Source: Thermoplasmata archaeon
GTDB lineage: Archaea; Thermoplasmatota; Thermoplasmata; Lutacidiplasmatales; UBA184
Assembly: GCA_030037265.1 (NCBI GenBank)
Contig: JASHRQ010000046.1
Span: 1-33,593, forward strand
Reading direction: 5' to 3'
Length of the DNA: 33,593 bases
In this document: positions 1 to 33,593 of the stretch, piece after piece
How positions within the stretch are numbered: position 1 is the stretch's first letter
How the letters are laid out: each line of letters starts with the position of its first letter
Translations under genes and position numbers: made by a program
Notes under the pieces: generated by a model
The model's input: the letters and a program-made list of their open reading frames with translations, nothing else
Databases searched by the model: none
Told to the model about the DNA's origin: nothing

Positions 1-392
1 GGATGCTGCGACCGATGTGCGCCTACAAGGAAGCGGGTCGGTCCGGCCGCTATGTGGAGGTGCCTTCGGAGGGCACGACGCAGACCTGCTCGGGGTGCGG
101 GAGACGGCACGACCCTCCACTGACGCTCCGGGACCGCACGTACGACTGCCCGTGCGGTCTGCGTCTCGACCGGGACGTGAACGCGGCGAGGAATATCCTC
201 GCCCGGGCGATGGCCTTGGATTCTCCTTGGGAGCTACCGCGGAACACGCGGGAAGTGACGCGCGGGGAGAGGTCGCCTCCACCTCAGCGGGCAGGCCGCA
301 GGGTCTACCAGCAGAGGCGAGTGACCTCATCGAACCGCGAACACGCGACCCGGCACGAGTCGGCCAGCGCCTTCTCCGTGCCACAAACGTGA
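1..392 (+). CDS. tnpB: TnpB (IS200/IS605 OrfB) RNA-guided nuclease/transposase, C-terminal part
   Basis: This is the C-terminal end of an IS200/IS605-type TnpB; the gene runs off the left edge and the first in-frame ATG (base 3) is probably internal. Counting from it, the TnpB zinc ribbon is intact: CSGCG at residues 29-33 and CPCG at 49-52. It is followed by DRDVNAARNIL, which carries the third RuvC acidic residue (Asp58). The remaining 60 or so residues are a basic, low-complexity tail. TnpB proteins are known RNA-guided DNA nucleases that use an RNA from the transposon right end. No TnpA is visible here. The first two catalytic Asp/Glu residues lie outside the window, so activity cannot be judged. 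Confidence 0.88.
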   Translation, partial: MLRPMCAYKEAGRSGRYVEVPSEGTTQTCSGCGRRHDPPLTLRDRTYDCPCGLRLDRDVNAARNILARAMALDSPWELPRNTREVTRGERSPPPQRAGRRVYQQRRVTSSNREHATRHESASAFSVPQT

Positions 393-511
393 GCTGTTAC
401 GAGCGGTCAAGATCGAGCGTCGCTGGACCGGTCTGCCGCAATGCCGGCAGCACAGGGCAATCTGGGGGCGAAGTCCCGTTTTGAGAGCGGGGGTCACCCT
501 GTAGGCTCGCA
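393..511 (+). ncRNA. candidate TnpB right end / omega-RNA region
   Basis: The 120 bases between the tnpB stop and the next gene hold several short hairpins: CTGCCG/CGGCAG at 433-438 and 445-450, CCCG/CGGG at 475-478 and 488-491, and GGG-TCA-CCC at 491-499. A further GGCTC/GAGCC pair at 515-519 and 530-534 lies inside the end of the opposite-strand gene. In IS200/IS605 elements the guide RNA and the cleavable right end lie exactly here, 3' of tnpB. The exact ends and the guide segment cannot be fixed without a second copy of the element, so this is a positional inference. Confidence 0.35.
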
Positions 512-973
512 TCAGGCTCGAACGCCCCTGAGCCCCCTGCACAGCCAGTCGCTCGAGAGAAGGTCCTTCCACGCTCGCGCCGTTCGCGTGGGGTCCTCGG
601 AGAAACCGGTGAGCAGGTGCTGCGCCGACCCGTCCGTCCACTCGAGAAAGACCTGCGGAATGAGGTAGTCGACCGAGTCGTCCCCAAACTCTCGTACGAG
701 CCGATCGGCGAGGACGAGCTCCTTTCGCCGCTCGATGTCCAGCGTCCGAAACGGCACGAGGAGCCGTCGGGCGAGCCTTTGACCGTTCTTGATCGAGATC
801 GGCACGCAGTGGGGGCGCCAGTGTGCGAAGACGATCGTCAGGCGGCGCGGTCTCCGGGCCGCCTTCCGAGGTGCCGGCGATCTCGAGCGAAGGTTCCCTC
901 TGCTCCGAGCCGCGACAATCCCCTTCGTGGTGCCGCCGGGTCCGATTCCCGCTCGAGCCCCGATCGCGCCCAT
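512..973 (-). CDS. Thioredoxin-fold protein with a single Cys (HWRPHC motif)
   Basis: From residue 45 the protein reads like a small thioredoxin fold. A first strand LTIVFAHW is followed by HWRPHCVP in the place of WCGPC, so only one Cys (56) is kept. A DI-containing second strand comes next, then YLIPQVFLEW, where IPQ supplies the usual cis-Pro loop (Pro106), then an LTGF strand and a final helix. The start is uncertain: the frame opens at TTG 991, ATG 973 is used here, and the first 44 residues are Arg-rich and unlike the family. The domain could instead start at a CTG near 841. With one Cys it cannot act as a classical disulfide reductase. The 3' end abuts the TnpB right end and may be altered. 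Confidence 0.6.
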   Translation of the reverse strand: MGAIGARAGIGPGGTTKGIVAARSRGNLRSRSPAPRKAARRPRRLTIVFAHWRPHCVPISIKNGQRLARRLLVPFRTLDIERRKELVLADRLVREFGDDSVDYLIPQVFLEWTDGSAQHLLTGFSEDPTRTARAWKDLLSSDWLCRGLRGVRA

Positions 974-1045
974 GTCCCACCGGATGGGCAAGCACGGCCG
1001 GGACCGCCCATCAGCTTTGGACCGCAGATGACGGCGGGAGGTCGA

Positions 1046-1753
1046 TCAGACCGGCGGCTCGCTGCCCGTGCGCATCCGAAGATACGGACCCACCGCGGCG
1101 ATGACCTTGTTCTGCGCCTTCCTCAGGTGCTCGGCGAAGCTCGTCCGAGGGATCCCCAGCCGGCGCGCGATCTCCAGCGAACTGGCGCCTCGGGGCATGC
1201 TGTAGTACCCGTGGTCGAGAGCGGTCACCAAGGCTCGGGCCTGCTTCTCGGTGAGGGCGCTGAGGAGCGACCCCGTCGAGACCATGAGGCTCTCATGCAC
1301 GGAGCCCTCCGCGATCGTCCTCCTGGACACGAGCTCAACCTTGGAAACCCGTTCCAGGTCGCGGAACAGTCGCTTGATGTCGCGGTCCGAGAAGGCCGCG
1401 ATGCGGTACCGCTCCCATCCTTCCGAGTAGATCATGGGTTGAAGGTTGAGGCAGTTCCGTTCCTCGATCGTGGGAAGCGTGGGGGGCGGTAGTTTGTCGC
1501 AAGCGCACTGCTGGATCATGATTCGTTCTCTCGGTCCGGCCTGACTCGCACGAACCTCCATGGATCCGAGCTGCTCGATCATTCGACGCAGGTCCCGACG
1601 TATCCGCGGTTCCGGCTCCTCCGGGTGGAGGACCTCGATCACGTCATGATTCCAGTTGCACCAGTGCGACATCACGACCGAAGGATGCTCTTGCGAGAAC
1701 TTGCTGTAGGGGCACTCGTGCTGGAGCCGGAAGTCAACCTCGTAGTAGCTCAC
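1046..1753 (-). CDS. Bat-type (HTH_10) transcriptional regulator
   Basis: The 235-residue protein ends in a bacterio-opsin-activator type helix-turn-helix: LTEKQARALVTALDHGYY, then SLEIARRLGIPRTSFAEHLR, then a final helix. This is the archaeal HTH_10 pattern. The N-terminal 150 residues contain several Cys and His (HECPY, HWCNWNH, QQCACDK), which could bind metal or sense redox state; I do not recognise a named domain. The GTG start is supported by a TATA-like CTTTATC about 30 nt upstream. A perfect 12-bp palindrome lies just beyond that box, fitting autoregulation. It is transcribed away from the VOC/M29-like pair, so it may regulate that unit too; that is inference. Confidence 0.85.
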   Translation of the reverse strand: MSYYEVDFRLQHECPYSKFSQEHPSVVMSHWCNWNHDVIEVLHPEEPEPRIRRDLRRMIEQLGSMEVRASQAGPRERIMIQQCACDKLPPPTLPTIEERNCLNLQPMIYSEGWERYRIAAFSDRDIKRLFRDLERVSKVELVSRRTIAEGSVHESLMVSTGSLLSALTEKQARALVTALDHGYYSMPRGASSLEIARRLGIPRTSFAEHLRKAQNKVIAAVGPYLRMRTGSEPPV

Positions 1754-1780
1754 GGTCGATGGAGGGAGACGGTGTCGGCG

Positions 1781-1787
1781 GATAAAG
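1781..1787 (-). promoter_or_regulatory. TATA-like box for the Bat-type regulator
   Basis: CTTTATC on the minus strand lies about 30 nt before the GTG start at 1753, giving a leaderless or near-leaderless transcript. Confidence 0.6.
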
Positions 1788-1794
1788 GGAGATA

Positions 1795-1806
1795 CGTCAT
1801 ATGACG
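1795..1806. promoter_or_regulatory. 12-bp palindrome, candidate operator
   Basis: CGTCATATGACG is a perfect palindrome seven bases upstream of the regulator's TATA-like box, where an archaeal BRE or repressor/activator site would lie. It is the obvious candidate for the regulator's own binding site. No second copy was noticed in the window. Confidence 0.45.
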
Positions 1807-1987
1807 GGGGGCTCAGCGTTTGCCAGACCTTGGCGAACCGGCGAGGGGTCCTGAGCGCGACTGTTCCTCGTCACGCACAACCCATCGGTGGTCGTGTCTC
1901 GTGGGCGGAGACAGGGCGATGGTTCCACGGCCGTTCGTGTCCGTGCCATCGCCGGGCGCGATCAGGGCCGTCACATGTCGGTCGCAA

Positions 1988-1995
1988 GCTAAAGG
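1988..1995 (+). promoter_or_regulatory. TATA-like box for the VOC/M29-like unit
   Basis: GCTAAAGG lies about 34 nt before the ATG at 2026, so the leader would be under 10 nt. Confidence 0.5.
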
Positions 1996-2025
1996 CCCCG
2001 TCCGCGAAACGGGAGTGGGACAGCC

Positions 2026-2406
2026 ATGAATCCGAAACTGAGCTACACAGGAATCCGAGTGAGAGACCTTGAGAACTCCGTGCAATTCTACACGAGATTC
2101 CTCGACATGGAGGAGATCTGCCGGACATCGTTCCCGGAAACCGATGGCGAGTCGGTGTCGCTCCGCAACGAAAATCCCGGCCCGGTACTCGAACTGAACC
2201 ACTACCGGGACGGAAGCCGATTCGACACAAAGTTCCCGCCCGGCGACGCGTTGGACCACCTCGGCTTCAAGGTCGAGAATCTCGATGCGTTCCTGCTCAA
2301 CGCTCGAGCCGCCGGCGTGCCCCAGCTCCTGGAGAGGAAGTCGCACGGCGTCCGCTGGGCGTACGTCGAAGGTCCGGACAGGGTCTGGATCGAGGCTGTC
2401 GAATAG
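2026..2406 (+). CDS. VOC (glyoxalase/dioxygenase fold) family protein
   Basis: The 126-residue protein is a single vicinal-oxygen-chelate unit with two beta-alpha-beta-beta-beta modules. The first is LSYTGIRVRDLENSVQFYTR and the second begins at LDHLGFKVENLDAFLLNARA. It ends in the usual strand with WIEAVE. A metal-ligand His (DHLGF) and the terminal Glu match glyoxalase-type ligands. The substrate cannot be told from sequence. It is followed after seven bases by the M29-like gene, whose GGTGA ribosome site overlaps this gene's stop codon, so the two form an operon. Its codons are visibly less GC-rich than those of genes beyond 4300. Confidence 0.85.
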   Translation: MNPKLSYTGIRVRDLENSVQFYTRFLDMEEICRTSFPETDGESVSLRNENPGPVLELNHYRDGSRFDTKFPPGDALDHLGFKVENLDAFLLNARAAGVPQLLERKSHGVRWAYVEGPDRVWIEAVE

Positions 2407-2410
2407 GTGA
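2406..2410 (+). promoter_or_regulatory. Ribosome-binding site GGTGA overlapping the VOC stop codon
   Basis: GGTGA begins on the last base of the VOC stop codon and sits four bases before the ATG at 2414. It shows that the second gene is translated from the same message and fixes its start. Confidence 0.65.
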
Positions 2411-2413
2411 CCC

Positions 2414-3532
2414 ATGTCCGAGATCAACGGATCAGAGGACCTGACCCGCGAGGCGTGCCGGAACATCCTCACGAAGTACCTCCGAGTGAAGAGCGGAGAG
2501 AACGTCGCGATCGAGACGTGGACCCACTGCCTGCCCATGGCCAGCGTCATGGTGGACGAAGCCCGAAAGCTCGGCGCGAGGACCCTCGTTCACTACGAAG
2601 ACGAGCGAGCTTTCTGGGCGGCGATGGACCGGAGTCAGGAGAAACTCCTGGGAGAGGCCAGCGAGCCCGAGTGGTCATCGCTGAAATCTACCGACGCGTA
2701 CGTGTTCTTCTGGGGGCCCGAGGACCGGCCGAGGGCGGCGCAGTACTCGGGGAAGACCTTCGACGAGGCGACCCAGTACAACTCGGGATGGTACGATGTC
2801 GGGTGTCAGACCGGTCTCCGCGGTGTCCGAATGGAAGTGGGCAACGCCGGGGACCCCCAAGCGCGATTTTGGGGAGAGGATGGCCCGCAGTGGAGAGAGA
2901 AGCTCATGAGGGGTTGTCTCGCGGATCCCGCGGAGATGGCAAGTGCGGGTGATCGCCTCGCGAAGGCGTTGAGCGGGCCACGGAAGGTCCGGGTGCGTCA
3001 CGAGAACGGAACGAACGTCGAGTTTCGGCTCAAGGGGGCTCCGGCGCGGGTCGACCCTGGCTACCCCCAACCGAGAAACAAGGAGAATTCTCTCAACATC
3101 CTGAAATCGATGCCCGCCGGGATCTTCCGCGTCGCGTTGGACGAGACGTACGGCGAGGGAGTCGTCGTGGCCAATCGGAAGAGCTACCCATCCATGGGTG
3201 TCAAACCGCTCGAGGGAGCCCGCTTCAGGTTCCACGAGGGAAAGCTCGTTGAAAGGTCGTTCTCGCAGGGAGCCCAATGGTTCGAGGCGGGGGTAATGAA
3301 AGGGGGCCCGGGCGCCGACCAGCTGGGCGCATTGCACATCGGGCTCAACCCGATGCTCGAAGAGGCCGCCAAAGTCGAGGATCAGGAACTGGGAGCCGTG
3401 CTCATCGGCGTGGGCGGCAACGAATCGATCGGTGGGTCGAACCCCGGCAAGTTCTTTGGTTTCGCCGTCGTTGGGAAACCCGAGGTCTGGGTGGACGACC
3501 GGCTCATCGTTCGAGATGGAAAAATCCTCTAG
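2414..3532 (+). CDS. M29-type aminopeptidase homologue, catalytic residues uncertain
   Basis: The 372-residue protein has the layout of the thermophilic aminopeptidase (M29) superfamily: an N-terminal half with a LRVKSGENVAIET strand and a C-terminal half with GEGVVVANR, fRFHEGKLVE, GALHIGLNP and IGVGGNESIGG segments. The His and Asp that usually follow the last glycine-rich segment as metal ligands are not in the expected form (GGSNPGKFFGF). It may therefore be a non-peptidase relative, such as the NicX-like ring-cleaving group or an inactive homologue. It is the second gene of the VOC operon. A 104-bp inverted-repeat element begins immediately after its TAG stop. Confidence 0.65.
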   Translation: MSEINGSEDLTREACRNILTKYLRVKSGENVAIETWTHCLPMASVMVDEARKLGARTLVHYEDERAFWAAMDRSQEKLLGEASEPEWSSLKSTDAYVFFWGPEDRPRAAQYSGKTFDEATQYNSGWYDVGCQTGLRGVRMEVGNAGDPQARFWGEDGPQWREKLMRGCLADPAEMASAGDRLAKALSGPRKVRVRHENGTNVEFRLKGAPARVDPGYPQPRNKENSLNILKSMPAGIFRVALDETYGEGVVVANRKSYPSMGVKPLEGARFRFHEGKLVERSFSQGAQWFEAGVMKGGPGADQLGALHIGLNPMLEEAAKVEDQELGAVLIGVGGNESIGGSNPGKFFGFAVVGKPEVWVDDRLIVRDGKIL

Positions 3533-3636
3533 TGTGGTGTCCGAGCCGCTTCTACGTTTATGCCTCCCTCGAGCGTTAGGGCCATGTGTTCCCGTTCTGA
3601 GGGGCGGATAAGCGTAGCCAAGTAGAGGACACCACC
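3533..3636. mobile_element. 104-bp MITE-like inverted repeat flanked by CTAG
   Basis: The ends form an imperfect inverted repeat. The outer nine bases GTGGTGTCC (3534-3542) match exactly in inverse at 3627-3635. Aligned without gaps over 37 bases per arm (3534-3570 against 3599-3635), 25 positions match, including CTACG, TTAT and CCCTC blocks. A 28-base loop separates the arms. CTAG is present on both sides (3529-3532 and 3637-3640), as expected for a target-site duplication of an IS5-like element that prefers YTAR. There is no coding capacity. The left CTAG contains the TAG stop of the M29-like gene; the right one marks the broken end of the pseudogene. Confidence 0.6.
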
Positions 3637-3961
3637 CTAGCTCGGAGAGAACCAGTCCCCTCCACAGCGTGGCGCCGTACATCGGACGCCAGAGAAAGCT
3701 GGTCCACTCTGCGAAGTTCCGGGGCCGCCGGCGCTCCCAGAACGCCTCTGGCCCCTGCGAACGCAACTGGTCCGCGGCCCACCCGACGCGACCCAACTTC
3801 GACTTGGCTTCCCGGACATCGGGATCGCTCTCCTTGCGGCACAAGAGGTCGACCAAAGTCCGACAACGGACGGCGGGTTGACTCTCTTGGAGCAACCATT
3901 CGATGACTTGGGCATCGGATCGGCCGCGTCCGGAGTCGTTCCCGCCTCGATACCTACGCAC
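3637..3961 (-). pseudogene. Truncated squalene-cyclase/prenyltransferase-like protein
   Basis: About 105 codons on the minus strand resemble the N-terminal part of widespread cyclase-like proteins: VIEWLLQESQPAVRCRTLVD, a basic helix, then FWERRRP, WTSF, MYGATLW and LVLSELG. In full-length relatives as I recall them, this is followed by a long alpha-toroid. Here resemblance stops at SELG, exactly at the right CTAG of the inverted-repeat element. Beyond it the frame runs on through the element and antisense to the M29-like gene, which is not credible coding. GTG 3961 is the likely start. I read this as a gene whose 3' part was lost during rearrangement at the element. Confidence 0.6.
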
Positions 3962-4293
3962 GTCGGGCCCCTCCTCGGGTCATAGGTCGGGAAGGGCGTC
4001 CGAGCACGAGTCGAATCGCGCGAACGACCTGATTCTGACGAGTCGACCGTGACCAACCGCAAGTGACCACGACAGAGTCTCGCTGCTTTCCAACGATTCG
4101 TGGCTGTTGTTGTGCAGGCTGGGCGGTTCTTGTGCACGGCAGAGTTTTCGGGCAAACCCAGACGAACCCGCGGTCGCGGCGAGATCGGCCCGCGCGGTGG
4201 GTAACTCCCACTCCGACCGAGGAGCGCCGGTCGCGGAGCCCGCTCCGGATTCCCCGCCGAAGAGCTAATCCCGAGCGCGCCGGTCCGCTGGAC
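3962..4293. other. 332-bp region without a convincing gene
   Basis: No convincing coding pattern, tRNA or rRNA was seen. The first part (to about 4170) is less GC-rich, and GC rises toward the CBS gene. A plus-strand frame open from 4063 joins the CBS gene, but its first 77 codons look non-coding and lie upstream of a promoter. The region marks the border between the less GC-rich left segment and the very GC-rich remainder. Confidence 0.5.
4264..4270 (+). promoter_or_regulatory. TATA-like box for the CBS-pair gene
   Basis: GCTAATC lies 27 nt before GTG 4294. It decides that start over the upstream in-frame codons. Confidence 0.55.
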
Positions 4294-4815
4294 GTGGCGA
4301 GGCGCGGTCCGAAGGGGCTCGGCTTCTACGGCTACTCCATCGCCGACGTCATGACCCGGCCCGCGATCTCGATCCGACCCGAGGCGTCGCTCGAGACGGC
4401 CGCCTCGATGATGAGCACGCACGGGATCTCGGGGCTGCCCGTCGTCGACGCCCGGGGGAGGCTCGTGGGGGTCCTGAGCCAGAAGGACGTGGTGCGGGTC
4501 CTCCACGAGCGGGCGAAGCTGTCGTTGCCCGGGGGCCTCTTCGACCTGATCCTCGACTCCACGAAGGCGCGCCGGGCCCGGCTCCCGGAGGTGTGCCGCG
4601 AGGTCCTCCAGACGACGCGGGTCCGCGAGGCGATGTCGTCCCGGCCGATCACCGTCGACTCGACCGCCTCGCTGGACGAGGCGATCCGGTCCCTGGTCGA
4701 CCACGGCATCAACCGGCTCCCGGTCCTCAAGGACGGCGCGCTCGTGGGCATCGTGACGCGCCACGACCTGCTCGCGGGGGCCGCCGGCGCGTCGGCCGCG
4801 CCGGCAAAGGCGTAG
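4294..4815 (+). CDS. CBS-pair domain protein
   Basis: The 173-residue protein is essentially one CBS pair (Bateman module). CBS1 covers about residues 13-70 (ADVMTRPAISIRPEASLETA, then GLPVVDARGRLVGVLSQKDV). CBS2 covers 108-162 (VREAMSSRPITVDSTASLDEA, then NRLPVLKDGALVGIVTRHDL). A 35-residue basic linker joins them. Such stand-alone modules usually bind adenosyl ligands and regulate a partner. The partner cannot be named from context. GTG 4294 is chosen because a TATA-like box lies 27 nt upstream and the preceding in-frame sequence does not look like protein. Confidence 0.88.
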   Translation: MARRGPKGLGFYGYSIADVMTRPAISIRPEASLETAASMMSTHGISGLPVVDARGRLVGVLSQKDVVRVLHERAKLSLPGGLFDLILDSTKARRARLPEVCREVLQTTRVREAMSSRPITVDSTASLDEAIRSLVDHGINRLPVLKDGALVGIVTRHDLLAGAAGASAAPAKA

Positions 4816-4867
4816 CGCCGGTCGGCCCGGCCGGCTCAAGTACCGGGGTCTCCCGTAGTCCCGGGGG

Positions 4868-5932
4868 ATGGGCGCGGCCCCGGCGGTCCCGGCCGACGGG
4901 ACGGCTCGCGCGTCGGTCCCCCGGCGGCTCGCGGCGTGGTTCGTCCGCTGCACGCCGTGGCTGATCCTCTCGTTCCTCTCGATCGACCTGGCCGAGCTCC
5001 TGACCGGCTCGACGTCCGTCCGGACGGCCCTCACGAACCCGCTCTCCGTGCCGGTCCTGCTCGGCTACTACGGCGCCGGCGTGGTGGCGATCCGGGAGGT
5101 GTGCCTCCGGTGGAGGAAGGGGTGGGGGTCGGTGCTCCTGCTTGGCCTCGCGTACGGGATCCTCGAGGAGGCGATCGGCACGAAGACGTTCTTCGACCCG
5201 CACAGCCCGCCGGTGGGATACCTCGGGATCTTCGGCCACTGGCTCGGCGTGAACTGGGTCTGGGCGGTCCTCCTCACGCTGTTCCACAGCCTGTACAGCA
5301 TCGCGATCCCGATCCTCCTGTTCCACCTCGCGTTCCCGCAGTACCGCGGGCGGCGCTTCTTCTCCGACCGGGGGCTCGTCGCCACCGCGGCGATCCTGGT
5401 CGCGACCGTCGGCGCCACCTCGCCGTTCTTCGACCCGAACCACTACTGGGAGGGATGGGGCCTCGTGCTCGCCGCGCTCGCGGTGATGCTTCTCCTCGCG
5501 CTCTCCGCGTGGCGGGCTCCCGCGGACCTCCTGACGCCGTGGCGGGAAGGGCCGACGTGGAGCGCGCGTCGGCTCCTCGGCCTGGGGCTCTTCTTCTCGT
5601 TCGCCTTCTTCCTCGTGGCCTACTCGCTCCCCCGGCTCCTGCCGGTCCCGGCCGGGATCGTCGTGCTGGAGGTCGCGGTCGTCCTCGGCACGCTGCTCGT
5701 CCTGCTCCGGAACGTCGGACGTCGCCGAGCGGCGAGCGGCGTGGTCGCGTTCGCCGCCGGCAGCCTCGGCTTCCAGTTTCTGCTCGACGTCGTGCTGGAG
5801 TTCCGACCCGCCGAGGCGGGGATCCTCGCGATCCCCGCGATCGACGCGGCGGTCCTCGTCTGGCTCTGGCGTCGGATGCGGTCCGAGGAGTCCGCCGCCC
5901 CGGGCACGTCGGCGAACGTCGGGGCGGCCTGA
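4868..5932 (+). CDS. Polytopic membrane protein, function unknown (possible CPBP relative)
   Basis: The 354-residue protein has about eight to ten hydrophobic segments after a charged N-terminus (PRRLAAWFVR). The most distinctive stretch is GLAYGILEEAIGTKTFFDP, followed by GHWLGVNWVW and LLTLFHSLYSIAIPILLF. A Glu-Glu pair in a helix followed by His in a later helix recalls CPBP intramembrane proteases, but the EExxxR motif is not matched (EEAIGTK). I do not assign a function. ATG 4868 fits a weak AT-rich box (CTCAAGTA) about 30 nt upstream. Nothing in the neighbouring CBS and aminopeptidase genes identifies its role. Confidence 0.7.
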   Translation: MGAAPAVPADGTARASVPRRLAAWFVRCTPWLILSFLSIDLAELLTGSTSVRTALTNPLSVPVLLGYYGAGVVAIREVCLRWRKGWGSVLLLGLAYGILEEAIGTKTFFDPHSPPVGYLGIFGHWLGVNWVWAVLLTLFHSLYSIAIPILLFHLAFPQYRGRRFFSDRGLVATAAILVATVGATSPFFDPNHYWEGWGLVLAALAVMLLLALSAWRAPADLLTPWREGPTWSARRLLGLGLFFSFAFFLVAYSLPRLLPVPAGIVVLEVAVVLGTLLVLLRNVGRRRAASGVVAFAAGSLGFQFLLDVVLEFRPAEAGILAIPAIDAAVLVWLWRRMRSEESAAPGTSANVGAA

Positions 5933-5972
5933 CCTCCACCGGGGAGCCCGGGGCGGCGGGCTCGCGGCGCGG

Positions 5973-8402
5973 TCACGCCGCCGGATCGCGGGCGGGTGCC
6001 GTCGCGGTGGCCCGACGTGCCCGGAGCCGGAGGTACAGCTCCAGGTACTCGAGCCCCTTCTTCGCCGCGCGCTCCGCGCCGGTCGGCAGGTGCTGGTCGA
6101 ACCGCTCCCGCACCGCGGCGGGCCGGTCGAGGCCCAGGCACGGGATCAGGAACTCGTAGACGATCGGGAGGAACGACGTGCCGCCGAGGAGCTCGCCCAG
6201 CCGCTGCTCGTTCTCCACGAGCCAGCGCCACACCGTCTCCTGGTTGCCCGGGAGCCGGGCCGCCTCGAACGCCGCGAACGGGACGAGCTGGAACGGCATC
6301 TCGCCGCGACCGGCCCGGGCGAACAGCTCCGCGACGAGCGCGCCGCCGGGAAGCGAGCCGAGCGCGCGGACCATCAGCGTCGCCTCGGCGTCGTTCCCGC
6401 GCCGGAGCCGCTCCCAGAGCGGCTCGACGGCCGCCGCGCCGCGCGCCCGGGCGAACGCCATGGCGACGGGAAGCCGGACGTCGGGGTCGATCCGGTCGAG
6501 GTCGGGGTACCTCGCGGCCAGCCGCTCCGCGAACTCGGGGTCGAGCGCGAGCCGGCCGCGCAGGATCCCCTCGCGGGACGACCGCTCGAGCTCGCTCTCG
6601 CCCGGCCGGCGGGCGAGTCCGAGCCGGTCGGCGTGGAGGCGGAAGAACGTGCGGTACATCTCCGCGAACTCGGGGTCGTCCCGCAGCGCGATCAGGAGGC
6701 GGCCCAGCTGGCCGGAGACGCCGCGCGCGACCAGCGGGTCGGGGTCCCTCGCGGCCCGGTCGACGAAGCGCCGGTAGAGCGCGAAGTCGACGTCGCCCGA
6801 CAGCAGGAACGCGAACAGGTCCTCGAGCACCGCCCACCGCTCCGGCGGGGAGAGGGCGTCCCACCGGGCGAGGAGCCGGTCGTACGTCCCCGGGTCGTAC
6901 CGCACGCGGTAGAAGCCGAGCGCCCCCTCGTTCAGGAACAGGTCGGCTCCCTCGGGCACCGTGAGCGTCGCGTCCGGCCCGGCCAGGAGGAGCCGCACGG
7001 CCCGGCCGTCGGCTCGCCCGACCAGCGGGACCGGCCAGTACTGCCGGGCGTGGCGGCCGTCGAGCGAGAACCGGCGCTGCTCCAGGTGCACGCCCCCCGC
7101 CGCGCGATGGACGATCACGACCGGGTGGCCCGGCCGGTCCACCCACCGGTGCATGATGTCGGAGACCGGCTGCTCGGCCGCGGCCTCGAAGGCGGACCAC
7201 AGGTCCTCGCTCCGGGCGTTCGAGAACTGGTACTGGGCCAGGTAGTCGTGGACGCCGCGGCGGAACTTCTCCTCCCCGAGGAACGCCTCGAGCATCCGCA
7301 GGACGCTCGCCCCCTTGCCGTAGCTGATCTCGTCGAACACCTGGTCGATCTCCTCCGGCCGCTCGACGGCGACGCGGATCGGGTGCGTGAGCGACAGCGA
7401 ATCGCCCTGGAGGGCGCCCGCGGTCTCGCTCAGGAGGAAGTCGTTCCAGATGTCCGGCACGAGCCCGGTCCGGTCGAGGATCTTGTGCGCCATGAACGCG
7501 GCGAAGCTCTCGTTGAGCCAGATGTCGTCCCACCAGCGCATCGTCACGAGGTCGCCGAACCACATGTGCGCGATCTCGTGCGCGGTGACCATCGCGATCG
7601 ACCGACGCAGGCCGGAGGAGGTGCGCTCGTCGGCGAGCAGCAGCTGCTCGCGGCTCGCGATCGCGCCCCAGTTCTCCATCGCGCCGGCGGCGAAATCCCG
7701 CACCGACACCAGGTCGAGCTTGGGGAGCGGGTACGGCACGCCGTAGTACTCCTCGAACGCCGCGAGCACCCGGCTCGCGACGTCGAGGACGTAGGCGCCC
7801 TGGGCGCTCGCCCCCGGCGGGGTCCAGACGGCGAGCCGGGCGCGGTCCCCCTCGCCCCGGAGCACGTCGAACGTCCCGACGCCGAGGAACAGGAGGTACG
7901 GGGCCATCCGGGGCGTCGGCTGGAACCGGAGGTGCTTGCGACCGCCCTCGACGCGGCTCTCGGCGACGGGGGTGTTGAAGATCGCCTCCCGGTCGGCCGG
8001 GATCGTGACCTCGACGTCGAAGGTCGCCTTCTGGTCCGGCCGGTCGAGGCCGGGGAACATCCGGCGCGCCCCGACCGACTCGAACTGCGTCGCGATCATG
8101 AAGTCGGGCGGCTGGACCGAACGGTACGGCCCCACCAGTCCGCGCTCCGAGACCTTCCCCCGGTACTCGATCTCCAGGGCGGTCGCCCCGGCCGGGACCC
8201 CGTCGAGCTCCACGGCCTGCTCCGAGGGGATCGGGGTGATCGTGAGCGGAGCGGCTCCGGCCCGGGCGGAGAGGAGCTCGAGGTCGACGGCATCGAGGCG
8301 CATCCGGGGGGCGTCGAGCTGTCCCTCCAGGCGCAACCGACCGGAGAAGGCGAGGCGTTCGAAGTCGATGTCGAGCGACAGGTGGTACGCTTCGGCCCTC
8401 AC
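5973..8402 (-). CDS. M1 zinc aminopeptidase, tricorn interacting factor F2/F3 type
   Basis: The 809-residue protein matches the Thermoplasma tricorn interacting factors along its length. Numbered from GTG 8402, it has the substrate-binding GAMENWG at 240-246, zinc site HEIAHMWFGD (HExxH at 275-279), distal zinc ligand Glu298 in LNESFA, and the FDEISYGKGASVLRM segment. A helical C-terminal domain follows. These cytosolic enzymes trim peptides released by the proteasome and tricorn. The start is set by homology: VRAEAYHLSLDID aligns with the F3 N-terminus. The open frame extends to 8840 but crosses the divergent serine-hydrolase gene and is not coding there. Family assignment is very secure; F2 versus F3 is not. 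Confidence 0.95.
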   Translation of the reverse strand: MRAEAYHLSLDIDFERLAFSGRLRLEGQLDAPRMRLDAVDLELLSARAGAAPLTITPIPSEQAVELDGVPAGATALEIEYRGKVSERGLVGPYRSVQPPDFMIATQFESVGARRMFPGLDRPDQKATFDVEVTIPADREAIFNTPVAESRVEGGRKHLRFQPTPRMAPYLLFLGVGTFDVLRGEGDRARLAVWTPPGASAQGAYVLDVASRVLAAFEEYYGVPYPLPKLDLVSVRDFAAGAMENWGAIASREQLLLADERTSSGLRRSIAMVTAHEIAHMWFGDLVTMRWWDDIWLNESFAAFMAHKILDRTGLVPDIWNDFLLSETAGALQGDSLSLTHPIRVAVERPEEIDQVFDEISYGKGASVLRMLEAFLGEEKFRRGVHDYLAQYQFSNARSEDLWSAFEAAAEQPVSDIMHRWVDRPGHPVVIVHRAAGGVHLEQRRFSLDGRHARQYWPVPLVGRADGRAVRLLLAGPDATLTVPEGADLFLNEGALGFYRVRYDPGTYDRLLARWDALSPPERWAVLEDLFAFLLSGDVDFALYRRFVDRAARDPDPLVARGVSGQLGRLLIALRDDPEFAEMYRTFFRLHADRLGLARRPGESELERSSREGILRGRLALDPEFAERLAARYPDLDRIDPDVRLPVAMAFARARGAAAVEPLWERLRRGNDAEATLMVRALGSLPGGALVAELFARAGRGEMPFQLVPFAAFEAARLPGNQETVWRWLVENEQRLGELLGGTSFLPIVYEFLIPCLGLDRPAAVRERFDQHLPTGAERAAKKGLEYLELYLRLRARRATATAPARDPAA

Positions 8403-8469
8403 CCGGATCCGTCCCGCGGCCCGGCCAAGCCGCCCGCCGTACAAAGCGTTCGCCCGCCGGACCCGGAGC

Positions 8470-8475
8470 TTAAAG
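8470..8475 (+). promoter_or_regulatory. TATA-like box for the serine hydrolase
   Basis: TTAAAG lies about 28 nt before GTG 8500 and selects that start over in-frame codons inside the divergent aminopeptidase gene. Confidence 0.6.
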
Positions 8476-8499
8476 CGCGCCGGAGAGTCGCGCCCCTCC

Positions 8500-9975
8500 G
8501 TGACGGCTCGCCGGTCCGCCCTGGTCGACTCGTCGATCCGCGCCGAACTCTCGCGGGCCCGCGTCCCCGGGTTCGCGCTCGGGCTCGCCCGCGCGGGGCG
8601 GCCCACCCTGCTCCGCGGCTTCGGCGAGCGGGACCGGGAGCTGCACCGGCCGGAGTCGGTCGATACGGTGCACGGCCTCGCGTCGGTGACGAAGTCGTTC
8701 ACCGCGCTCGCGGTCCTCCGCCTCGCCGACGAGGGCCGGCTGTCGGTCCAGGACCCGGTGCGGAAGTACCTGCCGGGATACCGCACTCCGAGGCCCGACT
8801 GGAGCCGGCGGACGACGGTCCACCACTTCCTCACGCACACGACCGGTCTGCCGCCGCTCCCCGCGCTCTACTACGAGATGGTGGACAGCCTCGCCGTCGA
8901 CTTCTCGTTCGACGCGGCGGACTACCGCCGCGCCGGGATCGACCTCCGGGAGCCGCCCATCCACACGTTCGATGAGATGCTCCAGTACCTCGCCCACGCC
9001 CGGTACCGGCCGCTGGGGCCGCCGGGGAGCGTCTTCAGCTACTCGAACGAGGCGTTCGGGCTGTTGGGCGCGGTCGTCGAGGCCGCCTCCGGCGAGACGT
9101 ACGAGCGGTACGTGGAGGAGGCGATCCTGCGGCCCGCCGGGATGACCCGGACGACCTTCGACACCGGCGTGATGCAACGGTTCCCCGAGGTCGCGACGCT
9201 CTACACCCCGGTGCGTCGCGGGACGAGGGTCCGGGTGGTGGCCGCGCCGATCTGGCACGAGTCGTCGGTCCTGCGCGCGAGCGGGGGCCTCCGGTCGACG
9301 GCGCGGGACATGCTGCGGTACCTCGAGGTGTACCGGACCGGGGGCCGGGTCGGTTCGACCCGGATCGTCTCGGCGCACGCGGTGCAGCGGATGACGACGC
9401 CGCACGTCGCGACCGAGCCCGGGAGCTACTACGGCTACGGCCTGTCCGTCACGCCGGTCGCCGGCGTGGGCACGTACGTCGGCCACGGAGGGTCCCTGAA
9501 GGGAGTCGCGTCCGCGATCGCCGTCGTCCCCGAGTGGGGGGTGACCGGCGTCGCGCTCTCGAACCTGGACGGCGCTCCGAGCGGGACGATCCTCCGCGAG
9601 GAGGTGAACCGCTTGCTCGGCCGCCCCCGCGCGGCGCCCCTGGTCCGGCGGCCGGCGCTCCGGGAGCCTCCCCGGACGCTCGGGGACCTGGTCGGGTTGT
9701 TCGGTTCCGGCGAAGGGTGGTGGCTCCGCACGCGCGTCCGTCGGGGGCGGCTCCTCCTCGACTTCCTCGGCATCGAGATCACCGGCCGGGGCCTGGAGGC
9801 GGTCCCGATCGGACCGGACCTGTTCCGCGTCGGCCGCGGCGCCGACGAGCGCCTGGTGCACTTCCGGCGCTCGCCGTCGGGCCGGGTGGAGGGGCTCGAC
9901 ATGGACAAGCGCGTCGTGCGCCGCCGGACGGAGCGGGAGTGGCGGCGGCTCCCCCGCGAGCTCCCCGTCTGGTAG
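8500..9975 (+). CDS. Serine hydrolase, class C beta-lactamase / PBP fold
   Basis: The 491-residue protein has all three signature motifs of the beta-lactamase (S12-like) family: SVTK (Ser62, Lys65), YSN (Tyr181-Asn183) and an HGG in the place of KTG near residue 328. A C-terminal domain of about 130 residues is rich in Arg and beta strands, as in long esterase or peptidase members. Archaea lack murein, so a D-aminopeptidase, esterase or similar role is more likely than beta-lactam hydrolysis. No convincing signal peptide is seen, which suggests a cytosolic enzyme. It is divergent from the M1 aminopeptidase, which may place both in peptide turnover; that is inference. Confidence 0.9.
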   Translation: MTARRSALVDSSIRAELSRARVPGFALGLARAGRPTLLRGFGERDRELHRPESVDTVHGLASVTKSFTALAVLRLADEGRLSVQDPVRKYLPGYRTPRPDWSRRTTVHHFLTHTTGLPPLPALYYEMVDSLAVDFSFDAADYRRAGIDLREPPIHTFDEMLQYLAHARYRPLGPPGSVFSYSNEAFGLLGAVVEAASGETYERYVEEAILRPAGMTRTTFDTGVMQRFPEVATLYTPVRRGTRVRVVAAPIWHESSVLRASGGLRSTARDMLRYLEVYRTGGRVGSTRIVSAHAVQRMTTPHVATEPGSYYGYGLSVTPVAGVGTYVGHGGSLKGVASAIAVVPEWGVTGVALSNLDGAPSGTILREEVNRLLGRPRAAPLVRRPALREPPRTLGDLVGLFGSGEGWWLRTRVRRGRLLLDFLGIEITGRGLEAVPIGPDLFRVGRGADERLVHFRRSPSGRVEGLDMDKRVVRRRTEREWRRLPRELPVW

Positions 9976-9977
9976 CG

Positions 9978-10460
9978 CTACGGGTTCGCGCCGTGGGCCC
10001 GGAGCCGGGCGAATACGTCGGCCCACGCCTCGGCGAACCAGCCGCGCGCGGCCTCTCCGTCGGCGCCCTCCGGCCAGCCGCGCTGCTCGAGGCGGAGCCG
10101 CGTCCGTCCCGGGCCCATCGGCTGGAACCGCACCCCGAGGAAGACCGGGTGGGTTTGGGCGGCCGCGGGTCCCACCGGGGGTTCTCCCGGCACGCGGAGC
10201 TCGAGGAGATACTCCTCCTCGAGCGCGCTGATCGGGCCGCCCACGGGCCGGTCGATCGGGCGGCTCCCCAGGGAGCCCTCGAGACGGTACTCCCCGCCGA
10301 CCCGGAGGTCGGCGGCGAGACGGCCGGTCAGCCACGGCACGGCCGCCGCCGGGTCGGTCCACCAGGCCCAGAGGTCCTCCACGGGATGCGGGAACTCCTC
10401 GATGAGGACGATCGGCTCCACCGGTGCCGCCTCTCCGGCCCCTCGAACGTCGGGGGCCAC
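9978..10460 (-). CDS. AHSA1 / SRPBCC-fold protein
   Basis: The 160-residue protein is a START-like lipid-pocket protein of the AHSA1 group: an opening strand VLIEEFPHPVEDLWAWWTDP, VGGEYRLEG in the middle, RLRLEQRGWPEG, and a long C-terminal helix with WFAEAWADVFARLRAH. Members bind small hydrophobic ligands or act with other proteins; no ligand can be deduced. The start is GTG 10460; GTG 10421 is an alternative that would begin right at the domain. No TATA box sits at the usual distance, and a small zinc-ribbon gene ends 29 bases upstream on the same strand, so the two probably share a promoter. A second AHSA1 protein is encoded at 26687. Confidence 0.82.
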   Translation of the reverse strand: MAPDVRGAGEAAPVEPIVLIEEFPHPVEDLWAWWTDPAAAVPWLTGRLAADLRVGGEYRLEGSLGSRPIDRPVGGPISALEEEYLLELRVPGEPPVGPAAAQTHPVFLGVRFQPMGPGRTRLRLEQRGWPEGADGEAARGWFAEAWADVFARLRAHGANP

Positions 10461-10489
10461 TTACGGGTTTTGGCGGCCGGCCCCGACCG

Positions 10490-10732
10490 TCAGTCGTCCT
10501 CGGAGCCGAGGATCCGGGCGCACGACAGGCACTGCACCGGACGCGACTGGAAGTCGTACGAACGGTGCGGGACGCGCTCGATGGGCGGCGGAGAGCTCGC
10601 GGGCCAGCTCTCGCCCAGCTTCGACGCGACCACCGTCCGGAGCACGTCGCCGTCTCCGCTGCACCGCGCGCACAGGTCGAACTCCCTTCCCGCCGGCGGG
10701 CCGCCGGCTCCCGTCGTCCGGAACCGCGGCAC
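10490..10732 (-). CDS. Small zinc-ribbon protein
   Basis: The 80-residue protein carries two CxxC knuckles, CARC (about residue 21) and CLSC (about residue 68), spaced as in a zinc ribbon with a long variable middle. The N-terminus is Pro/Gly-rich. The start is GTG 10732, with CTTGTAGG on the minus strand about 24 nt upstream as TATA box. It lies directly upstream of the AHSA1 gene on the same strand. I cannot name a function; DNA, RNA or protein binding are all possible. Confidence 0.6.
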   Translation of the reverse strand: MPRFRTTGAGGPPAGREFDLCARCSGDGDVLRTVVASKLGESWPASSPPPIERVPHRSYDFQSRPVQCLSCARILGSEDD

Positions 10733-10752
10733 GGGCGGGCCCAGGCCCGACG

Positions 10753-10760
10753 CCTACAAG
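10753..10760 (-). promoter_or_regulatory. TATA-like box for the zinc-ribbon/AHSA1 pair
   Basis: CTTGTAGG on the minus strand lies about 24 nt before GTG 10732. Confidence 0.45.
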
Positions 10761-10849
10761 ACCCGGTGGATGGCCCGACCCGACGGTCGTTCGCTGGCCC
10801 CCGGGCACCGGCGCACCGGGCGGCCCCACGGACCTCGCCCGGTCAGGCT

Positions 10850-10856
10850 CTTATGG
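10850..10856 (+). promoter_or_regulatory. TATA-like box for the peroxiredoxin gene
   Basis: CTTATGG lies 26 nt before ATG 10877, consistent with leaderless transcription. Confidence 0.6.
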
Positions 10857-10876
10857 GACCGAGCTAACGGGGGCCG

Positions 10877-11332
10877 ATGATCGCTGCCGGTGCGCCCGCC
10901 CCCGACTTCGAGGCCGTCACCTCCACGGGAGAGAAGCTCCGCCTGTCGAGCCTGAAGGGAAAGCCGGTCGTGCTGTACTTCTATCCGAAGTCGTTCACGA
11001 CGGGCTGCACGATCGAGACGAAGAAGTTCGCGGACCTCTCGCCGGAGCTCGCGAAGCACGGCGTCGTCGTGGTCGGGGTCAGCGTCGACGATGCGGCCAC
11101 GCAGAAGGCGTTCGCCGCCGACTGCCACGCCGGCTTCCCGATCGTCGCGGACTCGGACAAGAAGATCGCGGAGAGCTACGGCGTGCTGGGCACGTTCAAG
11201 ATGGCGAAGCGGGTGACCTTCTTCATCGACGCCTCCGGGAAGGTCGACGAGGTCGTCGAGTCGATGCGGCCGGGACCGCACACCGAGCGCGCGACGGAAC
11301 GGTTCCTCACCGGCGCCCCGACGAAGGGCTGA
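10877..11332 (+). CDS. bcp: Peroxiredoxin, PrxQ/Bcp type
   Basis: The 151-residue protein is a thiol peroxidase of the PrxQ/Bcp group. It contains PKSFTTGCTIE with the peroxidatic Cys44 in the PxxxTxxC frame, plus the expected RVTFFIDASGKV strand. The resolving Cys that often follows five residues later is absent (Thr-Lys there); the only other Cys is Cys83 in the next helix, as in the subgroup with the resolving Cys in helix 3. It would reduce hydrogen and organic peroxides in the cytosol using thioredoxin-like donors. The GNAT gene starts 18 bases downstream on the same strand and is probably co-transcribed. Confidence 0.95.
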   Translation: MIAAGAPAPDFEAVTSTGEKLRLSSLKGKPVVLYFYPKSFTTGCTIETKKFADLSPELAKHGVVVVGVSVDDAATQKAFAADCHAGFPIVADSDKKIAESYGVLGTFKMAKRVTFFIDASGKVDEVVESMRPGPHTERATERFLTGAPTKG

Positions 11333-11350
11333 GCGAGTCGGGCCGGCACC

Positions 11351-12088
11351 GTGAGCCCCGCGGGCCCTCGAGCTCGCCAACCCCGGAGCGGGCCCCGGGC
11401 GGGCCGACGAGCTCCGCCCGGCGCGGCCTCGCCCGGTCGCTACCGGTTGCGTCGGGCCACCGTCCGCGACCTCGCCGTCCTGACCCGCCATCGGCACGCC
11501 ATGTTCGCCGAGATCGGCGGCGTCACGGACCGCATGCTCCGCCAACACGACCGACGGTACGCGCGCTGGGCCGCCGCGCGGCTCTCGACCGGCGAGTTGG
11601 TCGGCTTCGTGGCCGAGACCCGGGACGGCGCGTCGGCGGCGAGCGGATGCGTCTGGTTCCGCCCCGACCAGCCCCGTCCCGGGCAGCCCCAGCTCGTCGT
11701 GCCGTACCTGCTCTCCATGTACACCGAGCCCGGGCACCGCCGACGGGGGCTCGCGCGTCGTATCGTCCGGGCCGGCGTACGACTCGCCCGGGTGAGGGGC
11801 TCGGCCCGGGTGGAGCTCCACGCCGCCCGCGCGGGGCGTCGGCTGTACCGGAGCGAGGGGTTCGCGCGGACGTGGGAGATGCGACGCTGGCTCCGCTCCC
11901 TCCGCGGACCGGGTCGGCGGCCTAGGCCGGCGGCGGGCCGGGAGGAGGCGGCGGGGGGTAGTACGACGGGGAAGGAAGCGGGGTCGCGACGGCGTAGCTC
12001 GGGCCGGCGGTCGCCGGCAGCTGCGCGAGCGTGGACTGGGCTCCGATCAGCACGAGGATCGACCCGACCACGCTCGCGAACGGGATGA
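11351..12088 (+). CDS. GNAT-family N-acetyltransferase
   Basis: Residues 30 to about 185 form a GNAT domain: YRLRRATVRDLAVLTRHRHA at the start, LLSMYTEPGHRRRGLARRIV carrying the R/Q-x-x-G-x-A acetyl-CoA loop, and ARAGRRLYRSEGFA at the end. The substrate is unknown. The first 28 residues are Pro/Arg-rich, so the true start could be later than GTG 11351. The last 55 codons are Arg/Ser-rich and lie antisense to the proline-rich end of the convergent membrane-protein gene, giving a tail-to-tail overlap of 167 bases. That tail has no family equivalent. The gene follows the peroxiredoxin closely. Confidence 0.82.
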   Translation: MSPAGPRARQPRSGPRAGRRAPPGAASPGRYRLRRATVRDLAVLTRHRHAMFAEIGGVTDRMLRQHDRRYARWAAARLSTGELVGFVAETRDGASAASGCVWFRPDQPRPGQPQLVVPYLLSMYTEPGHRRRGLARRIVRAGVRLARVRGSARVELHAARAGRRLYRSEGFARTWEMRRWLRSLRGPGRRPRPAAGREEAAGGSTTGKEAGSRRRSSGRRSPAAARAWTGLRSARGSTRPRSRTG

Positions 12089-12758
12089 TCATGAGGACCG
12101 CGCCGACCTTGAACAGGTCGTTGTGGTAGCGGGCTCCGAGCCTCCAGATCCCGACCAGCGTCCCGATGAATCCGACCAGGGCGAGGATCGCGGCGAGGAG
12201 GATGAGACCCACCACCCCGAGCAGCCCGGCGACGTTGACGCACGTCGTCGCGTTCCCTCCCGCCGGGGTCGAGGCGATGCAGTTGATCGTCGGGATCAGG
12301 ATGGCGAAGAGCGCCACGAACGCGAGCACCGCCAGGGCGACCCCGATCATGGCCAGGAGGGCGAACGTGGGCGTGGTCGAGAACCGGGGGTCGTGCGGCC
12401 GGAGGTACCGGAAGCCCCCCCGGAAGAACCCCAAGGACACCAGGTCGATGATGAAGCCCAGCACACCCAGCAACAGGACCAGGACGACCGCATCGGTCGC
12501 GACATGGACGACCGCGCCGGTCGTGACGAGACTCACCGGGAGGGCGCCGGTCAGGTCCAGTACCTCGAAGCCGAGCGAGAGCAACGCGCCGACCACCGCG
12601 ACCAAGGCGCCGTTCCGGACCCCGAGGATCCCCAACCCATCGGTGGCCTTCGACGGGGCCACCCCGACGGGCTCGGCCGCGGGGTAGCCGCCCGGGGGCA
12701 TCCAGACCGGGGGGCCCATGGGCGGGGGCGGCGGCGGAGGCGGGGGCGGGGCGGCCAC
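11922..12758 (-). CDS. DUF973-like membrane protein with proline-rich ends
   Basis: The 278-residue protein starts with a run of ten prolines after MAAP-type residues, then MPPGGYP repeats. Five or six hydrophobic segments follow (about residues 50-240), and it ends in a second proline/tyrosine-rich tail. The core GLGILGVRNGALVAVVGAL and the segment order recall archaeal DUF973 proteins. Function is unknown. The proline-rich cytoplasmic tails suggest protein-protein contacts. GTG 12758 is supported by AAATAGG on the minus strand 27 nt upstream. The 3' end overlaps the convergent GNAT gene. Confidence 0.78.
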   Translation of the reverse strand: MAAPPPPPPPPPPMGPPVWMPPGGYPAAEPVGVAPSKATDGLGILGVRNGALVAVVGALLSLGFEVLDLTGALPVSLVTTGAVVHVATDAVVLVLLLGVLGFIIDLVSLGFFRGGFRYLRPHDPRFSTTPTFALLAMIGVALAVLAFVALFAILIPTINCIASTPAGGNATTCVNVAGLLGVVGLILLAAILALVGFIGTLVGIWRLGARYHNDLFKVGAVLMIIPFASVVGSILVLIGAQSTLAQLPATAGPSYAVATPLPSPSYYPPPPPPGPPPA

Positions 12759-12781
12759 GATAGGCGCCGGACGGGGGTGGA

Positions 12782-12788
12782 CCTATTT
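12782..12788 (-). promoter_or_regulatory. TATA-like box for the DUF973-like gene
   Basis: AAATAGG on the minus strand lies 27 nt before GTG 12758. Confidence 0.6.
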
Positions 12789-12902
12789 CTATGCACTCCC
12801 GGCCGCCCCGCTCCGCGGGCGGCATCCTCGAGCGGCCCCGCCGGCCGACGGCAGGCCGAGTGCCGCGCACGGATACGCATTTTTACCCTTCGCCCGCGAG
12901 GA

Positions 12903-12910
12903 TAGATATA
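12903..12910 (+). promoter_or_regulatory. TATA-like box for the Roadblock/LC7 gene
   Basis: TAGATATA is the most AT-rich stretch between 12780 and 12990. Transcription from it would give a leader of about 55 nt, long enough for the G-rich site before ATG 12988. Confidence 0.45.
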
Positions 12911-12987
12911 CGTCCTCTGCGGTCTAGTACGTCAGTGAACGCCGGACGTCGGGGGTGCGGCCCCGACGCGCGGTGGGGGGTTTCACG

Positions 12988-13359
12988 ATGCTCGCCGACG
13001 TGCGGGTCTATGCACCGATTCCCGAGCTGAAGTCCCGGCTGGACGCGATCGCCGTCGCGCTCGTCTCGGAGGACGGCCAGATGCTCCAGAGCGCCCTGCC
13101 GACCGGCGTCTACGCCGACTCGTTCGCGGTCATGTGCGCGACGATCGTCGGCGCCGCGGCGACCGTGAGCAGCGACCTGAAGCGGACGCCGCCCGACCAC
13201 ATCGTGATCCGCGGCCCGGATTTCACGACCATCCTGGCCCGGTACGACCGGTCGCGCCTCCTCGCGACGGTCGTCGGCCCCGGCGCGGACGTGGAGAAGG
13301 TCGTGGGGCTGGTGGACGAGTTCATCGTGACGTACCGTCCGCCCGAGACGGCCCCGTAA
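12988..13359 (+). CDS. Roadblock/LC7-domain protein
   Basis: The 123-residue protein is a single Roadblock/LC7 (MglB-like) domain: an opening helix IPELKSRLDAIAVALVSEDG, the strand and helix FAVMCATIVGAAATVSSDL, IVIRGPDFTTILARYD, and the final helix. Such proteins dimerise and often serve small Ras-like GTPases; no GTPase gene is in the window. ATG 12988 is preferred because it begins just before the domain and has a G-rich stretch (GGTGGGGGG) upstream. GTG 12955 would add 11 residues with no family match. Confidence 0.82.
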   Translation: MLADVRVYAPIPELKSRLDAIAVALVSEDGQMLQSALPTGVYADSFAVMCATIVGAAATVSSDLKRTPPDHIVIRGPDFTTILARYDRSRLLATVVGPGADVEKVVGLVDEFIVTYRPPETAP

Positions 13360-13429
13360 TTCCCCCGTCGACCTCCCGGGGTCCGGTGCGCCGGAAACCT
13401 CATGGAGGCCGTCCGCTGGGTCCCTCCCC

Positions 13430-14851
13430 ATGCCCGCCCCGGACGAACCGGTCGTGGTGATCGGGGCCGGGCCGGCCGGTCTCGCGTGCGGGGAGCGGCT
13501 GCTCGCCGCCGGGGTCCCGTGCCTCCTCCTCGAGGCCCGGGACCGGGTCGGGGGCCGGACCCTCACCGACTACTCGCTGGCGCCGGGGTTCCCCGTGGAG
13601 CTGGGCGCGCAGATGATCCACGGGCGGCATGTCGTGACCCATCGCTGGGCCGCGGCGCTCGGCCTCTCGACCACGCCGTGGCCGATCCTGCAGCGCAGCC
13701 GGATGGTCGTCGAGGGGCGGGCGGCGGCCTTCCCGTGGTTCGCCTTCCCGCTCTACCCCCGGTTCGGGACGCGGGCGTTCCTTCGCGGCGTCCGCACGAT
13801 CCCGCGGGAGCTGATGGCGCACCGGCCCCCGGACGAGTCGCTCGCGAGCTTCCTCGCCCGCCGTCCGCCGCCCGAGGGCGCGCGGCGGATCGTGGAGATC
13901 CTGCACGCCCATGCCTACGCCGCCGACGCCGACCAGATCGGCGTCGACGGGCCGGCGGAGGAGGCGCGCGCGGCGTCCGAACGGTTCGGCTACCGGAACT
14001 TCCGGTTGGAGGGGGGATACTCGGAGCTGTTCCGCCGCCGCGCCGACCCGTGGAAGGACCGCATCCGGCTAGGCACCCGGGCGACCCGCATCCGCGTGGC
14101 GAACGACCACCTCCGGGTGGAGACGGAGAGCGGGCCGGACGCGTCCCCGGCGACCTGGGCGGCCTCGCGCGTGGTGGTCACGGTGCCGCTGGGCGTGCTG
14201 CAGCACCGCGCGATCGAGTTCGACCCGCCGCTCCCCGCGTCGAAGCAGCGCGCGATCGACCGGCTCGCGTTCGGCACGGGATACGCGCTCCAGCTCCGGC
14301 TCGCAGGGGGGAACCTCCGGGAGCGGTTGGGGAACTTCTCGGTGGTCTGGGGCGGCGGCGCCTCGTCGTTCCACCGGCCGGCGCTGGGCCGCCCCGGACT
14401 CCCGGAGATCCTCACTTCGTTCACCGTGGGCCGCGAGGCCGGCCGCCGGTCGCTGATGAGCGAGGCCGAGCGGCTCGAGGCGACGCTCGCCGAGCTCCGC
14501 TCGATCCTTCCGTCCGGGGCCGACCCGGGTCGCGTGGGCGCCGCCTCGGTCCACCTCTGGCCGCTCGACCCCTACTCTCGAGGGGCGTACTCCTTCCTCC
14601 CGGTCGGCGTGGGCCTCGACGCGCGACGCGAACTGGCGGCGCCGGTAGACGGCCGGCTCTTCTTCGCCGGGGAGGCCACGCACACGGCGGGCGAATCCAC
14701 GACGGTGCACGGCGCGATCGAGACCGGCTACCGCGCGGCGGACGAGGTACTCCGGTCGCTCCGCACCGGGCCGGCGGTCGCGGGGGAATCCGCCGGGCGG
14801 ACGGCCGGTCCCAGCGTTCCACGGTTCCATCCCGCCCTCCCGTCGGAGTGA
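13430..14851 (+). CDS. FAD-dependent amine oxidase (monoamine oxidase-like)
   Basis: The 473-residue protein has a dinucleotide-binding fold near the N-terminus, VVVIGAGPAGLACGERLLAA, followed by LLEARDRVGGRT, the paired FAD signature of flavin amine oxidases. The middle has RVVVTVPLGVLQ, and the C-terminus closes with RLFFAGEATHTAGESTTVHGAIETGYRAA, the FAD/substrate-pocket segment. These establish the MAO/polyamine-oxidase-like family; the substrate is open. A Pro/Ser-rich tail of about 30 residues ends the protein. It appears to be transcribed singly; the upstream 70 bases lack a clear TATA box. Confidence 0.9.
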   Translation: MPAPDEPVVVIGAGPAGLACGERLLAAGVPCLLLEARDRVGGRTLTDYSLAPGFPVELGAQMIHGRHVVTHRWAAALGLSTTPWPILQRSRMVVEGRAAAFPWFAFPLYPRFGTRAFLRGVRTIPRELMAHRPPDESLASFLARRPPPEGARRIVEILHAHAYAADADQIGVDGPAEEARAASERFGYRNFRLEGGYSELFRRRADPWKDRIRLGTRATRIRVANDHLRVETESGPDASPATWAASRVVVTVPLGVLQHRAIEFDPPLPASKQRAIDRLAFGTGYALQLRLAGGNLRERLGNFSVVWGGGASSFHRPALGRPGLPEILTSFTVGREAGRRSLMSEAERLEATLAELRSILPSGADPGRVGAASVHLWPLDPYSRGAYSFLPVGVGLDARRELAAPVDGRLFFAGEATHTAGESTTVHGAIETGYRAADEVLRSLRTGPAVAGESAGRTAGPSVPRFHPALPSE

Positions 14852-14920
14852 CCGACCGATGGCCCGCGGGGAACGGCGCCCCCGGGAACCCGCGAGGGCC
14901 CCGCCGAGCCGGGCCAAGCC

Positions 14921-14926
14921 ATTAAT
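14921..14926 (+). promoter_or_regulatory. TATA-like box for the Kelch/PKD surface-protein operon
   Basis: ATTAAT lies about 30 nt before ATG 14954, in an otherwise G+C-only stretch. Confidence 0.6.
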
Positions 14927-14953
14927 CGACCCCCGCGGCTAGAACGTAGCGGA

Positions 14954-16492
14954 ATGCGGCCGAGCCACCCCCGTCGTTCATCGGGCCGGCGGCGGTCGCT
15001 CGCCCGGGCGCTCGTCGTCGTCGGGCTCCTGGCGTGCCTCGTCACGACCCCGGTGCTCGTTGGGGCGTCCGGTCCGGCCTGCGACCGGGCCGACACGACG
15101 CTCTGCGCTCCCGCGGCGCCGTCCTCGGCGAGTACCGCGGCCTCGACGTCCTCGTTCCCCGGCGCGTACCCGTCGCCGCGCGAGGGAGCGCGCCTCGCCG
15201 TGGACCTGCCGTACACCGAGGCGGTCCTGTTCGGGGGCGAGACCCCCTCCGGCCAGATCCTGGGGGATACCTGGACCGTCTATCCGGGCTCCTACGGGGT
15301 GAACTGGACGGAGCTCTCGCCGTCCGCCGCGCCGACGCCCCGCTACGACTACGCCCTCACGTACGACGGGGCGATGGGCGAGGACCTGCTGTTCGGCGGC
15401 AACTCGTCCACGGGACCGTTGAACGACAGCTGGACCTTCTCCGACGGGGCGTGGACCAACGTGACGACGGGCGTCGCGCCGCCGGCGCGGAGCGGCGCCG
15501 TGCTCGTCTACGACCCGGTGGACTCCGAGGCGGTGCTGTTCGGGGGCGAGGGCGCCCAGGGGCCGCTCAACGACACGTGGACGTACAGCCCGACGGCCGG
15601 CTGGGAGAACGTCTCTCCCGTACACTCCCCGTCGCCGCGCTCCGGTGCGGCGGCCGCGTACGACGGGGAGTGCGGCTGCGTGCTGCTGTTCGGCGGCCGC
15701 GCGGCGGACGGAGCCGCGTTAGGCGACACCTGGACGTTCGCGTCCGGCGCGTGGACCGAATTATTCCCCTCCGGGGCACCTCCGGCCCGCTACGAGGCCG
15801 GCATGGCGAACCTGAGCGCGTACGGGGTCCTGCTGTTCGGAGGCTCGAACGGGACCGGGGACCTCGGCGACACCTACACGTTCGGGAATCTCACGGGCGG
15901 GTGGACGTACCAGGGCACGGGACCGGCCCCGCGGGCCGACCCCGCGCTCGCCTGGTTCCCGGGCAACAACGGCGGCGGGGTCGACATCGGCGAAGCGAAC
16001 TACTCCTACGCGCTGCTGTTCGGCGGCTACCAGGGCTCCACGCCGTTCAACGACAGCTGGGGCTGGAATCCGACCTGGTTCGAGCTCGCGAACCCGGGGT
16101 TCGGCTTCGACATCGTCGCGTCGTCCACGCTCCTCGCCTGGGGGGAGTCGCTCACGGTCTCCGTCTCGGTCCTCGGCGGCAGCCCGCCGTTCTCCTTCGC
16201 GTACGGCGGGGAGCCGCCCGGGTGCGGCGGCGCGAACGGCTCGTCCTTCTCGTGCGTCCCGTCCGCGCCGGGAGGCTATCTCGTCACGGTGGCCGTCGGG
16301 GACCGCCTCGGGAACCAATCGGTCCACTCCATCGCCCTCTCCGTCGCGACGCCGACGAGTCCGCCGGTCGGGAGCGTACCCTCGCCGCTCGGCTTCTCCG
16401 ACTGGCTGCTGCTCGCTCCGGTCGCGGGAGGGATCGCCCTGCTGGGCCTCTCCGGCCGCTCGCCCCGGCCACCGAGGGCCCCCTCCCCGTGA
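14954..16492 (+). CDS. Secreted or anchored Kelch-repeat surface protein
   Basis: The 512-residue protein begins with a basic stretch and a hydrophobic segment (LARALVVVGLLACLVTTPVL) typical of a signal peptide. Six Kelch blades follow, marked by repeated LFGG motifs with downstream DTWT/DSWT and paired PxPR turns, spanning about residues 85-365. An Ig/PKD-like beta domain follows (about 390-465), then a hydrophobic C-terminal anchor (DWLLLAPVAGGIALLGL) and a short basic tail. It is probably displayed on the cell surface; Kelch propellers bind proteins or glycans. Galactose-oxidase catalysis is not indicated. Its TGA stop overlaps the GTG of the next gene (GTGA), showing translational coupling. 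Confidence 0.9.
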   Translation: MRPSHPRRSSGRRRSLARALVVVGLLACLVTTPVLVGASGPACDRADTTLCAPAAPSSASTAASTSSFPGAYPSPREGARLAVDLPYTEAVLFGGETPSGQILGDTWTVYPGSYGVNWTELSPSAAPTPRYDYALTYDGAMGEDLLFGGNSSTGPLNDSWTFSDGAWTNVTTGVAPPARSGAVLVYDPVDSEAVLFGGEGAQGPLNDTWTYSPTAGWENVSPVHSPSPRSGAAAAYDGECGCVLLFGGRAADGAALGDTWTFASGAWTELFPSGAPPARYEAGMANLSAYGVLLFGGSNGTGDLGDTYTFGNLTGGWTYQGTGPAPRADPALAWFPGNNGGGVDIGEANYSYALLFGGYQGSTPFNDSWGWNPTWFELANPGFGFDIVASSTLLAWGESLTVSVSVLGGSPPFSFAYGGEPPGCGGANGSSFSCVPSAPGGYLVTVAVGDRLGNQSVHSIALSVATPTSPPVGSVPSPLGFSDWLLLAPVAGGIALLGLSGRSPRPPRAPSP

Positions 16493-17094
16493 ACGGCCCT
16501 CCCCCACGGCGCGGACGCGTGGTCGGCTCGGTCGCGATGGCCGCGGGACTCCTCGTCCTCGTGACTGGCCTGGTCGCCGCCCCCGTCGGAGCCCTGCCCG
16601 GCGCGGCGGCCCGACCGACGGGGACGGCGCTCGGCCCCGAGCCGTTGGCGTCGCCGCTGGAGGTCGGCATCACCCTGGCCCCGACGACGACGACCGCGGG
16701 CTCGACGGTCCGCATCGAGGTCGTCGCCTCGGGCGGCGTACCGCTCGTCAACTCGACCGGGGGGGACTACTACATCCTCACGGTCCTGTTCGGGGACGGC
16801 GGGCTCCGGGTGCTCGACACGTGCAACCCGTGCACCGTGGACCATACGTACGACCGCCCGGGCAACTACTCGGTCTCCGCGATCGCGGCGGACGGTACCA
16901 GCACGACCGCGAACGCGACGACGCGGCTGTGGGTGCGGTCCGCCACGAACCCCGTCGTCACGGACCTCGAATACGCGGGACTGGGCGCCGCGCTCGCCCT
17001 CGAAGCCGCCGCCGCCGTGTACCTCGTTCGGCGGCGCCGGGCCCCGCCGCCGCGGACCTCGGCTCCCGTCGGAGACCCGCCGAAACCTTCGTAA
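16489..17094 (+). CDS. Small membrane-anchored PKD-like surface protein
   Basis: The 201-residue protein has an N-terminal hydrophobic signal segment (VAMAAGLLVLVTGLVAAP). One PKD/Ig-like domain follows (about 60-150) with VLFGDGG and DHTYDRPGNYSVSAIA, the classic PKD signature. A Cys pair (CNPC) sits inside it and may form a disulfide outside the cell. The C-terminal anchor (LGAALALEAAAAVYLV) is followed by RRRR. GTG 16489 overlaps the Kelch gene's stop codon, so the two are translated together and the proteins probably work on the same surface. The long upstream open frame in this phase is a shadow of the Kelch gene. Confidence 0.85.
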   Translation: MNGPPPRRGRVVGSVAMAAGLLVLVTGLVAAPVGALPGAAARPTGTALGPEPLASPLEVGITLAPTTTTAGSTVRIEVVASGGVPLVNSTGGDYYILTVLFGDGGLRVLDTCNPCTVDHTYDRPGNYSVSAIAADGTSTTANATTRLWVRSATNPVVTDLEYAGLGAALALEAAAAVYLVRRRRAPPPRTSAPVGDPPKPS

Positions 17095-17096
17095 GC
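17090..17096 (+). promoter_or_regulatory. TATA-like box for the MOSC gene
   Basis: CGTAAGC overlaps the preceding stop codon and lies 27 nt before ATG 17120. Confidence 0.5.
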
Positions 17097-17119
17097 CCGG
17101 ACGGGTAGAGCGCGGACCG

Positions 17120-17644
17120 ATGCCCCGCTCCGCCGCCCCGGACCCGTCGGACGGCGAGGGCCGGGTCCTCTCGCTCCACCGGAAGCCCGAGGTCCCGGGC
17201 GAGCACGGGCTCCCGAAGGCGGAGATCGCCGAGGTGCTCGTGACCGCCCGCGGAGTGGAGGGAGACTTCAACCGGTACCGCCACGAGGTGCAGCGGGACG
17301 AGCCCGGGCAGGCGCTGCTCCTGATGCCGATCGAGATGATCCGGACGCTCAACGAGGAGGGGTGGCCGATCCGTCCCGGCGACCTCGGCGAGAACGTCAC
17401 GACCGAGCGGATCCCGTACGACCGGTTCCGGGTGGGCGGCCGCGTGAGGGTCGGCGAGGTGCTCGCGGAGGTCTCGAAGCCGTGCACGCCGTGCACCAAC
17501 CTCGAGCTCCTCCCGTACGTCGGCCACGCCCGGGGACCCGAGTTCATCCGCACGATGGTCGGGCGACGGGGCTGGTACGCCTGGGTCCGCTCGGAGGGCC
17601 GGGTCCGACGGGGCGACCCGATCCAGCTCCTCCCCGCGAAGTAG
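17120..17644 (+). CDS. MOSC-domain protein
   Basis: The 174-residue protein is a MOSC beta-barrel domain: GVEGDFNRYR, LLLMPIEMIRTLNEEGWPI, PGDLGENVTTERI and a VGEVLAEVSKPCTPCTNLE strand carrying the conserved Cys (CTPC). MOSC domains occur in molybdenum-cofactor sulfurases and mARC reductases, where they handle sulfur or cofactor. This stand-alone form is common in prokaryotes and has no fixed substrate. The start is supported by a TATA-like box 27 nt upstream that overlaps the stop of the PKD gene, so it has its own promoter. Confidence 0.88.
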   Translation: MPRSAAPDPSDGEGRVLSLHRKPEVPGEHGLPKAEIAEVLVTARGVEGDFNRYRHEVQRDEPGQALLLMPIEMIRTLNEEGWPIRPGDLGENVTTERIPYDRFRVGGRVRVGEVLAEVSKPCTPCTNLELLPYVGHARGPEFIRTMVGRRGWYAWVRSEGRVRRGDPIQLLPAK

Positions 17645-17702
17645 ACCGCGCGGGTCGACCCACAGAGTAGATGAGCCGGAAGCCGGCTCTTGGGGACGAC
17701 GG

Positions 17703-18419
17703 ATGACGATCAACCTGCGCGTCAGCCTCACGATCTTCTCGATCGGATTCGCGCTGGAGGCCGGCGAGGACGTCTACTACCTCGTCACGGGCTCCGTCCG
17801 GCTCTTCGCCGGCGGCCTCCTCTTCGCGATCGGCATCGCGGCCACGGTGCTGGGACTCCTGTTCCTCACGATCGGACGCCACGAGTGGAACGAGCTCCAC
17901 CGGGACCGGGTCCGGAGCGCGCACTGGACGTTCGCCACCGTGGTGCTGCTCGGCGTGGCCGCGGCGCTGCCCGTCGCCTACTACCTGTACCGCCCCGGCA
18001 CCGGGATGCCCGCCTGGGCGGCGCTGGAGGTCGGGGCCGCCGTCGCGGGGTCGCTGTTCTTCACGTTCATCCTGTACGCGGTCATCGTCTACCACCTGCT
18101 CGGCCGCGCGGGCCGGGCGGTGCTCGTGGGCGCGCTCGCGGCGGCCGTGCCGGTCTGCGGGGACGTCGGCTGGCGGGTGTCGCAGGGACTCCCGTCGTAC
18201 CTGCTCCTCGCGCGGTCCAGCCCGCTCACCCTCGTCGCCGTCGTGGAGCCGATCGTCTCGCTCCTGTCGTACATGTTCCTCGCCTACCTGCTGTTCCTCG
18301 CGGCGTTCGTCGCCGCCCACCGCCGGGTCGCGCAGGGCGCCCCCGTGCGGAGCCCCGCGCGATGGGTCCCGCCGTCGGCGCCGCCGTCGAGCCCGCCGCC
18401 GGGCCGGTCGGGCGCCTGA
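17703..18419 (+). CDS. Polytopic membrane protein, function unknown
   Basis: The 238-residue protein has about six hydrophobic segments (from IFSIGFALEAGEDVYYLVTG through the long one ending LFLAAFVAAH) and a Pro/Ser-rich C-terminal tail. The first loop contains two acidic residues in GEDVYY, and the second segment ends in RHEWNELHRDRV. No family is recognised. ATG 17703 is the first start after an AT-containing stretch (GAGTAGATG near 17666). It sits between the MOSC and aminotransferase genes on the same strand, but neither spacing nor promoters tie it to them. Confidence 0.7.
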   Translation: MTINLRVSLTIFSIGFALEAGEDVYYLVTGSVRLFAGGLLFAIGIAATVLGLLFLTIGRHEWNELHRDRVRSAHWTFATVVLLGVAAALPVAYYLYRPGTGMPAWAALEVGAAVAGSLFFTFILYAVIVYHLLGRAGRAVLVGALAAAVPVCGDVGWRVSQGLPSYLLLARSSPLTLVAVVEPIVSLLSYMFLAYLLFLAAFVAAHRRVAQGAPVRSPARWVPPSAPPSSPPPGRSGA

Positions 18420-18422
18420 GCC

Positions 18423-18440
18423 GGGGGCCCGGGGGCCCCC
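18423..18440. other. G/C-only inverted repeat after a stop codon
   Basis: Runs of G and C form a seven-pair stem with a four-base loop directly after the stop codon of the membrane-protein gene. There is no T-run, so it is not a typical archaeal terminator; it may only shape the mRNA end. Confidence 0.3.
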
Positions 18441-18468
18441 GCCGGACCTCCCGCCGGCGCGGGAGCGA

Positions 18469-18473
18469 TTTAA
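18469..18473 (+). promoter_or_regulatory. TATA-like box for the aminotransferase gene
   Basis: TTTAA lies 26 nt before ATG 18497 and excludes the long upstream open frame. Confidence 0.65.
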
Positions 18474-18496
18474 CTCGGGCGGCCATCGGTCCCGCG

Positions 18497-19639
18497 ATGC
18501 ACGTCGACGAGATCGGGGAGTCGCCGATCCTCTCGCTCATCGACCGGATCTTCGAGCGCCGCCAGCGGGGCGAGGCCGTCCTCGGCCTCCACATCGGGGA
18601 GCCCGCGTTCGACACGCCGGAGGGCATCCGCGCCGCCGCGGCGCGCGCGATGAGCGAGGGGCTCACGCACTACACGTCGGCGCAGGGGATGCCCGACCTC
18701 CGGGAGGCGATCGCGCGCCGGATGGAGCGGCGCCACCGGATCCCGTGCTCCGCCGCAGACGTCGTCGTGCTGCCGGCGAAGTACGCGATCTTCGCGAGCC
18801 TGCTCGCCACCGTCGGCGAGGGGGACGAGGTGCTGCTGCCCGACCCGACGTACCTGTTCGAGCAGCCGGTCCGGCTCGTCGGCGCCCGACCGGTCTACTT
18901 CCCGCTGCGGCCGGACTTCTCCTTCGACGCGGAGGCGCTCGCGCGGGCGGTCACGCCGCGCAGCCGGGTGCTGATCCTCACCTCCCCGTCGAACCCCACC
19001 GGCCGGGTCCTGTCGCGGGCCGAGGTCGGGGAGGCGCTCGAGGTCGCGCGCCGCCATCGGCTCCACGTGCTGAGCGACGAGACGTACGAGTCGCTCGTCT
19101 ACGAGGGCACGCACGTCGCCCCCGCGAGCCTCCCGGAGGCGGACGGCCGGGTGGTGACGATCGGGAGCTTCTCGAAGCTGTTCGCGATGACCGGCTGGCG
19201 CGCGGGGTACGCCATCGCCCCGCCCGAGCTCCGCGCCCGGCTCGTGAAGGTGATGGAGCACACGCTCACCTGCCTCCCGCCGTTCATCCAGCGCGCGTGC
19301 CTGTGGGGGCTCGAGCACGCCGAGGCGGACGTCGACCGGTTCCGCGAGGAGTTCCGGCAGCGCCGGGACCGGCTCCTCGGTTGGCTCCACGGCGCGCCGG
19401 GCCTCACCGTCCGGCGCCCCGAGGGGGCGTTCTACCTCTTCCCCCGGTACGCCGGTCCGATGTCGTCCGTCGACTTCTGCTACCGGCTCCTCGACGAGGA
19501 GGGGCTCGCCGTCGTCCCCGGCGTCTCGTTCGGACCGGGCGGGGAGCACCACGTCCGGATGAGCTTCTGCTCGTCCCTCGAGGACCTCCGGGAGGGAGCC
19601 CTCCGGCTCCGCCGGTTCCTGGAGCGGAATCCGGCGTGA
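18497..19639 (+). CDS. Class I/II PLP-dependent aminotransferase
   Basis: The 380-residue protein is a fold-type I aminotransferase of the aspartate-aminotransferase superfamily. It has LHIGEPAFDTP near the N-terminus, HYTSAQGMPDLREA, SPSNPTGRVLS (Asn166), LSDETYESLVY (Asp194, Tyr197), and the PLP lysine Lys227 in GSFSKLFAMTGWRAGY. It would transfer an amino group between an amino acid and a 2-oxo acid in the cytosol; the substrate is not evident. The segment before the PLP phosphate site reads LPAKYAIF rather than the common GAKQAI form. The downstream cyclase gene has its own promoter. Confidence 0.93.
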   Translation: MHVDEIGESPILSLIDRIFERRQRGEAVLGLHIGEPAFDTPEGIRAAAARAMSEGLTHYTSAQGMPDLREAIARRMERRHRIPCSAADVVVLPAKYAIFASLLATVGEGDEVLLPDPTYLFEQPVRLVGARPVYFPLRPDFSFDAEALARAVTPRSRVLILTSPSNPTGRVLSRAEVGEALEVARRHRLHVLSDETYESLVYEGTHVAPASLPEADGRVVTIGSFSKLFAMTGWRAGYAIAPPELRARLVKVMEHTLTCLPPFIQRACLWGLEHAEADVDRFREEFRQRRDRLLGWLHGAPGLTVRRPEGAFYLFPRYAGPMSSVDFCYRLLDEEGLAVVPGVSFGPGGEHHVRMSFCSSLEDLREGALRLRRFLERNPA

Positions 19640-19648
19640 GTCCACGCG

Positions 19649-19655
19649 CTTTTAG
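19649..19655 (+). promoter_or_regulatory. TATA-like box for the cyclase/SDR unit
   Basis: CTTTTAG lies 27 nt before ATG 19680. Confidence 0.65.
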
Positions 19656-19679
19656 GGAAACCCGCCTCTGCGCCGTCCG

Positions 19680-20339
19680 ATGGCGACGGAACCCACAGTC
19701 CACGACCTGACCGCCCTGCTGGAGACCCACATGCCGGTCTGGCCCACGGCGCCGCTGCCGGTCTTCGAGCCGGTGGCGATCCTCGCCCGCGACGGGCTCG
19801 CCGCCGAGCGCGTGAGCTGCCTCACGCATACCGGGACCCACCTCGACGCCCCGTTCCACCTCCTCGAGGGCGGGCGCACGGTCGACGAGATCCCGGCCGG
19901 CCGGCTCCTCGGCACGGCCGCGTTGCTGGACGTCCGCCACGACCTCGACGGGAACCTCATCCGGACCGCCGTGGTGGAGAAGCACTGGCCGCGCCGCTTC
20001 GAACCCGAGGTCGTGCTGCTCGAGACCGGCTGGAGCCGGCTCCGAGCCCCCACGCGCCAGTACCTCTACGAGTTCCCCGGCCTCGAGCCGGCGGCCGCCG
20101 AGTGGCTCGCGCGGAAGCCGCTCAAGGGCGTCGGCATTGACTCGCTCGGGATCGACCCGTTCTCGAACGCCCAGTTCGAGGCGCACAAGGCGCTGCTCGG
20201 GAAGGACCTCTGGGTCGTGGAGGCGCTCGACCACCTGGACGGGCTCCGCGAGGAGACGCCGTACCGCCTCGTCGTGGCGCCGCTCAAGATCGCCGGGGCG
20301 AGCGGCGCGATGGCCCGCGTGTTCGCGACCGAGGCGTGA
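19680..20339 (+). CDS. Cyclase-family (kynurenine-formamidase-like) metal hydrolase
   Basis: The 219-residue protein carries the family's metal site HTGTHLDAPFH (His50, His54, Asp56, His60) after an opening VHDLTALLETHMPVWP. It has the GIDSLGID segment near residue 155 and a C-terminal LKIAGASGAMARVFA. Members hydrolyse formylkynurenine, isatin or other amides and lactones using Zn or Mn; the substrate here is not known. Its TGA overlaps the GTG of the following SDR gene, so the two are translationally coupled and probably act in one small pathway. The kynurenine pathway is not otherwise represented in the window. Confidence 0.9.
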   Translation: MATEPTVHDLTALLETHMPVWPTAPLPVFEPVAILARDGLAAERVSCLTHTGTHLDAPFHLLEGGRTVDEIPAGRLLGTAALLDVRHDLDGNLIRTAVVEKHWPRRFEPEVVLLETGWSRLRAPTRQYLYEFPGLEPAAAEWLARKPLKGVGIDSLGIDPFSNAQFEAHKALLGKDLWVVEALDHLDGLREETPYRLVVAPLKIAGASGAMARVFATEA

Positions 20340-21142
20340 GCGCGCCGATGCCGGTCGCGTTGGGCCTCCGGGGCCAGCGGGTGTTCGTCACCGCGGCGAG
20401 CCAGGGGATCGGGTTCGCGACGGCGCGGGCGTTCCTCGAGGAGGGCGCGCGCGTCGTCGTGAACGGGTCGCACCCGGGCCGGCTCGCGGCGGCGGTCGAG
20501 CGGCTCCGGCCGCTCGGCGAGGTGCACGGGGTGGTCGCCGACCTGACGCAGGAGCAGGAGCTCGACCGCCTCGTGCGCGAGGCCCACGACGCGCTCGGCG
20601 GGTTCGACGTCCTCGCCTACGTCACGGGGTCGCCGGCCCCCGGCACGTTCCTCGAGCAGGACTTCGACCGGTGGCACGCCGCGGCGCTCCTGCTCGCCGT
20701 GAGCCCGGCGTACCTCGCGCGGCTCGTCGCGCGCTCGATGCTCGAGGACCGGATCGCCGGCCGGATGGTGTTCCTCGCCTCGTTCGCGATCCGCGAGCCG
20801 ATCGCGAACATCGCGACCTCCAACGTCTGCCGCATCGCCATCGCCGGCCTCGTCCGGACGCTCGCGCGGGAGCTGGGGCCCGTCGGGATCCGGGTGAACG
20901 GGGTGCTGCCCGGCTACATCGCGACGGAGCGCGTCGACCACGTGTTCGAGGACGCGGGCCGGCGGCGCGGGGTCCCGGCGGCGGAGGCGCGCGCGGCCGT
21001 CGAGCAGGAGATCCCGCTCGGGCGGATCGGCGCGCCGGAGGAGCTCGCCCGGGCGGTCCTGTTCCTCGGAAGCGACCTCTCGTCGTACGTGACGGGGGCG
21101 CTGCTCCCCGTCGACGGCGGGATCCTCCGGTCAGTCGGGTAG
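20336..21142 (+). CDS. Short-chain dehydrogenase family protein lacking the YxxxK motif
   Basis: The 268-residue protein has a Rossmann fold with TAASQGIG (19-26, for TGxxxGIG), the NAG-like position as VTGS, the catalytic Ser149, and GIRVNGVLPGYIATER after the active site. Thirteen residues after Ser149, where Tyr is expected, is Ser162, and the +4 Lys is Arg166 (SNVCR). The normal proton-transfer pair is thus missing. Divergent SDRs with an SNxxR segment exist, so this is a subfamily trait rather than decay. It may bind a nucleotide without classical catalysis. GTG 20336 overlaps the upstream stop; ATG 20348 is the alternative start. Confidence 0.88.
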   Translation: MSAPMPVALGLRGQRVFVTAASQGIGFATARAFLEEGARVVVNGSHPGRLAAAVERLRPLGEVHGVVADLTQEQELDRLVREAHDALGGFDVLAYVTGSPAPGTFLEQDFDRWHAAALLLAVSPAYLARLVARSMLEDRIAGRMVFLASFAIREPIANIATSNVCRIAIAGLVRTLARELGPVGIRVNGVLPGYIATERVDHVFEDAGRRRGVPAAEARAAVEQEIPLGRIGAPEELARAVLFLGSDLSSYVTGALLPVDGGILRSVG

Positions 21143-21154
21143 GTCGGCGGGCCG

Positions 21155-21511
21155 CTACGGCTCGTCGGGCGGAAGGGTCTCGGAGAGGAAGTCGCCGCGC
21201 TCGGGCGTGAAGACGTCGAGGATCACCGTCGGCCGCTTCGCGTCCGTCCGGAGCTCGTGGGGGACGTCCGGCGGCACGAAGTAGGCGTCCCCGGGACCCA
21301 TCGTCCACACCCGGTCGCCGACGGCGAACCGACCCCCGCCCTCGAGCACCGTGCCGTACTGCGCGTGCGGGTGCGTGTGCTTCGGGAACAGACGGTCCGG
21401 CTCGATCCGGTACAGGACGAGCATGCCGGACGGGGCGTGTGCGAGGATCCGCCGCCGGACCCCGGGCAGGATCTCGTGCCAGGCGTCGGGCCGGTCGTGC
21501 CAGAGCGGCAT
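21155..21511 (-). CDS. Cupin-fold protein
   Basis: The 118-residue protein is a single small cupin. Motif 1 is KHTHPHAQYGTVLEGGGRF and motif 2 is PGDAYFVPPDVPHELRT; the His/His/His and upstream Glu-like positions can bind a metal. Single-domain cupins are often dioxygenases, isomerases or sensor domains, and the ligand is unknown. ATG 21511 is chosen over GTG 21523 because the TATA-like box lies 25 nt from it. It is downstream of, and codirectional with, the cystathionine-synthase-like gene but has its own promoter. Confidence 0.85.
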   Translation of the reverse strand: MPLWHDRPDAWHEILPGVRRRILAHAPSGMLVLYRIEPDRLFPKHTHPHAQYGTVLEGGGRFAVGDRVWTMGPGDAYFVPPDVPHELRTDAKRPTVILDVFTPERGDFLSETLPPDEP

Positions 21512-21532
21512 GGGGACCCGCACGGGTCCGGG

Positions 21533-21538
21533 TATTAT
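21533..21538 (-). promoter_or_regulatory. TATA-like box for the cupin gene
   Basis: ATAATA on the minus strand lies 25 nt before ATG 21511 and decides that start. Confidence 0.6.
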
Positions 21539-21542
21539 CCCG

Positions 21543-22694
21543 TTACGGGCGCCCGCCGTCCAGCGCCTGGCGGAGGTCGTCGACGAGGTCGGCCGGGTCC
21601 TCGATCCCGACCGAGAACCGGAGCAGCCCGTCGCCGATCCCCGCGGCGCGGCGCTGCGCGGGCGTCATCGCCCGGTGCGTCATCCGTGCCGGATGGTTCA
21701 CGAGCGACTCGACCCCGCCCAGGCTCTCGCCGAGCGTGAACAGCTTGAGCCGCCGCGCGACGCGGGTCGCGGCCGCCGCGCCCCCCCGGAACTCGGCCGA
21801 GAGCATCCCGCCGTATCCGTCCATCTGGCGACGGGCGATCGCGTGGCCCGGATGCGACGGGAGGCCGGGATAGAGCACGCGCGAGACCTGGGGATGGCCC
21901 TCCAGGAACCGCGCCACGCGCGCCGCGTTCGCGGCGTGCCGACGGACCCGAACCCCCAGGGTCCGGAGGCCCCGCAGCAGGAGGTAGCAGTCGAAGGGAC
22001 TCGGCACGCCGCCCGCCGTGTTCTGGAACCACCGGAGCCGGTCGACGAACGCCCGCGACCGGCCGATGAGGGCCCCGCCGAGCACGTCGCTGTGCCCGCC
22101 GATGTACTTGGTCGTGGAGTGCACGACCAGGTCCGCGCCGAGCTTGAGCGGCCGCTGGAAGACCGGCGAGGCGAACGTGTTGTCGACGGCCACCCGGGCG
22201 CGGCCCTCGCGGGCGATCCGGATCGCGCCCCGGAGGTCCGTGACCTTGAGGAGCGGGTTGGTCGGGGTCTCGAGGTACAGGAGGTCGACGCGCGGTCCGC
22301 GCGCGAACGCGCGCCGCACGTTCTCGAGGTCCGTCGTGTCGACGAAGTCCACCCGGACGCCATGGGAACGCGCGACCTCGAGGAGGCGGGTGCTCCCGTG
22401 GTACAGGTCGTCTCCCGCGACGATCCGGCGGCCCGACGGATAGCTCATGAAGAGCGCCGAGACCGCCGCGAGCCCCGAGCCGAACGCGAGGGCGTCGGCC
22501 CCGCCCTCGGCGCGCGCCAGCGCGCGCTCGAGCGCGGAGCGGGTCGGGTTGCCGGTCCGGGAGTAGACGAACCCTTTCGCCACGCCGGGCGCCGACTGGC
22601 GGTAGGTGACGGACAGGTAGACCGGCACGTTCACCGCGCCGGTGAGCGGGTCCGGCGCCTGCCCATCGTGGATGAGGCGGGTGTCCCACTCCAT
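21543..22694 (-). CDS. Cystathionine gamma-synthase/lyase family PLP enzyme
   Basis: The 383-residue protein is a Cys/Met-metabolism PLP enzyme. It shows YSRTGNPTR (44-52), which binds PLP phosphate from the partner subunit, GSGLAAVSALFM, ETPTNPLLKV, VDNTFASP, and the PLP lysine Lys196 in HSTTKYIGGHSDVLGG. It ends in GESLGGVESLVNHPA, typical of gamma-synthase and gamma-lyase members. The exact reaction (cystathionine synthesis, cleavage or methionine gamma-lyase) cannot be separated by eye. It belongs to transsulfuration and connects with the amino-acid permease divergently transcribed next door. ATG 22694 is used because the family begins at that point; an in-frame ATG at 22724 adds ten residues. 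Confidence 0.93.
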   Translation of the reverse strand: MEWDTRLIHDGQAPDPLTGAVNVPVYLSVTYRQSAPGVAKGFVYSRTGNPTRSALERALARAEGGADALAFGSGLAAVSALFMSYPSGRRIVAGDDLYHGSTRLLEVARSHGVRVDFVDTTDLENVRRAFARGPRVDLLYLETPTNPLLKVTDLRGAIRIAREGRARVAVDNTFASPVFQRPLKLGADLVVHSTTKYIGGHSDVLGGALIGRSRAFVDRLRWFQNTAGGVPSPFDCYLLLRGLRTLGVRVRRHAANAARVARFLEGHPQVSRVLYPGLPSHPGHAIARRQMDGYGGMLSAEFRGGAAAATRVARRLKLFTLGESLGGVESLVNHPARMTHRAMTPAQRRAAGIGDGLLRFSVGIEDPADLVDDLRQALDGGRP

Positions 22695-22768
22695 CGGCCG
22701 CCGGGAGCCGCCCGGCCACATCAACCGTTCGACCCGTACCGCCGAGCGGGTTTCTGCACTTTCGCGAA

Positions 22769-22778
22769 CTTATTTAGC
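22769..22778 (+). promoter_or_regulatory. TATA-like box for the permease gene
   Basis: CTTATTTAGC is the strongest AT-rich stretch in the divergent interval. The start codon is about 70 nt away, so this gene should have a leader of roughly 45 nt, unlike most here. Confidence 0.55.
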
Positions 22779-22843
22779 CCCCCGTCACCACTCGCGGCCG
22801 CCTCGCGGCGGACCGACGGGCCGACCGCGGAACGGAGCGGAAC

Positions 22844-24508
22844 ATGACCCCGGCCTTGCAGGCGGAGACCCCCGGAGCGATCGTCGACCGGTCCGAGCGC
22901 GCCACGCCCGCGGCGGTGGCCCAGCCGGGGCTGTACGTCCGCCAGACGTCCGGCCTCGTGCGCACCGTCGGCGCGCGGACCGCGCTGTTCGCGAACCTGG
23001 TCGGCATGGGCATCATCGTGAACTACTTCTGGATCGTCTTCGCGTCGGCCGGCTACCCCAACGCGAACCTGATCACCACCGTCGCGATCGGGGTGCTGAT
23101 CAACCTCGGCGTCGGCTACGTCTACTGGATGCTCGCGAGCTCGATGCCGCGGTCCGGCGGGGACTACGTGTTCACCGGACGGATCTTCCACCCGAGCATC
23201 GGGCTGGGGACGAACCTCCTGTTCACCGTCGTGTTCATCAGCTGGGCCGGATACTTCGCCTACTACACCGCGCTGTTCGGCATCCCCACGATGCTCGCCG
23301 CCTACAGCGTCGCCGGCGGGGGCACGCAGGCGCTCGCGTGGGCCACCGCCCTCACCGGGTCGACGACGAACCTGTTCCTCGTCGGCTTCGGGGTCCTCGT
23401 GGTGGTCATCCTCGTGAGCCTCCTGCCCACGAAGTGGATCTTCCGCACCGCGATCGGCATCTTCGCCGTCTCCGCCGTGGTCTACGTGGCGATGCTCGTC
23501 CTCCTGCTCACGACCCCCTCGTCGACCTTCGCCGCGGACTGGAACGCGGCGAATCCCACGACCCAGAGCTACCAGGCGCTCGTCAGCAGCGTCTCCTCCA
23601 CGAGCTCGATCACGGCGGCCGGCACCTTCCTCGGCATCGTCTACACGATGCTGAGCTTCATCGGCTACGCGAACAGCTCCTACTACGGCGGGGAGATCCG
23701 CGGCAGCCCGACCCGCACGCAGGGCCTCGCGATCTTCGGAGCGCCGCTCATCTTCGCGGCCCTCATCGGCGCGCTGTACGCGGCGGCGTACTACACCTTC
23801 GGCCGGCTGTTCCTGATCGGCGTGAGCACGGGCTACGTGCTCGGGACGACGACGCTGCCGGGCGGCACGATCCCGAGCCCGCTCTTCCTCGCCGCGTACG
23901 TCGTCCACGTGCCCGTCCTGGCGGCGTTCCTCGCGTTCGGGCTCGTCCTCACGTTCTTCGGCTTCTCACTCGTCTACTTCGTCCTCCCGACGCGGAATCT
24001 GTTCTCCTGGTCGTTCGACCGGATCTTCCCGTCCTGGCTGACGGCGGTGAGCCGGAACGGCGTCCCGTACGCGGCGGTGATCGTGCTCGCCGTCGCCTCC
24101 GGGATCGCGCTGTACGTCGCGGCGTACACGCAGCTGTTCACCTACCTGTCGTACTCCAACTTCGGCTTCTGGTTCGCCGTCGGGATCGTCTGCCTCGCGG
24201 GCGCGTTGTTCCCGTTCCTGCGGCCCCAGCTGTTCAAGTCCTCGCCCGCGATCGTCCAGGCGAAGGTCGGCCGGGTGCCGATCCTCACGATCGTCGGCGT
24301 CGCGAGCTGGATCGCCGCCTGGTTCGTGAGCTACGCGGCGTCGACGGCGTCGTACGTCGAGCCGTCGAACGGCTACAACTACGCCTACCTGATCTTCCTC
24401 CCCGCGGTGTTCGTGATCGGGATCGTCGTCTACTTCATCTCGCACGCCATCCAGAAGTCGCGCGGCGTGCCGATCGACCTCATCAACAAGGAGCTCCCCC
24501 CGGAGTGA
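22844..24508 (+). CDS. APC-superfamily amino acid permease
   Basis: The 554-residue protein has a 40-residue charged N-terminus and about twelve to fourteen hydrophobic segments. The first contains FANLVGMGIIVNYFWIVF, the broken helix with the Gly-x-Gly turn that contacts substrate in APC transporters. Segments at YVYWMLASSMPRSGGDYVF and GYANSSYYGGEIRG match helices 2 and 6 with their conserved Gly/Pro and acidic residues. It probably imports amino acids or amines by secondary transport. It is divergent from the cystathionine enzyme. A GGAG lies eight bases before the ATG, consistent with a leadered message. Confidence 0.92.
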   Translation: MTPALQAETPGAIVDRSERATPAAVAQPGLYVRQTSGLVRTVGARTALFANLVGMGIIVNYFWIVFASAGYPNANLITTVAIGVLINLGVGYVYWMLASSMPRSGGDYVFTGRIFHPSIGLGTNLLFTVVFISWAGYFAYYTALFGIPTMLAAYSVAGGGTQALAWATALTGSTTNLFLVGFGVLVVVILVSLLPTKWIFRTAIGIFAVSAVVYVAMLVLLLTTPSSTFAADWNAANPTTQSYQALVSSVSSTSSITAAGTFLGIVYTMLSFIGYANSSYYGGEIRGSPTRTQGLAIFGAPLIFAALIGALYAAAYYTFGRLFLIGVSTGYVLGTTTLPGGTIPSPLFLAAYVVHVPVLAAFLAFGLVLTFFGFSLVYFVLPTRNLFSWSFDRIFPSWLTAVSRNGVPYAAVIVLAVASGIALYVAAYTQLFTYLSYSNFGFWFAVGIVCLAGALFPFLRPQLFKSSPAIVQAKVGRVPILTIVGVASWIAAWFVSYAASTASYVEPSNGYNYAYLIFLPAVFVIGIVVYFISHAIQKSRGVPIDLINKELPPE

Positions 24509-24525
24509 CGGGACGGGCCGTCGAC

Positions 24526-24534
24526 CTTTTGTGG
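24526..24534 (+). promoter_or_regulatory. TATA-like box for the nucleotidyltransferase-like gene
   Basis: CTTTTGTGG lies about 29 nt before GTG 24558. Confidence 0.5.
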
Positions 24535-24557
24535 GGACTCGCTCCTCCACCGAGCCC

Positions 24558-25589
24558 GTGGCCGTAGAGGTCGTCGTCGACCCGTTCACGCGGGCGACGG
24601 TGCCGGTCGAGCTTCCGCTCCGGTTCCGCACCGAGCCCGAGGAGGCGCGACGGGCGCTCGGCCTGCCCGACTACCTGGACGTCTCCGACCCGATCGTCCG
24701 GCGGGCCGTGGGGCTGCTCCACGCCCTCGCCGCCGTCGAGCCGTCGATCCCGGTCGCCTTCTTCGGCGGGGTGGCCTACCGGATCCGCAGCCCCACCAGC
24801 AACGGCCCGACGAGCGGGCTCCGGCGAAACCTCCACGACATCGACCTCGCCTGCCTCCAGCCGGACGGGCGGCGGATGACCGCCGCGCTCCTCGCGCTGG
24901 GCCCGCGCGGCGGGAGCGCCCTCACGGTCGTCGAGACGCACGCCGACCACATGTTCAACGCGCTCCAGAGCGGGCTCCGCCTCCGGTTCCACATGATCGA
25001 CCACGTCGACGAGCAGGGGCGCGCGACGCTCGGGACGATCGACGTCGTCGCGAACGAGTTCCGCTTCTGCCACAACCTCGACCTCCGGGCCGACGTGGCG
25101 GCCGCGCCGAGCCATGCGCGCGCGCTCTCCCCGGAGAGCCTCCTCCTCACGAAGCTGCAGGCGATCCAGAGCATCCCGGCGGAGCACGGGAACCTCGTGC
25201 CGGGCCGGGTGCTCGGCCCGTTCGGCAAGCGCGACCTCCTCATCGGCCCGGAGGAGAAGGACGTGCGCGACGTGCTCGCGCTCCTCGCCGACCGGACGGT
25301 GGGGGACAACGGGACCGCCGACGTGTCGGCCGACCGGTTCATCGCCCCGCTCGCGAACGACTGGGGGTTCTGGACGACGGTCCGCCTCAACCTCGACAAC
25401 CTCGGCCGATCGCCGCTCCTGCCGGCCCTGCCGCCGGCCGTCGCCGAGCGGATCCGGTCGAACGTCGGGCGGCTCCGCGCGGCCACCGACCGGGTCCAGC
25501 CGAAGCGGCGGTTCGGCTTTCTCCAGAAGGAGTGGTGGGAGCCGGTCGAGTCCCTCGGCACGACCCCCCCGCCGACGGGGCCGCCGTAG
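24558..25589 (+). CDS. Nucleotidyltransferase-fold protein (AbiEii-like core)
   Basis: The 343-residue protein has the core of the nucleotidyltransferase superfamily: FFGGVAYRIR (GG at 70-71), then after a variable loop RRNLHDIDLACL with the paired acidic residues of the DxD site (Asp94, Asp96). A later acidic strand GTIDVVANEF could supply the third Asp. The segment LSPESLLLTKLQAIQ is the helix that follows in AbiEii and related proteins. Many such proteins are toxins, but there is no antitoxin-like partner beside it, and the C-terminal half (WGFWTTVRLNLDNLG) is not recognised. A housekeeping role is equally possible. Confidence 0.7.
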   Translation: MAVEVVVDPFTRATVPVELPLRFRTEPEEARRALGLPDYLDVSDPIVRRAVGLLHALAAVEPSIPVAFFGGVAYRIRSPTSNGPTSGLRRNLHDIDLACLQPDGRRMTAALLALGPRGGSALTVVETHADHMFNALQSGLRLRFHMIDHVDEQGRATLGTIDVVANEFRFCHNLDLRADVAAAPSHARALSPESLLLTKLQAIQSIPAEHGNLVPGRVLGPFGKRDLLIGPEEKDVRDVLALLADRTVGDNGTADVSADRFIAPLANDWGFWTTVRLNLDNLGRSPLLPALPPAVAERIRSNVGRLRAATDRVQPKRRFGFLQKEWWEPVESLGTTPPPTGPP

Positions 25590-25597
25590 GCGCGCGG

Positions 25598-26554
25598 TCA
25601 GCCGGTCGTCAGCACGTGGGACCGGATGCGGTCCGGCTCGAAGTCGACCACGAGCCCCAGGAGGATCCCCTCCGAGTAGCTGCTGCCCGGGTTGTACACC
25701 GCGGTCCGACCGACCGCCCCCACGCCCCGCGACTCGTGGATGTGGCCGTGGAGGCCCGCGAGCGGCTGGTACCGCTCGATCGCCGCGCGGACGGCGCTGC
25801 TCCCCACGTGGACGAGCTCCTCGTCGCCCCCCGGGCCCATCACCTTCGTCAGGTCGGCGGTGAGGCGCGGCGCGAGGTCGAGCGGCGTGTTGAGCGGGGG
25901 CACGTGGCAGTTGAACACCGCCCGCGTCGTGTCCGAGAGCTTCGCGGCGAGGGCGTCGATCCGCCGGGCGATCGCCTCCTCGGACAGCTCCCGGTGGGTG
26001 TGCCACGGGGTGGGGTTGCTGTAGGCGAGCGTCAGGAGCTCGTGCCGGTCGTCGACGCGGAGGACCGCGTCGTCGGTGAGCTCGACGTAGTCGCTCGCCC
26101 GCACGACCGCCTCCATGCCGTCGAAGTCGTCGTTCCCGAGGCCCACCAGCGTCCGGATCCCGGACCCCTGGAGCCGGCTCTCGGCGAGCCGGACCCAGGC
26201 CGCGAGGCTCTCGAGCGCGAGCGACTGGAACAGGTCGTCCAGCCGGCTCCGGTGGGCGGACAGGTCGGCCCACTCCCCCGGGGTGGTGCGGTACGGGAGC
26301 GACCCCAGGTCGCGCAGCTCCGCCTCGAACCGCTCGAGCTCCGTCTCGGTCTCGACGTGGCGGCGCTCGCCGAAGTACTGGCCGACCCAGCCGCCGTTCT
26401 CGCGCCAGAGCGGGGTGATCGTCTTGCCCGCGATGTCGCCGCCGATGAGCAGCACGCCGGCCTTGTAGACCCGCCCGGCGTTGAGGAACTTCCGGAAGCA
26501 GCGCTCGGACCCGTGGAGGTCGGCGACGAAGAAGACGCGCGTCGGGGGAGCCAT
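25598..26554 (-). CDS. Calcineurin-like metallophosphoesterase
   Basis: The 318-residue protein shows the metal-binding blocks of the family: VADLHG (Asp12, His14), LIGGDIAGK (Asp40), GLGNDD (the GNH/D block with Asp for His), NCHVPP and LHGHIHESRG. A long insert of about 100 residues between blocks 2 and 3 is helical and acidic. It would hydrolyse a phosphoester; the substrate may be a nucleotide or a phosphoprotein. ATG 26554 is used; a minus-strand TTTTAG lies 37 nt upstream, giving a short leader. The convergent neighbour is the nucleotidyltransferase-like gene, eight bases away. Confidence 0.88.
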   Translation of the reverse strand: MAPPTRVFFVADLHGSERCFRKFLNAGRVYKAGVLLIGGDIAGKTITPLWRENGGWVGQYFGERRHVETETELERFEAELRDLGSLPYRTTPGEWADLSAHRSRLDDLFQSLALESLAAWVRLAESRLQGSGIRTLVGLGNDDFDGMEAVVRASDYVELTDDAVLRVDDRHELLTLAYSNPTPWHTHRELSEEAIARRIDALAAKLSDTTRAVFNCHVPPLNTPLDLAPRLTADLTKVMGPGGDEELVHVGSSAVRAAIERYQPLAGLHGHIHESRGVGAVGRTAVYNPGSSYSEGILLGLVVDFEPDRIRSHVLTTG

Positions 26555-26587
26555 GGCCGTCGAACCGGACGGGCGAGCCGACCCCGG

Positions 26588-26593
26588 CTAAAA
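26588..26593 (-). promoter_or_regulatory. TATA-like box for the metallophosphoesterase gene
   Basis: TTTTAG on the minus strand, about 37 nt before ATG 26554. Confidence 0.45.
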
Positions 26594-26655
26594 CATCTCC
26601 GAGTTGGGCGGGGACGGGTCCGGACCGCGGCGAGGGGCCCGGCGCGGCACAAACC

Positions 26656-26662
26656 CTAAAGG
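26656..26662 (+). promoter_or_regulatory. TATA-like box for the second AHSA1 gene
   Basis: CTAAAGG lies about 29 nt before ATG 26687 and only 17 nt before the in-frame GTG 26675, favouring the ATG. Confidence 0.55.
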
Positions 26663-26686
26663 CGCTCGCCGAGAGTGGGCTCGCCG

Positions 26687-27142
26687 ATGGACGAGGAGCT
26701 GTACCCGATCGTCATCCAGGTGACGATCCCGCTCCCGACGAAGATGATCTTCGCGGCGCTCACGGAGCCGGCCGGCCTCGCGGGGTGGCTGTGCCGCGAG
26801 GCGCGCCTCGACCCCCGGGTCGGCGGCGAGTACGCGCTCGCGTTCGACGGGCCCCCGCCGTTCCGCTCGTGGGGCCGGCTGACCCACTTCACCCCCGAGG
26901 TCGACGTCGGCTACGACTGGCGCGCGCCGCCGGAGTTCGACGACCTCATGAACCGTCCGGAGCCGAAGACCCGGGTCTACTTCCGGCTCCAGGACTCGCC
27001 GGAGGGGATCGACGTCACGCTCGAGCAGTTCGGCTGGGTGAGCGGGCCGGCCTGGGAGGAGGCGCGCTCCTGGCACTTCCACTTCTGGGACGAGCGGATG
27101 ACCCGGCTCAAGGAGCATCTCCTGAAGCAGGCCTACGGCTGA
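26687..27142 (+). CDS. AHSA1 / SRPBCC-fold protein (second copy)
   Basis: The 151-residue protein has the START-like AHSA1 layout: VIQVTIPLPTKMIFAALTEP at the start, AGWLCREARLDPRVGGEYALAF, DVTLEQFGWVSGPAWEEA, and a C-terminal helix with WDERMTRLKEHLLKQ. It is clearly related in family to the protein at 9978 but far from identical. Ligand and role are unknown. Its last bases overlap the end of a convergent small zinc protein gene. Confidence 0.85.
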   Translation: MDEELYPIVIQVTIPLPTKMIFAALTEPAGLAGWLCREARLDPRVGGEYALAFDGPPPFRSWGRLTHFTPEVDVGYDWRAPPEFDDLMNRPEPKTRVYFRLQDSPEGIDVTLEQFGWVSGPAWEEARSWHFHFWDERMTRLKEHLLKQAYG

Positions 27143-27342
27143 GCGGTCGCCCCCGCCGGCGGGCCGCCGGCCGGCGAGTACCGGCCGCAGACGGAGGCGC
27201 CGCAGCGGGCGCACGGCCCGGTCGGGGCGAGGTGGAAGCTGCTCCCCGCGCCCGGCGCGTCGGGCGTCACCGCGAGGTGGTCCGTCGGGAGGTGGCCGCA
27301 CCGGCACCGTCGGGCGGTGGCGCGAGACGTCGACGAGGACAT
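27133..27342 (-). CDS. Small Cys/His zinc-binding protein
   Basis: The 69-residue protein contains CRCGHLPTDH near residue 13 and CARCGASVCGRY near residue 44, a Cys/His set able to hold one or two zinc ions. Termini are Ser/Arg- and Pro/Gly-rich. It is convergent with the AHSA1 gene and overlaps its end by ten bases. A weak GGTACG lies upstream, so the promoter is doubtful. The ordered metal ligands make chance unlikely, but coding status is not certain. Confidence 0.5.
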   Translation of the reverse strand: MSSSTSRATARRCRCGHLPTDHLAVTPDAPGAGSSFHLAPTGPCARCGASVCGRYSPAGGPPAGATAQP

Positions 27343-27422
27343 CCGGGGGGCTCCGCGGCGGCGTACCGTCGCGCGGCCCAGAAAGCGTTGTCGGCGAACC
27401 GCCCGCCGCCGGGGAGGGAACC

Positions 27423-27429
27423 GCTAAGG
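27423..27429 (+). promoter_or_regulatory. TATA-like box for the GcvH-TusA fusion
   Basis: GCTAAGG lies 26 nt before GTG 27452. Confidence 0.6.
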
Positions 27430-27451
27430 GCCCGGACCGCTCGCGCGCGCC

Positions 27452-28165
27452 GTGGAGGTCGGCGGCTGCCCCGTGCCGGACGACTGCCTCGTCGACGTCG
27501 AGAACGACGTCTGGGCCCGCGCGGACGGGCCGGGCGGCGCCTACGTCGTGGGACTCCTCGCGTCCCACGCCGCGTTCGCGGGCCGGCTCCTGTCGGTCCG
27601 GTTCCGGCCGCTCGAGGGCCCGGTGGAGCGCGGCCGCAGCGTCGCGACGATCGAGAGCGGCCGGCTCACCGGCCCGGTACGGCTCCCGTTCTCGGGCACG
27701 ATCGTCGAGCGGAACCCGCTCCTGCTCGAGCGGCCGAAGTGGGTCAACGACTCGCCGTACGACCGCGGCTGGTTCGTCCGGGCGGTGCCCGCCGACCCGA
27801 ACGAGCCCGCGCGGACGCTCGCCCGTCCGGAGGCCGCGCGGGCCGCGCTCGCCGCGCAGATCGCCGAGCGGCGGATCCAGTGCTACCCCGCCGCGCCGGA
27901 CCTCGAGATGATCGAGATCGGCTCGGAGTGCAGCGCGATCCTCGCGAAGCTGGACGACGAGCTCGCCCGCCGGGCCCCCGACGACATCGTGCTCCTCGTC
28001 TCGGACGACCCCACGAGCCCGATCGAGCTCGTGCGCTGGACCGACCGGACCGGCCACACGGTCCTCCACCACCGGGTGGACGGGACCCTCCACCGGTTCC
28101 TCATCCGCAAGGAGGCGCACCCGGTCCCGCGGCCGCCCGAGCGCGGGACGCCGGCGGAGCCGTAG
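27452..28165 (+). CDS. GcvH-like domain fused to a TusA-like domain
   Basis: The 237-residue protein has two parts. Residues 10-115 follow the glycine-cleavage H-protein fold: VVGLLASHAAFAGRLLSVRF, then ATIESGRLTGPV, PFSGTIVERNPLLLERPKWV and SPYDRGWFVRA. The lipoylated Lys of the ESxK turn is replaced by Arg71, so lipoylation should be impossible. Residues 152-221 resemble TusA/SirA sulfur carriers: EIGSECSAILAKLDDEL, DDIVLLVSDDPTSP and HRFLIRKEA. Cys160 falls where the persulfide Cys of the CPxP motif sits, but the Pro is Ser. It is convergent with a rhodanese gene 11 bases away, hinting at sulfur transfer. Glycine cleavage is unlikely, as no gcvPT genes are present. Confidence 0.75.
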   Translation: MEVGGCPVPDDCLVDVENDVWARADGPGGAYVVGLLASHAAFAGRLLSVRFRPLEGPVERGRSVATIESGRLTGPVRLPFSGTIVERNPLLLERPKWVNDSPYDRGWFVRAVPADPNEPARTLARPEAARAALAAQIAERRIQCYPAAPDLEMIEIGSECSAILAKLDDELARRAPDDIVLLVSDDPTSPIELVRWTDRTGHTVLHHRVDGTLHRFLIRKEAHPVPRPPERGTPAEP

Positions 28166-28176
28166 GCGTCCCGCGC

Positions 28177-29043
28177 TCAGGCCGTCTTCTCGACCGGCAC
28201 CCGGACGCGGTTCCCCCACTCCGACCAGGAGCCGTCGTAGTTCCGCACGTCCGGGTAGCCCAGGAGGTAGGTGAGGACGTACCAGGTGTGGCTCGACCGC
28301 TCCCCGATCCGGCAGTAGGTGATGACCGGCTTCCCCGGCACGACGCCCTTCGGCGCGTAGAGCGCCTCCAGCTCCTCGCGCGACTTGAACGTCCCGTCGT
28401 CCCGCACCGCCTGGGCCCACGGGATGTTCGCGGCGCCCGGGATGTGGCCCCCGCGCTGGGCGGCCTCGTTCGGGTACTCGGGGGGCGCGGTGATCTCGCC
28501 GGAGAACTCCTTCGGCCCGCGCACGTCGACGAGCGCGGAGCCGCCGGCCTTCACGTCGGGCAGGCGGCCGAGCACGTCGTCGAAGAACACCCGGATCCGC
28601 TCGTTCGGCTTCGCGGCCGCGCTGAACTGCGTCGCGGGGTAGCTCGGGACGTCCTTGGTGAGCGGGCGGTCCTCGGCGACCCACTTCTTCCGCCCGCCGT
28701 CGACCAGCCGGACGTCGCGGACGCCGTGGTACTTGAACACCCAGAAGGCGAACGCGGCGAACCAGTTGTTGAAGTCGCCGTACAGCACGAGCGTCGTGTC
28801 GGGCCCGATCCCGCTCCGCCGGAACAGCGCCGTCAGCTGCGGCCCCCCCAGGATGTCGCGCGACGTCGGGTCGTTGATGTCCTTCCGCCAGTCGAACAGC
28901 ACCGAGCCCGGCACGTGGCCGGTGACGTAGTTCGCCGCGGGGTCGTAGTCGACCTCCGCGATGCGGACCGCCGGGTCCTTGAGGTGCTTCCCGACCCATT
29001 CGGTATCGACGAGCGTTTCCGGATGCGCGTAGCTGGCTCCCAT
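28177..29043 (-). CDS. Two-domain rhodanese (thiosulfate / 3-mercaptopyruvate sulfurtransferase)
   Basis: The 288-residue protein consists of two rhodanese domains. The N-terminal one (ETLVDTEWVGKHL, GHVPGSVLFDW, LVLYGDFNNWFAAFAFW) has Asp-Phe-Asn where the catalytic Cys would be and is structural. The C-terminal one (ALVDVRGPKEFSGE, GGHIPGAANIPWA) carries the active Cys244 in TYCRIGERSSHTW. The CRIGERS loop is the thiosulfate:cyanide type seen in many archaea rather than the CGxGxT mercaptopyruvate type. It transfers sulfane sulfur to thiol acceptors. It is tail-to-tail with the GcvH-TusA fusion, a plausible partner. A short leader with GGAAGG precedes the ATG. Confidence 0.93.
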   Translation of the reverse strand: MGASYAHPETLVDTEWVGKHLKDPAVRIAEVDYDPAANYVTGHVPGSVLFDWRKDINDPTSRDILGGPQLTALFRRSGIGPDTTLVLYGDFNNWFAAFAFWVFKYHGVRDVRLVDGGRKKWVAEDRPLTKDVPSYPATQFSAAAKPNERIRVFFDDVLGRLPDVKAGGSALVDVRGPKEFSGEITAPPEYPNEAAQRGGHIPGAANIPWAQAVRDDGTFKSREELEALYAPKGVVPGKPVITYCRIGERSSHTWYVLTYLLGYPDVRNYDGSWSEWGNRVRVPVEKTA

Positions 29044-29080
29044 GTGGGGTCCCTTCCGGCGGCCACCGGGTCGTCCCCGC

Positions 29081-29087
29081 TTAATAC
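29081..29087 (-). promoter_or_regulatory. TATA-like box for the rhodanese gene
   Basis: GTATTAA on the minus strand lies about 41 nt before ATG 29043, leaving a leader of about 15 nt that contains GGAAGG. Confidence 0.55.
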
Positions 29088-29187
29088 GCCAGCGACGGGC
29101 GCATCCGGCGGCCCGGCCCGCAGATTCGGCGCGGGCTTGAGCGCAGAAAACGGCTCGCTTGCCCGGGGCGAGCAGCGCGCGCCGCGC

Positions 29188-29505
29188 TCAGTCGCGCCGG
29201 CCGCGCCGGGGGAGCTCGTCCGTCGACACCTCGATCGTCTCCGGGTCGAAGCCGAGCCGCTCGAGCTCCGAGCGGATCCGCGCGCGGTGGTCGCCCTGGA
29301 GGTACACCTCGCCCTCGACGACCGACCCGCCGGTCGCGAGCCGGTTCTTGAGCGTCCGGGTCGTCTCGGCGAGGTCCGTCCCGGACGGGAAGCCGGAGAT
29401 GACCGTCGCCGGCTTGTTGTAGCGACGGGGCTCGACGCGGACCCGGATCCGCGCGGTCTCTCGGTCGAGGGCGCTCAGGATCTCGTCGAACTCCTCGTTA
29501 CCCAT
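29188..29505 (-). CDS. Translation initiation factor aIF1 (SUI1)
   Basis: The 105-residue protein is the archaeal SUI1/eIF1 homologue. The core reads RVEPRRYNKPATVISGFPSG, then LKNRLATGGSVVEGEVYLQG and DHRARIRSELERLGFDPE. It matches the family at its usual length. It binds the small ribosomal subunit and checks start-codon selection. No promoter lies at leaderless distance from the ATG. The nearest strong TATA-like box is about 150 nt upstream, beyond a long hairpin, so this mRNA may carry a structured leader, which is unusual in a genome rich in leaderless transcripts. Confidence 0.96.
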   Translation of the reverse strand: MGNEEFDEILSALDRETARIRVRVEPRRYNKPATVISGFPSGTDLAETTRTLKNRLATGGSVVEGEVYLQGDHRARIRSELERLGFDPETIEVSTDELPRRGRRD

Positions 29506-29530
29506 GGTCGAACTACTTCCCTAGGACCGG

Positions 29531-29638
29531 CGACCCGCGCACGAGGTTCCCCGCCCGGACGCAGGGCCCGGTTCGGGCCCTGCGTCCCACGGGCGTACGG
29601 AGGAAGATTCTCGGGGCAGCACCGGATTCCTCGGGTCG
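29531..29638 (-). ncRNA. Candidate structured leader or small RNA upstream of aIF1
   Basis: A perfect 14-bp inverted repeat (29557-29570 with 29574-29587, three-base loop) is extended by CGCCC/GGGCG (29552-29556, 29591-29595) across a three-base bulge. Outside it, CGACCCG (29531-29537) pairs with CGGGTCG (29632-29638), closing a fold of 108 nt. A clear TATA-like box on the minus strand (29651-29658) would start transcription at about 29628-29632, near the outer stem. The strand is inferred from that box. It is not a tRNA: no T-arm or D-arm pattern fits. It could be the 5' leader of the aIF1 mRNA or a separate RNA. Confidence 0.45.
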
Positions 29639-29650
29639 ATGCGGGCGGAC

Positions 29651-29658
29651 GTTATAGC
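29651..29658 (-). promoter_or_regulatory. TATA-like box upstream of the hairpin and aIF1
   Basis: GCTATAAC on the minus strand is one of the clearest TATA elements in the window. No plus-strand gene lies within reach, so it points to the hairpin and aIF1. Confidence 0.55.
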
Positions 29659-29703
29659 CCCTGCGTCGGGACCGAACGGTGGGGCGCGCGCCGCGCGCAG
29701 ACC

Positions 29704-30486
29704 CTACCGTTCCTGCCACCGGTAGAGCGAGAGCGCGATGGCGGTGCCGACGACCGCGGACACGACCAGGAGGACCGCGTCGCCGGCCATCGAGAACCCG
29801 AACGACACGCCCGCGGGCACGAGCCCGACCGACCGCTGCACCAGGAGCGCCGCGTACGTCCCCGGGAGGAACCAGGCGATCGCCGCCCAGGCCGACGGCA
29901 GGATCCAGATCGGCAGGTACAGCGGGCTCAGCATGCCGACCGAGGTGAACAGGAGCCCGCCCACGGGCCAGATCTCCCGCTGGCTCTTCACGCGGCTCGA
30001 GACCGCGATGCCGATCGCGGAGAACAGGACCCACAGCACGCCGATCGACCCGGCGAGCGCGACCCAGGCGTACCAGGGGACCGGGACCGCCCACGACAGC
30101 AGGAACGCGAGCGCGACGTAGGCGGGGATCGCGGAGATGAGGTTCGAGAAGGCGATGCCGAACAGGTACCGTACCTTCCCGAGCGGCGAGACGACGAACA
30201 GGTCCTGGAGCGAGTGCTGGATCCGCCAGTAGGCGGAGTCGCCGAGCACCCAGTTCCCGATGTTCTGGGTCGTGAACAGCATCGCCCCCACGATCTCGAC
30301 CGGCCAGAGCGCCGGCGGCGAGATCAGCTTCAGGAAGAACAGGAACATGAACGGCAGCAGCACGGGCGCGACGGTCGCGGCCGGGTTCCGGCTGATCCAT
30401 CGCCAGCCGATGAGCCCGAACGGCGCGAGGAAGTGCCCGCGCATCGGGACCTCCCCCGGCGGGGCCGAGACGAGCGCCGTCGCCAC
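29704..30486 (-). CDS. ABC-2 type transporter permease (second subunit)
   Basis: The 260-residue protein has six hydrophobic segments with the ABC-2 exporter arrangement: a cytoplasmic N-terminal helix (LIGWRWISRNPAATVAPVLL), an elbow before segment 2, VVSPLGKVRYLFGIAFSNLI in the middle loop, and WAAIAWFLPGTYAALLVQR near the end. GTG 30486 is two bases after the stop of the preceding permease, so the two are in one operon and likely form a heterodimer. The longer open frame to 30816 overlaps that gene and is not used. Confidence 0.88.
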   Translation of the reverse strand: MATALVSAPPGEVPMRGHFLAPFGLIGWRWISRNPAATVAPVLLPFMFLFFLKLISPPALWPVEIVGAMLFTTQNIGNWVLGDSAYWRIQHSLQDLFVVSPLGKVRYLFGIAFSNLISAIPAYVALAFLLSWAVPVPWYAWVALAGSIGVLWVLFSAIGIAVSSRVKSQREIWPVGGLLFTSVGMLSPLYLPIWILPSAWAAIAWFLPGTYAALLVQRSVGLVPAGVSFGFSMAGDAVLLVVSAVVGTAIALSLYRWQER

Positions 30487-30488
30487 CG

Positions 30489-31259
30489 TCAGCCCTCCCG
30501 GACCTGGCGCCGGGCCCAATAGAGGGCGAACAGGAACGCGGCCGCGCTGAGCGTCACCAAGCTCGCGAGCGCGAGCTCCACCTGCCCCGCGGAGAGCGAG
30601 AGGATGCCGGCCGCCCGCTCGGCGAGCGCGGTCGCGCCGCTCGAGGGGAGGACGAGCGCGAGCGGCTGGAGGTACGCGGGGAACAGCCAGAGCGGGTAGA
30701 AGACCGGCGGCAGCACCCCGAACAGGTTGTAGAACAGCGTGGCGTACGGCCAGATCACCCGCATGTCGTGGAACAGCGTCGAGAACGTGTAGCCGATCGA
30801 CGAGACGAACACCCACGTGAGGCCCAGGAGCCCCGCGAGCACGAGCGTCGCCGAGACCCCGAGCGGCACGATCACGACGGCCGCGACGAACAGCACGACG
30901 ATCGGCAGCATGTACGCGATGCCGACGCCGGTCGCGAGGCCGAGGAAGTACGCCTCCGGGGTCAGCGGCGAGGCGTGGTACAGCTCGTGGAGCTTGTGGT
31001 CGATGCGGATGAACGCCGCCTCGTTCTGGACGCGCTGGCCCGTCTGGAAGGCGGAGTACAGGACCGCGCCGACGAGCGTGTACGGCAGGTAGCTGCGCGC
31101 GAGCACCGAGACGAAGACAAGGAAGATCACCTGGACGGTGACCGAGACGGCGATCGCGAGCCCCTCGTGCATCTGCACGCGGAGCTCCGTCGCGGCGAAC
31201 GCCCCGGCGCCGCTCCAGCGGGAGCGGAACCGGTCGACGAGCGTCGCCTCACGATTCAT
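30489..31259 (-). CDS. ABC-2 type transporter permease (first subunit)
   Basis: The 256-residue protein has six hydrophobic segments in ABC-2 order, from ELRVQMHEGLAIAVSVTVQV to the last, which ends FLFALYWARRQVREG. The middle loop HKLHELYHASPLTPEAYFLG is the usual coupling-helix stretch that contacts the ATPase. It overlaps the upstream ATPase gene by 11 bases and is followed directly by the second permease. The two permeases are different enough to be separate subunits rather than a recent duplication. Confidence 0.9.
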   Translation of the reverse strand: MNREATLVDRFRSRWSGAGAFAATELRVQMHEGLAIAVSVTVQVIFLVFVSVLARSYLPYTLVGAVLYSAFQTGQRVQNEAAFIRIDHKLHELYHASPLTPEAYFLGLATGVGIAYMLPIVVLFVAAVVIVPLGVSATLVLAGLLGLTWVFVSSIGYTFSTLFHDMRVIWPYATLFYNLFGVLPPVFYPLWLFPAYLQPLALVLPSSGATALAERAAGILSLSAGQVELALASLVTLSAAAFLFALYWARRQVREG

Positions 31260-32178
31260 CGTCGATCGACCTCCCGACGACGCGGAGGAACGCCTCCTCG
31301 AGCGAGACCGGACCGACGGTCGCCGGAAGCTTCGCCCGCATCGCGAGCGCGAGGAGCTCCTGGACGCGCGACGGGTCGGTCACGACGTGGACCGACTCCC
31401 CGTCCTGGACCGTCGGCCCGAAGGTGCCGAGCTCGGGCAGGATCGCGCGCCCGCCGGTGACCGAGACCCGGAGCGTGCCGCCCATGCTCTGCTTGAGCTC
31501 CTCCGCCGTCCCGGCCGCGAGGAGCTTCCCGCGGTCGATGATGTACACCCGCTGCGACAGCGTCTCGGCCTCGTCCAGGTAGTGCGTCGTGAGGAGGAGC
31601 GTCGACCCCTTCCGCGTCAGGTTCCGGAGCGACTCCCAGACCTCCCGGCGGGCGAACGGGTCCATGCCGATCGTCGGCTCGTCCAGGAACAGCAGCGGCG
31701 CCTCCGTCGCGATGACCGTCGCGACCATCACGCGCTGGCGCTGGCCGCCGGAGAGCGTGATCGAGAGGCGGTCGGCCACCTCGGTGAGCCCCATCTGGGC
31801 GAGCGCGGACTCGGTCCGGTCCTTCGCCGTTCCACGCGAGAAGCCGCGCGCGCGGAGGTAGGTGTACGCCTGCTCGCGCGGCGTGAGGTGGAAGAACGGC
31901 TTCCCCTCCTGCGGGACGACGGCGATGAACGGGCGGACCGACTCCGGACTCGCGATGGCGTCCTTCCCGAACACCTCCACGCGCCCGGAGGTGGGCGCGA
32001 GGAGCGTCGAGGCGATCCGGAGGAACGTCGTCTTCCCGGCCCCGTTGCGGCCCAGCAGGGCGACGCGCTGGCCCTCGGCGATGCTCAGCGAGACCCCCGA
32101 CAGCGCCTCGACGGGGGAGGCGTTCCGCGGGCGGTAGACCTTTCGGACGTCCGCCGCGACGAGCGCGTCGCCGCTCAT
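31249..32178 (-). CDS. ABC transporter ATPase, DrrA/NodI-like exporter
   Basis: The 309-residue protein carries a full nucleotide-binding domain: Walker A GRNGAGKTT (about 43-51), a VVPQEGKPFFHLT Q-loop, signature LSGGQRQRV, Walker B LLFLDEPT and H-loop TTHYLDE. The C-terminal 80 residues form the small accessory domain seen in DrrA-like drug or lipid exporters. With the two downstream permeases it forms a complete exporter; the cargo is unknown. The ATG overlaps the TGA of an eight-codon upstream reading frame (ATGA). Confidence 0.95.
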   Translation of the reverse strand: MSGDALVAADVRKVYRPRNASPVEALSGVSLSIAEGQRVALLGRNGAGKTTFLRIASTLLAPTSGRVEVFGKDAIASPESVRPFIAVVPQEGKPFFHLTPREQAYTYLRARGFSRGTAKDRTESALAQMGLTEVADRLSITLSGGQRQRVMVATVIATEAPLLFLDEPTIGMDPFARREVWESLRNLTRKGSTLLLTTHYLDEAETLSQRVYIIDRGKLLAAGTAEELKQSMGGTLRVSVTGGRAILPELGTFGPTVQDGESVHVVTDPSRVQELLALAMRAKLPATVGPVSLEEAFLRVVGRSIDDES

Positions 32179-32201
32179 GGGTCCCGCGCGGGTTCCGTCA
32201 T
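32175..32201 (-). other. Eight-codon upstream reading frame coupled to the ABC ATPase
   Basis: ATG 32201 opens a frame of eight codons (MTEPARDP) whose TGA shares the ATG of the ATPase as ATGA. A TATA-like GGCTAAGCC on the minus strand near 32250 would place it in the leader. It could serve translational coupling or be chance. Confidence 0.3.
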
Positions 32202-32332
32202 CGCTCGCTCCGTCGGACCCGCGGTCCGCACCGCCGGCCCGGCCGGCTTAGCCGGGAGCCCGACGGACTCCCCTCCCACCCGCCGGCGAGTCCCCTTCGG
32301 TCCCCGTCCCGGGGACCCCGCACCCGGGGGTC

Positions 32333-32758
32333 CTAGCCGCCGCACCCGCAGCCGCCGCCGTTGGCCGCGTTGCTCCCGCAGGAGCTGCAGCCGCCCGCTA
32401 TCCCCGCTTCGTCGGGCTCGGGCAGTTTCGGGTTGGTGATCTTGAACCCGGATTCCTGGAGGGTCTCCACGTAGTCGACGACCGCGCCGTCCACGAACTG
32501 CTGGCTGCTCGGGTCGACGAGGATCGAGAGCCCGTTCACCTTGACGACGGTGTCGTCCGACCGGGGCTTCGAGAACGCCATCCCGAACATCACGGCCGAC
32601 GCGCCCCCCCCGCATCCACAGCCGCCCCCGCCGCAGCCGCATCCCCCGCCGCTGCCTCCCGGCTGCGCGTAGATGCGGACCCCGACCTCGCCTTTCTGGG
32701 ACTGGATCAGTCGGCGAATCTGCTCGGTGGCCACGGGCTTGAACTCGACAGAGATCAT
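32333..32758 (-). CDS. A-type iron-sulfur carrier (IscA/HesB-like) with a Gly/Cys-rich insert
   Basis: The 141-residue protein follows the IscA/HesB fold: ISVEFKPVATEQIRRLIQSQ, VRIYAQPGG, then after an insert MFGMAFSKPRSDDTVVKVNG, LSILVDPSSQQFVDGAVVDY and LQESGFKITNP. The first Fe-S Cys region, normally GGCSG, is replaced by a Gly/Cys tract with Cys40, 42, 47 and 49. The C-terminus is extended by CSSC (124-127) and CGCGG (Cys137, Cys139), giving eight Cys in place of three. It may hold a cluster or metals differently from usual carriers. A leader of about 15 nt contains GAGG before the ATG. Confidence 0.82.
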   Translation of the reverse strand: MISVEFKPVATEQIRRLIQSQKGEVGVRIYAQPGGSGGGCGCGGGGCGCGGGASAVMFGMAFSKPRSDDTVVKVNGLSILVDPSSQQFVDGAVVDYVETLQESGFKITNPKLPEPDEAGIAGGCSSCGSNAANGGGCGCGG

Positions 32759-32795
32759 CGGAGCGCCTCGGACGGTACCGACGAGCGGGTGGGGA

Positions 32796-32803
32796 CTGAT
32801 AAG
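32796..32803 (-). promoter_or_regulatory. TATA-like box for the A-type Fe-S carrier gene
   Basis: CTTATCAG on the minus strand lies about 42 nt before ATG 32758. Confidence 0.5.
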
Positions 32804-32906
32804 CGTTCTGCCTTTGACTCGCAGTCGCTTTCCCGTCGTTCACCGCGCGACAGACCGCGGCCCGAGGTGGGGCCGCGGCCGGAGGCGTCGGGAGCCGCGC
32901 GCCGCG

Positions 32907-33593
32907 CTACGGCGAGGGCGGGGGCCGGGACGCGGGGATCGCCGTACCGTCGTACGACTCCCTCCAGCAGACCTTCGCGACGGCGTTCGTGAAGCCCGGC
33001 GGGAGCCCCACGGACCCGAGCATGAGCCGGACGTCCTCCCGGGAAAGCTCGCCCACGGCGATAAGCACCCCGACGTACACCGCGAGCGCGATGAGCCCGA
33101 TCCCCACCAGCTCGTACCAGCGGTTGACCGTCACCACGGCGTTGAACCGGGACATCACGAGGAACTCCGCCGCCGCGGCGACTAAGATCGTGACGGCCGG
33201 ACGCCAGCGCACCGGGACCCGGACGAGCCGGTAGAGGAAGTAGGCGTTGAGGATCAGCGCGGCGATCGACGACAGGAGCGCGGAGAACGAGAGCGCGGCC
33301 AGGCCGGTGAATCCGAGCACGCCGCCGGAATGGATGAACCAGAACGCCGAGCCGAACAGCACCGCCACCTGCGTGAGGGTGAGGTAGAGCTCGAGCCGCT
33401 GCTGGCCGACGGCGTTGAGCGAGGTCCCGATGATCTGGCTCAGCGACAGCGGCACGGCCGACAGCGCGAGCAGCGCGAGCGGCACGGCCCCGCCGCCGCC
33501 CGGCAGGTACGAGTGCGTCGACAGGTCGAACCCGGTCGCGTAGGTGTTGTTGAACAGGATCCCGAGGAGCGTCGAGCGATAGACGACGAACAG
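32907..33593 (-). CDS. Polysaccharide-type (Wzx/MATE-like) flippase, C-terminal part
   Basis: The frame is open to the right edge, so the N-terminal part is missing. The visible 228 residues hold about six hydrophobic segments. They open with LFVVYRSTLLGILFNNTYATG, then PLALLALSAVPLSLSQIIGTSLNAVGQQRLELYL, a pattern typical of MOP-superfamily polysaccharide flippases around helices 9-10. The tail ends SREDVRLMLGSVGLP, as in this family, before a Pro/Ser-rich end. It would move lipid-linked sugars across the membrane, for example for N-glycosylation or exopolysaccharide. MATE drug exporters are the alternative. Confidence 0.82.
   Translation of the reverse strand: MFVVYRSTLLGILFNNTYATGFDLSTHSYLPGGGGAVPLALLALSAVPLSLSQIIGTSLNAVGQQRLELYLTLTQVAVLFGSAFWFIHSGGVLGFTGLAALSFSALLSSIAALILNAYFLYRLVRVPVRWRPAVTILVAAAAEFLVMSRFNAVVTVNRWYELVGIGLIALAVYVGVLIAVGELSREDVRLMLGSVGLPPGFTNAVAKVCWRESYDGTAIPASRPPPSP

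Follow-up and report, generated by a model that had tools for sequence, protein, structure and literature searches.

The gene for the initiation factor aIF1 is preceded, in the Thermoplasmata archaeon analysed here and in its relatives, by a short open reading frame (mini-ORF) that is predicted to be leaderless and that ends beside the aIF1 start codon. The mini-ORF is known from 73 species (60 in a first set, 13 in a second) belonging to three genera of one family, and is very probably coupled to aIF1. We consider it probable, given the arrangement of the sequence elements, that aIF1 is translated by termination-reinitiation after this leaderless mini-cistron. The elements read directly from the DNA are the promoter position, the start codon, the frame, the stop position, an SD-like motif and the lack of selection on the encoded peptide.

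Results

Layout of the aIF1 locus

The window, the whole 33,593-nt stretch of DNA that was analysed, is one contig of a 1.67-Mb MAG. A PF01253 profile search found aIF1 as the sole SUI1 gene in this genome (Table 1). The relatives with an aIF1 93–96% identical to that of the window are Thermoplasmata archaea. Where the flank of a relative is readable, the 3' end of the permease gene is followed by the promoter, then by a leader of ~90–140 nt, then by aIF1.

Table 1. Features of the aIF1 locus in the window
Feature	Position	Strand	Remarks
ABC permease gene, upstream of aIF1	ends 29704		
TATA box (CTATAACG) of the mini-ORF/aIF1 transcript	29657-29650	minus	equivalents in relatives
Mini-ORF, predicted leaderless, 33 codons (MLPRESSSVRPWDAGPEPGPASGRGTSCAGRRS); GTG start 29622, TAG stop 29523-29521	29622-29521	minus	conserved start, frame and stop
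Perfect 14-bp hairpin, 3-nt loop, within mini-ORF	arms 29587-29574/29570-29557	minus	only in window genome
Outer 7-bp pairing CGACCCG/CGGGTCG	29531-29537 / 29632-29638		
15-nt gap from mini-ORF stop to aIF1 start codon, weak SD-like GGGAAG	29506-29520	minus	commonest layout, 19/60
aIF1 (SUI1 family), second cistron, ATG start, 105 aa	29505-29188	minus	PF01253 match above curated cut-off

The strong TATA box noted in the original prediction is real, and the six genomes of the window's genus all carry an equivalent ~34 nt upstream of the mini-ORF start. It was also correctly noted that aIF1 has no promoter of its own at leaderless distance; a distant, strong and conserved promoter lies upstream instead. 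The implication that the TATA box has no gene at leaderless distance was mistaken: the GTG of the mini-ORF lies 34 nt downstream of TATAA in the window genome, and this ORF had escaped notice owing to its GTG start and its length of only 33 codons. Since TATAA precedes the GTG or TTG by ~34 nt in the window's genus, transcription is predicted there to start 4–5 nt upstream of the codon.

The sequence logo of genus g5 (49 sequences) contains a BRE (AAACG), a TATA element (TTCAWR) at −30, a near-invariant T at −11 and a pyrimidine-purine step at −2/−1, followed directly by GTG; the distance from the TATA-like motif to the start is exactly 30 nt in 42 of the 49. Five genus-g6 sequences have their start 34–39 nt past the TATA element; with this spacing, their TTG starts are assigned with less certainty and fit the leaderless pattern less strictly. 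In most species, promoter spacing and initiator place the mini-ORF start at the predicted transcription start or no more than ~5 nt from it. Many g5 genomes have an ATG in the same frame 12 nt before the GTG; it was rejected as the start because it is unconserved and occupies the −11 promoter position. A matrix made from the aIF1 promoters gave too few matches to be of use when scored on other genes.

Conservation of the mini-ORF

The mini-ORF frame is open throughout in all 60 relatives of the first set, its first in-frame stop falling in the interval from −20 to +10 relative to the aIF1 start codon. A stop in this interval occurs in 4 and 10 of the 60 for the other two frames, and in 7.8 ± 2.1 for shuffled leaders (maximum 15/60 in 300 trials). 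The 60 sequences are highly diverged, with just 12 pairs at 72% identity or above and ~49 clusters. Because the start in this set was chosen partly by eye, we applied an automatic rule (best promoter score, at most 1 nt off the fixed spacing) to species not used before. All of these conformed (4/4 and 9/9, a total of 13/13); the other frames conformed in 0 and 0 cases in the set of four and in 1 and 3 cases in the set of nine.

Across species the mini-ORF has ~25–42 codons, with a near-constant second codon (CGN or CCN). One genome (G024) has two aIF1 copies, on contigs C14 and C46, with a GTG mini-ORF on both. In another (G009, contig C8) a 40-codon GTG ORF with a TATA-like element forms an ATGA overlap with the start of an ABC ATPase gene near aIF1; this is possibly a similar mini-ORF, and has no clear equivalent in the window. 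No relative was found in the viral contigs searched. Coupled short ORFs elsewhere (~0.8 Mb) did not clearly exceed a control with CTG pseudo-starts, which leaves the idea of a general genomic device unsupported. We found no description of an archaeal uORF on aIF1 in the largely open-access literature searched.

Substitutions between ten close pairs are spread evenly over the codon positions of the mini-ORF (66/65/65), and are distributed 19/12/283 in aIF1 of the same pairs. Indels in the mini-ORF are absent or overall frame-preserving in these pairs, and no shared sequence was found in the middle of the peptide among the relatives. Start, frame and stop are thus retained while the amino acids drift, which argues that translation matters and not its product; judged by this pattern, the peptide is not what selection maintains.

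The stop-start junction

Most often, ~12–15 nt separate the mini-ORF stop from the aIF1 ATG. The stop overlaps the aIF1 start as ATGA in four species and lies just beyond the ATG in two; as in termination-reinitiation pairs, the upstream stop overlaps or is close to the downstream start in 60 of 60 relatives. An SD-like motif, counted as strong at a duplex energy below −5 kcal/mol with the family's own 16S rRNA 3' end as the anti-SD, occurs in the last 16 nt before the mini-ORF stop in 52 of the 60, and at the usual SD position of aIF1 in 10. Complementarity to the anti-SD peaks just upstream of the stop (−8.2 kcal/mol, vs −3.3 kcal/mol for codon-shuffled mini-ORFs). The window genome has only a weak version of the motif. 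Stop position and SD-like motif together are, in sequence terms, the layout of termination-reinitiation, a process demonstrated for archaea in Haloferax, with intragenic SD motifs contributing to varying degrees (PMC6728339).

Two further candidates at the end of the mini-ORF were rejected. A hairpin that would sequester the SD was visible by eye and gave a weak signal in one test (z −0.38 vs +0.48 in control windows), but lost significance once shuffling was confined to the 5' side. The tail CCGTAGGAAACCTGC (L072, L085, L097), a possible mimic of helix 45 when compared with the family 16S sequence CTGTAGGGGAACCTGCAG, was limited to one clade.

Folding of the leader

The original prediction had described this region as structured RNA, with a perfect 14-bp stem and outer pairings enclosing 108 nt. 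The stem is exact, and is the longest perfect short-loop inverted repeat among those listed for the window; the outer pairing exists, but 108 nt is the span of this 7-bp pairing. The window genome does fold better here than dinucleotide shuffles, both on the minus strand (29506–29658; z −2.4, 5/200 shuffles equally good) and on the plus strand (z −3.4). The fold is not conserved, however. The mean leader folding z over 60 distinct relatives is −0.07 (sd 0.99), and coding controls at the same loci gave −0.44 (aIF1) and −0.10 (permease). Leaders of congeners gave +0.3, +0.9, +1.0 and −0.5, the only outliers within the genus being the window genome (−2.2) and G005 (−2.3). For a hairpin near the 3' end of the leader, shuffling restricted to its 5' side gave a null result too (z −0.16, SE 0.11). 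The region has no match to an Rfam family, a tRNA search of it found none, and no further copies of the hairpin were found in the window genome. Since the leaders of relatives fold no better than shuffles, the 14-bp hairpin is a peculiarity of the window genome.

A partial third copy of the hairpin arm (GACGCAGGG) lies at 29659–29670, directly upstream of the TATA box. As far as seen it is confined to the window genome, and could be due to chance or to local duplication.

Start codons of the mini-ORF and of initiation-factor genes

The mini-ORF starts with GTG in 66 of the 73 species, with TTG in 7 and with ATG in none; the start codon of aIF1 is ATG in 59 of 60. Mapped onto the aIF1 tree, TTG requires five changes (at least four on supported branches) and ATG none. 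Start-codon exchanges in background orthologue pairs comprise 28 A-G, 4 G-T and 1 A-T. Under this spectrum, which is rough, the absence of ATG among five changes has p ~3e-5, and p ~2e-3 with the count restricted to the three TTG starts that are best placed.

A conserved sub-optimal initiation site is thus present in front of the factor's own gene, as start-stringency control supposes, but aIF6 and apparently aIF1A have non-AUG starts too. In family f1 genomes (L183–L242) aIF6 starts with GTG or TTG and never with a readable ATG, and aIF1A apparently starts with GTG across the family, as far as readable; ~43% of background starts are non-ATG. The initiation-factor genes of family f1 may therefore share non-AUG starts that are not specific to aIF1, which weakens the case for feedback.

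aIF1 in other lineages

In sister genera that have an aIF1 of another type and lack the mini-ORF, aIF1 itself starts with GTG or TTG (13/13 genomes), and in related soil archaea it starts with TTG in most loci. In most other Thermoplasmata families examined (L153–L182), aIF1 directly follows a gene ending IARILTVQKEEE, whose 3' end contains an SD and which joins aIF1 at a TAATG or TGATG. This gene is probably uL29, so that aIF1 would be coupled there to a ribosomal-protein gene. Since this gene has the same layout of SD and overlap, the mini-ORF may have replaced it as the ancestral upstream partner of aIF1.

The aIF1 of family f1 is divergent (47–62 bits to PF01253, vs roughly 63–89 elsewhere in the class), and its nearest matches outside the family are soil archaea labelled Bathyarchaeota. 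Two types of aIF1 occur within the family.

Discussion

Because the mini-ORF extends from the predicted mRNA start to a point beside aIF1, aIF1 is probably made by ribosomes that translated the mini-ORF first. From the elements described above we infer a transcription start, translation, reinitiation and, more hesitantly, feedback. Transcription of a bicistronic mRNA would begin 0–5 nt upstream of the GTG (sometimes TTG) in most species, and a ribosome would initiate on this 5'-terminal codon and translate the mini-ORF. It would terminate beside the aIF1 start codon, held in most species by the SD-like motif before the stop, and reinitiate at the aIF1 ATG. The act of translating would matter and the encoded peptide would not. 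With feedback, aIF1 would lower its own synthesis through the non-AUG start of the mini-ORF.

The feedback step draws on two precedents: aIF1 is reported to destabilise non-AUG initiation complexes (PMC6237735), and eIF1 limits its own level through a poor start context (PMC5823381, PMC6237735). Since aIF1 disfavours non-AUG codons and the mini-ORF start is invariably non-AUG, we propose tentatively, as a possibility that falls well short of probable, that aIF1 autoregulates via a leaderless mini-ORF with an obligatory non-AUG start, whose translation is needed and whose peptide is irrelevant. The mini-ORF could also be a constitutive coupling device without feedback, the non-AUG start merely setting the level, and to this we give a little under an even chance. 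On that account, aIF1 left its ancestral place behind the apparent uL29 and the mini-cistron substitutes for the lost partner, enabling translation without a good SD; the same SD-plus-overlap layout behind the gene of the other Thermoplasmata families fits it, as do the GTG starts common in these genomes, those of aIF6 and aIF1A included. It leaves unexplained why ATG is absent from 73 species when A-G is the commonest start-codon exchange.

Two other readings concern the nature of the conserved element. That it is a small functional protein co-expressed with aIF1 would agree with the conservation of the ORF, its fairly narrow length range and its near-constant second codon, but we regard this as very unlikely: the three codon positions of the mini-ORF change at equal rates, while third positions take 283 of the 314 substitutions in aIF1, and the central part of the peptide has no sequence in common between relatives. 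That the element is a folded 5' leader, or else an independent small RNA, is at least as improbable. The perfect stem and the z of −2.4 that speak for it belong to the window genome, whereas the relatives average −0.07 and Rfam has no matching family, and RNA alone leaves a conserved reading frame unaccounted for. Neither the distinct small RNA nor the folded control element suggested in the original prediction is supported, the fold being unconserved and the local hairpin insignificant; control of aIF1 through the leader is still plausible, the conserved element being a predicted leaderless ORF. When a leader of a high-GC archaeon looks structured, leaderless GTG/TTG mini-ORFs should be the first thing to look for.

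If aIF1 is translated and regulated through the mini-ORF as proposed, three genera have retained a leaderless upstream ORF before one gene, that of the factor that polices start codons. The system would be an archaeal counterpart of the start-codon-stringency autoregulation of eIF1 and IF3, and it would become testable whether all three domains regulate a fidelity factor via a poor start codon on its mRNA. In E. coli, infC (IF3) is autoregulated via an AUU start codon that the factor disfavours. There too the synthesis of a fidelity factor hangs on a disfavoured non-AUG start, but the AUU is infC's own and stands on a leadered mRNA, whereas the non-AUG codon here belongs to a separate mini-ORF. 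The autoregulation of eukaryotic eIF1 (PMC5823381, PMC6237735) is similar in that a homologous fidelity factor is reached via the type of site it rejects, with wide conservation; it differs in using eIF1's own AUG in poor context, and not the 5'-terminal GTG or TTG of an upstream mini-ORF, for which feedback is hypothetical.

Mycobacterial leaderless small ORFs (PMC4633059) are likewise short and leaderless, with many located upstream of annotated genes; they are bacterial and are not known to be linked to an initiation-factor gene. The coupled gene pairs of Haloferax volcanii (PMC6728339) share with the mini-ORF and aIF1 an upstream stop that adjoins or overlaps the downstream start, an SD inside the upstream ORF and a downstream gene that lacks normal signals for de novo initiation. 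Both cistrons of those pairs are ordinary genes, whereas the upstream cistron here is a predicted leaderless mini-ORF of ~35 codons that encodes an unselected peptide and serves one gene.
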